The notes under the pieces are model-generated. The model was not told where the DNA came from, searched no databases, and saw nothing but the letters and a program-made list of their open reading frames with translations. This document shows, in pieces, positions 1-64,000 of a stretch of 64,000 nucleotides of DNA. The position numbers and the translations under genes were made by a program. The DNA lies in the NCBI RefSeq assembly GCF_900113945.1, contig NZ_FORG01000005.1, forward strand, positions 62,001 to 126,000, in the 5' to 3' direction. The DNA comes from Xenorhabdus mauleonii (lineage in GTDB: Bacteria > Pseudomonadota > Gammaproteobacteria > Enterobacterales > Enterobacteriaceae). The first letter of the stretch is position 1. Each line of letters opens with the position of its first letter.

Positions 1-2124
1 ACCGATATCAGCCAGTTCTGGGCGCTGCTTCAGGGCTTGCTGTAGTTTAGGCACCCAGATGCTGAGTTCATCAAGGGAAGTGGCCTGCAATGTAAATTGG
101 TACTGAGTGCGGGATACTTGCGTATCAATCGTTAAATCTTGGGTCGGTTGCAGATACAGTTTGACGTCGGGTACACCAGCAATACTGGCCTGCAAGCGTG
201 GAATAACCTCATCTATGCGTTGATCACGCTGGTCGAGGGGTTTTAGTGTAATTTGCACGCGCGCGTTATTTAATGTTGGGTTATTGCCGTCAACACCCAC
301 AAAAGTAGAGATATTTTCTACGGCAGGATCTTTCAGCAATAGAGCGGTAACTTGTTGCTGTTTATCTGCCATTGCGTGGAATGAAATGGATTGGGGCGCT
401 TCAAGTGTACCCTGAATCAACCCATTGTCTTGCAAAGGGAAAAAACCTTTTGGGATCATGACATAGAGCAGGGCGGTCAGAGCCATTGTTCCGAATGCAA
501 CACCCAATGTAATCCAAGGATGGTTCAATACCCGTTTCAGAAAGACGGCATATATCGCAATCATGCGCTCGAAGAAACGCTCGCAGGCTTGTTCGAAACG
601 GTTATGTTTGATGTCCGCTTCAGATTTCAGCATTCGCGCACACATCATCGGCGTTAGCGTCAGTGACACGACTGCAGAAATTAAAATGGCGACAGCGAGA
701 GTAATGGCAAACTCGCGGAAGAGGCGGCCGACAATATCCCCCATAAACAACAGCGGGATCAAGACAGCAATCAATGAGAAGGTCAGGGAAATAATGGTAA
801 AGCCGATTTCCCCGGCTCCTTTTAATGCGGCTGCCAGCGGTTTTTCTCCTCGTTCGATATAACGGGAAATATTTTCGATAACGACAATGGCATCATCCAC
901 GACAAAGCCAGTTGCGATGGTCAATGCCATTAACGTGAGGTTATTGACGGAAAAACCGCAGAAATACATAACGGCGAAGGTACCCACCAGAGAAAGTGGT
1001 ACGGCAATACTTGGAATCAAGGTTGCTGTGGTATTGCGCAAAAACAGGTAAATCACCATCACAACCAGCGCAATAGCCAACAACAGCTCAAATTGCACGT
1101 CCTTGACCGAGCTACGGATAGTCACGGTTCTGTCTGTCAAAACATCTACTTTGACAGATTTAGGCAGGCTGCCAATCAACTCAGGCAGCATGGCGCGAAT
1201 ATTATCCGTTGTTTCAATAACATTCGCACCGGGTTGGCGTTGGACGTTGAGGACAATGGCAGGTTTTTCATTGGCCCATGCGCCCAGCTTGTCATTTTCT
1301 GCCCCTTGCTCAATGGCAGCAACATCACGCAGGCGAACCGGAGCGCCATTTTTATAGGCCACGATGAGTTTGCGATAATCATCAATGGATTTCATCTGGT
1401 CGTTGGATGAAATTGTGACTGAGCGTGTCGGCCCGTCAAAACTGCCTTTTGCTGAATTTACATTGGCTTTCATGATGGCGGCGCGGATCATATCACTATC
1501 CAACCCTTGGGCAGCGATGGCTTGTGCGTTCAATTTCACACGCACGGCAGGGCGTTGTCCGCCAGCCAATGTCACCAAACCAACGCCACTGACCTGAGAG
1601 ATACGTTGGGCAACGCGGGTTTCCACCATATCTTGCACTTGCGTCATGGTTTGGGCATCGGAGGTGACAGCCAGCGTTAAAATAGGCGGATCCGCCGGAT
1701 TGACCTTGTTGTAAATAGGCGGGTAGGGCAAATCGTCCGGCAAGAGATTACTGGCTGAATTAATGGCAGCCTGCACATCTTGTTCTGCCACATCAAGCGG
1801 CAGAGAAAGCTGGAAAACCAGAGTAATGACTGACGCTCCCCCGGAGCTTCTGGATGACATTTGTTTCAAGCCGGACATTTGCCCGAATTGGCGCTCCAGT
1901 GGCGCTGTCACGGCTGATGTCATTACATCTGGGCTGGCGCCGGGATACAGAGTAACCACCTGAATTGTAGGGTAATCCACTTGTGGCAAGGCAGAAACGG
2001 GCAACATCCGATAGCCGATAATCCCTGCCAACAAAATGGCCAGCATAAACAACGTCGTGGCAACGGGGCGCAGTATAAACAGGCGGGATGGCCCTCCGCC
2101 TGTCATTGGCGAATCAGATTGCAT
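1..2124 (-). CDS. mdtB: MdtB, RND multidrug efflux transporter subunit (partial, 3' end outside window)
   Basis: Inner-membrane RND pump subunit that, in E. coli, forms a heteromultimer with MdtC and works with the periplasmic adaptor MdtA and an outer-membrane channel to export bile salts, novobiocin and similar compounds using the proton gradient. I translated the minus strand from 2124: the N-terminus contains [19 protein letters not shown], then [17 protein letters not shown] and [17 protein letters not shown], all characteristic of MdtB. About 708 codons are present of an expected roughly 1040, so the C-terminal third and any mdtC lie beyond the left edge. Its ATG overlaps the mdtA stop codon by one base (TAATG), which indicates translational coupling in one operon. 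No frameshift was seen in the parts read. Confidence 0.93.
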
Positions 2125-3374
2125 TACGGATTCTCCACGCCATTGCCTGACTGGCTGTTTGATTGAGCCGGATTCTTCTTGCTGCTGTCATCTTCAAGTG
2201 ACGCCACGGACAACGGTTTGACAATTTCGACTTTGGCGCCATCAGTCAGTTGGTCGATGCCGTCAGTGACAACGCGATCGCCGGCTGAAACACCGCTGCT
2301 AATGACCGCAAATTGGCTATTTTGCAGCCCCACAGTGACCTTATTTTTGCTGACCTTATTGTCTTTATCGACTTTCCAGACAAAATGACCGTTATTTCCC
2401 ATTTGCAACCCTGCGTTAGGGATCACGACAGCGTTTTGCAATGTATTGACTTTCATCTGAATATTGACGAACTGATTCGGAAACAGTGCATTGCCTTGAT
2501 TATTGAATTGAGCCTTCATTTTGATCGTGCCTGTCGTAACATCAATCTGATTATCAATGCTGAGCAGCTTGCCTTGTGCCAATTGTTGCTGATTATTGCG
2601 ATCCCATGCACTGACGCTGACGTCCTTGTTATTTTTCTGGGCGTTGAGTACCGCCCTGATATCGTTTTCTGGCAGGGAAAACAGTACATCAATGGGATCG
2701 ACTTGGGTAATTACTACAATTGGTGTTCCACCTCCGGCAGAAACATAGTTGCCGACATCGATGCGCTTTAACCCGGTTCGGCCGGAAATTGGCGCAGTAA
2801 TGCGGCTATAGGCCAATTGCAGTTTTGCATCGTCGATATCTGATTGATCGGCTTTCAGGCTGGCTTCACTTTGGCGAACCAACGCCATCTGCTTATCCAA
2901 ATCTTGTTGAGATATCAGTTTATTTTTTGCTAATTGCTGAAAGCGGCTTAAATCCTGTTTGGCATTGGTCAATGTTGCCAGATCTCTGGCATATTGCCCT
3001 TGTGCCCTTGCCAGCTTAACCTGAAGCGGACGGGGATCGATTTCGGCCAGCAAATCCCCTTTTTTGACATATTGGCCTTCATTGAAATGCAGCGCTATCA
3101 ATTGGCCTTCTACGAGACTGGTGATGGTTACGGTGTTTGTGGCTTGAACTGTTCCCAGGCCACTTAAATAATGTGGAACAGATTTTATTGCAGCCGTTGC
3201 TACTTGCACCGGAGGGATAACCTGGTTGCTGGCGCTTTGCTTTGCTCCCGGATTTTGAGCTTTGTTTGAGGGGGTTGGCGCACCGAAGTGTTTCCAGGCA
3301 AAGAAAGCCGCAGCGATAATCACGGCCAGCACCGCAGCGACTCGGAAAAAGTAGGAACGGCTTTTGTTATTCAT
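2124..3374 (-). CDS. mdtA: MdtA, periplasmic adaptor (membrane fusion protein) of the MdtABC efflux pump
   Basis: Membrane fusion protein that bridges the inner-membrane RND pump MdtBC to the outer-membrane factor. The 416-residue product matches the usual length of about 415. It has an N-terminal signal or anchor helix (residues about 8-27, [17 protein letters not shown]), a lipoyl/barrel-sandwich region with the motif [15 protein letters not shown] (about 103-117), a coiled-coil hairpin (about 120-165, rich in Gln, Ala and Leu), and a beta-barrel region around [17 protein letters not shown]. The Asn/Gln/Ser-rich C-terminal tail is typical. It is first gene of the minus-strand operon; the start ATG lies at the AT-rich 3375-4056 region, which must hold its promoter. 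No BaeR-type site could be recognised by eye. Confidence 0.95.
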
Positions 3375-4056
3375 TAGCTCGACATTCTCTCAATATTGTG
3401 ACGAAATGTTGTGACGATAGGCAGTCATGCCACATCTAATATCAAATAGATACAGAACTTATTATTAGTGTAACCAGTTAGAATTAACCAATAATGAAGA
3501 AAGTATGGAGCTTATGTCAAAAAGATAATGTTTTGGACAATGGCTCCCTTTAGATTTTGTGATGAACAATCCAATATTTCATGAAAAATTATGTTAGGGG
3601 CTTTATCGCGTCTTTTTTTTAGTTGTCATTTCCGGAGGGTAATCACGATTGATGATGCAGGGGATTCAATCAATATGCAATGTTAATGATGTTTGAGCTA
3701 TCAAAAGCCACGGATTATGTTTTTTGTGATCAACGTTGAGGTTCAACTGGATTAAATCAGGATAGAGTGAACCCACTTTGTGATTCATTTGTTTTTCGCT
3801 ACGTATTATTTCCACTACATATATATTTACATACTATTTTCACTACATTCTATTGGCGCCATATTCTATTTTTGGCAAAGACCTTGGCAGAGTGTCCAGC
3901 CTGTCCGATTTATCACCAGTAAAGTATTTTCTCCAACATCTTATTATCAACACCAATACCTTGTTGTTTATACCTAATTACTGACATCTTTATCATTTGC
4001 ATCTTGTTACAAACATTAAGCGATATTTCAAGCACCTGCGAATAAGGGGCATGAAT
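3375..4056. other. Intergenic region between mdtA and dgoK with a short direct repeat
   Basis: About 680 bases without a convincing gene; it must contain the divergent promoters of mdtAB (minus) and the dgo operon (plus). Two 17-bp near-identical copies (3804-3820 and 3832-3848, differing at 2 positions, both ending in CACTACAT) lie 28 bp apart and could be an operator. A 65-codon reading frame across them is of low complexity and has no ribosome-binding site. No dgoR-like regulator gene is present. Confidence 0.5.
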
Positions 4057-4626
4057 ATGACATTCCGCTACATTGCTATAGATTGGGGCTCCACAAATCT
4101 GCGTGCCTGGATTTTCGATGATGAGGTCTGTTTAGAACGTCGCCAATCAGAGGCAGGTGTGACAAAGCTGAAAGGTGTTTCACCCATAACAGTGTTGGCT
4201 GAGATTACAGCAGGTTGGCGAGAAGATTCTGACCTGCCAGTCATTATGGCTGGCTTGCCTGAGCAGCAAACGGATGCCGGTACATTTAATTCAGGGCTAT
4301 TGCGTGGTATCGAATCTCCTGCTTTGTTACCACAACTCTTTGAAGTCCGCGCTGCACATGTCTTAAAAGCGTTGCCTGCTGAGTTTGTCAGCGAATTTTT
4401 GTCCGGGTTGCTGATTGGCCATGAAGTGGCAACCATGACGAAACAGCTTGCCTGTGGCACAAATCAATCTCTTCATGCACAACCGATCACTATTGTGGCG
4501 GAACCTAAACTGGCAGCCCGTTATCAGGCCGCATTTAACTATTTCCAATTATCAACCCAGTTAGTTGAGGGTGATGCTGCATTTCTCGCAGGCATAAGGA
4601 ATATTGCATATGAACTGGCAAACTAA
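4057..4626 (+). pseudogene. dgoK: dgoK remnant: 2-dehydro-3-deoxygalactonokinase with a large in-frame internal deletion
   Basis: DgoK phosphorylates 2-keto-3-deoxygalactonate in D-galactonate catabolism. The N-terminus (RYIAIDWGSTNLRAW, the ASKHA phosphate-1 loop) and the C-terminal half (LPQLFEVRA, SEFLSGLLIGHEVA, AGIRNIAYELAN) are well conserved. But PVIMAG jumps directly to LPEQQTDAGTF, which aligns to the region after about residue 165 of the roughly 292-residue family. About 100 residues are missing without a frameshift, leaving 189 codons. The lost stretch includes most of the first ASKHA domain, so activity is unlikely. I chose ATG 4057 because AAGGGG (4044-4049) sits 7 nt upstream; an in-frame ATG at 4051 is too close to it. 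It is first in dgoK-dgoA-dgoD-dgoT and overlaps dgoA by 17 nt. An intact but shortened enzyme cannot be excluded from sequence alone. Confidence 0.8.
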
Positions 4627-4826
4627 TCTTTCCTTCATTGCCATTTTGCGCGGGTTGCGTGACGCCGGAAAATTTACATGAATGGTTGGTTGTGGGCTGT
4701 TTGGGCGCGGGGCTGGGGAGTGATTTGTACCGTGCAGGACAACCGGCCAACCGCACCAAAGAAAAAGCCATGACATTTGTGAAGGCATACAGAGCAGCAA
4801 AGCAAAAAATAAAAAGTAATCGATAA
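4610..4826 (+). pseudogene. dgoA: dgoA remnant: KDPGal aldolase reduced to its two ends
   Basis: DgoA cleaves 2-dehydro-3-deoxy-6-phosphogalactonate to pyruvate and glyceraldehyde 3-phosphate. From ATG 4610 the frame reads MNWQTNLSFIAILRG, the normal N-terminus, and then shifts to a stop at about 4669. In another frame the normal C-terminus follows (GCVTPENLHEW, GAGLGSDLYRAGQ, FVKAYRAAK), ending at 4826. The junction lies in the GC-rich stretch 4649-4655. Roughly 130 residues of the about 205-residue enzyme are missing, including the Schiff-base lysine and the TIM-barrel core, and the two ends are out of frame. The gene is clearly dead. It overlaps dgoK, as in the ancestral operon. Confidence 0.9.
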
Positions 4827-4851
4827 AAGGTAATGCAATAAGAGGTGTGCA

Positions 4852-6000
4852 ATGAAAATCACTAAACTCACAACGTATCGCTTACCTCCGCGGTGGATGT
4901 TCTTGAAAATGGAAACAGATGACGGGGTTGTTGGGTGGGGAGAACCTACCATTGAAGGACGGGCGCGCACGGTTGAAATGGCCGTTCATGAGTTGGGGGA
5001 ATATCTTATTGGTCAGGATCCGGCCAGAATTAATGACTTGTGGCAGGTGATGTATCGGGGCGGTTTCTATCGCGGCGGGCCTGTCTTGATGAGCGCCATT
5101 GCCGGAATTGATCAGGCTCTCTGGGATATCAAAGGGAAAGTTTTAAAGGCACCTGTCTGGCAACTGCTTGGGGGATTGGTGAGGGACAAAATCAAAGCTT
5201 ACAGTTGGGTAGGGGGAGATCGTCCGGCGGAGGTCATTGCAGGTATCGAAAACTTGTGCAAAATAGGTTTTGATACCTTCAAGCTAAATGGCTGCGAAGA
5301 GCTGGAAATAATAGACACTGCTCGAAAAGTGGATGCAGCCGTCAGTGTTGTGGCACAAATTCGGGAAGCGTTTGGTCATCAGATAGAATTCGGGCTGGAT
5401 TTCCATGGGCGGGTCAGTGCCCCGATGGCGAAAGTGTTAATCCATGAACTGGAGCCTTATCGTCCACTCTTTATTGAAGAGCCTGTTCTGGCGGAGCAGG
5501 CAGAATATTATCCTCGCCTGGCGGCTCAAACACATATCCCGATTGCAGCAGGGGAACGCATGTTTTCTCGCTTTGAGTTCAAGCGTGTTTTGGAAAATGG
5601 GGGCGTGTCCATTCTGCAACCTGATCTCTCTCATGCGGGTGGCATTACGGAGTGTCATAAGATTGCATCTATGGCTGAAGCCTATGATGTCGCATTGGCA
5701 CCCCATTGCCCGCTCGGCCCGATTGCACTCGCTGCCTGCCTTCATATCGATTTTGTTTCCCGCAACGCGATTTTCCAAGAACAGAGTATGGGGATCCATT
5801 ATAACCAGGGCGCAGAACTCTTGGATTTTGTGAGAAATAAAAATGATTTCGATATGACAGGTGGTCATTTCTACCCTCTGACAAAGCCGGGATTGGGCGT
5901 TGAAATCGATGAGGAACAAGTTATTTTCCGCAGCCAAAATGTTGCTGATTGGCGTAATCCGCTGTGGCGCCATGATGATGGCTCCGTAGCTGAATGGTGA
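4852..6000 (+). CDS. dgoD: D-galactonate dehydratase
   Basis: Enolase-superfamily enzyme that dehydrates D-galactonate to 2-dehydro-3-deoxy-D-galactonate in the cytoplasm. The 382-residue product has the full family length. The metal and acid/base residues lie in [14 protein letters not shown] (Asp and His near 183/185), FIEEPV (Glu near 209), AAGERM (Glu near 235) and [11 protein letters not shown] (His near 285), all present. The start ATG has an AGAGG ribosome-binding site about 8 nt upstream. It lies 25 nt after the dgoA remnant and 76 nt before dgoT. Its product would be a dead end here unless another kinase and aldolase take over, because dgoK and dgoA next to it are deleted. Confidence 0.95.
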
Positions 6001-6076
6001 TCCACGGCACTGACAGTTTTACAGTGTTGGTAAGGGTTATGCCCAGATTTGGCAGTGAAGATTGGGAGATGGGCGT

Positions 6077-7369
6077 ATGGGCATTTCGAATACGACGACA
6101 AGACTGGCTCACCGCCGTTACCTGACTTTGGTAATCCTCTTTATCACAGTGGTTATTTGCTATGTTGACAGAGCAAATCTCGCTGTTGCATCCGAACATA
6201 TTCAGCAAGAATTCGATATCAATAAAACCCAGATGGGATACGTTTTTTCTGCTTTCTCTTGGCTCTATGCACTGTGCCAGATTCCCGGCGGTTGGCTTGT
6301 TGATCGAGTTGGCTCCAGGCTGATCTATTTTGTCGCCATTTTAGGCTGGTCTGTGGCAACCCTTTTGCAGGGAGTTGCCACAGGTTTATTATCCTTGATT
6401 GGCTTACGGGCAATGACCGGTATTTTCGAAGCTCCGGCATTTCCAGCCAATAACCGCATTGTGACCAGTTGGTTTCCTGAACAAGAACGTGCTTCAGCGA
6501 TCGCTTTCTATACTTCCGGTCAGTATGTCGGGTTGGCTTTCTTGACTCCGTTACTTATTTGGATTCAGGAAATTATGAATTGGCGTTGGGTGTTTATTAT
6601 CACTGGCGGTATCGGGATTATTTGGGCGTTTATCTGGATGAAGGTTTATCAGCCCCCGAATAAGAGCAAAAGGCTCAATCAGCAAGAGCTTGACTATATC
6701 CGTAAACACCGTGGCTTGGTGGATGGTGAGAGTCGTGCAGAGAAAAAAGGCAATTTGTCTTTGACGAAAAAAGATTGGAAATTAATGTTTAATCGCAAAT
6801 TGCTGGGTGTTTACCTGGGCCAATTTTCTCTGGGTTCGACACTGTGGTTTTTCTTAACTTGGTTTCCGAATTATTTGACCCAAGAAAAAGGGATTGCTGC
6901 ACTTAAGGTCGGTTTTATGACAACGGTTCCTTTTTTGGCGGCATTTGTGGGGGTGCTTCTATCCGGTTGGATTGCAGATAAACTGGTTAAGAGAGGCCAT
7001 TCTTTGAGTTTGTCGCGTAAAACGCCCATCATTTGTGGCCTGTTGATTTCAACATGTATTGTTGGCGCAAATTATACAAATAATCCCATGCTGATCACGT
7101 CCTTAATGGCGCTGACATTTTTTGGCAATGGGCTGTCTTCTATCACTTGGTCACTTGTTTCTTCTTTGGCTCCCGCACATTTAATTGGCCTTACGGGAGG
7201 GATATTCAATTTCATTGGTGGATTGGGTGGGATCACCGTTCCGCTGGTGGTGGGATATTTAGCGCAGAACCATGGTTTTTCCCCTGCCTTGGTTTATATC
7301 TCGGTTGTCGCGTTGATCGGGTCTTTTTCTTATATTTTTCTGGTGGGGGAAATTAAACGGATTGATTAA
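6077..7369 (+). CDS. dgoT: D-galactonate:H+ symporter, MFS family
   Basis: Major facilitator superfamily transporter of the anion:cation symporter (DgoT/ExuT) type that imports D-galactonate. About 430 residues with twelve hydrophobic helices; signature stretches include [15 protein letters not shown] in TM1, [14 protein letters not shown] at the TM2-3 loop, and [18 protein letters not shown]. The plausible start is ATG 6077 ([16 protein letters not shown]), with GGGAGA 7 nt upstream; a TTG at 6062 in frame is less likely. The gene is intact although the two catabolic genes upstream are broken. A G+C-rich hairpin follows at 7375-7394. Confidence 0.93.
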
Positions 7370-7374
7370 AATAA

Positions 7375-7394
7375 GGCGGCTGCTATACGCCGCC
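7375..7394 (+). terminator. Hairpin after dgoT
   Basis: GGCGGC/GCCGCC stem with an 8-nt loop followed by a T-rich stretch, immediately downstream of dgoT. A second hairpin (AATCTCAA/TTGAGATT) follows at about 7424-7447. Confidence 0.7.
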
Positions 7395-7573
7395 ATTAAT
7401 TTTGTCATTTTCAAATATTAGATTAATCTCAAGGCGGTTTTTGAGATTAAATATTTAAAGGAGATTGGGATAATATAAATATAAAAATAGAATGAAAAGA
7501 ATATATTTTTTCAATTCCAGTAAATGCTGCGAGTAAATAAGATATTTATACGCCTCGTACTTCAAGGTGCATG

Positions 7574-7604
7574 TATTACCATCCCGCGACGCGGGATGAT
7601 AATA
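7574..7604. repeat. Palindromic repeat (hairpin) upstream of hcp
   Basis: Stem of 14 bp with one mismatch; the core ATCCCGC/GCGGGAT is separated by 3 nt. It is embedded in a roughly 90-bp element from about 7550 to 7640 whose right end (GGGTATA) resembles the ends of the ERIC-like elements elsewhere in the window. Probably a dispersed intergenic repeat. Confidence 0.5.
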
Positions 7605-7761
7605 CGTCGCTTCCTGAAGCTTGGAGTTAATAGGGTATAAACGTTATTTAGAGTGAATATCATCACTTTTTATCTACCCAAGTGACCATGTTTAGGGATA
7701 TATTAGCACTGTTTTACCCCACTTAATGCAGCTTAACCACTAACCATAACAGGGAGTTTTT

Positions 7762-8241
7762 ATGGCAAATATTATTTATTTAACATTGAAAGGAGACAAA
7801 CAGGGGGTGATTTCACAAGGTTGCTCTTCTGTTGAGTCCATCGGTAATAAATATCAGGTTGGTCATGAAAATGAGATATTTGTATTGAATCTCCATCATT
7901 CTATTCACAGAGAGCAAAATGTTAACCATAGCCCAATTGTATTTATAAAGCCGCAAGATAAGTCGTCACCATTATTAATGATGGCAATTTCGGATAATGA
8001 AACATTGAATCTGAAATTTGATTTTTATCGTACAGCACAATCAGGGGCGCAGGAATTATATTATTCTATTGAATGCCGTGATGCGACAATCATTGAGCTA
8101 TCACCGAATTATCCACACAGCGCCAATCATTCGGAAGCGCAACCCGAAGAGAAAGTCTCTATTAAATATAAAGACATTATTTGCCATCATCATATGGCGG
8201 GAACATCTGGATACAGTGTTTGGGACGATAGGGTATATTAA
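7762..8241 (+). CDS. hcp: Hcp, type VI secretion tube protein (orphan)
   Basis: Hexameric ring protein that forms the T6SS inner tube and chaperones small effectors. The 159-residue product carries the family signatures MANIIYLTLKGDKQG, GNKYQVGHENEIFVLNL, PIVFIKPQDKSSPLL, LKFDFYRT and IAGTSGYSIW-like HMAGTSGYSVWDDRVY at the C-terminus; the length fits the Hcp1 family (about 160). AGGGAG lies about 7 nt before the ATG. No other T6SS gene (VgrG, TssBC, effector or immunity gene) is adjacent, and the gene is closed by its own terminator, so it is an orphan hcp that presumably serves a T6SS encoded elsewhere. Flanking repeat elements suggest insertion between dgoT and tauC. Confidence 0.92.
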   Translation: MANIIYLTLKGDKQGVISQGCSSVESIGNKYQVGHENEIFVLNLHHSIHREQNVNHSPIVFIKPQDKSSPLLMMAISDNETLNLKFDFYRTAQSGAQELYYSIECRDATIIELSPNYPHSANHSEAQPEEKVSIKYKDIICHHHMAGTSGYSVWDDRVY

Positions 8242-8248
8242 TCTTTGG

Positions 8249-8281
8249 AAAAAACGCCGATTTGAACATCGGCGTTTTTTT
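8249..8281 (+). terminator. Rho-independent terminator of hcp
   Basis: Perfect 13-bp stem AAAAAACGCCGAT/ATCGGCGTTTTTT with a 6-nt loop and a T tract on the plus strand. The A tract on the left arm means it could also stop transcription coming from tauC on the minus strand. Confidence 0.92.
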
Positions 8282-8363
8282 ATTATTGAATCAAGCTAAA
8301 TACCGTACCAAATCATGTGTCATTGTCGAAATAGGCTTCACAGGCCCATCGTCAATGGTGGGC

Positions 8364-9209
8364 TTACTGTTTTGCCCCGTACCAAGGAACCAAACGTTTT
8401 TGCAATACCCGCAATCCTAATTCAAGCGTACATGCAATAAGCGCTATCACACAGATCCCGGCAATGACCATATCGGTTGACAAAAATTCACCAGCAGATT
8501 GCACCATGAACCCCAGCCCTTGTGTTGCTGCAATTAACTCAGCCGCAACCAAAGTAGACCAACCCACACCCAGCCCAATTCGCAAACCAATCAGAATTTC
8601 AGGCAATGCATTGGGTAATATAATGTTTGTCAGCAGTTGGCGGCGGTTTGCCCCCAGCGATCTCGCCGCCCTGATTCGGGTAACGTTCGCATTTTGTACG
8701 CCGGCAACCGTTGATAGGATGACCGGAGGCAGCATTGATGCCCAAATCAGCAATATTTTTGAAAATTCCCCAATGCCAAACCAAATCACAATCAAAGGCA
8801 AGTAAGCAAGGGGAGGGACAGGGCGATAAAATTCAATCCAGGGATCTAAAATAGCCTGTATCTTTTTGCTGATGCCCATCGCTATACCGACAGGGATGCC
8901 GATAATCACCGCAGACAGCAAGGCCAGTAATATTCGACTCAGGCTGGCCCAAAGGTGTTCCCAGAGAGTAACACCCATAAATCCGAGATCACCCGCGGCG
9001 CTGACAAGCTGGGCAATAACCTGTTTGGGGGAGGGTAGAATGATAGGATCAACCCAACCTTTTTCTGTGATAAACCACCAGATCAGCAGCAAGGCGAAGA
9101 CAGAAATGATCCGCAATCCAAGGTATGAAGCAGACAACCATCCGATCAAACGTTGGTAACGACGATGGATATTCAATACCGACAAAGTGTTTTCTTGTTG
9201 AGAGCGCAT
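8364..9209 (-). CDS. tauC: Taurine ABC transporter permease
   Basis: Inner-membrane permease of the taurine/sulfonate importer TauABC. The 281-residue product has about six transmembrane helices and the EAA-type cytoplasmic loop that contacts the ATPase (RAARSLGANRRQLLTNIILPNALPEI; key residues near 185-215). GLRIGLGVGWSTLVAAELI and LGFMVQSAGEFL match TauC rather than SsuC. Its ATG overlaps the tauB stop by one base (TAATG). It ends the operon; the tauD dioxygenase gene usually found next is absent. Confidence 0.9.
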   Translation of the reverse strand: MRSQQENTLSVLNIHRRYQRLIGWLSASYLGLRIISVFALLLIWWFITEKGWVDPIILPSPKQVIAQLVSAAGDLGFMGVTLWEHLWASLSRILLALLSAVIIGIPVGIAMGISKKIQAILDPWIEFYRPVPPLAYLPLIVIWFGIGEFSKILLIWASMLPPVILSTVAGVQNANVTRIRAARSLGANRRQLLTNIILPNALPEILIGLRIGLGVGWSTLVAAELIAATQGLGFMVQSAGEFLSTDMVIAGICVIALIACTLELGLRVLQKRLVPWYGAKQ

Positions 9210-9982
9210 TATTTGCCCCCCAAGTCATTGAAAATCTTATCCTGAACATATTCACGGCAGGCAATAAATTGTGGATCAGATTTTATATGACGGCTGCTTT
9301 CTCCCTGTATAAAGCGACGACCAAAATCCAGCGTCAGACGTTCAACTATTTGGCCCGGCGAAGAAGATAGCAGATAGAGTTCTTCAGCCATAAATATTGC
9401 TTCTTCAATATCATGGGTGATAAGTAAGCACTGTTTGCCTGTGCTGTGCCATAGCTTCAACAGCAGCTCCTGCATTTGTGCCCGGATATAGATATCCAAG
9501 GCGCCAAAAGGCTCATCCAGCAGTAATATCTGTGGGTTAATGGCCAATGCCCGGGCGATGCCCACGCGTTGACGCTGCCCGCCGGAAAGTTGCCAGATCT
9601 GGGCGGTTTCATATTCGGCCAGCCCAACTTGAATAAGCAGATCACGGGCGATATCCAGCCGTTCTTGTTTGGTGACGCCGATGAATTTTAAACCGAGTGC
9701 TACGTTATCAATAACATTCAGCCACGGCATTAATCCATCGCCTTGGAATATCACTCCGCGATCTTGGCCCGGCCCGGTCAGGGGAACACCGTCCAGTAGA
9801 ATTTGTCCGGAAAAAGGTTGTAAAAAACCTGCGATCAGATTGAGTAATGTCGTTTTTCCGCAGCCAGAAGGCCCTTGGATCACAACGAATTTTTCAGGTT
9901 CAATATTAAAATTGATATTGTTCAATACCAATCTATCCTGATATTTCATACTGAGGTGATTAATGGAGAGCATATCGAACAC
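9209..9982 (-). CDS. tauB: Taurine ABC transporter ATP-binding protein
   Basis: ATPase subunit of the TauABC importer, 257 residues. Walker A is GPSGCGKTTLL (about 37-47), the ABC signature is LSGGQRQR (about 128-135), Walker B is LLLDEPFGALD (about 152-162), and the switch histidine follows in LLITHDIEEA. The C-terminal RRFIQGESSRHIKSDP region is typical of TauB. It lies 5 nt after tauA and overlaps tauC. Confidence 0.93.
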   Translation of the reverse strand: MFDMLSINHLSMKYQDRLVLNNINFNIEPEKFVVIQGPSGCGKTTLLNLIAGFLQPFSGQILLDGVPLTGPGQDRGVIFQGDGLMPWLNVIDNVALGLKFIGVTKQERLDIARDLLIQVGLAEYETAQIWQLSGGQRQRVGIARALAINPQILLLDEPFGALDIYIRAQMQELLLKLWHSTGKQCLLITHDIEEAIFMAEELYLLSSSPGQIVERLTLDFGRRFIQGESSRHIKSDPQFIACREYVQDKIFNDLGGK

Positions 9983-9987
9983 CTCTC

Positions 9988-10977
9988 TTATTGGTTAGCC
10001 GGATAGGCTTGATGAATAAAGGCATCAGTCACATATTCGTGGTAATCCCTTTTTATGTCTGACGATTTTCCTTGTTGCGTTAAAAACTGGGTGGTCTTTT
10101 TAATCACTTCGGGTATTTTTTGCTGCAACAAGGTTTGTTGTTCCTGAATTCCGAAATAATGGTTTGCTTCAACCCAATGTGCCACTTGCTCTGCCGGTAA
10201 TCCGCTGAATGAGGCAATAGCCGCAATGTTCTCGCGAGCAGCCAGCCATTGCTGAGGGTTGCTGAGGTAGCGATTATTTTCATTTTGTATGGCTCGGGTA
10301 AATTCAGTGACTAATTTGGGATGTTTTTCGGCAAAGTCATTGCGGACAACCCAGACATTCAGTGTCATGTTTCCCCATTGACTGACTTGGTTTGAGTCGG
10401 TCAAAACATGTCCAGTGGTCGTGATTTCGTTTAAGGATGGAGACCAAACATAGGCACCGTCGATATCCCCCCTTTTCCAAGCTGCCACGATAGCAGAAGG
10501 TTGCATGTTCACTATTTTCACCTCTTCCGGTGCTATGCCCCAGTGCCTTAAGGCGGAAAGCAGGCTGTAGTGCGCAGTGGAAATAAAAGGCACGGCAATG
10601 CGTTTGCCTTTCAGTTGCTCTGGCTGGCGTATCTGTGGCCTCACGACAAAGGATTCGGATTGACCAATCTGGGAATTAATCAAGAATGCCTTGATGGGTA
10701 ATTTGCGGCTTGCTGCTATCGCCAATGGGCTGCTGCCAATGTAACCAATTTGTACATCGCCGGAAGCCATGGCTCTTAAAATGGACGCGCCGCTGTCAAA
10801 CTTGCGCCATTGAACATTGGCCTTTACCTCTTTTTCAAAGGAGCGATTAAATTGGGCGACTTTTGCGGGATCGGCGATGGATTGCCAGGCAATAGTGACT
10901 TTGGCTTCTTTTGCCTGAGAGGAGGTGGTAAAAAGCAACAAAAAAGATATCAACAATAGAAATGGGATTTTTCTCAC
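9988..10977 (-). CDS. tauA: Taurine-binding periplasmic protein
   Basis: Substrate-binding protein that delivers taurine to TauBC. The 329-residue precursor has a clear signal peptide (MRKIPFLLLISFLLLFTTSS, probable cleavage after SQA at about 22). The mature part has KVAQFNRSF, WRKFDSGASILRAMASGDVQIG, GKRIAVPFISTAHYSLLSAL and AAWKRGDIDGAYVW, all TauA hallmarks. It opens the tauABC operon. In E. coli this operon is induced by sulfur starvation through Cbl and CysB; no such site could be assigned by eye upstream. Confidence 0.93.
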   Translation of the reverse strand: MRKIPFLLLISFLLLFTTSSQAKEAKVTIAWQSIADPAKVAQFNRSFEKEVKANVQWRKFDSGASILRAMASGDVQIGYIGSSPLAIAASRKLPIKAFLINSQIGQSESFVVRPQIRQPEQLKGKRIAVPFISTAHYSLLSALRHWGIAPEEVKIVNMQPSAIVAAWKRGDIDGAYVWSPSLNEITTTGHVLTDSNQVSQWGNMTLNVWVVRNDFAEKHPKLVTEFTRAIQNENNRYLSNPQQWLAARENIAAIASFSGLPAEQVAHWVEANHYFGIQEQQTLLQQKIPEVIKKTTQFLTQQGKSSDIKRDYHEYVTDAFIHQAYPANQ

Positions 10978-11518
10978 AAAACTCTCCTAATTCACATTTG
11001 GATTGTTATCTGAATTAAATACTTCTATTTATTTCGAAGAGTAAGAATATTTAAAGAAATATAAAAATATTTTTTATATTTTTTTGTGATAATAGAAGAA
11101 AATGATGATTTTTTTTGGATAGAATCAGGACGTAATTATCAGTTTAAGCTGAGGGGTTAAATTTTTAATATTTTGATTTTTTTAGTTATTTTATATATTT
11201 TGGTGGTGTGTCTTATGCTGTTTTAAAGGCAAGAAAGAAATTAATTTGCAATAATTTTAATATTACTCAAATGAGATGAATGAATCTTTTCAGCGAATAT
11301 TTTTAATAAGAGCCATACTTTTTATTTTTTAAACTGGGAAATTTAAATCGATTGATGCGATTTCGGTAAGTTTTCCCACTAAGTTTTTGGGGGGTATTTT
11401 TGAAATGATGTTCTTGGGATAAGTGAGAGGTTTTTGCCTCTCACTGAGAACCAGCCTTTAGCTGGAAAAGTTCGTTCACTTGCTGTTATGCAGTATCTGG
11501 AAACCTATGGGGATATGT
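10978..11518. other. AT-rich intergenic region between tauA and mgtE
   Basis: About 540 bases with no supported gene. It holds the tauA promoter region and, near the mgtE end, an inverted repeat GTGAGAGG/CCTCTCAC around 11424-11445 that may be the mgtE transcript end. Otherwise I see only A/T runs. Confidence 0.5.
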
Positions 11519-12982
11519 TCACACCAAAAATAATGTCGCCAGCCCCAAAAAGATGAAGAACCCGCCAGTATCGGTAATGGCGGTAATCATCACACTGGAA
11601 CCAATTGCGGGATCTCTTCCCAGTTTCATCATAATAAACGGAATCAGTACGCCCATCAGCGCCGCCATCAGGAGATTCAATATCATCGCCATCGTCATCA
11701 CAATTCCCATAGCAAGGTCACTGTAGAGCAGATATGTGACAATTCCCATGATCCCGCCCCAAATAATACCGTTGATCAAGGCGACACCAAACTCTCTCAA
11801 TAGCAGGTAAGAAAAGCTGCCCCGTTGGATTTGGTGAAGCGCGAGAGCACGAACAATCATGGTGATTGTCTGATTTCCGGTATTTCCCCCGATGCCCGCG
11901 ACAATAGGCATCAACGCTGCGAGGGCAACCAGTTGTGAAATAGTATGCTCAAACAGGCCAATAACCCTTGAAGCCACAAAAGCCGTACATAGATTGATGG
12001 CCAACCATGTCCAGCGGGTTTTCACCGCCTGACCGACTGGCGCGAAAACATCTTCTTCCCGGCTCAGACCCCCCATGCGGCGGATATTGGTATCTGTTTC
12101 TTCGTTTAATGTATCAACGATATCTTCAACGGTCAGGCGTCCCATCAAACGACCATTATTGTCTACCACGGCTGCGGAAATTAAATCGTAACGTTCGAAT
12201 GCGCTCGCGGCATCTTCGCCTTTTTGCTCAGGTGAGAAAGTCACCGTGTCTGTATTCATGACTTCGGCAACCAGTTTATCCTGAGCGTTGGTCAACAATG
12301 TGGTAAGGAGAAGCTCTCCCTGAAGGCGATTTTTACGATCAATAACAAAGATTTTATCTGTCGTGTTTGGAATAGAGCCACGGGAACGCAAAAAGCGTTG
12401 CACTGCGTTCAGTGTTACGTTTCCCCGTACGGTCACAAATTCAAAATCCATCATCTGGCCGATACTATCTTTGTGGTACTGCAATACTTCGCGAATGCGA
12501 TTGCGTTGGCTTGGTTCCAGATAAGTCAGCAGTCGGCGAGTTGTTTCACGGGGAAGGTGCTCTACGATATAAGCTTGTTCATCTACATGCAGCGTGCCGA
12601 TAGAGCGCAATAGCTCAACATCAGACATATCTTTGATCAAGTTATCCCAGACAGGGATAGAGGCTTCCACCAAAACTTCACCGCGTTGGTTATTGTCTAT
12701 CAACCGCCATAAAGCGAGGCGTTCATCATAAGGCAACGCTTCCAGAATATCGGCAATATCAGCAGCATGCAGGCTGAGCAATAACTTTTTGGTTTCCTCT
12801 ATTTTTTCAAGTAACTGTTCATCGCTGACGCTGGAAAAAGCGTCTGTCTGAGCCAATAATTTCTCAACAAATAATTTATCGTCAATAAACAGTGAAAGCA
12901 GACGTTGACGGGCATGCGCCAATTTCTGGGAATGCTGATTGGCAATGGCTGAATTGTCAGGTGTAAAAGCCGGCTGTAACAT
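11519..12982 (-). CDS. mgtE: MgtE-family magnesium transporter
   Basis: Homodimeric Mg2+ channel of the inner membrane gated by cytoplasmic Mg2+ sensing. The 487-residue product shows the three expected parts: an N-terminal helical domain (to about 150, with AADIADILEALPYDERLALW), a CBS pair (about 155-285, with EVMNTDTVTFSPEQ and LMGRLTVEDIVD), and five transmembrane helices carrying the selectivity signature MPIVAGIGGNTGNQT (about 355-370). It lies 74 nt downstream of ppx on the same strand. No Mg2+ riboswitch is recognisable in that short gap. Confidence 0.93.
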   Translation of the reverse strand: MLQPAFTPDNSAIANQHSQKLAHARQRLLSLFIDDKLFVEKLLAQTDAFSSVSDEQLLEKIEETKKLLLSLHAADIADILEALPYDERLALWRLIDNNQRGEVLVEASIPVWDNLIKDMSDVELLRSIGTLHVDEQAYIVEHLPRETTRRLLTYLEPSQRNRIREVLQYHKDSIGQMMDFEFVTVRGNVTLNAVQRFLRSRGSIPNTTDKIFVIDRKNRLQGELLLTTLLTNAQDKLVAEVMNTDTVTFSPEQKGEDAASAFERYDLISAAVVDNNGRLMGRLTVEDIVDTLNEETDTNIRRMGGLSREEDVFAPVGQAVKTRWTWLAINLCTAFVASRVIGLFEHTISQLVALAALMPIVAGIGGNTGNQTITMIVRALALHQIQRGSFSYLLLREFGVALINGIIWGGIMGIVTYLLYSDLAMGIVMTMAMILNLLMAALMGVLIPFIMMKLGRDPAIGSSVMITAITDTGGFFIFLGLATLFLV

Positions 12983-13056
12983 TGGTGTACCTTTTCAGTA
13001 AGGCAAAAAATAAGGCAAAACTGAGTGCTCGCACTTAGCGTAATCAACTGAAACCG

Positions 13057-14592
13057 TTAAGACGATTCCTCTTCTTTGATATGTAAGTGCCAGCCAGTGA
13101 CATCACTCCAGTAATCCTGCTCTTTTTCTAAATCGAGCAGCACAAGGGCGTTTTGCGTTAAGTAGTTTTTTGGCAGGTAGAGTGCCCAATGACCGTAATC
13201 GGTTTCCAGCCTTAGTGTATCAGGTGTTGTGGTGGATTGGCGTTGATTATTCAACAGAGTTGCCAATCGTAATATTTTAAGTATAGGTAAATACTGTTTT
13301 TTCTTGAACAGATAGAAGCGGGGATGATCATCTACCTTAATGGCTTTGCGATGGTAGCGTACCAGTGTTGCCAGCAATAATTGCTGTTCCTGATTAAATC
13401 CCGGCAGGTCGGTATGTTGCAGGATATAAGCGGAATGGCGTTGCAACCCACTCAAATTGATGCTTAAACCAACTTCATGCAACATGGCCGCCCACAATAG
13501 AATCGATTCCAGTTGTGGTTGTACTCGTTGGGGATTTTGCTCTGCCCATTGTTCATAAAGGTTTTTGGCGGTATTCCAGACGCGGTCGGCCTGATCCCGG
13601 TCAATATTGTAGTGTTCTGCAAGGCTTTTGGCGGTTCGTTGGCGGATATCTTGATGGCGAAAGCGGTCTTCCATTTCGTAAAGCACACCTTCCCTCAGCG
13701 CTCCTTGAGACAAGCGTAACTCTTGAATGTGCAAGGCGTCGAAAATGCCGCACATAATTGCAAGACCGGGCACAAAGATATGTTTGCGATCTTCGGTCAG
13801 CCCCGGCAAATCCAGCGCATCGAAATTTTTGTATTTCAGAATGCGCCTTACCAGCATATTGAGCCGCTCTGGTGTGATCAGGCCATCTTTTTCACCCTGT
13901 TCCACCAATAATTTATGAATGGCTTTAATTGTCCCTGATGCACCCAAGGCAAAATCCCAGCCTTTGGAGCGAAATTGCCAGACCAGATTTTCTAGTTTCT
14001 GTGCTGCCTGAAGCCGTGCTTTACAAAAATTGAGTTCACTAATCACGCCGTCCGGAAAAAATTGGTGGGCAAAACTGATGCAACCCATGCGACGGCTTTC
14101 AATCAACAACGGCTCGAAATCTTCACCAATGACCAATTCTGTGGAGCCGCCCCCAATATCAATCACCAGTTTCCGGCCTTTTTCGGGCTGTGTATGTTCA
14201 ACGCCCATAAAGATCAAGCGAGCTTCTTCATGACCAGAAATGATTTCAATCGGATAGGGGATAACTTCTTTTGCCCGTTTCAAGAACTCTTGAACATTGG
14301 TCGCTTCACGTAAGCTATGGGTGCCCACCATACAGACATTATCCGCCGGAACACCCTGCAACCGCTCTGCAAACAGAGAAAGGCAAGCAAGCCCCCGGTT
14401 GATAGCCTCTTCGCTTAGTTCATTTTTGCTGTTCAGGCCATCGGCAAGATGCACCCGCTTTTTTAACCGTCCGATAACTTGTATTGCACCATTGACAATG
14501 CGGGCGATTACCATATGAAAACTATTCGAACCCAAATCGATTGTGGCAATTTCTTGGGGCTTAGGTATGGGGGTGTCGTGTTTCAACGGCAT
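13057..14592 (-). CDS. ppx: Exopolyphosphatase
   Basis: Processively hydrolyses inorganic polyphosphate to phosphate. The 511-residue product matches the family length (about 513). ASKHA-fold motifs are visible: [16 protein letters not shown] (about 16-31) and [15 protein letters not shown] (about 140-154); the C-terminal half carries the HD-like region ([15 protein letters not shown]). It lies 3 nt after ppk, the usual operon, so synthesis and degradation of polyphosphate are co-expressed. Confidence 0.96.
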
Positions 14593-14595
14593 AGA

Positions 14596-16665
14596 TCAGG
14601 CTCTTGTTTCTGGTTGTTCAAGATTTTTCAGGTAATCGTATATAGCGATTTGTGCACGGATTTTACGCTTATTCCCGCGCGGAACATAGCGATTGCTCAA
14701 CTCTTTATCAATATAACGGGCTTTGACCGTATCGCTGAATTGCAAATCAAGGATATCCAAAACTTGTTGTTTCAACATGGGATCGAGCAGACAAACGGCA
14801 ACTTCAATGCGGTAATCGATATTGCGGGTCATCCAGTCAGCTGATGAAAGGAAGACTTTTTCATCGCCTTTATTGGTGAAAACGTAAACGCGATCATGTT
14901 CCAGAAAGCGATCCACGATGCTGATGACCTGGATATTCTCGCTAAAACCGGCTTGATTGGGGACTAAAGAGCACATGCCCCGCACCAGAAGACGAATTTT
15001 GACTCCAGCCCCTGAAGCATCATAAAGTCTATTTACCAAATCTTTATCGACAAGGTTATTGATTTTTAGGGTAATTCCAGAGATCTCGCCGGCCTTCGCA
15101 TTTTCGATTTCTTGATCGATCAGGTGATTCAGCATAGTACGTGAATTTTGGGGGGAGACCATCAGATTATCGAAAGTGACAGGACGATATGGGTTTTCAA
15201 TAAAGTTGAATACCCGGCGGACTTCATTGGTGACTTCCGGTTTTGCCGTCAACAGAGAATAATCGGTATACAACCGCGCCGTTTTTTCATTGAAATTCCC
15301 TGTGCCAATATGGGCGTAACGAATAATCTCGCTGCCTTCTAAGCGGGAAATGATAAACAGCTTCGCGTGAATTTTCAGGCCTGGGGCAGAGAAAATAACA
15401 TGTACACCGGCTTCGGTAAGCCGTTTTGCCCAATGGATATTGGCTTCTTCATCAAAGCGGGCTTGTAATTCCACCACAACCGTAACTTTTTTACCGTTGT
15501 GTGCCGCATGGATCATGGAGTCAATGATGCGGGAATCTTTCGCAACACGGTAGATATTGATCTTGATTGAGAGAACACTTGGATCGAAAGAAGCCTGACG
15601 CAACAATTCCAGTACATGTTCAAATGTATGGTAAGGATAGTAAAGCAGGACATCTTTTTCGCGAATGGCATCGAAACCATTGCGGAAATGGTCGAACCAA
15701 GTATGGCGCAGCCGCGGCATGGGTTTATTCAAAAGATTCCGGTTGCCTTCGTTGGGGAATTTGATGAAATCTTTGAAATTATGGTATCGGCCGCCTGCAA
15801 TCACCGAGTCATCATTCGACAAGCCTAATTTGCTGCGCAGTAATTCCACCATTTCGTCAGGCATATTACGCTGGTACACAAACCGCACAGGCTCTGCCGT
15901 CAGCCTCTGTTTTAAAGTGGAAGACATTAATTCCAGCAGGTTTGATTCCATTTCTGAGACAAGGTCATATTCAGAATCACGGGTCATTTTCATGGAGTAA
16001 ACATTCAAGGCATCGTAATCGAAAAACCCCTTGAATATTTCATCCAACGTATACCTAAGTATATTATCCAACAATATCATTGACTTGCGCTTGCGAGGCA
16101 TTTCCGGCGGCAAGTTAACGAAACGAGGAACCTTGTCAGAGGGAATTTCCAACAGTGCGTATTGGGTGTCTTGCCCGCGGATAATTTCAACGGCCAGGTA
16201 GGTATAGTCATCTTTTAGAAACTCAACTAAATTAGTTCCCGGATTGATAACAATTGGCGTTATGTGCGGGCGCAGGTGCTGGCGAAAATATTGGCGCAGC
16301 CAGATCTGTTGATTCGGGGATATTTGCCGCTCATTGATTAAAAAAATCTGATTGCGGGCCATTTCCAGCAGCAGATCATTGTACAGTTCGTCAAATTCCT
16401 GATCGGTTTTGGCAACTTTGGCTTCGATTTTCCTCAGTAACTGGCGGCCACTGGTGGCTGAACCCTGTTCTTCACTGATAAGAATGCGCCGTTTTACGTC
16501 GGCGAAGCGAACCTTATAGAATTCATCCAGGTTATTGGAGTAGATACCTAAAAACCTCATTCTTTCAATCAGCGGATTACTTTTGTCAGCCGCTTCTTGA
16601 AGTACACGTTCGTTGAAAGAGAGCCAGCTGAGTTCTTTTTCGGTATAGAGACGATCGTGGGACAT
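14596..16665 (-). CDS. ppk: Polyphosphate kinase 1
   Basis: Makes polyphosphate from ATP through a phosphohistidine intermediate. The 689-residue product has the four PPK1 domains: N-terminal [16 protein letters not shown], the head domain, and two phospholipase-D-like domains with the catalytic His in [10 protein letters not shown] (near 435) and the second His in [14 protein letters not shown] (near 592). The ATG is preceded by a GGAGTAGT ribosome-binding stretch. First gene of ppk-ppx. Confidence 0.97.
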
Positions 16666-16713
16666 TACTACTCCGTTTGATTTTCCATTCAGTTTATGAA
16701 CCAGCGTGCTGGT

Positions 16714-17256
16714 TTAGGACTTACGGGCTTTATTGGCAAAATAATTGTGCTGGAAAGTGCACATCCGAATGGCTGTATGATAAGAGCCGTTCACAAAAAA
16801 TTCATCGATGAGTTCGCCTTCAGTCAGGAACCCCAGTTTCTTATAGATATGGATTGCTTTGGTGTTCTCTTTATCAACAATCAAATACAGTTTATAGAGG
16901 TTCAAAACAGCAAAAGCATATTCCATTGCGAGTTCGACGGCTATTGCCGCATAGCCTTGCCCTTGGTAAGCAGGAGCAATGATAATCTGGAATTCAGCAC
17001 GGCGGTGGACGTAATCTATCTCAACTATTTCCACTAAACCCACTTTGGAGTTCAGGCTTTCAATGATAAAGCGACGTTCATTTTGATCATGAATGTGCTT
17101 GTCATAAAGATCGGATAACTCAACAAAGGCTTCATAAGGCTCTTCAAACCAATAACGCATGACACTGGCATTATTATCCATCTGATGAACAAAAGGGAGA
17201 TCTTCCCGTTCAAGAGGACGTAATTTTATTGCAGGGTTTTCTACATCACCGGACAT
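16714..17256 (-). CDS. speG: Spermidine N1-acetyltransferase
   Basis: GNAT-fold enzyme that acetylates spermidine and spermine, relieving polyamine toxicity. The 180-residue product has [23 protein letters not shown] near the N-terminus, the polyamine-site stretch [16 protein letters not shown], the acetyl-CoA loop [14 protein letters not shown] (about 94-107) and [20 protein letters not shown]. It is slightly shorter than the E. coli enzyme (about 186). It lies 48 nt upstream of ppk on the same strand, and an ERIC-type element starts just upstream of its start. Confidence 0.93.
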
Positions 17257-17281
17257 TGGATACCTCAGTGCTTCTGGGTTC

Positions 17282-17463
17282 TATACCCATCGTCTTTCAA
17301 GTTGCCTCTTTGTTGGCTGCGTTCATTCACTCCGGCCACCGTTTTTATAAATAGACGGTTATCTATGCTCCGGAAGGTGACTGAAAGGCTCTTTCCTCTC
17401 GGCCTTTGGTCGGGCAAATTCGTTCTCTTGTCGGCGCGGCGCATCTTGAAATCAATAGGGTAT
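17282..17463. repeat. ERIC-type intergenic repeat (long variant)
   Basis: A 182-bp element with inverted ends (TATACCC at the left, GGGTAT at the right). Internally it has CTTTCAAGTTGC, GTTGGCTGCG, the core CATTCACTCCGGCCAC and its mirror CTCCGGAAGGTGACTGAAAG, and GCATCTTGAAATC. This matches the enterobacterial repetitive intergenic consensus plan. The centre carries GTTTTTATAAATAGACGGTT, nearly identical to the centre of the copy at 35670-35814. Confidence 0.8.
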
Positions 17464-17649
17464 GCATATTTTCATTATCTAATTATTGCAATATAAATAT
17501 TTATTTCCAGATTAATATTTTTCAGATGGTGAATTATCAAAATTATTTGAGCGAGAAAAATAAATTAATAAGAGATAATAACCTACAGCAAAGCTATGTC
17601 TTAATACAATATGTTAATGATGATTGTGTTAATAATATTTTTAAGAGTC

Positions 17650-17701
17650 TATCTCTCTTTTAAGTTGCAGCCAGACAAGGTATGAACCCGAAAGAGAGAT
17701 A
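17650..17701 (-). terminator. Hairpin downstream of purN
   Basis: Perfect 11-bp inverted repeat TATCTCTCTTT/AAAGAGAGATA enclosing 30 nt, 17 nt beyond the purN stop. Probable transcript end of purMN, although the loop is long. Confidence 0.5.
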
Positions 17702-17718
17702 ACCGTTGATAGCCCAGA

Positions 17719-18357
17719 TTATTCAGATGCGTAGCCCTGTGGCGGCAACACTTTTCCATCCATTATTGCGGCATGCCCTTTCATTGACAACCGGCCATTC
17801 AAGAACCAGTCAATCACCATGGGATAGAAATTATGCTCTTGGCTTTGGACGCGCTGGATAACATCTTCGAGCTTATCATCCTCAAAAATAGGAACTTTGG
17901 CTTGCAAGATAATAGGGCCGCCATCCAGCTCTTCAGTAACAAAATGGATGGATGTACCGTGTTCTTTGTCGCCGTTTTCAATGGCTTTTTGGTGGGTATG
18001 CAGGCCGGGATATTTGGGTAACAGGGAAGGGTGGATATTGAGTAAACGCCCATAATAATGCTGAACAAAATCAGGTGATAAAATTCTCATGTAGCCTGAC
18101 AAGACCACTAAATCAGGTTGATATTGATCAATCGCCTTGAACAGGGCGATATCGTAGCTGGCGCGGTCGGGATAGGCCTTGGGATCAAGGAAACAGCTTG
18201 GAATGCCTGCGTGCATGGCTCGTTGCAGGCCGTAGGCGTCAGCATTATTGCTGAATACGGCAGCTATGTGCCCATTAATTCGGTTTTGCTGGCAGGCATC
18301 AATAATGGCTTGAAGATTGCTGCCGTGCCCAGAAACTAAAACAACAATTTTTTTCAT
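17719..18357 (-). CDS. purN: Phosphoribosylglycinamide formyltransferase 1
   Basis: Transfers a formyl group from 10-formyltetrahydrofolate to GAR in purine synthesis. The 212-residue product has VVLVSGHGSNLQAII at the N-terminus, the catalytic Asn/His/Asp region in LLNIHPSLLPKYPGLHTH (about 104-121) and the folate-loop stretch HFVTEELDGGPIILQ with the Asp near 144. It is second in purMN; the gap from purM contains a short ERIC-like element. Confidence 0.96.
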   Translation of the reverse strand: MKKIVVLVSGHGSNLQAIIDACQQNRINGHIAAVFSNNADAYGLQRAMHAGIPSCFLDPKAYPDRASYDIALFKAIDQYQPDLVVLSGYMRILSPDFVQHYYGRLLNIHPSLLPKYPGLHTHQKAIENGDKEHGTSIHFVTEELDGGPIILQAKVPIFEDDKLEDVIQRVQSQEHNFYPMVIDWFLNGRLSMKGHAAIMDGKVLPPQGYASE

Positions 18358-18388
18358 GGATGTATTTCGCTGAAATAATTCATTGACC

Positions 18389-18449
18389 GGTATATCCGCT
18401 GTTTTTCAAGTTGCAGCTTTATGGACTGCAACATGAAATCTATCCGGTA
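18389..18449. repeat. Short ERIC-like inverted repeat between purM and purN
   Basis: A 61-bp hairpin: GGTATATCCG and TTTTTCAAGTTGCAG at the left, CTGCAACATGAAATC and ATCCGGTA at the right. Its ends match those of the long ERIC copies but the middle is missing. Being inside the purMN transcript it would form an RNA stem-loop. Confidence 0.65.
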
Positions 18450-18485
18450 CATAATTTATGCATGAATAATTTATGTATGACTAAA

Positions 18486-19529
18486 TTATTTACTGATAAT
18501 AACCGGTTGCTCATCTGCATTGAGTTCTGCAATTGTACCGATCTGCCATGCATCTTCTCCTGCTGCTTTCAAATATGAAATTGCCTGATCAGCCTGAGAT
18601 TGAGGTAGCGCAATTATCATCCCCACGCCACAGTTAAATGTGCGGTACATTTCATGATCGCTGACATTGCCGGTTTGCTGTAACCACGTAAATACTTCCG
18701 GCCATTGCCAACTCGCAGCATCGATTCTTGCCTGCATATTTTCAGGCAGGACGCGCGGGATGTTTTCCCAGAAGCCACCGCCGGTTAGATGTGAAATGGC
18801 ATGAACGTCAACGTCGGCAATCAATCCAAGAATGGATTTGACATAAATTCGGGTCGGTGCAAGCAGATGATCTGCGAGTGACTTTCCGTTAAGTTCAATA
18901 CGTTCAGGTTCAGTCTGGCTGACTTCGAGGATCTTGCGGATCAGGGAGTAGCCATTGGAATGCGGCCCACTGGATGCCAGCGCAATCAATGCATCACCCA
19001 CCTGCACTTGGCTGCCATCAATGATTTCTGATTTTTCCACCACGCCGACACAAAAGCCTGCGACATCATAATCTCCACCGTGATACATACCGGGCATTTC
19101 GGCTGTTTCACCCCCAACCAGTGCACAGCCTGCCTGTTTGCAGCCTTCCGCAATACCGGTAATAACACTGGCGGCGGTATCAACATCCAGTTTGCCTGTG
19201 GCATAGTAATCAAGGAAGAAAAGCGGCTCTGCACCCTGAACAACCAAATCATTGACACACATGGCCACTAAATCAATCCCGATGGTGTCATGGCGTTTCA
19301 GATCCATCGCCAAACGCAGCTTAGTACCAACCCCATCCGTACCGGAAACCAGTACAGGTTCACGATATTTCTGTGGCAAGGCGCACAAGGCACCGAAACC
19401 ACCCAATCCTCCCATCACTTCAGGGCGACGGGTCTGTTTTACGACACCTTTAATACGATCGACTAAGGCATTGCCAGCATCAATATCGACACCAGCATCT
19501 TTATAACTAAGAGAGGTTTTGTTGGTCAC
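18486..19529 (-). CDS. purM: Phosphoribosylformylglycinamidine cyclo-ligase (AIR synthetase)
   Basis: ATP-dependent ring closure of FGAM to AIR in purine synthesis. The start is GTG 19529 ([19 protein letters not shown]), as in E. coli where this protein also begins with [24 protein letters not shown] lies about 9 nt upstream. That gives 347 residues, close to the usual 345. A longer frame back to 19658 runs through an ERIC-like repeat and the PurR site and is not coding. Motifs: [45 protein letters not shown] and [13 protein letters not shown]. Confidence 0.96.
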
Positions 19530-19562
19530 TGCGTAGCTCCCAGGCGGTTGCATTTGAATGAA

Positions 19563-19622
19563 TATACCTGTTGTTTTGCAAATTGCAGTTTTGTTATCTG
19601 CATCTTGAAACCCAAAGGGTAT
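19563..19622. repeat. Short ERIC-like inverted repeat upstream of purM
   Basis: A 60-bp hairpin with TATACC, GTTTTGCAAATTGCAG and, mirrored, CTGCATCTTGAAAC and GGGTATA. It is the same short family as 18389-18449 and lies in the purM leader between the PurR site and the GTG start. Confidence 0.65.
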
Positions 19623-19652
19623 AAAACAGAACGGAAATGATTCTATCAGTCT

Positions 19653-19668
19653 AAGCAAACGTTTGCGA
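19653..19668. promoter_or_regulatory. PurR operator between purM and upp
   Basis: The sequence AAGCAAACGTTTGCGA contains the perfect palindrome GCAAACGTTTGC and matches the PurR consensus (A-GCAA-CG-TT-C-T) at nearly every position. It lies 124 nt upstream of the purM GTG start and 147 nt upstream of upp, consistent with known PurR control of purMN. Confidence 0.88.
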
Positions 19669-19814
19669 TAGCTTTATACGTGTTTCCTGTCAGATAATAA
19701 ATAGAGAAAAATAGCTGGAGTTGATAAAAATCAGTAGATTGATAGTGGCGCAATGCCGAAAAGGAGGTATAATCCCGCGATTTTTTTATCTGCCGGCTAT
19801 ATTAGGAGAAACCC

Positions 19815-20441
19815 ATGAAGATCGTTGAGGTTAAACACCCACTAGTTAGACATAAACTTGGTCTGATGCGAGATCATGATATAAGCACAAAACGATTTCG
19901 TGAATTGGCATCAGAGGTGGGTAGTCTTCTGACATATGAAGCAACTGCTGATTTAGAAGTTGAGAAAGTGACCATTGAGGGATGGTGTGGTCCGGTAGAA
20001 ATAGACCAGATTAAAGGGAAAAAAATTACGGTAGTGCCTATTCTGCGTGCAGGGCTGGGTATGATGGATGGTGTGCTGGAGAATATTCCAAGTGCACGGA
20101 TCAGCGTCGTTGGCGTATACCGTGATGAAGAAACACTCGAACCTGTACCTTATTTTCAGAAATTGGTTTCTGACATTAGTGAACGCATGGCATTGGTCGT
20201 TGACCCAATGCTGGCGACAGGGGGATCAATGATTGCCACTATTGATCTATTGAAAAAGGCGGGATGCCCGGTAATTAAAGTACTGGTTCTGGTTGCAGCG
20301 CCTGAAGGGGTTGCGGCATTGGAAAAAGCGCATCCAGATGTTGAACTGTATACCGCCTCAATTGATGAACGGCTCAATGAGCATGGATATATTGTCCCCG
20401 GCTTGGGAGATGCCGGCGACAAATTATTCGGTACTAAATAA
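19815..20441 (+). CDS. upp: Uracil phosphoribosyltransferase
   Basis: Converts uracil and PRPP to UMP in pyrimidine salvage. The 208-residue product equals the family length. It has the N-terminal [17 protein letters not shown], the PRPP-binding loop [11 protein letters not shown] (about 131-141) and the uracil-site C-terminus [21 protein letters not shown] precedes the ATG. Followed by a hairpin and the uracil permease gene, the standard pair. Confidence 0.97.
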
Positions 20442-20448
20442 GATTTAT

Positions 20449-20475
20449 AGCCGGCTGAAAAGTCGGCTTTTTTTT
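20449..20475 (+). terminator. Intercistronic hairpin with T tract between upp and uraA
   Basis: AGCCGGCT, loop GAAA, AGTCGGCT, followed by eight T. It looks like a full intrinsic terminator and would cut uraA expression below that of upp. Confidence 0.8.
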
Positions 20476-20509
20476 GTTTCCAGCAAGATGATACAAGAGG
20501 ATATGAGTA

Positions 20510-21820
20510 ATGACCCGTAGAACTATTGGGGTAGATGAGAGGCCGTCTCTGGCGCAAACTATTCCATTAAGTTTACAGCATTTATTTGCCATGTTTGGCG
20601 CTACTGTTTTGGTGCCTATTTTATTTAAAGTAAATCCTGCCACTATTTTATTATTCAATGGCATTGGAACATTATTGTATTTGGTGATTTGCAAAGGGAA
20701 AATTCCTGCTTATTTGGGTTCCAGCTTTGCCTTTATTTCCCCGGTATTATTGTTATTGCCTTTGGGATATGAATTAGCCTTGGGTGGGTTTATTGTTTGT
20801 GGTTTCTTGTTCTGTTTGGTAGCCCTAATTGTTAAAGTCGCGGGGAGAGGGTGGATCAATGTCATGTTTCCGCCTGCGGCAATGGGAGCGATTGTTGCGG
20901 TAATTGGTCTGGAGCTGGCGGGAGTGGCTGCTGATATGGCGGGTTTGCGTCCCGCAGCAGGCGCTGAAGTTAATATGACCAACCTGACTGTCTCTATGGT
21001 GACATTGGGTGTCACTATTTTAGGTTCGGTGGTATTCCGTGGTTTTATGGCGATTATCCCAATTCTGATTGGTGTTCTGGTGGGTTATGCACTGTCATTT
21101 TTCATGGGAATTGTAGATATAACACCAGTACGCGAAGCGCCTTGGTTTGCTTTGCCAACTTTTTATACCCCGCGCTTTGAGTGGTTTGCCATCATGACTA
21201 TTTTGCCAGCAGCGCTTGTGGTGATTGCAGAACATGTCGGCCATTTGGTGGTAACGGCAAATATTGTGCAGAAAGATTTACTGAAAAATCCGGGTCTGCA
21301 CCGTTCCATGTTCGCCAATGGTTTTTCAACAATATTTTCCGGTTTCTTTGGTTCAACGCCTAACACAACGTATGGTGAGAACATTGGTGTCATGGCACTG
21401 ACCCGCGTATACAGCACATGGGTGATTGGCGGTGCTGCGATATTGGCAATATTGCTCTCTTGCGTGGGTAAATTGGCGGCAGCGATTCAAATGATACCTG
21501 TTCCTGTAATGGGCGGAGTTTCTCTGTTGTTATATGGCGTTATTGGTGCATCCGGTATCCGGGTTCTGATTGATTCAAAAGTCGATTACAGCAAAGCACA
21601 AAACTTGATTCTGACTTCCGTTATTCTGATTATTGGTGTGAGCGGGGCGAAAATTCAAATTGGTGCAGCGGAGTTAAAAGGCATGGCGCTTGCAACGGTC
21701 GTGGGTATTGGCCTGAGCCTGCTGTTCAAATTGATAAGCGTTATTCGTCCAGATGAGCCGTACATTAATGCGTCTGTAGAATCGATTGGCAATGATAAAA
21801 AAAGCGAAGCCACAGAATAA
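20510..21820 (+). CDS. uraA: Uracil:H+ symporter
   Basis: Nucleobase/ascorbate transporter (NCS2) family permease of the inner membrane, 436 residues with about fourteen hydrophobic segments. Family landmarks include QHLFAMFGATVLVPILFKVNP, AYLGSSFAFISP (substrate-site region near 70), PAALVVIAEHVGHL (Glu near 241) and GFFGSTPNTTYGENIGV (Glu near 290). It brings uracil in for Upp. A strong terminator follows. Confidence 0.96.
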   Translation: MTRRTIGVDERPSLAQTIPLSLQHLFAMFGATVLVPILFKVNPATILLFNGIGTLLYLVICKGKIPAYLGSSFAFISPVLLLLPLGYELALGGFIVCGFLFCLVALIVKVAGRGWINVMFPPAAMGAIVAVIGLELAGVAADMAGLRPAAGAEVNMTNLTVSMVTLGVTILGSVVFRGFMAIIPILIGVLVGYALSFFMGIVDITPVREAPWFALPTFYTPRFEWFAIMTILPAALVVIAEHVGHLVVTANIVQKDLLKNPGLHRSMFANGFSTIFSGFFGSTPNTTYGENIGVMALTRVYSTWVIGGAAILAILLSCVGKLAAAIQMIPVPVMGGVSLLLYGVIGASGIRVLIDSKVDYSKAQNLILTSVILIIGVSGAKIQIGAAELKGMALATVVGIGLSLLFKLISVIRPDEPYINASVESIGNDKKSEATE

Positions 21821-21846
21821 GTTATACCTAATTGAATTATTCTGAC

Positions 21847-21874
21847 AAAAAGGGCTGCCATTGGCGCCCTTTTT
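21847..21874 (+). terminator. Terminator of uraA
   Basis: AAAAAGGGC/GCCCTTTTT-type hairpin (inner mispair allowed) with a T tract, 26 nt after the uraA stop. Confidence 0.8.
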
Positions 21875-22383
21875 GCTTTTTATTTGTAAATTTATTTGCA
21901 TTTGGTAAGTCATTTTCATGGGCGAATTTATTCTATTATGTGGAGATTGGAGGTATTTATTTAACTTTCTTTTAACATCATGGGCATTAATTATCTCTTT
22001 TCATATGCCATATTCACTGATGGTTCTGGATTGTTATTGCAGTACCTCTTGAAAACTAAAAATAAATGTTTTTTTGTCAATTAATAAAAAGCACAGGCGA
22101 AATATTCTCAAAATAAAATCCCCAACAAATTTCGATTAACGCCTTTCTGAATTTATTATTATTTACAGAGCGATATAAACGAACAAAGCTCTTTCGCAAT
22201 TTTACCCATCAAATAGGCAATGAAATATATTCTGAAAAAGTCTCTCTTTACTGGTTGTAAATTATCCATTTTATCGATTGATTGTCATTGCCAATTCCCG
22301 CTCATTTTAAGCAAAGCATTCGTTTCATTTATAGGGGCTTTTTGTGGTAGACTTAGCGCTGTTCGTTATCCATTCTGTTTGAG
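21875..22383. other. Intergenic region upstream of hda
   Basis: About 510 AT-rich bases without a supported gene; it must contain the hda promoter. I see no DnaA-box cluster or repeat by eye. Confidence 0.4.
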
Positions 22384-23091
22384 GTGCTTCTGAATACACC
22401 GTCGCAGCTTTCATTACCGTTATATTTGCCCGATGATGAAACGTTTGCCAGTTTCTTTGCAGGTGAGAATTCAACCTTATTAGCTGCAATAAAATTGGCC
22501 ATCAGTCAGTCACACGGCAATTATATCTATTTTTGGTCCCGTGATGGCGGGGGCAAGAGTCATTTGCTTCACGCAGCCTGTGCCGAATTGTCCCAACAGG
22601 AAGAAGCTGTGGGATATGTACCGCTGGATAAACGTGCCTATTTTGTTCCCGAAGTTCTTGATGGCATGGAGCATTTGTCATTGGTCTGCATTGATAATAT
22701 TGAGTGTATTGCCGGCGATCAAGAATGGGAGATGGCGGTTTTCAATCTCTATAACCGAATTGTTGAAATTGGCAGGACGTGTCTTTTGATCACGGGTGAT
22801 CGTCCTCCACGCCAGATCAACCTGACATTGCCGGATCTGGCATCTCGTTTGGACTGGGGGCAAATTTACAAATTACAGCCTTTGTCTGATGATGAAAAGA
22901 TCCAGGCGTTGCAATTGCGGGCAAAATTACGGGGTTTTGAATTACCTGAGGATGTCGGGCGTTTTGTATTGAAACGGTTGGATAGAGAAATGCAAACATT
23001 GTTTAAGACGTTGGATGAACTCGATAGGGCATCCATTGTGGCACAACGTAAGCTCACTATCCCGTTTGTGAAAGATATCCTTGAGCTTTGA
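22384..23091 (+). CDS. hda: Hda, regulator of DnaA inactivation
   Basis: AAA+ protein that, with the DNA-loaded sliding clamp, stimulates DnaA-ATP hydrolysis and prevents re-initiation. The 235-residue product begins with GTG ([18 protein letters not shown]); the E. coli gene also uses a non-ATG start in this same sequence. The clamp-binding motif is QLSLPL near residue 8. Walker A is degenerate ([17 protein letters not shown]), and [18 protein letters not shown] and the arginine-finger region follow. Ends with PFVKDILEL. Weak initiation probably keeps levels low. Confidence 0.94.
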
Positions 23092-23124
23092 TTTGATAAG
23101 TGGCAGGTAAAATGAGTTTCAGAT

Positions 23125-23161
23125 AAAAAAGTGATAGAGAGTAGTCTCCTATCACTTTTTT
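23125..23161. terminator. Bidirectional terminator between hda and yfgD
   Basis: AAAAAAGTGATAG stem mirrored as CTATCACTTTTTT, an A tract on one side and a T tract on the other, lying between the convergent genes hda and yfgD. Confidence 0.88.
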
Positions 23162-23233
23162 GTTTCATCACTTTTCAGAACGTTTTTTCCTAAAGGTGAC
23201 CGTTCATTGAAAATGCTTGTTCATTTGGGATAT

Positions 23234-23590
23234 TCAGCCCAGAATTTCTTTGACTTGTTCAGGCGGACGGCCCAAACGAGCTTTATTGCCGGCAACAACA
23301 ATTGGGCGTTCAATCAATTTTGGATTTTCAGCCATTGCCTGTAGCAGGGCTTCTTGGGATAACGAACCATCGCCAAGATTCAGTTCTTTATACCGCTCTT
23401 CCTTGGTTCGCATCAATTGGCGGGCATCATCAAACCCGAGTTGTTTCAGCAGGACAGAAAGTTGTTCCACTGTCGGCGGTGTCTCCAGGTAATGAATGAT
23501 TTCCGGCTTTATGCCCAACTCTTCAACTAGCTTGAGTGTTTCACGGCTCTTTGAACAGCGAGGGTTGTGGTAGAAAGTCACTTGTCGCAT
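23234..23590 (-). CDS. yfgD: ArsC-family oxidoreductase YfgD
   Basis: Glutaredoxin-coupled arsenate-reductase-like protein of 118 residues. The active Cys sits in YHNPRCSKSRETLKL (Cys near 12), and RPIVVAGNKARLGRPPEQV supplies the ArsC-type arginines. It is adjacent to bepA, as in E. coli, and no ars operon genes are near, so a housekeeping thiol role is as likely as arsenate detoxification. Confidence 0.9.
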   Translation of the reverse strand: MRQVTFYHNPRCSKSRETLKLVEELGIKPEIIHYLETPPTVEQLSVLLKQLGFDDARQLMRTKEERYKELNLGDGSLSQEALLQAMAENPKLIERPIVVAGNKARLGRPPEQVKEILG

Positions 23591-23601
23591 GTAAAAATCC
23601 T

Positions 23602-25065
23602 TTATTTATAATATTGCTCATAATTGTGTTGCAGCTGGCGTAATTGATCAATGCGGGCATCATACCTTTCTTGATCATGGCTACCCAGTTTTACCATTGC
23701 GCTGGCCCTGCTGAGGTATGCAATGGCAATATCAAACTTCCCTTGTAATGCCATGGTTTCTGCATAGGCGGCCAGTTCTTCATTGGGCTTGCCTTGTTTC
23801 CCCGCCACTTCTGTCAGTAATGTCCAGCCATTGAGATCGTTAGGATTATTGAAGGTATAGCGGAACAGCAACTGCGATGCCTGTGAATACTGTTTGGCCT
23901 GAAGGTAAGCATTTGCCAGATTGATTTGTAATACCGGGTTATTTTTCTGCTTTTTCAGTGCATTTTGCAATCGAGCAATTGCACTGGTGTATTGCTTTTG
24001 GCCGATGTCAATATCAGTCATGGCATCGATAAACCAAACGTTATCCGGGTATTTATCCAACAAGGGCGATAAGACAGTTTTGGCCTCAGCATATTTTTTA
24101 TCCATAGACAGCAAGAGCGCGCGCCCATAAGTTGCTGCCAATTGCTCTTTGGCTGTGCCTTGGCTGTATTTTTTCAATAGCTGTTCAGTATAAGAATTTT
24201 GTTCTGCCGAATACATTGTCAGGATACGGATACTGGCAAATAGAAAATCCTGCGATTCAGGAACAATTTTGGCCGGATATTGATTGGCTCTGTTTCGGGC
24301 ATCTGACAGTCGGTTATCTGGTAATGGGTGTGTATACAAGATCTCAGGCAACTTGGAACTGTAACGAGATTGATCGGCTAGATTTTGCATAAACATAGGC
24401 ATAGCCTGTGGATCAAACCCCGCCCGGCTGAGAATTCGCAGCCCAATGCGATCAGCTTCTTGCTCATTTGATTGGGTAAAGCTGATTATGTTTTGTTTGA
24501 TGCCTGCAAGTGTACCGCTAAGAGCCGCCATACCTGCCTGTGGACTGGCCATCATTAACAGGACGGAACCGAGGGCGCCAGCCCAAGCGAAGGGGGTCTT
24601 GCGTTGTTGGTCTTCGAAGAACCTCGCTAAATGCCGCTGGGTTACATGGGAGATTTCATGAGCCATGACCGATGCCAGTTCGCTTTCAGTGCTGCTATAG
24701 CGGAATAAAGCGGAGTGCAGAACAACATTGCCACCAAAAGTTGCGTAAGCATTAATGCTGGGGCTATCAACCAAATAAAAATGGAATGGTGTTTTTACTG
24801 AATCAGCGTGGTTGACCAACCTTTGGCCTAATTTATTAATGTACTCTGTCAATAGCGGGTCATAAATCAGCGGCGATTGGGCTCGTATAAAACGGATAGA
24901 CAAATCCCCCATTGCCATCTCTTGATTGACACTGAGTGTTGAGCTTGCTGTCGTACCTATATCAGGCAATGAATCTTCAGTTGGTGCTGAATAAACAGGG
25001 GGATTCCCCAATAATAACAGGCTCGCGAGTATGGCTATCAGAGACTTTTTCGGCATTTTTCTCAT
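23602..25065 (-). CDS. bepA: BepA, periplasmic metalloprotease/chaperone with TPR domain
   Basis: M48 zinc protease that promotes LptD maturation and degrades misassembled outer-membrane proteins. I chose ATG 25065 (MRKMPKKSLIAILASLLLL) because GGGGAT lies just upstream and it yields 487 residues, the E. coli length; a frame from 25104 would add 13 residues before the signal peptide. The zinc site is MAHEISHVTQRH (about 124-135) with the third ligand Glu in NEQEADRIGL. The C-terminal half contains TPR repeats (LQINLANAYLQAKQYSQA) and ends in ARIDQLRQLQ. Confidence 0.95.
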   Translation of the reverse strand: MRKMPKKSLIAILASLLLLGNPPVYSAPTEDSLPDIGTTASSTLSVNQEMAMGDLSIRFIRAQSPLIYDPLLTEYINKLGQRLVNHADSVKTPFHFYLVDSPSINAYATFGGNVVLHSALFRYSSTESELASVMAHEISHVTQRHLARFFEDQQRKTPFAWAGALGSVLLMMASPQAGMAALSGTLAGIKQNIISFTQSNEQEADRIGLRILSRAGFDPQAMPMFMQNLADQSRYSSKLPEILYTHPLPDNRLSDARNRANQYPAKIVPESQDFLFASIRILTMYSAEQNSYTEQLLKKYSQGTAKEQLAATYGRALLLSMDKKYAEAKTVLSPLLDKYPDNVWFIDAMTDIDIGQKQYTSAIARLQNALKKQKNNPVLQINLANAYLQAKQYSQASQLLFRYTFNNPNDLNGWTLLTEVAGKQGKPNEELAAYAETMALQGKFDIAIAYLSRASAMVKLGSHDQERYDARIDQLRQLQHNYEQYYK

Positions 25066-25225
25066 AAAACGATCCCCGTAAAACAATCCTGGTAAGACAA
25101 GCACTCCAATTAGCTATTAATTCCATGAATGCGTGTATGATAGCAAAGGGTAACCTAAAACCTGCCGAACTGAATAATTTTTAGTAAAAATAATCATTGA
25201 ATATCGCCATCAAGGAGTTTGATTT

Positions 25226-26281
25226 ATGCTGGATATGCTTATGCAATGGTATCAGCGTCGTTTTACTGATCCACAAGTTGTTACACTATCAGTCATTTTA
25301 CTGGTAGGGTTTGGAATCATCTATTTTTTCAATGGGATCTTGGCTCCTGTTCTTGCCGCGATTGTACTGGCTTATCTACTGGAATGGCCAACAATGCAAC
25401 TAGAAAAATTAGGATGCAGCCGTGTGCTCTCCGTTTCAATTGTATTAATTGTTTTTATGGGAATCAGCGCATTAATTATCTTGATTGTTGCACCAACGGT
25501 ATGGCAACAGGGATTGAATCTATTCTCTGATTTGCCCAATATGTTAAATCGCTTTAATGAGTATGCGCTCACCCTGCCTGCACGTTACCCTGAGCTGGTT
25601 AATGCAGGTATCATCGACATGATAGCGGATAACCTGCGCAGTAAACTTTCCCTGGCGGGCGAATCTGTCTTTAAATTTTCAGTGGCCTCATTAATTGGTT
25701 TGGTGACTCTGGCGATTTATTTGATCCTTGTTCCTTTAATGGTGTTTTTCCTGTTAAAAGACAAAAATAAAATGGTAGCGGCATTGCAGCGTGTTTTACC
25801 TCGCAACTATGGATTGGCTGGTGAACTATGGAATGAGATGAATCAGCAGATTACGAATTATATTCGTGGCAAAGTCACGGAAATGCTTATTCTGACAGTT
25901 TGTACGTATGCGGTATTTGCTTTCTTTGGATTAAATTATGCCTTGCTGCTTTCAGTCCTGGTCGGTCTATCGGTGTTAATTCCTTATATTGGTACGGTGC
26001 TGGTGACTATTCCGGTTATTGTTGTTGCACTGTTTCAGTGGGGGCTTGGAGCAGATTTCTGGACGTTGTTCATTGCATACTTAGTTGTACAGGGATTAGA
26101 TGGTAACCTCCTTGTCCCCATCCTATTTTCGGAAGCGGTCAACCTTCATCCGCTTGTTATCATTCTCTCCGTCATTATTTTTGGTGGATTATGGGGATTT
26201 TGGGGTGTCTTCTTGGCAATCCCGCTGGCTACGTTAATCAAAGCCATTATTCATGTCTGGCCGGAAGAAAAAACAGAATAA
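25226..26281 (+). CDS. perM: AI-2E/PerM-family membrane protein
   Basis: Polytopic inner-membrane protein of the AI-2E transporter family, 351 residues, about eight hydrophobic segments. YFFNGILAPVLAAIVLAYLLEWP, LIPYIGTVLVTIPVIVVALFQWG and VQGLDGNLLVPILFSEAVNLHP are family signatures. It lies divergent from bepA, as in E. coli. The transported substrate is not established for PerM; some relatives are Na+/H+ antiporters or exporters. Confidence 0.9.
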   Translation: MLDMLMQWYQRRFTDPQVVTLSVILLVGFGIIYFFNGILAPVLAAIVLAYLLEWPTMQLEKLGCSRVLSVSIVLIVFMGISALIILIVAPTVWQQGLNLFSDLPNMLNRFNEYALTLPARYPELVNAGIIDMIADNLRSKLSLAGESVFKFSVASLIGLVTLAIYLILVPLMVFFLLKDKNKMVAALQRVLPRNYGLAGELWNEMNQQITNYIRGKVTEMLILTVCTYAVFAFFGLNYALLLSVLVGLSVLIPYIGTVLVTIPVIVVALFQWGLGADFWTLFIAYLVVQGLDGNLLVPILFSEAVNLHPLVIILSVIIFGGLWGFWGVFLAIPLATLIKAIIHVWPEEKTE

Positions 26282-26367
26282 GAGGCCATTAAGATTTAGC
26301 GTCGTCGCCAGTAATAACAACTAGTCTGTAATAAGAATGAAAAATCTAAACTAAATAAGGAATGGCA

Positions 26368-27390
26368 ATGAAATCGCTATTAGGGATTATTCCCTGTGTA
26401 TTTTTGGGGTGGATTCTGTCACTGCTAGGGGTACCTTTGGCTTATATGTTCGGAGCCATTGCAGCTGTTATCATTGCATTCCGGTTGAAAATTGAGTTAA
26501 CAGCGCCAAAGCACAGCCTGACGATAGTTCAGATTGTCTTGGGCAGTTCCATTGGTCTGATGGTCAAAGAATTGCCTATGGAAGAAGGGCAGGATATTTT
26601 ACGGTTGCTCCCTGCATTATTGGTATGTCTGGTTTTGCAATTTAGTGCCGGCTATTGGTGGTTCCACCGAAAAATGGGCTGGACTCGTGCAGAGTCAGTG
26701 CTGGGTTCTGTTCCGGGGGCATTGGCCGCGATCATCGTGCTGACAGAGCATTCTAAAACACCGCCTCAGAAAATTGTTATTTCCCATGCCATTCGTTTGG
26801 TGGTTCTTATTATTATTGCCGGGGTTATTACCGGCTTAAATCCACCTCCGGCGGCAAAACAAGTAGCGTTTGTTTATACGCCGGAAATTATTGGCTGGCT
26901 GATCCTGATTGCTATCGGAGGTTATGTTGTCGGCGTTTTGCTGGAGCGTATTCGCGTTCCGGCACCTTATATGTTGACTTCACTGGTTGTGGCAAGTGTT
27001 GTGCATTATTTTTCTGGTATTAATTTGAAGATGCCTGAATTGCTCAGTTTATTATCTATGGCATTGATGGGAATGCGGATAGGTTTGTATTTTAATGCTT
27101 TCTCCGGATCAGCACTTATCAGTAATATCTGGAATTCCTTGCAATCAGTGTTTATTGCCTTGGTTGTCACCGTGTCGGTGGCTATAGTGGCGGCACAATG
27201 GATGGATTATCCGATATATTTATTGGTTCTGTCTTGGGCTCCCGGCAGCATGGAAGCCATGTTATTTGCCGCAATGGCGATGAAAGTGAATGTTGGTATT
27301 GTTATGGCAAGCCACATTATACGCATGTCTTTACTTCATATCGTGCCGGTAATAGTCGTGATAATAGAGGGGCGGCGTAAAAAGAGCTAA
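26368..27390 (+). CDS. AbrB-family membrane protein
   Basis: Integral membrane protein with two AbrB-duplication repeats (about 155 residues each, the first ending near GLNPPPAAK and the second with GMRIGLYFNAFSGSAL). About 340 residues and roughly ten hydrophobic helices. VLGSVPGALAAIIVLTEHS and LSWAPGSMEAMLFAAMAM are the paired repeat signatures. The start is likely ATG 26368, with AAGGAA 6-7 nt upstream; ATG 26362 overlaps that ribosome-binding site. Members have been annotated as ammonia monooxygenase or aidB regulators without good evidence; the function is unknown. It lies 86 nt after perM. Confidence 0.8.
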   Translation: MKSLLGIIPCVFLGWILSLLGVPLAYMFGAIAAVIIAFRLKIELTAPKHSLTIVQIVLGSSIGLMVKELPMEEGQDILRLLPALLVCLVLQFSAGYWWFHRKMGWTRAESVLGSVPGALAAIIVLTEHSKTPPQKIVISHAIRLVVLIIIAGVITGLNPPPAAKQVAFVYTPEIIGWLILIAIGGYVVGVLLERIRVPAPYMLTSLVVASVVHYFSGINLKMPELLSLLSMALMGMRIGLYFNAFSGSALISNIWNSLQSVFIALVVTVSVAIVAAQWMDYPIYLLVLSWAPGSMEAMLFAAMAMKVNVGIVMASHIIRMSLLHIVPVIVVIIEGRRKKS

Positions 27391-27438
27391 TTTTCGGCAG
27401 GTATCGAGCCATGTAAGGAGCAGGTAAGGATTGGTGAA

Positions 27439-27465
27439 ATTCCCCCGTTAGGCAAACGGGGGAAT
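27439..27465. terminator. Hairpin between the AbrB-family gene and bcp
   Basis: Perfect 11-bp stem ATTCCCCCGTT/AACGGGGGAAT with a 5-nt loop between convergent genes; it can serve both directions though a T tract is missing. Confidence 0.7.
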
Positions 27466-27490
27466 GATGCTAGAGCAATTAGCCAATCAG

Positions 27491-27964
27491 TCAGGCTGAA
27501 TGCTGTTTCAGGTAGTCGAGAACAACTTGGTGGTGATCACTGGTTTTGAATTTATCAAAAACGTGTTCAATGTCGCCCTGTGGAGTTATCAAGAAACTGA
27601 TGCGGTGAATGCCGTCATAGGTTTTACCCATAAACTGTTTCTTTCCCCAAACACCAAATTGCTCGGCAAGTTGGTGATCAACATCAGAAAGCAACGTAAA
27701 ATTCAGCATCTCTTTTTCTGCAAAACGAGATAGTTTTTCTGATGTGTCCGTGCTTATACCCAAAACTTCAACATTGAGGCTCTTTAGTTCACTCATCGTG
27801 TCACGCAAACCACATGCTTGTACAGTACAACCAGGAGTCATTGCCTTGGGATAAAAATAAACTAAAACCCGCTGCCCTTTGAAGTCAGACAAACTAATGG
27901 GCTCGCCATCTTGGTCAGGAAGGCTGAATTGTGGTGCCTTATCACCGGCTTTCAATGGACTCAT
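27491..27964 (-). CDS. bcp: Thioredoxin-dependent peroxiredoxin Bcp
   Basis: Reduces hydrogen peroxide and organic hydroperoxides in the cytoplasm. About 157 residues from ATG 27964 (MSPLKAGDKAPQFSLPDQDG). The peroxidatic Cys lies in YPKAMTPGCTVQACGLRD (Cys near 45) with the resolving Cys five residues on, as in E. coli. GGAGA precedes the start. It neighbours gcvR, the usual order. Confidence 0.95.
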   Translation of the reverse strand: MSPLKAGDKAPQFSLPDQDGEPISLSDFKGQRVLVYFYPKAMTPGCTVQACGLRDTMSELKSLNVEVLGISTDTSEKLSRFAEKEMLNFTLLSDVDHQLAEQFGVWGKKQFMGKTYDGIHRISFLITPQGDIEHVFDKFKTSDHHQVVLDYLKQHSA

Positions 27965-28159
27965 CACGCATTCTCCGTTTGATCGTTTTGATTTAAGTGA
28001 TTTTATACGCTAATACTGTTATGTGTTCTTGCATTAAATTCCATGTATAGATATATGAATTTCGGGCTAATTTGTCTCCTTTCCTTGTTGTGTTCAATCT
28101 TAATTCATATGTGTTCATCTCATGGAAAAATTATATTTCAATTTAAGTGGTGCAGGAAC

Positions 28160-28711
28160 TTATGATTCTAGATAGTTTTGTACACTGACAGTGCCTTGTG
28201 CACTTAACTCCGCACATAATTGCTGAAAGGTTTCTTTGAAAGTCGTGCCGTTATCATCCAATGGATGATGGCCTGTAATTTGAATTTGCAGGCGGGCTGG
28301 GGTATTTCCTTCCGCAGGATGAGTTTTTGAAACCAATTCAGCAATATTAAGATTCTGGGTTGTGAACAAATTGGTAAACCGTTCAACAATTCCCGGCGAA
28401 TCATCTACATCGACTTTAACAGTAATCGCCGAAGGAAATTTTGTCTGAATACCGCACCGGGTGCGTTTCATGACAACAAGCAATTCAAGTTCCGCCCCTT
28501 TTTGGGGCAGGGTAGACTCAATTAGTGTAATGGCATTCCAGCTTCCGGATAGCAGCATGATAAAAGTAAACTCTTCGCCAAACATTGCCAGGCGGCTGTC
28601 TTCAATATTACAGCCGCATGTGCTGACAAGCCGGGTAATAGTATTGACGATGCCGGGACGATCTGTACCGAGGGCAGTGATCACTAAAAAGTGTTGTTCT
28701 GATGTTGGCAA
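28160..28711 (-). CDS. gcvR: Glycine cleavage system transcriptional repressor GcvR
   Basis: ACT-domain protein that binds GcvA to antagonise gcv activation when glycine is scarce. The 183-residue product has two ACT domains: LVITALGTDRPGIVNTITRLV (about 8-28) and VKVDVDDSPGIVERFTNLF (about 97-115). Divergent from dapA across about 245 nt that hold both promoters. Confidence 0.94.
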   Translation of the reverse strand: MPTSEQHFLVITALGTDRPGIVNTITRLVSTCGCNIEDSRLAMFGEEFTFIMLLSGSWNAITLIESTLPQKGAELELLVVMKRTRCGIQTKFPSAITVKVDVDDSPGIVERFTNLFTTQNLNIAELVSKTHPAEGNTPARLQIQITGHHPLDDNGTTFKETFQQLCAELSAQGTVSVQNYLES

Positions 28712-28955
28712 AGCGATTTTCCTTTAATTGTAATAAGTGTTTGCTGTGTGTATCTGTTTAAACATAAAAAATGATCAAGAGAAGGTCAATCGTATTTGTT
28801 AATAAGGACACGATTATAATTTTCGTTTAATCGTCTACACTTGGTATTAACAAAATTCATTGAAATCGCGTGCTTAAAGAGTTTTCTTCTGTATTACAAG
28901 AAAGTACCATGAACCTCTCATGTGTGGTTTTTGGTTTAATTAAGGGGAAGTGGCG

Positions 28956-29855
28956 ATGGTGAGCGAACATTTTGGTTTTACAGGCAGTATGGTTGCATTG
29001 CTAACACCAATGAATTCAGCAGGTCAAGTTGATAAAGCCAGTTTGAAAAAGTTGGTGGAATATCATATCTCCAGTGGTACATCTGCGATTGTGTCCGTTG
29101 GGACGACAGGGGAAAATGCAACACTTAATCATAATGAACATGTCGATGTCGTATTGATGACACTGGAAATCGCGGATGGGCGCATTCCTGTTATTGCAGG
29201 AACTGGTGCAAATGCCACTGCTGAAGCCATTTCGCTGACCAATTGTTTCGAAAACACGGGTGTTGTGGGTTGCCTGTCAGTGACACCTTATTATAATAAG
29301 CCGTCACAGGAAGGATTATACCAGCACTATAAAGTGATAGCTGAGAATACTGACTTACCACAAATTCTGTATAATGTGCCGTCTCGTACCGGATGTGATT
29401 TACTGCCGCCAACGATTGCCCGTTTGGCGAAATTGAAAAATATTGTTGCAGTCAAGGAAGCAACAGGGAACTTAAGTCGCGTCAGTCAGATCCAAGAATT
29501 GGTTAATGATGAAAATTTCATTTTGCTAAGTGGTGATGATGGGAGTTATATCGATTTCATGCAGTTGGGCGGTAAAGGTACTATTTCTGTGACAGCAAAC
29601 GTAGCTGCCGCTGAAATGGCGCAAATATGCAAACTGGCTGAACAGGGTGAATTCGTGGCAGCCCGCAGCCTGAACAGCCGACTGATGGAATTGCATCATC
29701 AATTATTTATTGAACCTAGCCCGGCGCCAGCCAAATGGGCTTGCCGTCAACTGGGGTTGATTGCCGATGATACTCTGCGTTTGCCAATGATTCCGCTAAC
29801 GCAAGAAGGGCAGGAAGCAGTTGGCAAGGCCTTGAAAGTGGCTGGATTACTGTAA
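28956..29855 (+). CDS. dapA: 4-hydroxy-tetrahydrodipicolinate synthase
   Basis: Condenses pyruvate and aspartate semialdehyde in lysine and diaminopimelate synthesis. About 299 residues. The Schiff-base Lys lies in [12 protein letters not shown], the catalytic Tyr in [14 protein letters not shown], and the Thr pair in [15 protein letters not shown] 28956 has AAGGGG 8 nt upstream; a GTG at 28950 is in frame but closer to it. The N-terminal six residues before FTGSMVAL are an extension compared with E. coli. Precedes bamC by 16 nt in an operon that probably includes purC. Confidence 0.96.
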
Positions 29856-29871
29856 AATTTAGGGAATTTTA

Positions 29872-30918
29872 ATGGCAACATTATTGCAAAAATCGAAGGT
29901 CATGAAAGTTGCTGGTCTGTCATTGGTAGTTTTTTTGGCAGCTTGCTCCAGCGATCAGCGCTATAAACGTCAAGTAAACGGAGATGATTCTTATCTTGAA
30001 ACGCCTCCACTGAAAACCTTGAACATCCCTGCGGGAATGGTATTACCATTGCAAAATGGTGAATATAATATTCCGCCAACAACTTCAACCGGTGCAGTGG
30101 GCAAGGACTTGGATATTCGTCCGCCATTGCAGGCCCTTGCGTTATTGACAGGCTCCCGTGTTGAGAGTAGCGCACAAAGCAGTAAGTTGTTGCTTGATAA
30201 TGCCTCGGAATACAGTAAGTTGTGGTCACAGATAAATGATCTGCTGGCGAAGAAAAATCATCAGATCAGCAAAAAAGATGATGCAACACAAACTCTGACA
30301 ACGGATTGGATTACATGGGCGCGCGCAGATGAAAACGTACCATACCAGGCTCGTTACCATATTTCGGTCGATAAACAGGGTTATCAAACTGCCTTGTCTG
30401 TTTCGAATGATGGCTTGAAGCAGGGGACAGAGGAAGTCACAAATCCGGCGGAAATCCAGCGTTACAATATATTGATGCTCAATGAATTGGCTGGTGGTTT
30501 AAGTCAGCAGCAGGAAGAAGCGAGCCTGAACAGTACGAAAGATTCAGGGGCGTTAGCTGTACAAAGTGGCAGTGACAATACCGGATTGCCACAAATCATT
30601 GTACGTGCGCCATACAGTGTAGTATGGAACAGGTTACCATTCGTGCTGGAAAGCGTAGGTATGCAAGTGACGGATCGTACGCGTTCAACCGGTGCGATAG
30701 ACGTGGCATACAAAGGACTCAGCTCTTCTGGTTGGAAAGAGCTGGGTGTTGAAGAGCCGACTGTCAGCGAAGGAAACTATAAGCTGCAGGTAGGTGATTT
30801 GGATAACCGAAGCAGTTTGCAATTTATCAGCGAGAAAGGTAAGCCGTTGACTCAATCTGAGAATGATCAAATGGTAGCCGTGCTGGAAGCTGCATTTAGT
30901 AAATCCACAGACAAGTAA
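29872..30918 (+). CDS. bamC: BamC, lipoprotein of the outer-membrane protein assembly complex
   Basis: Accessory subunit of the BAM complex. The 348-residue precursor has a signal II sequence with lipobox LAAC (Cys near 25), followed by the unstructured N-terminal segment that binds BamD (DQRYKRQVNGDDSYLETPPL) and two helix-grip domains separated near residue 215 by a Gln/Ser-rich linker. Follows dapA closely and is closed by a hairpin. Confidence 0.95.
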   Translation: MATLLQKSKVMKVAGLSLVVFLAACSSDQRYKRQVNGDDSYLETPPLKTLNIPAGMVLPLQNGEYNIPPTTSTGAVGKDLDIRPPLQALALLTGSRVESSAQSSKLLLDNASEYSKLWSQINDLLAKKNHQISKKDDATQTLTTDWITWARADENVPYQARYHISVDKQGYQTALSVSNDGLKQGTEEVTNPAEIQRYNILMLNELAGGLSQQQEEASLNSTKDSGALAVQSGSDNTGLPQIIVRAPYSVVWNRLPFVLESVGMQVTDRTRSTGAIDVAYKGLSSSGWKELGVEEPTVSEGNYKLQVGDLDNRSSLQFISEKGKPLTQSENDQMVAVLEAAFSKSTDK

Positions 30919-30924
30919 TGACAT

Positions 30925-30944
30925 AAAGGGGCTTAGGCCCCTTT
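30925..30944 (+). terminator. Hairpin after bamC
   Basis: AAAGGGGC mirrored as GCCCCTTT with a short loop, then a T-rich stretch. It would partly separate dapA-bamC from purC. Confidence 0.8.
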
Positions 30945-31010
30945 ATATTTTGGGTGCAATTTCTCGTTTAATTTTTTACGTTTAAAGAAGTCACATTTCT
31001 GGAGTGTAAG

Positions 31011-31724
31011 ATGCAGAAAAAAGCTGAGTTGTATCGTGGAAAGGCAAAAACAGTGTATTCCACTGAGAACCCTGACCTGCTTGTACTGGAATTCCGTAAT
31101 GATACATCAGCATTGGATGGTGAACGCATAGAGCAGTTTGATCGTAAAGGGATGGTGAATAATAAATTCAATCATTTCATTATGAACAAACTGGAAGAAG
31201 CGGGCATTCCGACGCAAATGGAACAGCTATTGTCAGATAACGAATCGCTGGTGAAAAAACTTGATATGGTGCCAGTGGAGTGCGTTATCCGTAACCGTGC
31301 TGCCGGCTCCCTCGTTAAGCGTCTGGGGGTTGAGGAAGGCATGGTATTGAATCCACCACTGTTTGACTTGTTCTTGAAAGATGATGCCAAACACGATCCT
31401 ATGGTTAATGAATCCTATTGCGAGACATTTGGTTGGGTCAGCAAAGCGCATTTATCCGAGATGAAACGCCTGAGCTACAAAGCCAATGAAGTGTTGAGTC
31501 AATTGTTTGATGATGCCGGTTTGATTTTGGTGGATTTCAAATTGGAGTTTGGGTTGTTCAACGGGAAAATTGTGCTGGGTGATGAATTTTCACCAGATGG
31601 CAGCCGTTTGTGGGACAAACAGACGATGGACAAGATGGATAAAGATCGCTTCCGTCAAAGCCTCGGTGGTTTAATTGAAGCGTATGAAGAAGTCGCACGC
31701 CGTATCGGCGTTATTTTGGACTAA
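31011..31724 (+). CDS. purC: SAICAR synthetase
   Basis: Ligates aspartate to CAIR in purine synthesis. The 237-residue product equals the family length, with [48 protein letters not shown] and [36 protein letters not shown] upstream holds the ribosome-binding site. No convincing PurR box was found in the 92-nt gap before it. Confidence 0.96.
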
Positions 31725-31774
31725 CTACGCAAACGATTACTTAGGGTTTATTTCTTAAACTTACCCCTTAATAA

Positions 31775-31810
31775 TGACAGGATGCTCTCGTATTAAAGAG
31801 CATCCTGTCA
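31775..31810. terminator. Perfect 14-bp hairpin between purC and a convergent lipoprotein gene
   Basis: TGACAGGATGCTCT, 8-nt loop, AGAGCATCCTGTCA. It sits between convergent genes 51 nt after purC; very stable, but lacks a T tract on the plus strand. Confidence 0.7.
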
Positions 31811-31833
31811 ATGCGTTGGTTATTTAATGAATA

Positions 31834-32187
31834 TCAAAGTAAATATCTAATCTTTTGTTTCCAGCCTTTCTGGTTCATGCAATTGAAAAAGTATTGTTCT
31901 CTGGAGTCTCTATTGACATCAATGACATAACTTTCAGTTACCGGAACGCTTTGATTGTAATACCCCTCTTTCCCGCATTGGACACCATTTACGCAGGCTT
32001 GTCTCACTGTCCTGATGACCGATTTTTGAGCCACTTCATTTTTTACAGGAAATATTTTTGATGCTGATTCATTGCATATTTGGGTTGCTTCATTAAATGG
32101 CGTTGGGTTACCTGTCGCGGGCACCCATTGCGTGGTACACGCGGTCAGTGAAGCGCACACCATCATGGAGAATATTAGTTTTCTCAT
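31834..32187 (-). CDS. Small hypothetical lipoprotein
   Basis: About 117 residues from ATG 32187 (MRKLIFSMMVCASLTACTT): a typical lipoprotein signal with lipobox LTAC (Cys near 17). The mature part holds several Cys residues (TQICNES, RQACVNGVQCGKEG, YFFNCMNQKGW), so disulfides in the periplasm are likely. The C-terminal pattern of FNCMNQKGW resembles small enterobacterial lipoproteins of unknown function. The frame is open 10 codons further upstream, but that extension would precede the signal peptide. Convergent to purC. I do not recognise the family. Confidence 0.7.
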   Translation of the reverse strand: MRKLIFSMMVCASLTACTTQWVPATGNPTPFNEATQICNESASKIFPVKNEVAQKSVIRTVRQACVNGVQCGKEGYYNQSVPVTESYVIDVNRDSREQYFFNCMNQKGWKQKIRYLL

Positions 32188-32217
32188 ATCGTCTATATGA
32201 ACGCATCCTGTTTGCAA

Positions 32218-32760
32218 GGCATTTCTTACAATCTTTCTGCATTCCTCCAGATAAAAGAGTTGATATTGATCAGTAAAATGCGGTTATACCTGGAAGTTAC
32301 TGACATAATTAAATGAGTCGTTGCCCTGTCTGTATCATGAACGGACATTATAATTATTTATCATTGTGATTATTTAAATCAAGGGTATTAAAAAGTGACA
32401 AAGTTTCATCTGGTTACCTTACTACTTTTCTTACACAACCAAAGTGTAACTCCATGTAGGTATCTTGGATGCATTTTATGAATTGTTGTTTTTTTGATTG
32501 AATGAAACTATTTCAGCTACATGATTAATTATATGATGAAAAATCATTTTCTGCTGCGATTCCACCGGAAACACGTTGGGCAGGGAATATATTCACCGGT
32601 GTTATAAAATTCAGAGTTCAGGCATTAACTTAAGTTTTAAAAATAGGCTGTTATGTTGAGGTTATTGTATAAAATTCAACATATTATTCTGCATAGTGAC
32701 AGAGATTGTGTTGTATGATGCAAAGAATATCAAATACTGTTATGTAGGAAATAAAAATTA
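32218..32760. other. Intergenic region upstream of yeaL-tmcA
   Basis: About 540 AT-rich bases with no supported gene. It holds the promoters of the lipoprotein gene (minus) and of yeaL-tmcA (plus). I see no repeats or RNA gene. Confidence 0.4.
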
Positions 32761-33213
32761 ATGAGCCATATTGATCCAACTTTACTTATTTTACTTGTAT
32801 TGGCAGGGCTTGGTATTATCAGCCATAACATGACTGTTACACTGGCTATGTTATTTCTCTTGGTAGTTCGTATCACGCCATTGAATCAATTCTTCCCTTG
32901 GGTGGAAAAGTATGGCTTGACGATAGGTATTCTGGTTCTGACCATAGGTGTGATGTCACCTATCGCAAGTGGAAAAATCTCGCCACAAGAAATTTTTAGC
33001 TCATTCCTGAATTGGAAATCACTGCTGGCAATTGCGGTGGGTGTTCTTGTATCGTGGCTAGGAAGCCGTGGTGTTGCTTTAATGTCCAATCAACCTTCAA
33101 CTGTAGCGGGATTATTGGTCGGTACAATATTGGGGGTTGCCTTATTCAGAGGAGTTCCTGTCGGCCCATTGATCGCGGCGGGTATTTTATCAATGATGAT
33201 TGGCAAGTCATGA
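32761..33213 (+). CDS. yeaL: DUF441 membrane protein YeaL
   Basis: Small inner-membrane protein, 150 residues, about four hydrophobic helices. [39 protein letters not shown] and [21 protein letters not shown] are typical of the UPF0756/DUF441 family. Function unknown. The stop codon overlaps the tmcA start (ATGA), so the two are translationally coupled; in E. coli these genes are not neighbours. Confidence 0.9.
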
Positions 33214-35447
33214 CAGTTTCGGTAAACACCATAGACAACAATGCATGGGGAACGTTGCAAGCACAGATGCAGCAACAGGGGCAGCGCCGTTTAGTTGTAT
33301 TGAGTGGTGAACCGCAATGGAGTGCTTTGATAGTTTCTCAACTGAAAAAACAGTTTCAGGGAGACTGGTTAACGGTTTCATCTCATGAATCCGATGCCAT
33401 TGAACCAACTAAAGCCGTGAGTTTACTTGGGCGTGAATTTTTGCATGGCGTTTTTGATGCGACTCAGGGATTTAATGCTGAAGCATTGGCGATACTGGCC
33501 GGTACGTTAAAAGCGGGAAGCTGGTTGATTATGCGCGTTCCTGTCTGGGAGCACTGGTCAGAAAATCCTGATGAGGATAGTTTGCGCTGGAATGAATCAA
33601 TAGGAATTATCCCCACACCTAATTTTGTGCATCACATTAAAAACCAATTAATGAGTTTTAAAGATGTTTCGTTATGGAAACAGGGGACTCCTTTCCAAAT
33701 TTTACCATTGCCGCAGTCGGAAATGTGGCAGATGCCGGATGGAAATCCCACGGCCAGCCAGAAAGCCATTCTTGATGAATTATTGCAGGCTTCGCAAGGT
33801 GTTTGGGTCATTACTGCACCAAGAGGGCGGGGAAAATCCGCGTTGGCAGGAATGTTGGTAAGGCACTGGCAAGGTAAAGGCAAATGTTGGTTATGTGCGC
33901 CGGCCAAAATCACAACGGAAGTTATTCGAAGGTATTCAGGGAGCTCAGATCCGCTCGGTCAGGACATTCCGGAGCAGGAAACACCATTTTGGGCGGTAGA
34001 CAATTTATTGAAATATTGCCGCACTAACGCTTTTCAAGCGAACGATCTTCAAGCAAATGGTTTGCAAGCGAATAACCCGCAACCGAATAATCATGGACGG
34101 GAAAACAGAAACGAAGTTGATTGGCTATTAATTGATGAAGCGGCTGCGATCCCAACGCCACAACTTGCAGAATTGATCCGTTATTTCCCGCGAGTACTGC
34201 TGACATCAACTGTTCAAGGTTATGAAGGTACAGGGCGCGGTTTTTTGTTGAAGCTGTGCTCTGCGCTGCCGGAGTGTCAAATTAGAGAGTTGAAAACGCC
34301 AATGCGTTGGGCTGAAAACGATCCACTGGAAACTTGGCTGGATAGCGCGTTGCTATTTGATGATAATCCGTGGCTTACTGAATGGCCTTCTCACTTGAAT
34401 CTTGCAGAAGATTTAGATTTTTCCTCCATCACGCAAGATATGTGGCTAAAACACCCTACAATATTGCGTCAATTTTATGGGCTATTGACCAGTGCCCACT
34501 ATCGCACCTCCCCCCTTGATTTACGTCGATTGCTGGATGGTAATGGAATGCGCTTTCTGGCCGCCAAATTACACACTGAAAATGACCAGAAAAATGCTCA
34601 ACAGTCATTGGTTGGGGCATTGTGGATGGTAAATGAAGGTGGATTATCATCAACATTAGCGCATGAGATATGGGCAGGGCGACGGCGTCCCAGGGGTAAT
34701 TTGGTTGCTCAATCTCTGGCAGCACACAGCGGCTTTCCTTGCGCGGCAATGCTACGATCACAACGGGTCAGCCGGGTTGCGGTACAAACACAGTATCGCC
34801 GCCGTGGGATCGCCAATCGCCTGATAACTCAGCAATGTCGGCAAGCCAATAAAAATAAGCTGGATTTCCTGTCTGTCAGTTTTGGTTATACCCCAGAGCT
34901 GTGGTCCCTTTGGCAAAAATGCGGTTTCCGCTTGGTGAGAATGGGAACTCACCGTGAAGCAAGCAGTGGCTGCTATACCGCAATGGCTATTTTGCCGTTG
35001 AGTGAACAAGGACATCAACTTGCCCAATCAGCACAACAACAATTATCCCGGGATGCGAGGGGGTTGGAATCATTGCTTGGTTTTACGCTTCCCCTTGAAT
35101 ATACCAATGACGAGCGGCTTAACGGCAATGATTGGCTAGAATTATCTGGATTTGCATTTGCCCATCGGCCGCTGTCTGCATCTTATTTTTCATTACAGCG
35201 GTTATTGCTGGCGAGCGATTTAGCCTTGCCTGCATTGAGAAAATATTTCCACCAGCAAATAGATATTGAGCAGTGCGCCCGTGAGCTATTATTGAGCGGC
35301 CGCAAGGCATTATTGAAATGTTGGCGGAAAGAAGTGGCTGACGCATTGGCAAGCATGGATAACATACTTGCCAATCAGTGGCGTAATTGGGTTACTTCTT
35401 GCGATTCTGTTGAGGCCAGTCGTCCTCATCATCCCATTGATCATTAA
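33210..35447 (+). CDS. tmcA: tRNA(Met) cytidine acetyltransferase TmcA
   Basis: Makes N4-acetylcytidine at the wobble base of elongator tRNA-Met. From ATG 33210 ([16 protein letters not shown]), which overlaps the yeaL stop, the product is 745 residues, longer than the E. coli enzyme (about 671). Parts in order: N-terminal DUF1726-like domain, RNA-helicase module with Walker [14 protein letters not shown] (about 203-215) and Walker [16 protein letters not shown] (about 303-317), GNAT domain with [17 protein letters not shown], and a C-terminal tail. Between the two Walker motifs lies a 20-residue repeat insertion (275-294). The last 56 nt overlap ypfN on the other strand. An upstream in-frame extension to 33012 lies inside yeaL and is not used. 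Confidence 0.94.
34032..34091 (+). repeat. Four tandem 15-bp units inside tmcA
   Basis: Units encode [15 protein letters not shown] and PQPNN. They are in frame and lie between Walker A and Walker B of TmcA. Third-base differences between units show some age. Confidence 0.85.
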
Positions 35448-35586
35448 AATCTCGGTGCGGGGGTAATTCTGGTTTGTTATCTAAAAAAGATTTCGTGTTA
35501 ACCCGGCTTAATGCTTTTACTGCATTAATAACAATGCCGATGAGTACTAGCAGAACAAGCCACCAATAATCTATCAACCAATGCAT
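35392..35586 (-). CDS. ypfN: YpfN family small membrane protein
   Basis: About 64 residues from ATG 35586 ([17 protein letters not shown]), with AAGGTGAG about 6 nt upstream; a GTG three codons earlier overlaps that site. One transmembrane helix (about 5-22) and a charged cytoplasmic tail with [20 protein letters not shown], the UPF0370 signature. Function unknown. The final 56 nt overlap the 3' end of tmcA antisense. Confidence 0.9.
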
Positions 35587-35638
35587 TTTACTCACCTTGA
35601 GACTATGTTCATTGCGGAGAGCGTCCGCGTTGGGGTAT

Positions 35639-35664
35639 TAAGCGCCTTTCCCATGAGGCGCTTA
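35639..35664. terminator. Hairpin downstream of the M15 peptidase gene
   Basis: Perfect 9-bp stem TAAGCGCCT/AGGCGCTTA with an 8-nt loop; no T tract. Confidence 0.5.
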
Positions 35665-35669
35665 TTCCC

Positions 35670-35814
35670 ATTATCCATCACCTTTCAAGTTGCAGTTTAT
35701 CGGCTTCACTTACCTCAGCCCACGTTTTTATAAACATACGGTTATCTGCCCTTGGGGCTGATTCCTTGGCGGCTTTGCTGCGCGGTTGCCTGCATTTTGA
35801 AATCCATTAGATAC
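35670..35814. repeat. ERIC-type repeat between ypfN and the M15 peptidase gene
   Basis: A 145-bp element with CTTTCAAGTTGCAG at the left, GCATTTTGAAATCCATTAG at the right, and the core CTCAGCCCACGTTTTTATAA. The centre GTTTTTATAAACATACGGTT is shared with the copy at 17282-17463 (one base different), so the two belong to one subfamily. Confidence 0.75.
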
Positions 35815-35834
35815 AGATGTAATCAACTATAAGC

Positions 35835-36503
35835 CTAGTCAATAATTCTGATGTATTTATCAAATACATAGGATAGATTGTTTCTCAACCAATTTATGCC
35901 GGCAATATCACGATCCTGCCAAGCATCCAGCAAGACTTGTTCATCAAACAAACGCTCAGCTTCATGAGATATAGGCCAATAGCTGATATGCCAGGGTTCA
36001 TAAGCTACGCCTGCATCGTGTCGAGTAAATGGGCGATAAAAATCATAATGAGACATGTTTTCTGTCAGCCAGTGGGTCAACGGTTCAAAGTAACCGCCGT
36101 TTTCATATTCCCAAGGCTCTAACTGCAACTGCTTATCTTGTGGGAGCAAAAACGGGTCATAGACATCCAGTTCAGTTCCCCAATGATGCCGGCTCGCACC
36201 CGGCAGGGCAGACCAACGAAGAATCGCTTCACATAGCTCGCCTTCACTCATTTTTGAAATATCAAGCGGCTGGCTATTGTCATCCAATACGGGACGTTGG
36301 CCGCGAAATTTTTCATTCCAGATTGTTTGCTGGCGCGTGAAATCGCGAAATGAACTGGCAGGTTGTAATTTAAATCCTGCTTGGGCAGCCTTTTGTTGCA
36401 TGGCAAGAAACGCTTTGGTGGCATTGAACTGCAAACGGTGATTGCCGGAAAGTGTTACCAGATGATCTGTGGACAGGCCAGTTAACATTTCAGGTGTCAT
36501 CAT
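35835..36503 (-). CDS. M15-family metallopeptidase (D-Ala-D-Ala carboxypeptidase-like)
   Basis: Zinc peptidase of the VanY/LAS type, 222 residues. The first zinc site is [13 protein letters not shown] (SxHxxGxxxD; His near 107, Asp near 114) and the second is EPWHISYW (His near 170). [18 protein letters not shown] supplies the substrate arginine. No signal peptide is visible, so it may act on cytoplasmic muropeptides, for instance in wall recycling, rather than on the sacculus. Its start overlaps the end of dapE, giving a dapE-M15 unit known from Yersinia and Serratia relatives. Confidence 0.88.
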
Positions 36504-37627
36504 TTGACCAATTGCTCCATGATACGTTGATAAATTAGGCTTAATTGTTGTAATTCAGCCACGTTGACGCACTCATTGACTTTGTGGATTGTGGCATTAA
36601 TTGGCCCCAGTTCCACAACTTGTGCCCCCATTTTGGCAATAAAACGCCCGTCTGATGTACCGCCACTGGTGGACAGCTCGGGTTTGTACCCGCAAAAGTG
36701 TTCAATGGAATCCACGGTTGCATCAACAAGTTTGCCTTCGCAAGTCAGGAAAGGTTGCCCGGACAGCCACCAATCCAGTTCATATTTCAGCTTATGCTTA
36801 TTCAGCATATCTTCAACTTTCTGGCGGATTTCGGTGTCCGTCAGCTCCGTGCTGAAACGGAAATTAAATTGCACCCACAGTTTACCCGGGATGATGTTAT
36901 TGCTGCCGGTTCCTGCCTGAATGTTGGCAATTTGCATGCTGGTGGCAGGGAAAAACTCATTGCCTTCATCCCATTGAGTATTGACCAACTCTTGCAAAAA
37001 GGGCAGTGAGCGGTGAATAGGATTGTCTGCCAATTGAGGGTAGGCGACATGCCCCTGAGTGCCAAATATCGTTAGACTGGCTGTCAGAGAGCCTCTCCGC
37101 CCATTTTTGATCATATCCCCAAGGCGATGTTGGCTGGAAGGCTCACCCACCAGACAATAATCCAGCCGTTCATCGCGAGCCATCAATGTCTCAACGACTT
37201 TAACTGTACCGTTGGTTGCCTTGGCTTCTTCATCGGAAGTGATCAAAAAGGCAAGGCGGCCTTTATGCTCCGGATACTGCGCAACAAAACGTTCTGCCGC
37301 TACCACCATGGCAGCCAGAGAACTTTTCATATCTGCCGCACCGCGGCCATACAGCATTCCATCACGGATAGACGGCTCGAAAGGCGGAGTTTGCCACTGT
37401 GACATATCACCGGCAGGAACAACATCGGTGTGACCAGCAAGGGCAAAAGTGACTCCCGTACCACGATAAGCCCAGAAATTTTGGGTATCACCGAAAGGCA
37501 TGCGTTCTATCGTGAAACCAATGTCTTGCAGGCGTTGAATGAGAATTTCTTGACAACCATGATCATCAGGGCTGACAGAAGGCTGCTTAATTAACTGCTG
37601 CGCCAAATCAATTACTGGGCAAACCAT
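36500..37627 (-). CDS. dapE: Succinyl-diaminopimelate desuccinylase
   Basis: Di-zinc M20 amidohydrolase producing LL-DAP for lysine and peptidoglycan synthesis. The 375-residue product has the metal sites [11 protein letters not shown] (His and Asp near 66-68), [14 protein letters not shown] (Asp near 99), [11 protein letters not shown] (Glu near 134) and, at the end, [13 protein letters not shown] (His near 349). It is coupled to the M15 peptidase gene downstream and follows yffB by 14 nt. Confidence 0.96.
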
Positions 37628-37641
37628 GATGTGATCCTTAT

Positions 37642-38046
37642 CTAGTCATGCGAGAAAAATTGTTGATACTGTTCAGCCTTAAAGCCGAGTAAATATTTAT
37701 CTGCTGATAACGCTGTGTTTGTTTTCTCTGAATGTGAGATCAAAAGAGGTCGTTTTATTATTGCAGGCTGTTCCAGCATCAGTGCCTTGGCCGCTTCAGC
37801 GTTATCAATGGCTGATTTTTGCTCATCAGACAATTTGCGCCAGGTTGTACCACGGGTATTCAACAGGGGTTCCCAGCCGATCTGTTCAACGAATGATTGG
37901 AGTAGCTCAGGGGGTAGACCATCAACACGATAGTCATGAAATTGATAAGGGATCTCTTGGTCTTCTAGCCAGCGACGTGCTTTTTTTATGGTATCGCAGT
38001 TTTTGATGCCGTAAAGAATGAATGTCTTGTGAGAAGTGGTGTCCGA
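37642..38046 (-). CDS. yffB: ArsC/Spx-family protein YffB
   Basis: Thioredoxin-fold protein of about 134 residues from ATG 38046, which has AAGGA about 8 nt upstream. A frame from 38085 would add 13 residues that look like a partial duplication of the true N-terminus (MSDT at both starts). Active Cys in [17 protein letters not shown] (CxT/S arrangement), C-terminal arginine in IIKRPLL. Located immediately upstream of dapE, as in E. coli. Substrate not known; glutathione-dependent reductase activity is inferred for the family. Confidence 0.88.
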
Positions 38047-38367
38047 CATGATGAGATCCTTGGTCTTGTTTAACGTATCCGACATAATGCGTGAAATTTA
38101 GTATTTTATCCAGATTGCTTACTCCCTTGCGCATACTTGCTGTTCTTATTTCCACCAAGGTTTCTTTATCAACAGATTTCTGCCAGTAATTTTCTACCAA
38201 CATTCACGTTACAGGTTGCAAACCATTTGCAATCTCAGAAGAGAGAAATAGAGGAAAAGAATATAAATAAATTAATAGCATTGAAATAATAACTAAAATA
38301 AATAATGCATGTATTTATTATACAAATAATTAATTTATTTCAAATCAATTTGATATTTTCGGTAACT

Positions 38368-38404
38368 CACAATTTCCCTGCTGGCAAAACTTAGGGAAAT
38401 TGTG
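38368..38404 (-). terminator. Hairpin downstream of narP
   Basis: Perfect 12-bp inverted repeat CACAATTTCCCT/AGGGAAATTGTG with a 13-nt loop, 33 nt after the narP stop. Confidence 0.65.
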
Positions 38405-38437
38405 TTCCATATTGAAGATGCAAAAGAAAACTCAATG

Positions 38438-39073
38438 TCAGATTAAGGCTGCTTTTCTATGCTTCAAATAGATAATAGTGGCTTCAAGGCGGGAGCGAGA
38501 TTTAAGTTTTTTCAATAGGTTACGTGTATGGACTTTCACGGTTTCTTCAGAAATAAAGAGGAAGTCAGCAATTTCTTTGTTGGTCATGCCTTCGGAGATT
38601 TCTTTTAAGACATCCAATTCACGCTTAGTTAATTTTGATAATGGATCGACATAAAGATGGCGAGTGGATAAATATTGGTGAACTTTTTCACTGAACACGG
38701 CATGACCATCAATCGCTTTTTTTATGTTGCTCAACAAAGGAGCAAGTTCAATGTCTTTTAATAAATAACCATTCGCGCCGGCATCAACGGCATCATAAAT
38801 ATCACCGCGATGATCTGAATCAGAGAGTACAAGAATATAGGTATCAAGCCCTTTTCGACGAAGTGACTTAATCGTATCAATTCCGGAAAGACCGTGAATT
38901 TTCAGATCGATCAAAATAATGTCCGGTTTTATCTGGCAGGCGATATTTATTGCATCTTCACCATTGTCAGTTTCGGCTGTTACAATGAGTTCCCGTTCCA
39001 ATTCGATCAAATCTTTTAAGCCATGACGAATGATTGGATGATCATCTACTATCATAACTGAATGATTATGCAT
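38438..39073 (-). CDS. narP: NarP-like nitrate/nitrite response regulator
   Basis: Two-component response regulator of the NarL/FixJ family, 211 residues. Receiver domain: VMIVDDHPIIRHGL (acid pocket, Asp near 10-11), phospho-Asp in IILIDLKIHGLSGID (near 56), Lys in YLLKD. The helix-turn-helix is LTKRELDVLKEISEGMTNKEIADFL, then SEETVKVHTRNLLKKL. It is near maeB, as expected for narP of enterics, but somewhat diverged, and no sensor kinase (NarQ or NarX) is adjacent. Own promoter in the 540-nt gap before maeB. Confidence 0.85.
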   Translation of the reverse strand: MHNHSVMIVDDHPIIRHGLKDLIELERELIVTAETDNGEDAINIACQIKPDIILIDLKIHGLSGIDTIKSLRRKGLDTYILVLSDSDHRGDIYDAVDAGANGYLLKDIELAPLLSNIKKAIDGHAVFSEKVHQYLSTRHLYVDPLSKLTKRELDVLKEISEGMTNKEIADFLFISEETVKVHTRNLLKKLKSRSRLEATIIYLKHRKAALI

Positions 39074-39614
39074 ATTCTTTCTCCCATATAGAAATGCAGA
39101 TTTTTTGTTTGATAAAACATAAAAACAGGATTCTGCTTTATGTTAAATTGCTGTGTGATTTTTATGGAGTATATTGAATCATCATTAATGAGATTCTGAA
39201 AATATATCCTGATATAAAAATAGAAATATCGCAAACAGGTTTATCCATTCAGATGAAATAAAATTCACTTTCATTAGAAAATGCGTTTTCTTAATTGCTA
39301 ATAATTTTCTAAATAAATTTTTGGGATATTTTATAGATTAATTTTTGTTTTTGTAAACTTATTTTAAATAATAATTTTAAATCGACTATTTAATTAATTT
39401 ATCAAGTTATTAATTGGAGATTAAATACCTCTCTATAGGTATCATTAGGATAATATCTATATAATATTGGTTAATGCAACACCATGATTTGCCGTTTTTT
39501 TACCCTTCGATTTTGATGATTATGAACAAAATGCTGCTAACATCATGATTTAACCTTCCGTAACTATTATACTGGACGGATTTTTACTTCGACAGACGTG
39601 TAAAGGATCAGATA
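39074..39614. other. AT-rich divergent intergenic region between narP and maeB
   Basis: About 540 bases, very A/T-rich, no gene supported. A TATACT hexamer at about 39569, roughly 45 nt before maeB, is a plausible -10 element. I see no clear FNR or NarL heptamers. Confidence 0.4.
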
Positions 39615-41894
39615 ATGGATGAAAAATTAAAACAAAGTGCTCTTGATTTCCACGAGTTCCCACAACCAGGAAAAATCACAGTTACTCCGACCAAGCCACT
39701 CACTACACAACGTGATTTGGCATTAGCCTATTCGCCGGGTGTTGCTGCGCCATGTCTTGAAATAGCAGAAGATCCTTTGGCCGCCTATAAATATACAGCC
39801 CGTGGTAATCTTGTTGCGGTTATTTCCAATGGTACGGCTGTGCTGGGGTTGGGTAACATTGGTGCTTTGGCCGGTAAACCTGTGATGGAAGGCAAGGGCG
39901 TTTTGTTCAAAAAATTCTCCGGCATTGATGTTTTTGACATTGAAGTGGATGAAACTAACCCGGATAAATTGATTGATATCATTGCTGCGCTGGAGCCAAC
40001 GTTTGGTGGTATCAACCTTGAAGATATCAAAGCACCAGAATGTTTCTATATTGAACAGAAACTGCGCGAACGCATGAAAATTCCTGTATTCCATGATGAT
40101 CAGCACGGTACGGCGATTATCTGTACCGCAGCAGTTCTGAATGGCTTACGGGTTGTTAATAAAGACATCAGCAAAGTACGCATGGTAGTTTCGGGAGCGG
40201 GAGCCGCTTCGATTGCGTGCATGAACTTGCTGGTGGCTCTGGGCTTGCAACGTGAAAATATTGTCGTTTGTGACTCGAAAGGCGTTATCTATCGTGGTCG
40301 CGAAGAGAATATGGAAAAAACCAAGGCTGATTATGCCATTGAAGATAACGGCAGCCGCACATTGGCAGATGTGATCCCGGATGCTGATATTTTCCTGGGC
40401 TGTTCTGGGCCGGGTGTTCTGACCCAAGACATGGTGAAAACCATGGCGCCATCCCCACTGATTATGGCACTGGCCAACCCTGAGCCAGAAATCCTGCCGC
40501 CGTTGGCAAAAGCGGTACGTCCTGATGCAATTATTTGTACCGGTCGTTCTGATTTCCCGAATCAGGTCAATAACGTTCTCTGCTTCCCATTCATTTTCCG
40601 TGGTGCCTTGGATGTCGGGGCAACAACCATCAACGAAGAAATGAAACTTGCTTGTGTCCGCGCCATTGCAGATTTGGCACTGGCTGAGCAAAGTCAGGAA
40701 GTTGCTTCCGCTTATGGTGATCAAGACTTGTTCTTTGGCCCGGATTACATTATCCCTAAACCGTTTGATCCTCGCTTGATTGTCAAAATCGCACCGGCCG
40801 TGGCAAAAGCGGCGATGGAATCCGGCGTGGCAACACGACCTATTGCTGATTTCAACGTATATATAGAGAAGCTCAATGAGTTTGTTTATAAAACGAACTT
40901 GTTCATGAAACCGATTTTCTCTCAAGCGAAAAAAGAGAAAAAACGCATCGTATTGGCAGAAGGGGAAGATGTTCGCGTATTGCATGCTACGCAAGAACTT
41001 GTTTCTCATGGTCTGGCATTCCCGATTTTGATTGGCCGTCCTAGCGTCATTGAAATGCGGATCAAAAAACAAGGCCTGCATATTGAGGCCGGTAAAGATT
41101 TTGAAGTCGTAAACAACGAAAATGACCCACGTTTCAAAGAGTATTGGCAAGAATACTACCAAATCATGAAGCGTCGTGGTGTTTCGCCAGAGCAGGCACG
41201 TCGCGCAGTGATTGGCAACCCAACACTCATTGGTGCAATCATGGTACACCGTGGTGAAGCGGATGGCCTGATTTGCGGTACGGTGGGCAGCTACAATGAA
41301 CATTACCAAATCGTGAAAGATGTCTTCGGCTTCCGCCAGGGCGTACATACCGCAGGTGCGATGAATGCCTTGCTGTTGCCGATGGGAAATACATTTATTG
41401 CCGATACCTACGTCAATGAAAACCCAAGCCCGGAAGAATTGGCTGAAATTACGCTGATGGCGGCTGAAACTGTCCGTCGTTTCGGTATCGAGCCTAAGGT
41501 AGCCTTGCTGTCACGCTCAAGTTTTGGCTCTTCAGATTGTGAGTCTGCGCAAAAAATGCGCAAGGCATTGGAGTTGGTTCAGCAAATGGCCCCATCACTT
41601 GAAATCGATGGAGAAATGCACGGAGATGCGGCGTTGGTGGAGAGTATCCGTCGTGACATCATGCCAGATAGCCCATTGAAAGGCTCTGCGAATCTGTTGA
41701 TCATGCCAAATATGGAAGCTGCCCGCATCAGCTATAACTTATTGCGCGTGACCAGTTCAGATGGCGTAACGGTTGGGCCAGTCTTGATGGGTGTGGCTAA
41801 ACCTGTCCATATTCTGACCCCAATTGCTTCTGTGCGCCGTATCGTGAACATGGTGGCATTGGCGGCAGTTGAAGCTCAAACAAATCCACTGTAA
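39615..41894 (+). CDS. maeB: NADP-dependent malic enzyme MaeB
   Basis: Oxidative decarboxylation of malate to pyruvate with NADPH formation. The 759-residue product has the two-part layout of MaeB: malic enzyme domain (1 to about 425; [33 protein letters not shown]-binding [16 protein letters not shown]) and a phosphotransacetylase-like regulatory domain (about 430-759; [36 protein letters not shown]). The latter binds acetyl-CoA as effector in characterised homologues. A long antisense frame inside it is a shadow. Confidence 0.96.
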
Positions 41895-41948
41895 TTCACA
41901 ATCCCAACATTCTCGGTTTCAATCATGAAATCGAGAATAATTTGAGTG

Positions 41949-41984
41949 ATACCCCGCCAATGCTTCCCTTGGCGGGGTATTTTT
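41949..41984 (+). terminator. Terminator of maeB
   Basis: Perfect 12-bp stem ATACCCCGCCAA/TTGGCGGGGTAT, 8-nt loop, T-rich tail. Confidence 0.92.
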
Positions 41985-41988
41985 ATTT

Positions 41989-42007
41989 GTAAATAATTCT
42001 CATTATC
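41989..42007 (+). promoter_or_regulatory. Candidate Fur box upstream of chaN
   Basis: GTAAATAATTCTCATTATC matches 14 of 19 positions of the classical Fur box and lies about 40 nt before the chaN start, where a promoter is expected. Confidence 0.6.
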
Positions 42008-42046
42008 TATACTATGCGGCAAATTTTATTTTGATAATGAATAACT

Positions 42047-42964
42047 ATGAAAAAATTTACCTGCATAAAATCGACATTTTTAATGTGTTCTCTTTTGGCT
42101 GGCAGCTTTGTGCTTAATGGTTGTGCCGGCGCTCCCGATAACGCCAAAAACACTTCTCAGATAGTATTTCAAACCCTTCCTGCTGAATTAACCCAATCGG
42201 GTGCTGTCGTTGATCTGAAAACAGGGAAAGAAATTACCTCTAACGAGTTACTTGAGCGATTGACTGCTTATCCTCGCGTTGTTGTGGGGGAAAAACACGA
42301 TAACCCTTACCATCATCAGATAGAGCTATGGCTGGTGCAACAGCTAGAACAAAAACGCCCTCACGGTTCTGTATTACTGGAAATGATTAACCCAGATCAG
42401 CAAGAAAAAGTGAATAAAGTGAAAAGCTGGTTGCAGGGTAATCCGATCGTCAGGAGTGAGCGGATTCAACAGCTACTGGCTTGGCAACAAGGGTGGCCTT
42501 GGGAATGGTATGGTGATTTGACGATGGCGCTGATGAAAGCACCGTATCCATTGTTGGCTGCCAATATGGATCGCAGTGAAATCAATCAGGCTTATAAAGA
42601 TCACAAAACAGGGGATAAAACGTCACTAGTGCCTGATGATGTTAAAAAAATGATTGAGATAACCATTAAAAATTCTCATGGTGAAGATATAGAGAAACAG
42701 CATCTTTCTGCCATGACGAAGATCCAACAGATGCGTGACCGCCGCATGGCTGAACAACTCATCAAAGCACCGTCACCGGCTTTGCTATTTGCGGGTGGAT
42801 ATCATGCTGCTAAAGCCATGGGCGTACCTCAACATGTGAAGCAGATCGCACCAAACGAAAAAATCGCGGTATTGATGATCGCAGAACAAGGCGTCTCTTT
42901 GAACCATGAATATGCAGATTTTGTCTGGTTTACGCCCAAAGTGAGTGAAAAAGTAACCAAATAA
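42047..42964 (+). CDS. chaN: ChaN-family iron-regulated lipoprotein
   Basis: A 305-residue protein with a lipoprotein signal (lipobox LNGC, Cys near 26). The ChaN/haem-binding uptake domain is visible: YPRVVVGEKHDNPYHHQIELW (about 76-96), LLEMINPDQQ, WEWYGDLTMALMKAPYPLLAANMD and FAGGYHAAKAMGVPQH. Characterised ChaN-type lipoproteins bind haem, and several are iron-repressed. A Fur-like site precedes it and a TonB gene follows, so a role in haem or iron acquisition at the outer membrane is inferred. Confidence 0.85.
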   Translation: MKKFTCIKSTFLMCSLLAGSFVLNGCAGAPDNAKNTSQIVFQTLPAELTQSGAVVDLKTGKEITSNELLERLTAYPRVVVGEKHDNPYHHQIELWLVQQLEQKRPHGSVLLEMINPDQQEKVNKVKSWLQGNPIVRSERIQQLLAWQQGWPWEWYGDLTMALMKAPYPLLAANMDRSEINQAYKDHKTGDKTSLVPDDVKKMIEITIKNSHGEDIEKQHLSAMTKIQQMRDRRMAEQLIKAPSPALLFAGGYHAAKAMGVPQHVKQIAPNEKIAVLMIAEQGVSLNHEYADFVWFTPKVSEKVTK

Positions 42965-43023
42965 TATTAGTTATCACAAGGACGTGCATAAGCAATAAAT
43001 AAAAATAGTTTTCATTTATATAT

Positions 43024-43042
43024 ACAATTGATTATCATTCCT
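43024..43042 (+). promoter_or_regulatory. Candidate Fur box upstream of the TonB-like gene
   Basis: The core TGATTATCATT is identical to the centre of the Fur consensus; the flanks are degenerate. Located 35-50 nt before the probable tonB start. Confidence 0.6.
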
Positions 43043-43076
43043 ATCCATTTATTATTGACAAAATGTGCTACAAGAA

Positions 43077-43880
43077 ATGTTAACGTACACCACGTATCAA
43101 AATGTTCACACGGGTCACGTGACAAAATCCTTTCTCGCTGCGATCGCACTCCATGCCGTGATAGTTGGCTGGTTGGTTTACAAACCTGCGGATGTTGATA
43201 TTGAGGAATTTCTGCCTCCGCCTGCGGTTATGGTTGAACTGTCAATACAGACGGAAGCAATACATAAGATACAAAATCAACCCGTTGGTGTTGAGCAGAT
43301 ACTGTCTGTTACCAGCAAACAGCAGGAAAGTAAGGTTGATGAAGTTAACATGCCGAAATTGGATGTAAACGAGGATGCGCTTCTTTTGGTGAATAAGCAG
43401 AAGAAAATGCAGGAGGCGCGGGAAGTTCCCCAAAAAACACGACCTGTCGAGCGTGCAAAAGCAAAAGAACAAGAAAATGACAAGTCGCAAACTAATGCAG
43501 CACCGACGACCAGTAATGCAACAGCAAATAATGTGACTACCCGCACAGCGGCAGCTTATGAAAGTAACTCGGACACGATTGCCGATGCCAAGGCGGTATG
43601 GCAAGCCGAAGTTACCGGTCATTTGAATCGTTATAAAAAATACCCACAGGACGCGAAGAGAAGAAATCGAACAGGGCGTCCCGTAGTGCAATTTACCGTT
43701 AATCAACAGGGAATTGTGCTTGATAATAATTTGCTGCGGCCTTCCGGGACTAATTCACTCGATAGGGAAGCAAGGATGGTATTGGAAAGGGCACAGCCTT
43801 TACCTGCGCCTCCTGACATTATTTTAACGAATGGCAGGATTACAGTTGAACTGCCGATAGATTTTTATTTATCCCAATAA
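43077..43880 (+). CDS. TonB/HasB-like energy transducer
   Basis: About 267 residues. An N-terminal transmembrane anchor (AAIALHAVIVGWLVY, about 20-35) is followed by a Pro/Lys/Glu/Gln-rich periplasmic spacer with few prolines but many Asn/Thr/Ala (about 110-170), and then the TonB C-terminal domain (WQAEVTGHLNRYKKYPQDAKRR, GRPVVQFTVNQQG, SGTNSLDREARMVLERAQPLP). It carries proton-motive energy from ExbB-ExbD to a TonB-dependent receptor, here very likely the one at 46244. The start could also be GTG 43065; ribosome-binding sites are weak at both. Adjacent to the oligopeptidase gene by 18 nt, in an apparent operon. HasB-type rather than house-keeping TonB because of its position. Confidence 0.85.
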   Translation: MLTYTTYQNVHTGHVTKSFLAAIALHAVIVGWLVYKPADVDIEEFLPPPAVMVELSIQTEAIHKIQNQPVGVEQILSVTSKQQESKVDEVNMPKLDVNEDALLLVNKQKKMQEAREVPQKTRPVERAKAKEQENDKSQTNAAPTTSNATANNVTTRTAAAYESNSDTIADAKAVWQAEVTGHLNRYKKYPQDAKRRNRTGRPVVQFTVNQQGIVLDNNLLRPSGTNSLDREARMVLERAQPLPAPPDIILTNGRITVELPIDFYLSQ

Positions 43881-43898
43881 AAATACAGGATTGATGGC

Positions 43899-46121
43899 AT
43901 GTCTGAGGATAAAAAAGCGTTTTCGGCAAATATCAAAAAGCCAAATCAAAAAAATACCGTAAGCAGTAAAAGAATGATGCTTAGTTTTTTGCTGGGTGGT
44001 AGTTTGTTGAGTACAGGTCTATTAAGTACAAGTTTTGCCACTATCGCAATGGAGGAAAATATGGTTCCACCTACGGCCAAAAAGCAGCCGCATCAAATGG
44101 AAATGCACGGAGATTCCCGTGTCGATAATTATTACTGGCTGCGCGATGATAATCGTCAGGACGAAAATGTCATTAATTACCTGAAAGCTGAAAATCAGTA
44201 TACCGAGCAAATGCTTGAATCGGGTAAAGAACTGCGTGAAACCCTGTATAAAGAAATGACTGACAGAATGAATAAAGAAGATCAGTCCGTTCCTTATACC
44301 TATAATGGTTATGTTTATCGTACTGTTTATGAAGCAGGGAAAGACTTTCCTATCTACCAGCGGAAACCTGCCGATAATTCGACTGACTGGTTGGTTATGG
44401 TTGATGGCAATGAGCGGGCAAAGGACCATAAATTTTACCAGCTCGGCGGATTTGCCGTCTCATTGGATAACAAACGTATCGCGATAGCGGAAGATACGCA
44501 GGGGCGTCGTAATTTCCACGTTTCATTTAAAAATTTTGCTGACACTGATTGGCAGAATAATGTTATAGAAAACACTTCTGGCAACATTTTGTGGGCCAAC
44601 GATGGCAAGACCCTGTTTTATGTGCGCAGGGATCCACAAACTTTATTGCCTTATCAATTATTCCGCCATCAATATGGCACGGATACCAAACAAGATAAAA
44701 AAGTTTATCAAGAAAAAGATGAACGTTTCTATTTGTCGATCGCGGAAAGTACCTCGCTTGATTATATTTTAGTGTCTAGCACCAGTTATACCAGTGCAGA
44801 ATATCGACTGATTGATGCAAATAATCCGCAAGCGGAACCACAGATTTTCTCTGCCCGCCAAGCAGGGCGCGAATATGATCTCGATCATTTCCGTGGTCAA
44901 TTCTATATTCGTTCTAACCATGAAAGCCCATTGTTTGGTTTATATCGCACGGATGCAATTAATAAACCGTGGGAAACTGTGATTGCACCGCAGGAAAATA
45001 CTGATCTGGAAAACTTCGAGCTTTTCAATAATTGGCTGGTTGTACAAGAGCGAACGAAAGGGTTATCGTCAATTCGCCAGATTGACTGGAAAACTCAGCA
45101 AGAAAAACGCGTCCACTTTGATGATCCTGCATATATGGCGTCATTGAGCTATAACCCTGAGCCAGATACAAATTTACTGCGCTATAGCTATTCTTCCATG
45201 ACGACACCAAGTTCAGTATTCCAGTGGGATATGCAAACTGGTGAGCGTGAATTACTGAAGCAGCAGGAAGTTAAAGGATTCAACAAAGAAAACTATGAAA
45301 GCCAGCGCATGTGGGTAAAAGCCCGCGATGGGATGGAAGTTCCGGTTTCTCTGGTGTACCGCAAATCCTTATTTAAAAAAGGTGAGAACCCAATTCTGAT
45401 TTATGGTTACGGGGCTTATGGCATCAGTATGGATCCCTATTTTAGTTCAGCCCTTCTGAGCTTATTAGATCGCGGTTTCGTCTATGCATTAGTCCATGTT
45501 CGTGGCGGTGGGGATTTAGGCAAGAATTGGTATCTGCAAGGTAAAATCGAAAACAAAATGAACAGTTTTCACGATTTTATTGATGCAACCAAGAAACTGA
45601 TTGCCGATGGATATGGTGACAGCAAGCGTGTTTATGCGGAAGGTGGCAGCGCCGGCGGTTTATTAATGGGCACTGTCATTAACCAGGCTCCAGAATTATA
45701 CCGTGGCGTAATTGCAAAAGTGCCATTTGTGGATGCATTGACGACCATGCTTGATTCCTCCATTCCATTGACAACGGGGGAATATGAAGAGTGGGGCAAT
45801 CCAAATAACAAAGAAGATTATTACCGCATTAAATCTTATAGCCCTTATGACAATATTGAACATCAGCGTTATCCGCATTTGCTGGTTACGACAGGCTTGC
45901 ATGATTCTCAGGTTCAATATTGGGAACCCGCAAAATGGGTCGCAAAATTAAGAGAAATGAAACAAGGTAATAGTCTCTTATTATTGGAGACAAATATGGA
46001 TACCGGCCACGGCGGAAAACCAGGTCGTTTTAATCGTATTAATGACATTGCCTTTGATTATAGCTTTTTATTAATGCTGGATAATGCGAAAACATATTTC
46101 CCAGAATTAAAAGACGAATAA
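43899..46121 (+). CDS. Oligopeptidase B (S9A) with an N-terminal membrane or export segment
   Basis: Serine peptidase of the prolyl-oligopeptidase family that cleaves short peptides after basic residues. The 740-residue product is about 50 longer than cytoplasmic OpdB. The extra N-terminus is Lys-rich followed by a hydrophobic stretch (RMMLSFLLGGSLLSTGLLST, about 25-44) and an SFATIA region, so export to or anchoring in the periplasm is likely. Then comes the beta-propeller (HQMEMHGDSRVDNYYWLRDD) and the hydrolase domain: nucleophile Ser584 in AEGGSAGGLLMG, Asp in GLHDSQVQYWEP, His704 in DTGHGGKPGR. The position between tonB and a TonB-dependent receptor suggests it processes imported peptides or proteins. 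OpdB identity is firm; the localisation and role are inferred. Confidence 0.85.
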   Translation: MSEDKKAFSANIKKPNQKNTVSSKRMMLSFLLGGSLLSTGLLSTSFATIAMEENMVPPTAKKQPHQMEMHGDSRVDNYYWLRDDNRQDENVINYLKAENQYTEQMLESGKELRETLYKEMTDRMNKEDQSVPYTYNGYVYRTVYEAGKDFPIYQRKPADNSTDWLVMVDGNERAKDHKFYQLGGFAVSLDNKRIAIAEDTQGRRNFHVSFKNFADTDWQNNVIENTSGNILWANDGKTLFYVRRDPQTLLPYQLFRHQYGTDTKQDKKVYQEKDERFYLSIAESTSLDYILVSSTSYTSAEYRLIDANNPQAEPQIFSARQAGREYDLDHFRGQFYIRSNHESPLFGLYRTDAINKPWETVIAPQENTDLENFELFNNWLVVQERTKGLSSIRQIDWKTQQEKRVHFDDPAYMASLSYNPEPDTNLLRYSYSSMTTPSSVFQWDMQTGERELLKQQEVKGFNKENYESQRMWVKARDGMEVPVSLVYRKSLFKKGENPILIYGYGAYGISMDPYFSSALLSLLDRGFVYALVHVRGGGDLGKNWYLQGKIENKMNSFHDFIDATKKLIADGYGDSKRVYAEGGSAGGLLMGTVINQAPELYRGVIAKVPFVDALTTMLDSSIPLTTGEYEEWGNPNNKEDYYRIKSYSPYDNIEHQRYPHLLVTTGLHDSQVQYWEPAKWVAKLREMKQGNSLLLLETNMDTGHGGKPGRFNRINDIAFDYSFLLMLDNAKTYFPELKDE

Positions 46122-46138
46122 AAATTATTATTTAATAA

Positions 46139-46174
46139 TCCATAACACTAATAAGAAATTATCAGTGTTATGGA
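46139..46174 (+). terminator. Intercistronic hairpin between the oligopeptidase and receptor genes
   Basis: Perfect 11-bp stem TCCATAACACT/AGTGTTATGGA, extended by partial inner pairing. No T tract; may attenuate or stabilise the upstream mRNA end. Confidence 0.55.
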
Positions 46175-46243
46175 TGCTTTACACACAAATTTGCGAAGCA
46201 ATGTGAACAACAATAAATATTATATCTATTTAGGGTAAGGATA

Positions 46244-48511
46244 ATGAAAATTGTAGCTAGAATAGCTGGAGTCAGCGCTGTGCTGATGGGCCTCCAGGGA
46301 ATCGCTTATGCTGAAAATACGGACGACAATAAAAAAGAAAAAGTTGTGCGATTCAGCAGTCTGAAAGTTTCAGGTGCGCAAGATAATAAAAACTCTGCAC
46401 AGATAGAGGCAATGGAAAAACCAGGTTCTTATAGCTCTGTGGGTGAAGATAATAAATTAGAGTCTATGGATAGCGTATTGCGCAGCTTGCCGGGGACTTA
46501 TACTCAAATGGATGCCAGTCAAGGACAAGGAGTTGTCAGTGTTAATATTCGAGGCTTGAGTGGTTTTGGCCGAGTGAATATGATGGTTGATGGTATCAGC
46601 CAGAGTTTTTATGGTTCGGCAACGAGTGAGATTTCGCACGGGACACAGCCTTATAGCCAGTTTGGCGCATTAGTTGATCCAAATTTTATTGTTCGTGTTG
46701 ATATTGCTCGTGGTCAAGCTGATGATTCAGACTCTGTCAATGCTTTGGTTGGAAGCGCTAATTTCCGCACCATTGGCGTTGATGATGTAGTATTCGAAGG
46801 CAATAACCTAGGCGTTCGTACTAAATGGACATATGGCAATAATGGCATTGGCCGAAGTGGTATGATGGCGGTTGCAGGAAAAACGGAAGCATTCGGCCCA
46901 GAAGGTTCTTTGGGAGCTATCTTAGCTGTCAGTGGACATAATATTGAAGCCCACTATAGGAATGCTGAAGGTGTGAGTAGTGAAGAATTTGGTACAAGCG
47001 AAACGTTCAAACAAAAGCCAAATTCTCAACTAATGAAAATAAACATTAAACCCAATGATTTTCATGATTTGGAGTTAAGTAGCCGTTTATATCATAATAA
47101 ATTCAATAAGCGCCATATTGATAACTATGATTATTATTTAAAATATAACTACACCCCATTTACTGAACTGGTTGATGCTAAAATTATGCTAAGTACCAGT
47201 AATGGACGGCAAAAATACCTTCCTAGGACGATGGGTGTATTAGGGGAAAGTGAATCAAATGGAAAATCAAATTCTATTGATATAAAAAATACTAGTCGGT
47301 TCAATTATGAAGATACTGATTTTGCGTTCACGCTAGGTAGTAAGTGGATGCATACAGAGTATCGGAAAAGTATAGATGTAAGTACTGGTGATAAAATTAG
47401 AGATAAACAGATTGCAGAAAATAATATGTTTTCTCCAAGTGGTAAGCAAGATATTGCCAGCATTTATAGTAAACTGAAAATTGAACGTGATATTTACACC
47501 GCTGATTTAGGATTAAACTATCTGAATTACAGTGTGAGAGGGAAAAAACCAGCTTGTGAAGACCGAGTGGAGTGTTTTCCTCAGGGCGAGGCCCAGTTAA
47601 ATCTTAAAGAGCGTGGTTTCAATCCGAACATCTTATTGTCAGCAGAAATTATTCCTGAGTTTCAACCTTTTGTAAGCTATTCGCACTCAATGAGAGCTCC
47701 CAATGCTCAGGAAATTTTCACCACAATGGATGGTGGTGCTTCTATTAATCCATTCTTGAAAGGTGAAAAAGCGGATACTTATCAAATTGGTTTTAATAGT
47801 TATCGCCCGAACTTAATTGTGGATGGAGATACATTCCGTCTAAAAGCAGCATTCTTCCATACTAAAATTAAAAATTATATTAGTAGTGAACCGTATATGC
47901 TTTGTCTTGAAAGAAAGTTATGTATACTTGATGGAACATTAACGGATGAAGAAAATGCAACACTTAATGAAAATGTTGCTGGCTCTCTTCACACCAATAG
48001 CTTGACACCGGTAACTATGAAAGGTTATGAAATCTCTGCTAATTATGATGCAGGTATGTTTTATAGTTCACTAGCATATAGCCAGCAAAAAACACAGCAA
48101 CCAACATCAATAACAACATCCATGTTCGGCGGAAGCCCAGCATCCCAATTACCAGAAAGTTATTTAACATTGGATACAGGTATTCGCTTTTTAGATGAAA
48201 AAATTAGATTAGGGGCTATTGTAAAATATACAGGAAAATCTTATCACATGAACCCTGCCGGTGATACGGATGAGAACAATAGAGTAAAAATGGATGAATC
48301 AGACAAAGTGCCTACGATTATTGATTTGTATAGTGACTACCAAATCAATAAAAACGTATTTCTAAAATTTGCAATACAAAATTTGACTAATCGAAATTAT
48401 TCTGAAGCACTGAATCGAATGAATTCAACACCTCTCATGCAAGAGCAAGAATCTAAAACCCAAACAGCCCGCGGTAGAACCTACATTATGGGCGCTGAGA
48501 TTCGTTTCTAA
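46244..48511 (+). CDS. TonB-dependent outer-membrane receptor, haem/haemoglobin-receptor-like
   Basis: A 755-residue receptor with a signal peptide (cleavage after AYA at about 24), a plug domain (MDSVLRSLPGTYTQMD, VSVNIRGLSGFGRVNMMVDG, about 65-180) and a 22-strand barrel ending in a terminal Phe (YIMGAEIRF). The FRAP/NPNL-like region of haem receptors appears as YSHSMRAPNAQEIF and INPFLKGEKADTYQIGF. Two extracellular loops carry Cys pairs (PACEDRVECF near 440 and MLCLERKLCIL near 555). It lies directly after tonB and opdB and close to chaN. The ligand may be haem, a haem protein or a peptide; haem is the conservative guess. Confidence 0.82.
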   Translation: MKIVARIAGVSAVLMGLQGIAYAENTDDNKKEKVVRFSSLKVSGAQDNKNSAQIEAMEKPGSYSSVGEDNKLESMDSVLRSLPGTYTQMDASQGQGVVSVNIRGLSGFGRVNMMVDGISQSFYGSATSEISHGTQPYSQFGALVDPNFIVRVDIARGQADDSDSVNALVGSANFRTIGVDDVVFEGNNLGVRTKWTYGNNGIGRSGMMAVAGKTEAFGPEGSLGAILAVSGHNIEAHYRNAEGVSSEEFGTSETFKQKPNSQLMKINIKPNDFHDLELSSRLYHNKFNKRHIDNYDYYLKYNYTPFTELVDAKIMLSTSNGRQKYLPRTMGVLGESESNGKSNSIDIKNTSRFNYEDTDFAFTLGSKWMHTEYRKSIDVSTGDKIRDKQIAENNMFSPSGKQDIASIYSKLKIERDIYTADLGLNYLNYSVRGKKPACEDRVECFPQGEAQLNLKERGFNPNILLSAEIIPEFQPFVSYSHSMRAPNAQEIFTTMDGGASINPFLKGEKADTYQIGFNSYRPNLIVDGDTFRLKAAFFHTKIKNYISSEPYMLCLERKLCILDGTLTDEENATLNENVAGSLHTNSLTPVTMKGYEISANYDAGMFYSSLAYSQQKTQQPTSITTSMFGGSPASQLPESYLTLDTGIRFLDEKIRLGAIVKYTGKSYHMNPAGDTDENNRVKMDESDKVPTIIDLYSDYQINKNVFLKFAIQNLTNRNYSEALNRMNSTPLMQEQESKTQTARGRTYIMGAEIRF

Positions 48512-48535
48512 TAGGATTTAAAAAATATCAAAATT

Positions 48536-48571
48536 ATTAACCACTTCAGGCGATATTCTGAAGTGGTTAAT
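48536..48571. terminator. Hairpin after the receptor gene (shared with the convergent peptide gene)
   Basis: Perfect 14-bp stem ATTAACCACTTCAG/CTGAAGTGGTTAAT with an 8-nt loop, located between the receptor (plus) and the first small peptide gene (minus). Confidence 0.75.
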
Positions 48572-48618
48572 AATGTGTATTGTAGCCTTGATAATAATAT
48601 CCATTATCACAAAACTAA

Positions 48619-48825
48619 CTAAAGTAACCCAATAATGCCTAAGACAGCCCCATCTATAAGTACTTTTATTAAAAGGCTTGTCTCGGAGTCAATAATATTA
48701 ATTTCGAATAAAATATCAACAAGGCTATTTAGTATGCCTCCTATACCATTAATACACTTTGTGATTTCATTCTTTAATGACACGCTAATAATAAAACTTT
48801 CCATCGGTTCATCTAGTTCTTTCAT
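48619..48825 (-). CDS. Small hydrophobic peptide A (68 aa, unknown)
   Basis: Unrecognised 68-residue product. It has an acidic, Ser-containing N-terminus (MKELDEPMESF) and then a long amphipathic-hydrophobic part: CINGIGGILNSLVDILFEIN (about 24-43) and LLIKVLIDGAVLGIIGLL at the very end. ACGGAG lies 5 nt upstream of the ATG. The pattern (I..I..GI/L, then DIL, then a hydrophobic C-terminal helix) recurs in the next two minus-strand genes. No signal peptide. It is convergent to the receptor gene. A plus-strand frame over the same bases has no ribosome-binding site. Confidence 0.6.
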   Translation of the reverse strand: MKELDEPMESFIISVSLKNEITKCINGIGGILNSLVDILFEINIIDSETSLLIKVLIDGAVLGIIGLL

Positions 48826-49012
48826 GATTACTCCGTTACTGAAAGTGACGTTATTGTTTCTTTTTACTACTGCATTTATGTCTCTTGGTTATATAATTTA
48901 TAGATTGGTGTATATATTAGAAGGCCATATATAGTGGTGTTATCTATTGTTATAATTATAACGATGGGGAAAATAATTAATATATAATTTAATCCTGTTA
49001 TATTCAGTTTTT

Positions 49013-49234
49013 TTATTTTTTAAGTATAAATGCGGAAATAAGTGTTAACAATCCTTCAAGAATCGATTTTATACCATGAGATATAAGCATTTTTTGATAC
49101 TTACTAATTGTTCGTTTATTAACTAATATATCTAAAGTAGCGTTAAGAATTATTGATACGCCATTACTAATATTCTCGATACAATCATAAACATCAAGCT
49201 GTTGAACTTCTTGCATATTTGTTGTTTTTTCCAT
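49013..49234 (-). CDS. Small hydrophobic peptide B (73 aa, unknown)
   Basis: Unrecognised 73-residue product with a polar N-terminus (MEKTTNMQEVQQLDVYD), CIENISNGVSIILNATLDIL (about 18-37), a basic turn (VNKRTISKYQK) and a hydrophobic end (ILEGLLTLISAFILKK). The leader TGAGGGAATTATG is identical to that of peptide C, which points to duplication including the translation signal. One Cys aligns with the Cys of peptide A. Confidence 0.65.
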   Translation of the reverse strand: MEKTTNMQEVQQLDVYDCIENISNGVSIILNATLDILVNKRTISKYQKMLISHGIKSILEGLLTLISAFILKK

Positions 49235-49346
49235 AATTCCCTCATTACATAATAAAATATATAATTTTAATAACCATAATATGGTTATAAATTCAAAACT
49301 ATATAATTGTTTTTTACATGATAATAATGCATTAATATGATGAAGT

Positions 49347-49383
49347 TCTATATTCCCCCCCCCATATGGAAGGGGAATATAGA
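49347..49383 (-). terminator. Hairpin between peptide genes C and B, containing a C9 tract
   Basis: 12-bp stem TCTATATTCCCC/GGGGAATATAGA. The left arm runs into nine consecutive C (49355-49363), a length at which replication slippage or sequencing error is possible. Probable transcript end of peptide gene C, 20 nt after its stop. Confidence 0.65.
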
Positions 49384-49403
49384 GTTAACTTATTTTATTG
49401 ATA

Positions 49404-49649
49404 TTATGGATTTTCCTGTTTTTGTTGTTCTAACACCTTTATAGCAGCTTCTTTTAGCGCATCAGTGATGGAAATTCCTAGTTTTGCTTTAGATTGAATA
49501 CTTTCATTTCCGGGGTTTTTTGCACTCCAAATACCAAGGCCACCGTCAATAATCAAATCTAAACCACTGACAATATCTTCAATACTTTTCCAAAAGCCAT
49601 CATTTTTTGCTAGGTTATCAGTATCTGAAGCAGTTGCTAATTGTGTCAT
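49404..49649 (-). CDS. Small peptide C (81 aa, unknown)
   Basis: Unrecognised 81-residue product: MTQLATASDTDNLAKNDGFW, then IEDIVSGLDLIIDGGLGIW (about 23-41), SAKNPGNESIQSK, and an amphipathic helix ending AIKVLEQQKQENP. It shows the same spacing as peptides A and B (I-D/N-I--G----I----G/D-I/L) but is less hydrophobic and lacks Cys. It has the TGAGGGAATTATG leader shared with peptide B. The Gly-Gly in the middle does not sit in a normal double-glycine leader. Could be a bacteriocin-like, immunity or surface peptide; nothing in sequence decides. Confidence 0.65.
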   Translation of the reverse strand: MTQLATASDTDNLAKNDGFWKSIEDIVSGLDLIIDGGLGIWSAKNPGNESIQSKAKLGISITDALKEAAIKVLEQQKQENP

Positions 49650-50439
49650 AATTCCCTCACATATTTATGTTGTGTGTAATGTTTGTTGCTAATCAATAGC
49701 TATATAAAAAATATAATGTAGGTGAAATTATTTTTTCTATAGAAACCAAAAAAGTTAATTAATGAGTATTTCATCCAATATCAATGAGTATTATTTTAGT
49801 CGTTAAATACAAATAAACATTGTTCGGAAAAATAATATCTATAGAATAATTTCGCTTACAAACTAAGTATAGGATAAAGATTTCATCTATCAAGTAATGG
49901 AATAAAAAAATACAAAAAAGAGTAATTATTTAACCTAACTTTTTTATTTTTAACTAAATAAAATCTTCTGTGGAGATGATTGGAAACAAGATTTCCTCTG
50001 TTAATAATTCCACTTTAAGTTAAATGATTAATTTTTTATTCTAATGACGTATAAGAATTGAATCGAGGATTAATTTAAGAAAAAATCATCCGTGCTTTGT
50101 GCGGCCAATACAATTTTTCTGGATATTTAAATAGAGATTTAACGCACTAAAAAATAATGTAAAAAAGCAAATCCAGAAGAATGTGAGAAGCCTCTCAAAA
50201 TCAGCGCTAATAGTGCAGTGCTGGGATAAATTAAACCTCCCTCTATAAAAGGAAATTTTTACCGCGACATGATTCTACTAGCGTTGGTCAAAGATTGGAG
50301 AATAAAGCCAATTAGCGGGCACTGTTCACACAATGAAAAAATTTATTTATGAGTAAAATAGCGCTTGTCATTAGAATAACTTACTTTATTAAGATAATGG
50401 CAATGTTAATTTCGGCTACCTATTCAGGATATTACGCTC
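49650..50439. other. AT-rich region between the peptide genes and the DUF1266 gene
   Basis: About 790 bases without a convincing reading frame. It must hold the promoter for peptide gene C (TATATAAAA-like sequence near 49700) and that for the DUF1266 gene. A 7-bp inverted repeat around 49972-49998 is the only structure I noticed. Confidence 0.4.
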
Positions 50440-51642
50440 ATGTCAGATAAGTTAATAAATACATGGATTGAGTTTCATAACGCAACAGATCAAGACCAAA
50501 AAACGCAGCTCTTTATTGAATTTTTTAATCTATTCCACTCATCCGATTTTTGGCTTGCCACTGCCGTTGCAGACAACAGCGATGACTACACCTTTTCGAT
50601 AAAGGAAGATCCTGAATTCCATTTCAGGCCGTATATCATTGCTTATCTCTCTGAAGAAAATCCTGCATCATGGCACCACGCTGAATCTACCGACAATAAT
50701 CCTGAAAATTTCCATCAGTTCCGTGCTGAACATTTGTACTATCTTGTTGACGAATTCCAATGCGACCTTGTGATTTATAACGGGCATAATTATGTGATTT
50801 TCGATCAAAACACACTGACAAATATAAAAAATTCAGCACAAGGTGAAAACGAAACCTATCTCCCTGATAACTCCCAGCCTTTTACTCCTTCTGATTGGGG
50901 GATGATATTAGGCGCACCTTACTCCTGTTTTAATGGATGGAGTTGCAATGATTATTCTCAAGAAGAAGATGATGGAGGTTTAGCATCCGCCTGGGGTATT
51001 GAAAATCGCGATGATCTGGTTTACCAGCTATTTACTCTGCTGGTGAGGGGACATGCTGTCGATTATTACAGGATGCGGGATGAGCTGAGCGAATTATCAA
51101 AACCAGAATTTGATGAAATGCTGGCAGGTATTCAGAAAAGTGATATGAATGAATCTGATAAACAAGAAACTATTTGGCGTTATACCATGATGTATAACAA
51201 TGAAAATGATATTCAGGACATTCAATATGTAGCGTGGGATTATGTTCGTTTCAGCATGTTGTGTCTGAATGGCTGTAAACTGCAATATATCTCAGAGCAG
51301 GAAGCGAAAAATTGGGCACTTATGCTCGCCCCGTTGCTACGGATGGTTTACAGCGGCTGGGATAACCTCTGGTATCACTTTGCGCTTACACGCTGGTTTT
51401 GGGCATCAACGGATGGGGATTGGGCTGAGTGTCAGTCTGAATATGTCAATATTATCCGTGCGTTGCTGAATGACGAAAATAGCCCAACCAATGTTATCGA
51501 TTGGAATAGCGATTTGCCTCCCACCGAAACCCATTCATTTGCCCAAGCGCTAACTGAAGTGTTGGCAAAACAAAATCCCGACATTGATTTTAATGAAGTG
51601 CATGAAGCCATTAGAGAACAAGTCAGGGCTGATGAATTATAA
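50440..51642 (+). CDS. DUF1266-domain protein with an SseB-like N-terminus
   Basis: Cytoplasmic, acidic, 400 residues. The C-terminal half has the DUF1266 pattern known from E. coli YbeU/YbeR: SAWGIENRDDLVYQLFTLLVRGHAVDYY (key W-G-I and G-H; about 181-210) and AWDYVRFSMLCLNGCKLQYI, then MLAPLLRMVYSGWDNLWYHF. The N-terminal 130 residues (FWLATAV, FRPYIIAYLS, CDLVIYNGHNYVIF) look like the SseB fold. Function is unknown; some DUF1266 genes sit near polymorphic toxins or Hcp-type effectors as possible immunity or accessory proteins. Monocistronic, ending at a strong terminator. Confidence 0.7.
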   Translation: MSDKLINTWIEFHNATDQDQKTQLFIEFFNLFHSSDFWLATAVADNSDDYTFSIKEDPEFHFRPYIIAYLSEENPASWHHAESTDNNPENFHQFRAEHLYYLVDEFQCDLVIYNGHNYVIFDQNTLTNIKNSAQGENETYLPDNSQPFTPSDWGMILGAPYSCFNGWSCNDYSQEEDDGGLASAWGIENRDDLVYQLFTLLVRGHAVDYYRMRDELSELSKPEFDEMLAGIQKSDMNESDKQETIWRYTMMYNNENDIQDIQYVAWDYVRFSMLCLNGCKLQYISEQEAKNWALMLAPLLRMVYSGWDNLWYHFALTRWFWASTDGDWAECQSEYVNIIRALLNDENSPTNVIDWNSDLPPTETHSFAQALTEVLAKQNPDIDFNEVHEAIREQVRADEL

Positions 51643-51650
51643 GGTATAAA

Positions 51651-51684
51651 AAATGTGCTCAAATTTTACAATTTGAGCACATTT
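51651..51684. terminator. Bidirectional terminator between the DUF1266 gene and xseA
   Basis: Perfect 15-bp stem AAATGTGCTCAAATT/AATTTGAGCACATTT with a 4-nt loop between convergent genes. Confidence 0.9.
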
Positions 51685-51702
51685 ATATTGATAGCAGTTT
51701 GA

Positions 51703-53067
51703 TTAATTAGATTTTTTCTTGCGGGTTTTCTTTACTTGAGTGACTTGACTCTCAACCCAGCCATCCTGCAACCGAGTTTTCAGCGTATCCCCAACTTTCA
51801 CCTGCTTAACTTGCTTTAACAATGTTCCATCAGGCGCTTCGCCGATACTGTAACCGCGACTTAACGTTGCCAACGGGCTGACCGCCTCCATTCGTGAACA
51901 GGAAACCGCAAATTTTTCCCGATAACGCCCCAATTGCCGCTCAATCGCTTGTTTCAATCGAAAATCAAGTTGTTGGATGGATTGATCGTAATGGCGGATT
52001 TTTCGCTCCGGATGCGTTTGCAATAGGCGCAGGCTAATTCTTTCATGTGAATTTGCATGCTGTTTTAGGCTGCGTGAAAAAGCATCAATCAACTTTTGGC
52101 GCAATTCAGCCAAATGATTTTGCTGGCGCGCCAACTGCAAATCAGGGCGTTGTTGTCGGAGCCTATGCTGCAATACATTGAATACACGTTGTTTCTGGGC
52201 GAAGAAGTAATCCATCGCCATTTCGAACCGCTGTTGCAGAGACTGCACCTGCCTCAATAATTCGATTTGATTGCGGCTAACCAGTTCTGCCGCCGCAGAA
52301 GGCGTTGGCGCGCGTAAGTCAGCGACAAAATCTGCGATTGTCACGTCTGTTTCATGACCGACAGCACTGACAACAGGAATACGGCTCTGGAATAATGCCC
52401 GTGCAACCTGTTCGTCATTGAAACACCATAAGTCTTCAAGTGATCCTCCTCCACGTCCGACAATCAGGACATCACACTCTTGCCGCGCGTTTGCCAGTTC
52501 AATTGCCCGAATAATCTGCAATGGAGCTTCGGCACCCTGAACAGCGGTAGGGTAAATGATAATGGGCAGGGAAGGATCACGACGTTTCAAAATATTGAGA
52601 ATATCGTGCAGTGCCGCACCACTGGCCGAAGTGATAACACCAAGACGTTTGGCGGGCGAGGGCAGTGGTTTTTTATGAAATTGATCAAACAAACCTTCAG
52701 CTGCGAGTTTTTGTTTCAACACTTCAAATTGTTGTTGTAATAACCCATCACCGGCAGGTTGAATGCTTTCCACGATTAATTGATAGTCGCCCCGAGGCTC
52801 ATACAGGGTAATTTGTGCCCGAACCAATACCTGTTGCCCATTTTGCGGTCGAAATGTTGCCTTTAGGTTTTGACCACGGAACATGGCGGCACGAATTTGT
52901 GCTCGTTCATCTTTTAACGTGAAGTACCAATGTCCTGATGATGGCTGAGAAAAATTGGACATTTCGGCAGAAAGCCAAATCCTGCCCATTTCCAGCTCCA
53001 ATAGCTGGCGAACCGTCTGATTAAGGCGGCTAACAGAAAAAATTCCGGTATTGGTAGGTAGTGACAT
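51703..53067 (-). CDS. xseA: Exodeoxyribonuclease VII large subunit
   Basis: Catalytic subunit of the single-strand exonuclease ExoVII. The 454-residue product matches the family length (about 456). It has an N-terminal OB fold ([22 protein letters not shown]), the catalytic domain ([65 protein letters not shown]), a long coiled coil (about 275-400), and a conserved end ([13 protein letters not shown]). Divergent from guaB, as in E. coli. Confidence 0.96.
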
Positions 53068-53160
53068 GTGAGCTAGATCAAATTTTAAAACAAGGACTTA
53101 ATTAACTGATATTAATCTTCCTGTATGACTAATCAAGAATTTTTTTTTAAAAAATGCTGG

Positions 53161-53186
53161 AGGCAACCGATTTCGGCCTGTATAAT
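53161..53186 (+). promoter_or_regulatory. guaBA promoter with PurR operator
   Basis: AGGCAACCGATTTCGG (53161-53176) fits the PurR pattern A-GCAA-CG-TT-C-T at all but the last position. A perfect -10 hexamer TATAAT follows at 53181-53186, 56 nt upstream of the guaB ATG, so the operator overlaps the core promoter as in known guaBA control. Confidence 0.85.
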
Positions 53187-53241
53187 GCCGCGGCAATATT
53201 TTATCCCTCTTATTGCCCCATTGCTTGGTGAGATATTGCCC

Positions 53242-54708
53242 ATGTTACGTATTAAAAAAGAAGCATTAACTTTCGATGATGTTCTGTTGGTTCCTGCCCA
53301 TTCTACAGTCCTGCCTAACACGGCGGATTTGTCTACCCAATTAACTTCTACTATTCGCCTGAACGTTCCTATGCTTTCAGCAGCCATGGATACCGTGACG
53401 GAATCTTCACTGGCAATCGCACTGGCTCAGGAAGGGGGCATTGGCTTCATCCATAAAAACATGTCAATCGAGCGTCAGGCTGAAGAAGTCAGCCGCGTGA
53501 AGAAACATGAAAGCGGTGTTGTTACTGATCCTGTGACTGTAACGCCACAAACGACTCTGCATGAAGTTCATGAATTGACTGAACGCAATGGTTTCGCTGG
53601 TTATCCGGTTGTGACAGAAGCGAATGAGCTGGTTGGTATTATTACCGGCCGCGATGTGCGTTTCGTTACCGATTTGGATCAGCCTGTGACTGCGGTGATG
53701 ACACCGAAAGAGCGTCTGGTAACAGTGAAAGAAGGCGAAGCCCGTGAAGTTGTCTTGCAGAAAATGCACGAAAAACGTGTCGAGAAAGCGCTGGTTGTTG
53801 ATGATAACTTCCACCTGCTTGGCATGATCACGGTGAAAGATTTCCAGAAAGCAGAGCGTAAACCAAACGCATGTAAAGATGAACAGGGTCGTCTGCGTGT
53901 TGGTGCTGCGGTTGGTGCAGGCGCTGGCAACGAAGAACGTGTTGATGCGTTGGTCGCTGCGGGTGTGGACGTGCTGTTGATTGACTCTTCTCATGGTCAC
54001 TCTGAAGGTGTTTTGCAACGCATTCGTGAAACCCGTGCTAAATATCCTGATCTGCAAATCATTGGTGGCAACGTAGCCACTGGCGAAGGTGCCAAAGCGT
54101 TGGTTGCTGCGGGCGTGAACGCAGTGAAAGTAGGTATCGGCCCTGGTTCTATTTGTACAACCCGTATCGTAACGGGTGTTGGTGTTCCTCAAATCACGGC
54201 TATCGCAGATGCGGTTGAAGCGCTGGAAGGGACAGGCATTCCTGTTATTGCTGACGGTGGCATTCGTTTCTCCGGTGACATCGCCAAAGCGATCGCTGCG
54301 GGCGCGGCATGTGTCATGGTCGGTTCAATGTTGGCGGGCACAGAAGAATCTCCGGGAGAAATCGAACTGTATCAAGGCCGCTCGTTCAAATCTTACCGTG
54401 GAATGGGTTCTCTGGGCGCGATGTCCAAAGGCTCTTCTGACCGTTACTTCCAGACTGATAATGCGGCTGACAAACTGGTTCCTGAAGGCATCGAAGGCCG
54501 TGTGGCTTATAAAGGCCTGCTGAAAAGCATCGTTCACCAACAAATGGGCGGTCTGCGTTCCTGCATGGGTCTGACGGGTTGTGCAACCATTGACGAACTG
54601 AGAACTAAAGCAGAATTTGTTCGTATCAGTGGTGCAGGTATTCAGGAAAGCCACGTTCATGACGTGACTATCACCAAAGAATCACCAAACTACCGTTTAG
54701 GTCTGTAA
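53242..54708 (+). CDS. guaB: IMP dehydrogenase
   Basis: NAD-dependent oxidation of IMP to XMP, the committed step to GMP. From ATG 53242 ([20 protein letters not shown]) the product has 488 residues, the E. coli length; the frame is open to 53125 but that part contains the promoter. TIM barrel with inserted CBS pair (about 93-205) and catalytic Cys in [15 protein letters not shown] (near 305), with GTEESPGE and the mobile flap RGMGSLGAM. The clean codon usage suggests high expression. Confidence 0.97.
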
Positions 54709-54717
54709 TTTATTTAG

Positions 54718-54739
54718 AGTGGCCCGTAATCGGGCCACT
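54718..54739 (+). terminator. Intercistronic hairpin between guaB and guaA
   Basis: Perfect 9-bp stem AGTGGCCCG/CGGGCCACT with a TAAT loop; a T-rich stretch follows. Likely partial terminator or mRNA stabiliser within guaBA. Confidence 0.7.
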
Positions 54740-54786
54740 GATTTATTTATCTTTTAATTGCCACTTGTTTTGGGAATTCACCTCAA

Positions 54787-56364
54787 ATGACAACTAATAT
54801 CCATAAGCATCGCGTTCTGATCCTTGATTTTGGCTCGCAATATACACAGCTTATTGCCCGCCGTATCCGTGAAATTGGTGTTTATTGTGAACTTTGGACA
54901 TGGAATGTTACCGAAGAGCAAATCCGCGAATTCAATCCAAACGGAATCATCCTTTCTGGTGGCCCAGAAAGTACCACTGAAAACGATAGCCCTCGCGCTC
55001 CAGATTATGTCTTTAACGCAGGTGTGCCTGTGTTGGGGATCTGTTATGGCATGCAAACTATGTCCATGCAATTGGGTGGCGAAGTTTCCAATTCTAACGA
55101 ACGTGAATTTGGTTATGCTCAGGTTGAAATCAAAAACAACTGTGAGTTATTCCGTGATATTCAAGATGCCCTGAGCGAAGATGGCAAGCCTTTGCTGGAT
55201 GTATGGATGAGTCATGGTGATAAAGTTACCGCTATTCCTGCTGATTTCACGACAGTTGCCAGCACCGACACTTGTCCGTTTGCCATTATGGCGAATGATG
55301 AGAAACGTTTTTACGGTGTGCAATTCCACCCGGAAGTGACTCATACCCATCAAGGTTTGAATATCCTGAAACGCTTTGTGTTGGATATCTGTCAGTGTGA
55401 AGCGCTGTGGACACCGGCTTCTATTATTGACGATATCGTAGAACGTCTGCGTGTGCAGATTGGCGACGATCAGGTGATTCTGGCGCTGTCCGGCGGTGTG
55501 GATTCCTCTGTTACAGCCTTGCTGTTGAACCGCGCAATTGGCAAGCGTCTGACCTGTGTTTTCGTAGATAACGGCTTGTTGCGTTTGAACGAAGCGGATC
55601 AAGTCATGGAGATGTTTGAAGGTAAATTTGACCTGAACATTATCCATGTTAAAGCTGAAGATCGCTTCCTGTCTGCGTTGGCTGGAATTGATGAACCAGA
55701 AGCCAAGCGTAAAACCATCGGCCACGTCTTCATTGACGTATTTGATGAAGAAGCATCAAAACAAACTCAGATTAAGTGGCTGGCACAGGGCACAATTTAC
55801 CCAGATGTGATTGAATCTGCGGCATCCGCAACGGGCAACGCACATGTCATCAAATCTCACCACAACGTAGGTGGTCTGCCAGAAGATATGAAACTGGGTC
55901 TGGTTGAACCGTTGAAAGAACTGTTCAAAGACGAAGTTCGCCGTATTGGTCTGGAATTGGGGTTGCCTTATGAGATGCTGTATCGCCACCCATTCCCAGG
56001 TCCGGGCCTTGGCGTTCGCGTATTGGGCGAAGTGAAGAAAGAGTATTGTGACTTGCTGCGTCGTGCTGATGCTATCTTCATTGAAGAACTGCACAAAGCG
56101 GACCTGTACCATAAAGTCAGCCAGGCATTCACCGTATTCCTGCCGGTTCGTTCAGTAGGCGTTATGGGTGATGGCCGTAAGTACGACTGGGTTGTTTCCC
56201 TGCGTGCGGTAGAAACCATTGACTTTATGACCGCTCATTGGGCGCATCTGCCATATGACTTCTTGGGTCGTGTATCGAACAGGATTATTAATGAAGTCAG
56301 TGGCATTTCGAGGGTAGTCTATGACATCAGCGGCAAGCCACCAGCAACAATTGAGTGGGAATAA
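54787..56364 (+). CDS. guaA: GMP synthase (glutamine-hydrolysing)
   Basis: Converts XMP to GMP using glutamine and ATP. The 525-residue product equals the E. coli length. Class I glutaminase triad: Cys in [11 protein letters not shown] (near 86), His and Glu in [12 protein letters not shown] (near 181/183). ATP pyrophosphatase loop [14 protein letters not shown] (near 233-246) and the dimerisation domain with [17 protein letters not shown] and the C-terminus KPPATIEWE. Confidence 0.97.
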
Positions 56365-56407
56365 TCCCGCGTTAGGTAATAGCTGGTAATAACTGGCAAT
56401 AAATAAC

Positions 56408-56440
56408 AAAAAAAGCTCATGTTTTTACATGGGCTTTTTT
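56408..56440 (+). terminator. Terminator of guaBA
   Basis: AAAAAAGCTCATG stem mirrored as CATGGGCTTTTTT (one G-T pair) with a T tract, 44 nt after guaA. Confidence 0.9.
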
Positions 56441-57211
56441 ATTGTCTGTTCCCTCATGCTAAATGCTTCCTCAGCTTGTTGCCGAACAATTAGAGGCGTA
56501 AATAACATGATCAGATGATGAAATCGCATCGCCTGTATACTGCCGTTTCCCGTATCATTTAATTCGTATGTCAGAGTAGCAAGATAAAACCTTAAGAAGT
56601 GATTTAGGTAAAGAACTTTATAGAATTATTTATATTTATTGCAATATGAAAGAATGCAGGTAATAAAATTAAATCTTCAAGGAAATTATGTGGATTGAAC
56701 TTTTCAGAGCGCTACTGAGTTTATGCATTTTCGATTTAATGTACTTCAATCAATAAAGGGCTGCGATAAGATTACTGATAAAATATCTTCATTTGAGAAG
56801 GAAAATGCGATGGAGTAATCATTTTTGATAAAAACATTAATTCTTGAATTCAGTCGGAGGAAATGAAGAAATAATTAGAAGATATGTACGATATTAAAAT
56901 AAGGTTTCGAAAGTAAAATTGGCAAGATAATATTAACTAAAACTGGAATAACCATCAGTAATTTTTCTTTTATGGCTGCGCCAAGGTACTTGTATAACAG
57001 GTGGTTTTTTATAAAAACTGCATCTCGCTATAAATTTTAATAGTGGATTTATTTTGGTATATAAATTAAAAACTTTATTCTATGTTAGCCGTGAATGCTA
57101 ATGTTGGTGATTAGCTTTATAAATTTATTGCCCATTGATTAGCACTATAAATCTATTGCTCATTATAGTGATGAATCACGTTATTTTAATATCTGAAACG
57201 GATTATATATT
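56441..57211. other. AT-rich junction between the guaBA core and an accessory region
   Basis: About 770 bases without a supported gene. Only short frames interrupted by stops. The 3' part holds the tandem repeat at 57109-57164 and an imperfect palindrome GTGAT-GA-ATCAC at about 57168-57179 next to the ThDP gene. Confidence 0.5.
57109..57164 (+). repeat. Two exactly adjacent 28-bp direct repeats upstream of the ThDP gene
   Basis: Copies at 57109-57136 and 57137-57164 agree at 24 of 28 positions (GATTAGC, TATAAAT, TATTGC and CATT blocks conserved). They end 47 nt before the start codon at 57212, in promoter position, which suggests a binding site for a dimeric or oligomeric regulator. Confidence 0.7.
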
Positions 57212-58894
57212 ATGTCAATAAATATTGCTAAAGGTTTGGTTAATGTACTCGAAGGCTGTAAAGTTAAAGCGGCGTTTGGCATTGCTGGGGGATTTATTGG
57301 CCCAGTATGGGAAGCATTAATGGAATCGGAAAAGATTAAAACATTTCACTGTAGGCATGAATCAGGAGGCGTCTTTGCTGCATCTGAGTATAGCTTGTGT
57401 GAACAGGCCCCAACCGTGGCTTTTGCTACAGCAGGCCCAGGCATAAGTAATGCATTAACTGGGTTAAAAGCAGCAAGGTTGGATGGGGCGCAAGTTGTTT
57501 TTATCTCATCAATCACATCAGTGGCTCCTTCAGGAAAGTGGGGCTTGCAAGAAACCACAGTACAAAATATAAATGGTTTGGTTCTTGCTGATGGGCAGGG
57601 TTATTTTGATGAAGTCATTATCATAAGTAAAAAAGAAGATTACGCCCAAATTGAGAAAAAATTAAAGGAAGGGTTTAATAAGAAAGAAGGCTATGTAGTT
57701 GGTATATTTTTGACAGCAAAAGTACAGCGAGAAATCATCGAGAATGAGAATAGTGAAGCGTTTTTTTTATCTAATGACGATCTCGATGTTAATGTAAAAC
57801 GTCATTCACAGGAATTAGCTGATTCGATTGTCAATAAAAAAGCTGTTTTTTGGGCTGGGTTTGGTGCGCGGAATGCTTCTGCTCTATTGACAAAAATCGC
57901 TATAAAAACAAACTCACAGGTCATATCGACCCCTCGGGGTAAAGGGATATTTGATGAAAAAAATAGTCTTTATGTCGGAACCAGTGGTTTAGGTGCTGAT
58001 GGGGAAAATATTTATAACGCATTACACTGCCCGTCATTGTCAACGGTGATCATTATGGGCACCCGATTGGGCGAGTTAAGTTCTTCCTATGCTCAAAATA
58101 GCCTTAAAGATGTTAACGTTTATTATATCGGTCTGAATGCGCAGGAAGTCAAAAATAACCTACCTCCGCATGCTGTCATCATTGACTGTGATATTGAAAA
58201 ATTCCTTACGTTAATTGATTCTCATATTGATTATGAATCAATGCCTGATAGAGATATTGAAACGGTTCCCACCCTCCATGAGAGTGATAAATATCATTCA
58301 GATCCTGCAAAGGATATGTGTCACCCACTTGATGTGATGCGTGTAATTCAAGAAATAGCGATTGATAAATTTGATTGTTATGTTGCGTCAGAAGCAGGAA
58401 ATTCCTTTGTTTGGGCTAATCGCTACTTAAAATTTTCCCATCCGTTAAGATATCGTACAAGCACAGCGTATGGCTCTATGGGGCACTATGCTTGCGGGAT
58501 GGTCGGGCTTGCTGCATCAAAAGAACGTTGTGCAGTAGGTATCATCGGTGATGGTTCCATGCTGATGTTGAATGAAGTAAGTACAGCAGTTAAATATGGA
58601 TTACCTGCTATCTGGCTTGTGATGAATGATGCCAGTTACAATATGTGCCGCCAGGGGGAAGAATTATTGAATAATACTTCATTTGATTACGACATTCCTC
58701 CGGTTGATTTTGCTTTATTTGGGCAATCTATTGGGGCAACAGGCTATACCGTCACAAATGTAAAAGAGTTATATCAAGCACTCACTCAGGCAATTGAAGA
58801 AAAGAAACCTGCCGTGATCAATGTCGTTATTGACAGACACCCGCTTCCTCCCCTTAAAGATAGAGTGGAAAGTTTAAAGAAATTGAAGGTGTAA
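57212..58894 (+). CDS. Acetolactate-synthase-like ThDP-dependent enzyme (putative acyloin synthase)
   Basis: Thiamine-diphosphate enzyme of 560 residues with the three-domain AHAS/POX layout. PYR domain: catalytic Glu50 in CRHESGGVFAASEY and FATAGPGISNALTGL. Middle domain near 195-330 (VFWAGFGARNA). PP domain: ThDP motif from GDGS at 446-449 to Asn472 in LVMNDASYN (26-residue spacing), with STAYGSMGHYACGMVGLAA. It probably joins an alpha-keto acid-derived aldehyde unit to another carbonyl compound. The gene is followed after 4 nt by a ketosynthase-III homologue, the arrangement I recall for the xenocyloin (xcl) genes of Xenorhabdus bovienii; assignment to that pathway is inference. Branched-chain synthesis is less likely because no regulatory subunit is present. 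Confidence 0.75.
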   Translation: MSINIAKGLVNVLEGCKVKAAFGIAGGFIGPVWEALMESEKIKTFHCRHESGGVFAASEYSLCEQAPTVAFATAGPGISNALTGLKAARLDGAQVVFISSITSVAPSGKWGLQETTVQNINGLVLADGQGYFDEVIIISKKEDYAQIEKKLKEGFNKKEGYVVGIFLTAKVQREIIENENSEAFFLSNDDLDVNVKRHSQELADSIVNKKAVFWAGFGARNASALLTKIAIKTNSQVISTPRGKGIFDEKNSLYVGTSGLGADGENIYNALHCPSLSTVIIMGTRLGELSSSYAQNSLKDVNVYYIGLNAQEVKNNLPPHAVIIDCDIEKFLTLIDSHIDYESMPDRDIETVPTLHESDKYHSDPAKDMCHPLDVMRVIQEIAIDKFDCYVASEAGNSFVWANRYLKFSHPLRYRTSTAYGSMGHYACGMVGLAASKERCAVGIIGDGSMLMLNEVSTAVKYGLPAIWLVMNDASYNMCRQGEELLNNTSFDYDIPPVDFALFGQSIGATGYTVTNVKELYQALTQAIEEKKPAVINVVIDRHPLPPLKDRVESLKKLKV

Positions 58895-58898
58895 TCAT

Positions 58899-59906
58899 AT
58901 GAATAATGGCATTTCAATCATTTCAGCGGCAGGCATTCTGCCAACGGGAAAAATTATTATTCATCCTGAGGAGAACATAAATAATGAATTTAGCGCTCCC
59001 GGCAAACAGAAGGCATCCCGTCCTCGTACTATATGGCGCTTAAATAATAAAGATGAATTAATTGAATTAATAAAAGTAAGCTTGTTAGAGGCAGTAAAAC
59101 AGGTACAAATGGATATTTCCGATATTGATTATCTGATCCTTAGCCAAGTGTGGTTTGATAACATTTTGGGTGATGAATCCGGGCAACTTGCCAGAGAATT
59201 AAAACTATCTTGCCCAGTGGTGCCAATCAATGTTGGAACAAGTGGCGGGATAACGTCACTGGAGCTTGCCTCATCTTTGTTTATCAACCCAAAATTTCAG
59301 AATATAGCTGTTATTGCTGGGTGCAATTACTCGCATTGGTTTTCGGAAAGCGATCCTGCGAGGACGTTATTAAGTGATGGCGCTGCATGTTTAATGCTTA
59401 GCAGAAAACAAGGCGTAACTGTGGCCGGTTGTCAAACTGTGAGTACTGCCCATTACGATGTTTTGCAATTTAATAGAGAACCTGTGCCGCATGTCCGTTA
59501 TAAACCGCAGAGTGGTGATTATATATTTAATAATTTGCAGGAGACGACTTACCGATGCTGCAATGAGGTGTGTCAAGCAAACGGAATTAATCTAAATGAT
59601 GTCAGTGCTTTTTATATCTATGATCCAACAGAATGGGCTGCCGGCCATTCAGCGGAAGCATTAGGGGTAGAAAAAGATAAAGTGATATCCATTTTTCACA
59701 AGTATGGAAGTTTAGGGCCAGCTCAGAGCTTGTTTGGTTTTATGGAAATACAACATAATAAAAATTTAACTGATTCTGACTGGGTTGTTGTGATGGGCAT
59801 TGGTCCTTCATTTACTGCAACAGCCGCGTTATTTAAATGGCAGCATATTCCTAATCGTATATATTGTTATGATCATAAAACTCGATTAATTAGTTCAATA
59901 GAGTGA
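58899..59906 (+). CDS. Ketoacyl-ACP synthase III-like protein lacking the Cys-His-Asn triad
   Basis: Thiolase-fold protein of 335 residues. N-terminal half aligns with FabH: SDIDYLILSQVWFDN, VVPINVGTSGGITSLELA, and TLLSDGAACLMLSR. By hand alignment the nucleophile Cys (ACAG in FabH) is Thr114 in NVGTSGG, the His (PHQAN) is Asp242 in IYDPTEW, and the Asn (GNTSAAS) is Ser271 in KYGSLGPAQ. So decarboxylative condensation is unlikely; acyl transfer, a structural partner role, or a different chemistry fits better. It is translationally coupled to the ThDP gene. KAS III-like acyltransferases are known in xenocyloin and some antibiotic pathways. No ACP or thioesterase gene is adjacent. Confidence 0.75.
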   Translation: MNNGISIISAAGILPTGKIIIHPEENINNEFSAPGKQKASRPRTIWRLNNKDELIELIKVSLLEAVKQVQMDISDIDYLILSQVWFDNILGDESGQLARELKLSCPVVPINVGTSGGITSLELASSLFINPKFQNIAVIAGCNYSHWFSESDPARTLLSDGAACLMLSRKQGVTVAGCQTVSTAHYDVLQFNREPVPHVRYKPQSGDYIFNNLQETTYRCCNEVCQANGINLNDVSAFYIYDPTEWAAGHSAEALGVEKDKVISIFHKYGSLGPAQSLFGFMEIQHNKNLTDSDWVVVMGIGPSFTATAALFKWQHIPNRIYCYDHKTRLISSIE

Positions 59907-60176
59907 TTCAAAATACCTAAACTATTATTAAGTGTCTATTTTAGATTAAGCCTTGTCAGTTTAGGTAAAATAACTAACTGTTTCACACTAATATCATATT
60001 TATTGGGAATGTTATCGGGTTTTTATCATTGAATGTTTGTTGGTGAAAAAATTTTAATGAATTAATTACGCTAACTATCGATATAAATGGAAATAATCAT
60101 GACAAGCGCAGCAATTCATTACTAGGAATTTAGTTTTTTCAAACCAATAAATTCCTTTCTAGGTGCAGTGCTAAAG

Positions 60177-60227
60177 AAAGTCGGCTGTCTCTTGAACAAG
60201 GCTCGTGATCAAGAGACAGCCGACTTT
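60177..60227. repeat. Perfect 18-bp inverted repeat with IS-end-like arms
   Basis: AAAGTCGGCTGTCTCTTG and its exact mirror CAAGAGACAGCCGACTTT enclose 15 nt. The arms contain CTGTCTCTTGATCA-like ends (13-14 of 14 positions like the IS50 inside end). Beside it at about 60121-60162 is another imperfect inverted repeat (CTAGGAATTTA). It is either a strong terminator for the ketosynthase transcript or a solo/MITE-like remnant of an IS4-family element. Confidence 0.6.
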
Positions 60228-60337
60228 AGTCAGTCGTTGTTAAGTCTAACTTCATGGAATTTTTTGATGGAATGGGTACAACACTCTAACTTACTCTAAA
60301 TTGCCGTGGGCATTGGATTCGGTCACGGCATTAGTGC

Positions 60338-60559
60338 CTATTTCCCCGTTCCCATGCATCTTGCATATTCAATCTTCATACACCGATCATATAACCAGGA
60401 TTTATCAATATACGGTCGGCATAAATTTTCAGCCTGTATGCGGCATCGTGGATTCGGATATGGGTCGATTTGTTTTGAACTTTTCGCTAAGCCCGTATTG
60501 GGTATCACAAAAATAAATATACTCATTAATAATGAAGCGTAACAACATAGTCTTTTCAT
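60338..60559 (-). CDS. Small secreted peptide with twin CX7C motif
   Basis: Unrecognised 73-residue precursor. Signal peptide MKRLCCYASLLMSIFIFVIP with probable cleavage after GLA at about 25. The mature 48 residues contain exactly four Cys at 39, 47, 60 and 68, in the symmetric pattern C-X7-C-X12-C-X7-C (PRCRIQAENLC and DRCMKIEYARC). The pattern suggests two short helices locked by two disulfides. AGAGGT lies about 7 nt upstream of the ATG. Not obviously part of a known family; periplasmic or exported. Shadow frames on the plus strand have no start signals. Monocistronic by position. Confidence 0.6.
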   Translation of the reverse strand: MKRLCCYASLLMSIFIFVIPNTGLAKSSKQIDPYPNPRCRIQAENLCRPYIDKSWLYDRCMKIEYARCMGTGK

Positions 60560-60727
60560 TTTAATACCTCTTACATTAGAGGGGGAAAAACGGAACTATA
60601 ATGAACGTTAAGGGATTACATAGAATGGATAAGATATGATAAATCAGTAAGTTAAATGTGTGCCAACTCATCTTATCAAGATGCAATCAAATTGAGTATA
60701 CACACGCTTAGTTAACCATTTTATAAC

Positions 60728-60856
60728 CTAAAGCAGGTTAAACGAGCCTAGCCAATCAAACGGATTCAAATAGCCATAGTCTTTTGCCAATTTACCTAAA
60801 TACGGTTCAACATTAATTTCAATGACATCCCATGCCCATCCTGCATGCAGTAGCCA
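60728..60856 (-). pseudogene. C-terminal fragment of an unidentified protein
   Basis: A 42-codon open stretch with protein-like composition (includes WDVIEINVEPYLGKLAKDYG and NPFDWLGSFNLL before the stop), bounded by an in-frame stop just upstream and without a start codon of its own. It looks like the tail of a larger gene cut off by the ERIC element at its 5' side. I cannot name the parent family. Confidence 0.35.
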
Positions 60857-60879
60857 TTAAATTAGCGTTCTACTTTAGC

Positions 60880-61007
60880 GTATACACTTCGTCTTTCAAA
60901 CTGCCTCTTTGTTGGCTGCGCTCGCTCACCCCGGTCACATAGTTAGCTATGCTCCCGGGATGTTCTCCCTTGCCGCCGCGATGCAATTTGAAATCCATTG
61001 CGTATAG
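60880..61007. repeat. ERIC element overlapping the 3' end of the LysR gene
   Basis: A canonical-length ERIC of about 128 bp: ends TATACACTTCG and CCATTGCGTATA, internal GTTGGCTGCGCTCGCTCACC and ACATAGTTAGCTATGCTCCC. The core agrees well with the enterobacterial consensus. Its right half (60947-61007) is read as the last codons of the LysR gene. Confidence 0.88.
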
Positions 61008-61900
61008 ATCGGTTGATGTAAAATCCCTCTGCTCCAATCGTAAAATGCCCGGATTGAAGGCGGCAGATACCTGTTTTGCGGATACACTAAGGATAATGGT
61101 AAATCAAAAGTATGATGCTCCAGGCAGGAAATAAGTGCCCCGTTCTCGAGATATGGCGAAACAAGATAACTGGCCACGCGAATTAATCCCATACCCTGAA
61201 TTCCGGCCTGAATGTAGGCATCTGTGTCATCGACTACCAGACTCTCTTTCATACGGATCATGCAATCGGTATTGTCGAGAGTAAAAAACCATTCAGTGGT
61301 TCGCCCGGTACGATGATTCAGGTAGCCCACCGCATGATGCTTTTCCAGATCCTCCAGATTTTCCGGCTTTCCATGTGCTGCAATGTAAGCCGGGGCTCCC
61401 AGAATTACCCATGTAAAATTTGCCAGTGGACGGGCTACCAGAGTTGTTGAATCCTCAATCCTGCCAGTGCGGATCACGCAGTCATATCCTTCCTGGATAA
61501 TGTCCTCCACGTTATCACTGGAGCAGAGTATCAAATCCAGTTCGGGATAGCGGTGCAAAAATTCCTGAATTCTCGGAATAACGCAATGTCGGGCGAGAGA
61601 TTGGGGCATCCCCACTTTAAACCTGCCTTTGGGTTGTCCAGATCCGCCCGAAAATGATGATTCCATGGTCGCGATATCGGCCAGTATCCTTTTGCACTCG
61701 TCGTAATAACTGCGGCCATCGGTGGTCACGCTGAGTTTTCGGGTGGTGCGCTGTAGTAACTGGATCCCAAGCCTGTTCTCCAGTTCCTTTATCACCCGCG
61801 ATACCGTTGAACGCGGTAGTCCCAGTACCTCTGCAGCCCTGGCAAAACCATTAGCCTCCACCACATAAACATAGACCTGCATTGATTCGAGCTTATCCAT
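60947..61900 (-). CDS. LysR-family transcriptional regulator
   Basis: About 317 residues from ATG 61900 (MDKLESMQVYVYVVEANGF). Winged helix-turn-helix: FARAAEVLGLPRSTVSRVIKELENRLG (about 19-45), then LLQRTTRKLSVTTDG. The effector domain (about 90-295) holds FKVGMPQSLARHCVIP and DCVIRTGRIEDSTTLVARPL, similar to regulators of quinone, aromatic or aldehyde reductases. The last about 20 residues (TQWISNCIAAARENIPGA) are encoded by an ERIC element, which supplies the stop. The gene is divergent from the NmrA-type reductase at 62044, 143 nt away, the classical LysR-target layout. G+C looks higher than in neighbours, which suggests acquisition. Confidence 0.85.
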   Translation of the reverse strand: MDKLESMQVYVYVVEANGFARAAEVLGLPRSTVSRVIKELENRLGIQLLQRTTRKLSVTTDGRSYYDECKRILADIATMESSFSGGSGQPKGRFKVGMPQSLARHCVIPRIQEFLHRYPELDLILCSSDNVEDIIQEGYDCVIRTGRIEDSTTLVARPLANFTWVILGAPAYIAAHGKPENLEDLEKHHAVGYLNHRTGRTTEWFFTLDNTDCMIRMKESLVVDDTDAYIQAGIQGMGLIRVASYLVSPYLENGALISCLEHHTFDLPLSLVYPQNRYLPPSIRAFYDWSRGILHQPIYTQWISNCIAAARENIPGA

Positions 61901-62043
61901 ATTATATCCCGCCACTAATGCTCTAATTATCCCATTAATACGAACAGTCTAACCCGCCCACCTGTACTTATCAAATGAAGACCCCAGCTGTAAACTTGCC
62001 AAAAACACAGCAATTATACTGCGTTGAAAAGAGAGATATCAAA

Positions 62044-62973
62044 ATGAAGCAAAACGATTTAAAGGTCAGTGAAAACGTATTGGTGCTAGGCGCGGGACAA
62101 CTTGGCGCTGCCATCCTGGATGCGCTGCTGCCGGCTGTAGCTAGGTTAAAAGGCCACGTTTCGGTGATCGTTTCGCCTGGATCTTGGGATGAACAGGGCA
62201 AATTGCGGTCCAGTAACCATCAACGACTGGCGGATAACGGTGCAGAGTTTATTGCTACCGACATCTCTGCTGGTACGGTTGAATCACTGGCAGCGTGCTT
62301 TAAGGCTTTTGATACCGTTATCAATTGCATGGGATTTGTCGCCGGGGCCGGTACGCAGATAAAGATCACCCGCGCGGTGCTGGAGGCAGGCGTCAAACGA
62401 TACTTTCCCTGGCAGTTTGGCGTGAATTATGATGTTGTCGGCAAAGGGAGCGGTCAACCGGTCTGGGACGAACAATATGATGTCCGAACTCTATTACGCC
62501 AACAGCAGGCAACGGAATGGGTCATTGTTTCGACCGGAATGTTTACCAGCTTTCTTTTTGAACCCGCGTTCAATGTCGTCAATTTAGCCGAGAAAACGAT
62601 CCATGCACTCGGGGGATGGGAAACGCAGGTCACTGTCACTTCGCCAGATGATATCGGTCGGCTGACTACCGCCATTTATTTGCATCAGCCTCGCATTGCC
62701 AATGAAGTGGTATTTGTGGCGGGTGAAACGACCTCATACGGAAAACTGGCTGAAACCGTTGAACGCGTGACGCAACAATCTTTTACCAGAAGCGTCTATA
62801 GCCTGCCTGCATTGAGAGACGCATTGCGTTTAAATCCAGATGATCAGATGGTTCGCTATCGCTTGGTTTTCGCCCAAGGTGACGGTATGTGGTGGCCGAT
62901 GAATGAAACCTACAATGCGCAGAATCATTGGCCGACTCAAAATATTGCTTCTTGGCTGAAGGCATTTCTTTGA
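62044..62973 (+). CDS. NmrA-like NAD(P)-binding reductase (aromatic alcohol reductase type)
   Basis: Atypical short-chain dehydrogenase of about 309 residues. Dinucleotide-binding loop VLVLGAGQLGAAILDALL (about 10-27), a conserved VINCMGFVAGAG and KRYFPWQFGVNYDVVG that resembles the isoflavone-reductase/PCBER group, and a C-terminal cap (GGWETQVTVTSPDDIGRL). ATG 62044 with GAGAG upstream is preferred to the ATG at 61975, whose frame adds 23 residues ahead of the Rossmann fold. Probably reduces an aromatic or quinone-like compound under LysR control. Substrate not known. Confidence 0.75.
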   Translation: MKQNDLKVSENVLVLGAGQLGAAILDALLPAVARLKGHVSVIVSPGSWDEQGKLRSSNHQRLADNGAEFIATDISAGTVESLAACFKAFDTVINCMGFVAGAGTQIKITRAVLEAGVKRYFPWQFGVNYDVVGKGSGQPVWDEQYDVRTLLRQQQATEWVIVSTGMFTSFLFEPAFNVVNLAEKTIHALGGWETQVTVTSPDDIGRLTTAIYLHQPRIANEVVFVAGETTSYGKLAETVERVTQQSFTRSVYSLPALRDALRLNPDDQMVRYRLVFAQGDGMWWPMNETYNAQNHWPTQNIASWLKAFL

Positions 62974-63231
62974 CTCTCTTCCCCGAAGAAAGCCATGACG
63001 ATGAAAACCGGCATGATGCAGCTATTAGTTTCCCGGCTACTGCCATTTTCAGTATACGCCAGAACGAGTACCGTAACTGGCGATACCCTGGAGCATGCAG
63101 AAGATAAACCATTAAGGCGGGAATATTGAAACAACAGGATAAATAGCAAGAATATTTCTGTTTAACTTTCCATATAAAAGGTCATAAAAAGAACGAATGT
63201 AATGGCAATGCCATAACGGCAGTGTGTGATA

Positions 63232-63265
63232 TTCACCTCAAAATATGATCATATTTTGAGGTGAA
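63232..63265. promoter_or_regulatory. 34-bp perfect palindrome, probable antitoxin operator
   Basis: TTCACCTCAAAATATGA followed by its exact reverse complement, ending 2 nt before the start of a DUF1778-like antitoxin fragment. The half-site includes the ribosome-binding GAGGTGA. Ribbon-helix-helix antitoxins bind such operators to repress their own operon. Confidence 0.8.
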
Positions 63266-63267
63266 TC

Positions 63268-63333
63268 ATGCAAACGACAAAACGAGATACTTTGAGTATT
63301 CGTATCAGACCAAAAACCCATAGGCGAATTTAA
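63268..63333 (+). pseudogene. Truncated DUF1778 (TacA-type) antitoxin
   Basis: Only 21 codons: MQTTKRDTLSIRIRPKTHRRI. The first 15 residues are typical of DUF1778 ribbon-helix-helix antitoxins (family about 90 residues); after RIRP the sequence diverges and stops. The toxin (GNAT acetyltransferase type) is absent, so the pair has been destroyed, apparently by the insertion or deletion that also left an integrase fragment directly after it. Confidence 0.65.
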
Positions 63334-63344
63334 CCTGTCCCGGA

Positions 63345-63507
63345 TTTTTTCGGCTGCGTGGGCGGTCGTCTATGGCGACAGGCCGGTATGCCACGTGGAT
63401 AGGCCACAGTGCGCGGGTCGGCGCGGTGCAGGACATAACCGAATCGGGTTAAAGTCTCGCCCGGATCATGCAGGAAGGGAATTGGAGAAGCCCGAATCGT
63501 GTTGGGC
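63345..63507 (+). pseudogene. Decayed tyrosine recombinase (integrase) fragment
   Basis: One frame reads WIGHSARVGAVQDITESG, then a TAA stop at 63445-63447 or close by, and in the same frame SLARIMQEGNWRSPNRV. These are the HxxR box and the downstream region of phage/ICE-type tyrosine recombinases, with a nonsense codon between. The catalytic N-terminal Arg box and the C-terminal Tyr are not seen. Base composition rises sharply in G+C relative to its neighbours. It marks a former integrative element. Confidence 0.65.
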
Positions 63508-63509
63508 TA

Positions 63510-64000
63510 TCAATTACTGTTAAGAGGGTAGTCAATGTAACCCTGAGGTCCAGGTGTATAGAATGTTTCTTTATTTGGTGCATTGAGTTGCGCGCTTTGG
63601 CGAAAGCGTTCTGGTAAATCAGGATTAGCAAGGAAAGCATTACCGAATACGACAGCATCGGCACGACCTTCGATTAAAGCTTCTGTAGCGCTCTTCTGAT
63701 CTAACCCTCCTCCCATAAGATATGCACCTTCGAAGCGAGGTCGAAGCAACCCATGATAATCAACTGGGGTACCAAATAGCGCAACATGTAAGTATGCTAA
63801 ATTACGCCCATTTAATTGATCAACCAAGTAAGTGTATGTTTCCTGCGGATTGGTGTCGGTAATGTCATTAAAGTTCATTTCAGGTGAAATTTTGATCCCT
63901 ACTCGGTCACTGCCAGCTTCCGCAATCATAGCATCCAGTACTTCGAGAGTGAAACGTACCCGATTTTCGACTGAACCGCCGTACTGATCTTGGCGATTGT
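63510..64000 (-). CDS. Old Yellow Enzyme family ene-reductase (partial, 5' end outside window)
   Basis: FMN-dependent NADPH dehydrogenase or N-ethylmaleimide/nitroester reductase type. The visible C-terminal 163 residues include YGGSVENRVRFTLEVLDAM, DRVGIKISPEMNF (FMN-phosphate region), LMGGGLDQKSATEALIEGRADAVVFGNAFLANPDLPERF (GG...A.FGR-type motif with FGNAF; key residues near the C-terminus) and YTPGPQGYIDYPL. The 5' end lies outside. Close to nemA or similar alkene reductases; it would fit with the NmrA-type reductase in detoxifying electrophiles, though no operon links them. Confidence 0.88.
   Translation of the reverse strand, partial: NRQDQYGGSVENRVRFTLEVLDAMIAEAGSDRVGIKISPEMNFNDITDTNPQETYTYLVDQLNGRNLAYLHVALFGTPVDYHGLLRPRFEGAYLMGGGLDQKSATEALIEGRADAVVFGNAFLANPDLPERFRQSAQLNAPNKETFYTPGPQGYIDYPLNSN

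What the first reader, a model, noticed from the sequence alone, without database searches (positions are those of the whole stretch)
42047..49649. TonB / oligopeptidase B / TonB-dependent receptor locus with three convergent small peptide genes
Seen: chaN-like lipoprotein, tonB, opdB and a receptor lie together on the plus strand with two Fur-like sites; three small ORFs (68, 73 and 81 aa) lie immediately convergent. Known: TonB receptors sit beside their dedicated TonB and ligand-handling genes. Inferred: the peptides could be receptor ligands, haem carriers, bacteriocin-like products or immunity peptides, and the exported OpdB could process them. I know of no described system with this set.
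Basis: partly seen in the sequence, partly recalled or inferred. Interest (0 to 1): 0.75.

Follow-up and report, generated by a model that had tools for sequence, protein, structure and literature searches.

The report
Leaderless microcin relatives beside TonB receptor
An insect-associated Xenorhabdus bacterium carries, beside an ordinary iron-uptake receptor operon, three small fast-changing proteins that resemble secreted peptide toxins (microcins) without their export signal, so they are more likely protection proteins than receptor ligands.

Summary

chaN-tonB-opdB-receptor is a conserved operon of the cjrABC kind: all four genes lie in this order in 69 of 80 receptor loci. E. coli/Shigella CjrB and CjrC let colicins Js and Z in (PMC6668396).

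The peptides are a separate insert between receptor and xseA. Of 24 Xenorhabdus genomes where this gap could be classed, 13 are empty (59-120 bp), 7 hold related peptide arrays and 4 hold other cargo.

New finding: the gap peptides resemble the mature part of a Xenorhabdus family of double-glycine-leader microcin-like peptides; eight of nine of those lie beside a C39-peptidase exporter. Mature-only profiles find each other (hhalign E 2.4e-7); 15 column permutations do not. None of 20 gap peptides has the leader, and the window's genome has no such exporter domain. Of the window's own peptides, peptide 1 is clearly in the family with the window left out (E 7e-7); peptides 2 and 3 only weakly (E 0.22, 0.086).

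Best reading: leaderless microcin relatives acting as orphan immunity proteins in a competition hotspot. Function is inferred; no microcin locus was found to carry a leaderless copy, which counts against it.

The parts
41989..42007 (+). Fur-like site before chaN (15/19 to consensus)
   Evidence: 15-16/19 before chaN in 9 of 9 relatives tested
42047..42964 (+). chaN-like lipoprotein gene (CjrA type)
   Evidence: PF04187 E 1e-36; chaN found in 78 of 80 receptor loci
43077..43880 (+). tonB paralogue (CjrB type)
   Evidence: tonB found in 79 of 80 receptor loci
43899..46121 (+). opdB-like S9 peptidase with an N-terminal extension, probably exported (inference, no signal predictor run)
   Evidence: opdB found in 71 of 80 receptor loci
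46244..48511 (+). TonB-dependent receptor (CjrC type, haem/haemoglobin family)
   Evidence: 46% identity over nearly the full length to E. coli plasmid receptors, one of which is preceded by ChaN-family and TonB genes and followed by senB
48533..48574 (.). terminator-like hairpin (17-bp stem) between receptor and peptide 1; core AACCACT..AGTGGTT also between peptide cassettes of relatives
48619..48825 (-). peptide 1, 68 aa, leaderless microcin relative
   Evidence: E 7.3e-7 with a family profile that leaves the window out; E 0.12 with the mature-microcin profile
49013..49234 (-). peptide 2, 73 aa, probable member of the same family
   Evidence: weak alone: E 0.22 with the window left out; E 2.5 with the mature-microcin profile; supported by place, size, orientation and ribosome site
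49347..49383 (.). hairpin between peptides 3 and 2
49404..49649 (-). peptide 3, 81 aa, probable member of the same family
   Evidence: weak alone: E 0.086 with the window left out; not listed at E<=5 with the mature-microcin profile; shares the upstream element; AlphaFold model: helices 7-15, 17-44, 49-79, mean pLDDT 76.7
49650..49680 (-). upstream element of peptide 3 (ACACAACAT..GTGAGG), similar to that of about half of the gap peptides
   Evidence: read by eye
50440..51642 (+). DUF1266 gene, further content of the same gap
   Evidence: PF06889 E 2.4e-24; 91% identical fragment (residues 160-400) in the gap of X. szentirmaii
51703..53067 (-). xseA, the far border of the gap

Best explanation
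The locus is two things. First, a conserved, probably Fur-controlled iron/haem uptake operon of the cjrABC kind with an extra opdB-like peptidase. Second, between its receptor and xseA, an insertion hotspot seen in Xenorhabdus that here holds three separate cassettes for small helical proteins. As a family these proteins share descent with the mature part of Xenorhabdus double-glycine-leader microcin-like peptides but lack the leader and cleavage site. Most likely they stay in the cell, in or at the inner membrane, and neutralise incoming microcins of that family, for example by forming mixed complexes or occupying the target: an orphan-immunity array. Shown: gene positions, conservation, homology at family level, no leader, no exporter domain in this genome, fast but constrained evolution in relatives. 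Inferred: membership of peptides 2 and 3 (weak by sequence alone), the immunity function, the site of action, and that the neighbouring receptor is the microcins' way in.
For: A profile of gap peptides reached leader peptides beside C39 exporters in three genomes. Mature-only profiles: with the microcin-only model (leader cut) the first ten matches after the eight microcins themselves are all gap peptides, among 54,356 ORFs, best E 3.9e-4; the gap-only model has a microcin (E 2.7e-5) as its first match after the intact gap peptides. hhalign probability 93.5, E 2.4e-7; ranks of the 8 microcins, intact gap peptides set aside, 1, 4, 5, 7, 33, 46, 62, 221, against a best rank of 291 in 15 column permutations and 217 reversed. 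Leaving out each genome in turn, 18 of 20 gap peptides are found at E<=1e-4; the two exceptions are window peptides 2 and 3. Leader pattern: 0 of 20 gap peptides, 7 of 7 microcins tested. Of 33 matches in 30 genomes, 22 are leaderless at the gap and 9 are leader forms elsewhere (read). The nine genomes with leader forms are exactly the nine with an exporter at least 81% identical to the query; the next is 57%. The window's genome has no C39 domain match at E<=1e-5, all 3 candidates scored, nor has G016: the peptides are orphans there. Gap peptides have a more hydrophobic peak than mature microcins (median 1.47 v 0.91, p 0.0013). The same gap holds Hcp and WapI-like immunity genes in X. indica. 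E. coli/Shigella CjrB and CjrC admit colicins Js and Z (PMC6668396, passages).
Against: In the 8 leader-peptide/exporter loci the gap profile finds no leaderless family member below E 0.08, although class II immunity genes are normally adjacent (PMC10233263, passages). Gap peptides and leader peptides co-occur in 3 genomes (G003, G005, G128), close to the 2.1 expected by chance for 7 and 9 carriers of 30. With the window left out, peptides 2 and 3 score only E 0.22 and 0.086 among 54,356 ORFs; with the mature-microcin model peptides 1 and 2 score E 0.12 and 2.5, and peptide 3 is not listed. Known class II immunity proteins show little or no similarity to one another (PMC9746304, passages), and descent from the toxin would be unusual. 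Peak hydropathy of peptides 2 and 3 is 1.47 and 1.10, not clearly membrane-like. The structure model has no PDB match below E 0.47. Toxicity of the microcin-like peptides is untested.
Confidence: 0.45

Rival explanations
1. The gap peptides are themselves bacteriocins of the leaderless type, made without a cleaved leader and released by another exporter or by lysis, and possibly taken up through the receptor beside them.
For: They resemble the mature part of exported microcin-like peptides, form arrays of 2-6 and change quickly.
Against: No exporter gene was seen in the ORF lists of the seven gaps with peptides; the window's genome has no C39 domain match; a toxin active when made would need its own protection. 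Other kinds of exporter elsewhere in the genome were not searched for.
Confidence: 0.2
2. They are decaying remnants of microcin genes carried along in a hotspot, with no present function.
For: The gap holds repeated xseA and receptor fragments in X. innexi; one X. innexi copy has an internal stop, one X. beddingii copy is short, and one leaderless fragment lies alone in G134. Window peptides 2 and 3 have drifted far from the family.
Against: 20 of 22 gap copies are open over their length, and five presumed orthologue pairs in relatives show dN/dS 0.20-0.78 (one paralogue pair 0.84); about half share an upstream element.
Confidence: 0.14
3. They serve the receptor: ligands, haem carriers or OpdB substrates.
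For: They lie beside the receptor (or, in G016, its split remains) in all seven gap arrays.
Against: 13 of 24 classed Xenorhabdus genomes have an empty gap; no clear peptide match in the non-Xenorhabdus receptor loci (best E 0.14); no good Fur site at the peptides; no export leader seen; peptides remain in G016, where the receptor is split by an inserted transposase-like ORF.
Confidence: 0.05
4. They act on something other than microcins, for instance phage or another intracellular target, and the likeness to microcins reflects an old shared helical module.
For: The hotspot holds mixed content; no immunity function is shown.
Against: No PADLOC match and no PHROGs match below E 0.07; no phage record matches peptide 3, the only one searched; the sequence likeness is specific in the permutation control.
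Confidence: 0.16

Closest known systems
cjrABC(-senB) operon of E. coli/Shigella plasmids
   Same: ChaN-type lipoprotein, own TonB and haem-type receptor in the same order; Fur-like site in front; receptor 46% identical over nearly its full length.
   Different: Here on a 309-kb contig beside housekeeping genes, with an opdB-like peptidase between tonB and receptor and no senB; colicin uptake untested.
Class II microcin systems (precursor, immunity protein, C39 exporter, membrane fusion protein)
   Same: Eight Xenorhabdus loci have a GG/GA-leader peptide beside a C39 exporter; family models were run on three exporters and two HlyD-type adaptors. The gap peptides resemble the mature part.
   Different: The window peptides have no leader, no exporter in the genome and no leader form in the genome.
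Class II microcin immunity proteins (Cvi type, name recalled)
   Same: Small (68-81 aa; known range 51-216, PMC10233263), mostly helical in the one model made; peptide 1 has a membrane-like stretch.
   Different: Not beside a precursor gene; related in sequence to the toxins; protection untested.
Leaderless bacteriocin enterocin DD14 (PMC7332713, abstract and outline only)
   Same: Precedent that an intracellular bacteriocin peptide takes part in self-immunity.
   Different: Gram-positive, itself the toxin, with its own gene cluster and exporter.

Membership tests
cjrABC-type operon | ChaN-like gene, tonB and receptor gene in this order on one strand | tested here: met
   69 of 80 loci have chaN-tonB-opdB-receptor in order
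cjrABC-type operon | Fur site in front and iron repression | tested here: inconclusive
   Site present, and in 9 of 9 relatives; regulation not measured
cjrABC-type operon | Entry route for colicins Js and Z | not testable with these tools
   Known for E. coli/Shigella CjrBC (PMC6668396, passages)
Class II microcin precursor | N-terminal leader ending in GG or GA | tested here: not met
   0 of 20 gap peptides, 7 of 7 microcins tested; so the window peptides are not filed as precursors
Class II microcin precursor | C39-peptidase exporter in the genome | tested here: not met
   No match in the window's genome to the whole exporter at E<=1e-100 (38 of 74 candidates scored) or to its C39 domain at E<=1e-5 (3 of 3 scored)
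Class II microcin precursor | Mature part homologous to other members | tested here: inconclusive
   Met for the gap family as a whole and for peptide 1 through that family; weak for peptides 2 and 3 alone
Class II microcin immunity protein | Gene next to the precursor gene | tested here: not met
   No leader form in the window's genome; no leaderless match below E 0.08 in the 8 microcin loci. Not filed as a member, only as working like one
Class II microcin immunity protein | Small, with membrane helices | tested here: inconclusive
   68-81 aa; peak 19-residue hydropathy 2.19, 1.47, 1.10; no membrane predictor run
Class II microcin immunity protein | Protects against the cognate microcin | not testable with these tools
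   needs an experiment
Leaderless bacteriocin | Dedicated exporter and protection genes in the cluster | tested here: not met
   None among the ORFs between 48511 and 51703
Secreted haem carrier or receptor ligand | Export signal and shared iron control with the receptor | tested here: inconclusive
   Best Fur-like match 12/19 within 200 bp upstream; no signal evident by eye, no predictor run

The most novel reading that the evidence does not exclude
A receptor-side immunity bank: bacteria have turned copies of an attacker's microcin into leader-stripped, cell-retained antagonists and store them as swappable cassettes beside the gene of the TonB receptor through which the microcin enters. Immunity would then be descended from the toxin itself, and one spot would hold both routes to resistance: loss of the receptor (broken, truncated or not found in 8 of 30 genomes, one of these only by a single stop codon) or gain of antagonists.
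Probability: 0.2. Interest if true: 0.8.

Novelty: new variant of a known kind. Interest (0 to 1): 0.54.

Why it matters
Class II microcin immunity proteins cannot at present be recognised by sequence (PMC9746304, PMC10233263, passages). If immunity here derives from the toxin, cognate pairs could be predicted by homology and the origin of immunity becomes testable. It also brings to light a microcin-like family in Xenorhabdus for which my limited paper searches found no description, and it ties a cjrABC-type receptor, a documented bacteriocin gateway in E. coli/Shigella, to a hotspot of competition genes.

Tried and rejected
Single-peptide searches of 21 genomes each found little beyond the query's own genome: best others E 0.024, 0.139 and 0.038. 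Profile search of solved structures (best E 0.025) and Foldseek with the model (best E 0.47) gave nothing meaningful. Pfam, NCBIfam, PADLOC and PHROGs gave no match below E 0.07 for the three peptides. The gap profile in 99 genomes of the family, 98 genera with only two Xenorhabdus among them, gave no match outside the genus below E 0.005. The leader-peptide profile in 394 genomes of the order gave 5 genomes with matches at E<=1e-4, none beyond position 47 of 74 and all starting at the leader; so the mature family was not seen outside Xenorhabdus in these samples, except in G137, whose contig corresponds to a record titled as an Enterobacteriaceae MAG. No plasmid record matched one microcin. 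In one search my guaB query was out of frame (corrected); it served only as a position mark. In one search one coordinate pair was wrong and hit the receptor; repeated correctly. A link between carrying gap peptides and carrying leader forms was checked and not supported (3 observed, 2.1 expected). A leave-one-genome-out test was made late; it showed that peptides 2 and 3 are weak members, and I lowered the best explanation from 0.48 to 0.45 and raised the remnant rival from 0.12 to 0.14 and the other-target rival from 0.15 to 0.16.

Papers: searches for cjrC/cjrB, Xenorhabdus with microcin (20 of 32 listed), class II microcin mining (15 of 304), leaderless/self-immunity (15 of 81), orphan immunity (5 of 5), Xenorhabdus with leader terms (12 of 147) and bacteriocin-derived immunity (4 listed of 5). 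In the listings I saw no title or abstract describing this family or toxin-derived class II immunity; papers not listed were not seen, and most subscription journals are not held. I read passages of PMC6668396, PMC9746304, PMC11494933, PMC7412671 and PMC10233263, and abstract plus outline of PMC7332713. PMC9746304 and PMC11494933 have no occurrence of the word Xenorhabdus.
Full report
WHAT IS THERE. The window's genus is taken to be Xenorhabdus: contigs of its genus-mates have the same lengths as named contigs (for example G003 = X. stockiae 166,549, G005 = X. innexi 33,479, G128 = X. beddingii 70,902, G010 = X. indica 227,409, G001 = X. szentirmaii 2,145,942).

THE OPERON IS A KNOWN KIND. The receptor has relatives on E. 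coli plasmids at 46% over nearly its full length. The one E. coli record I opened shows ChaN-family lipoprotein, energy transducer TonB, TonB-dependent receptor and senB in a row, the cjrABC-senB layout. In a Serratia proteamaculans record the annotated order is ChaN, TonB, S9 peptidase, receptor, with maeB upstream and no peptide gene annotated. A scan of genome contigs found 125 relatives and kept 80. In these 80, chaN was found in 78, tonB in 79, opdB in 71, and all four in order on one strand in 69 (some loci are cut by contig ends). Colicin Z, and earlier colicin Js, enter through CjrC and CjrB (PMC6668396, passages). The E. coli operon is described as a proposed iron uptake system with a functional Fur box (PMC7412671, passages). 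Here a Fur-like site stands before chaN in the window and in 9 of 9 relatives tested.

THE PEPTIDES ARE A SEPARATE INSERT. In 31 non-Xenorhabdus loci where xseA was found after the receptor, 29 gaps are 50-211 bp; the two of about 1.1 kb, both Providencia, hold an ORF of 322-336 aa. Of 30 Xenorhabdus genomes, 24 receptor-xseA gaps could be classed. Thirteen are 59-120 bp (G002, G004, G009, G011, G012, G017, G018, G129-G133, G135), seven have peptide arrays (G000, G003, G005, G015, G016, G128, G136), and four have other content (G001; G008; G010; G014, where the full xseA lies elsewhere). Six were not classed: G134 and G137 (contig ends), G006 (receptor cut to 65 residues by a long insert), and G007, G013, G138 (no receptor found). 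The receptor is full length without stops in 22 of 30, broken or truncated in 5 (G006, G012, G016, G017; G135 by one stop) and not found in 3. Other gap content includes Hcp and WapI-like immunity genes in X. indica, a DUF1266 fragment in X. szentirmaii, and repeated xseA-end and receptor-end fragments with six peptides in X. innexi. Transposase-like ORFs in G014 and G016 were named by eye. Hairpins with the core AACCACT..AGTGGTT recur between cassettes, and about half of the peptides share an upstream element (by eye), so each peptide looks like its own small unit.

WHAT THE PEPTIDES ARE. Alone, each window peptide finds almost nothing. Sixteen gap peptides were aligned (A1). Searched in 30 genus genomes, this profile also reached leader-bearing peptides in three genomes (G014, G128, G010), a leaderless fragment in G134, and three weak matches at E 0.06-0.1 that I discount. 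The leader-bearing ones end their leader in GG or GA and stand beside a C39-peptidase exporter. Twenty further exporter loci were fetched, and five of these brought more such peptides: eight leader-peptide/exporter loci in all. A ninth leader peptide (G137) has no exporter in its 3.2-kb locus. Four of the eight loci have a second leader peptide (L129, L164, L165, and a different one in L167). Among 30 genomes, the nine with a leader form are exactly the nine with an exporter at least 81% identical to the query exporter; the next best is 57%.

IS THE HOMOLOGY REAL. The leaders could have misled, so I cut them. With a mature-only microcin model, the first ten matches after the microcins themselves are all gap peptides among 54,356 ORFs (best E 3.9e-4), and of 16 such matches at E<=5, 14 are gap peptides, one is the G134 fragment and one is unrelated. 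With a gap-only mature model a microcin comes first after the intact gap peptides (E 2.7e-5), but the other microcins score only E 0.024 or worse. Column permutation destroyed this: real ranks of the eight microcins 1, 4, 5, 7, 33, 46, 62, 221; best rank in 15 permutations 291, reversed 217; hhalign probability 93.5, E 2.4e-7. Limits: the ORF set comes from loci I had fetched, and four of the eight microcins rank 33 or lower.

HOW SURE ARE THE WINDOW'S OWN PEPTIDES. Their scores (gap model) and 53 come from profiles that include them. With the window left out, peptide 1 scores E 7.3e-7, peptide 3 E 0.086 and peptide 2 E 0.22 among 54,356 ORFs (per-ORF chances of about 2e-6 and 4e-6 for the last two, my division). 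All 17 gap peptides of the other six genomes score E<=1e-4 when their own genome is left out. Peptides 2 and 3 are therefore members chiefly by place, size, orientation, ribosome site and, for peptide 3, upstream element.

LEADER LOST, EXPORTER ABSENT. None of 20 gap peptides has a leader by the pattern that all 7 microcins tested meet. Several keep the first residues of a leader (MKELT, MNELT, MSELN against MKELN/T), which suggests descent from leader-bearing forms. The window's genome and G016 have no match to the exporter's C39 domain at E<=1e-5, all candidates scored; G015 and G136 have only 43-47% relatives. The combined profile gave 33 matches in 30 genomes: 22 leaderless at the gap (one with an internal stop, one short), 9 leader forms elsewhere, 1 leaderless fragment elsewhere, and 1 weak match (E 0.049) that I discount.

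SELECTION AND SHAPE. Five presumed orthologue pairs of gap peptides in relatives have dN/dS 0.20-0.78 and one paralogue pair 0.84, against 0.04-0.16 for neighbours (synonymous sites partly saturated). The AlphaFold model of peptide 3 is mainly a long helical hairpin, mean pLDDT 76.7, pTM 0.46, with no close solved relative. Gap peptides have a more hydrophobic peak window than mature microcins (p 0.0013; full-length against trimmed, and related sequences are not independent).

MECHANISM. Most likely the peptides stay inside and block incoming microcins of the family. Rivals are leaderless bacteriocins, remnants, and other intracellular roles. Against immunity: in the eight microcin loci the gap profile finds no leaderless copy below E 0.08, where immunity genes normally are (PMC10233263), and the genomes that carry the two forms overlap only as chance predicts (3 against 2.1). 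Orphan immunity against microcins of others fits this better than self-immunity. Enterocin DD14 is a precedent for an intracellular bacteriocin taking part in immunity (PMC7332713, abstract). That the microcins enter through the neighbouring receptor rests only on position and on the colicin precedent.

VERDICT. Operon: known kind. Peptides: new variant, leaderless relatives of a microcin-like family for which I found no description, placed in a competition hotspot. Function inferred.

Noticed in passing
L126, L128, L129, L163, L164, L165, L167, L168: Eight Xenorhabdus loci with GG/GA-leader microcin-like peptides beside C39 exporters; four have a second leader peptide, three of these (L129, L164, L165) ending in VCDN. 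No immunity gene was evident in the small-ORF lists I looked at.
   Followed up: partly
L170, L171, L172, L174, L175: Other exporter loci carry further leader-like small ORFs of different families.
   Followed up: no
G-handles: The cjrC-type receptor is broken, truncated or not found in 8 of 30 Xenorhabdus genomes, as might be expected of a receptor exploited by bacteriocins or phages.
   Followed up: partly
L040:2222-8584: X. innexi gap with repeated xseA-end and receptor-end fragments, as if cassettes arrived with pieces of both flanking genes; also five ORFs of 99-146 aa without a Pfam match above its cut-off.
   Followed up: partly
L042:5235-6725: X. indica gap: Hcp gene, an unclassified ORF and a WapI-like immunity gene; a masked stretch nearby was left alone.
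   Followed up: partly
7762-8241: Hcp (T6SS) gene in the window (PF05638).
   Followed up: no
43899-46121: opdB-like peptidase with an N-terminal extension, found inside the receptor operon in many genera; its role in uptake or in peptide defence is unknown.
   Followed up: no
48590-48608: Best Fur-like match of the window (16/19) lies between two convergent 3' ends, perhaps by chance.
   Followed up: partly
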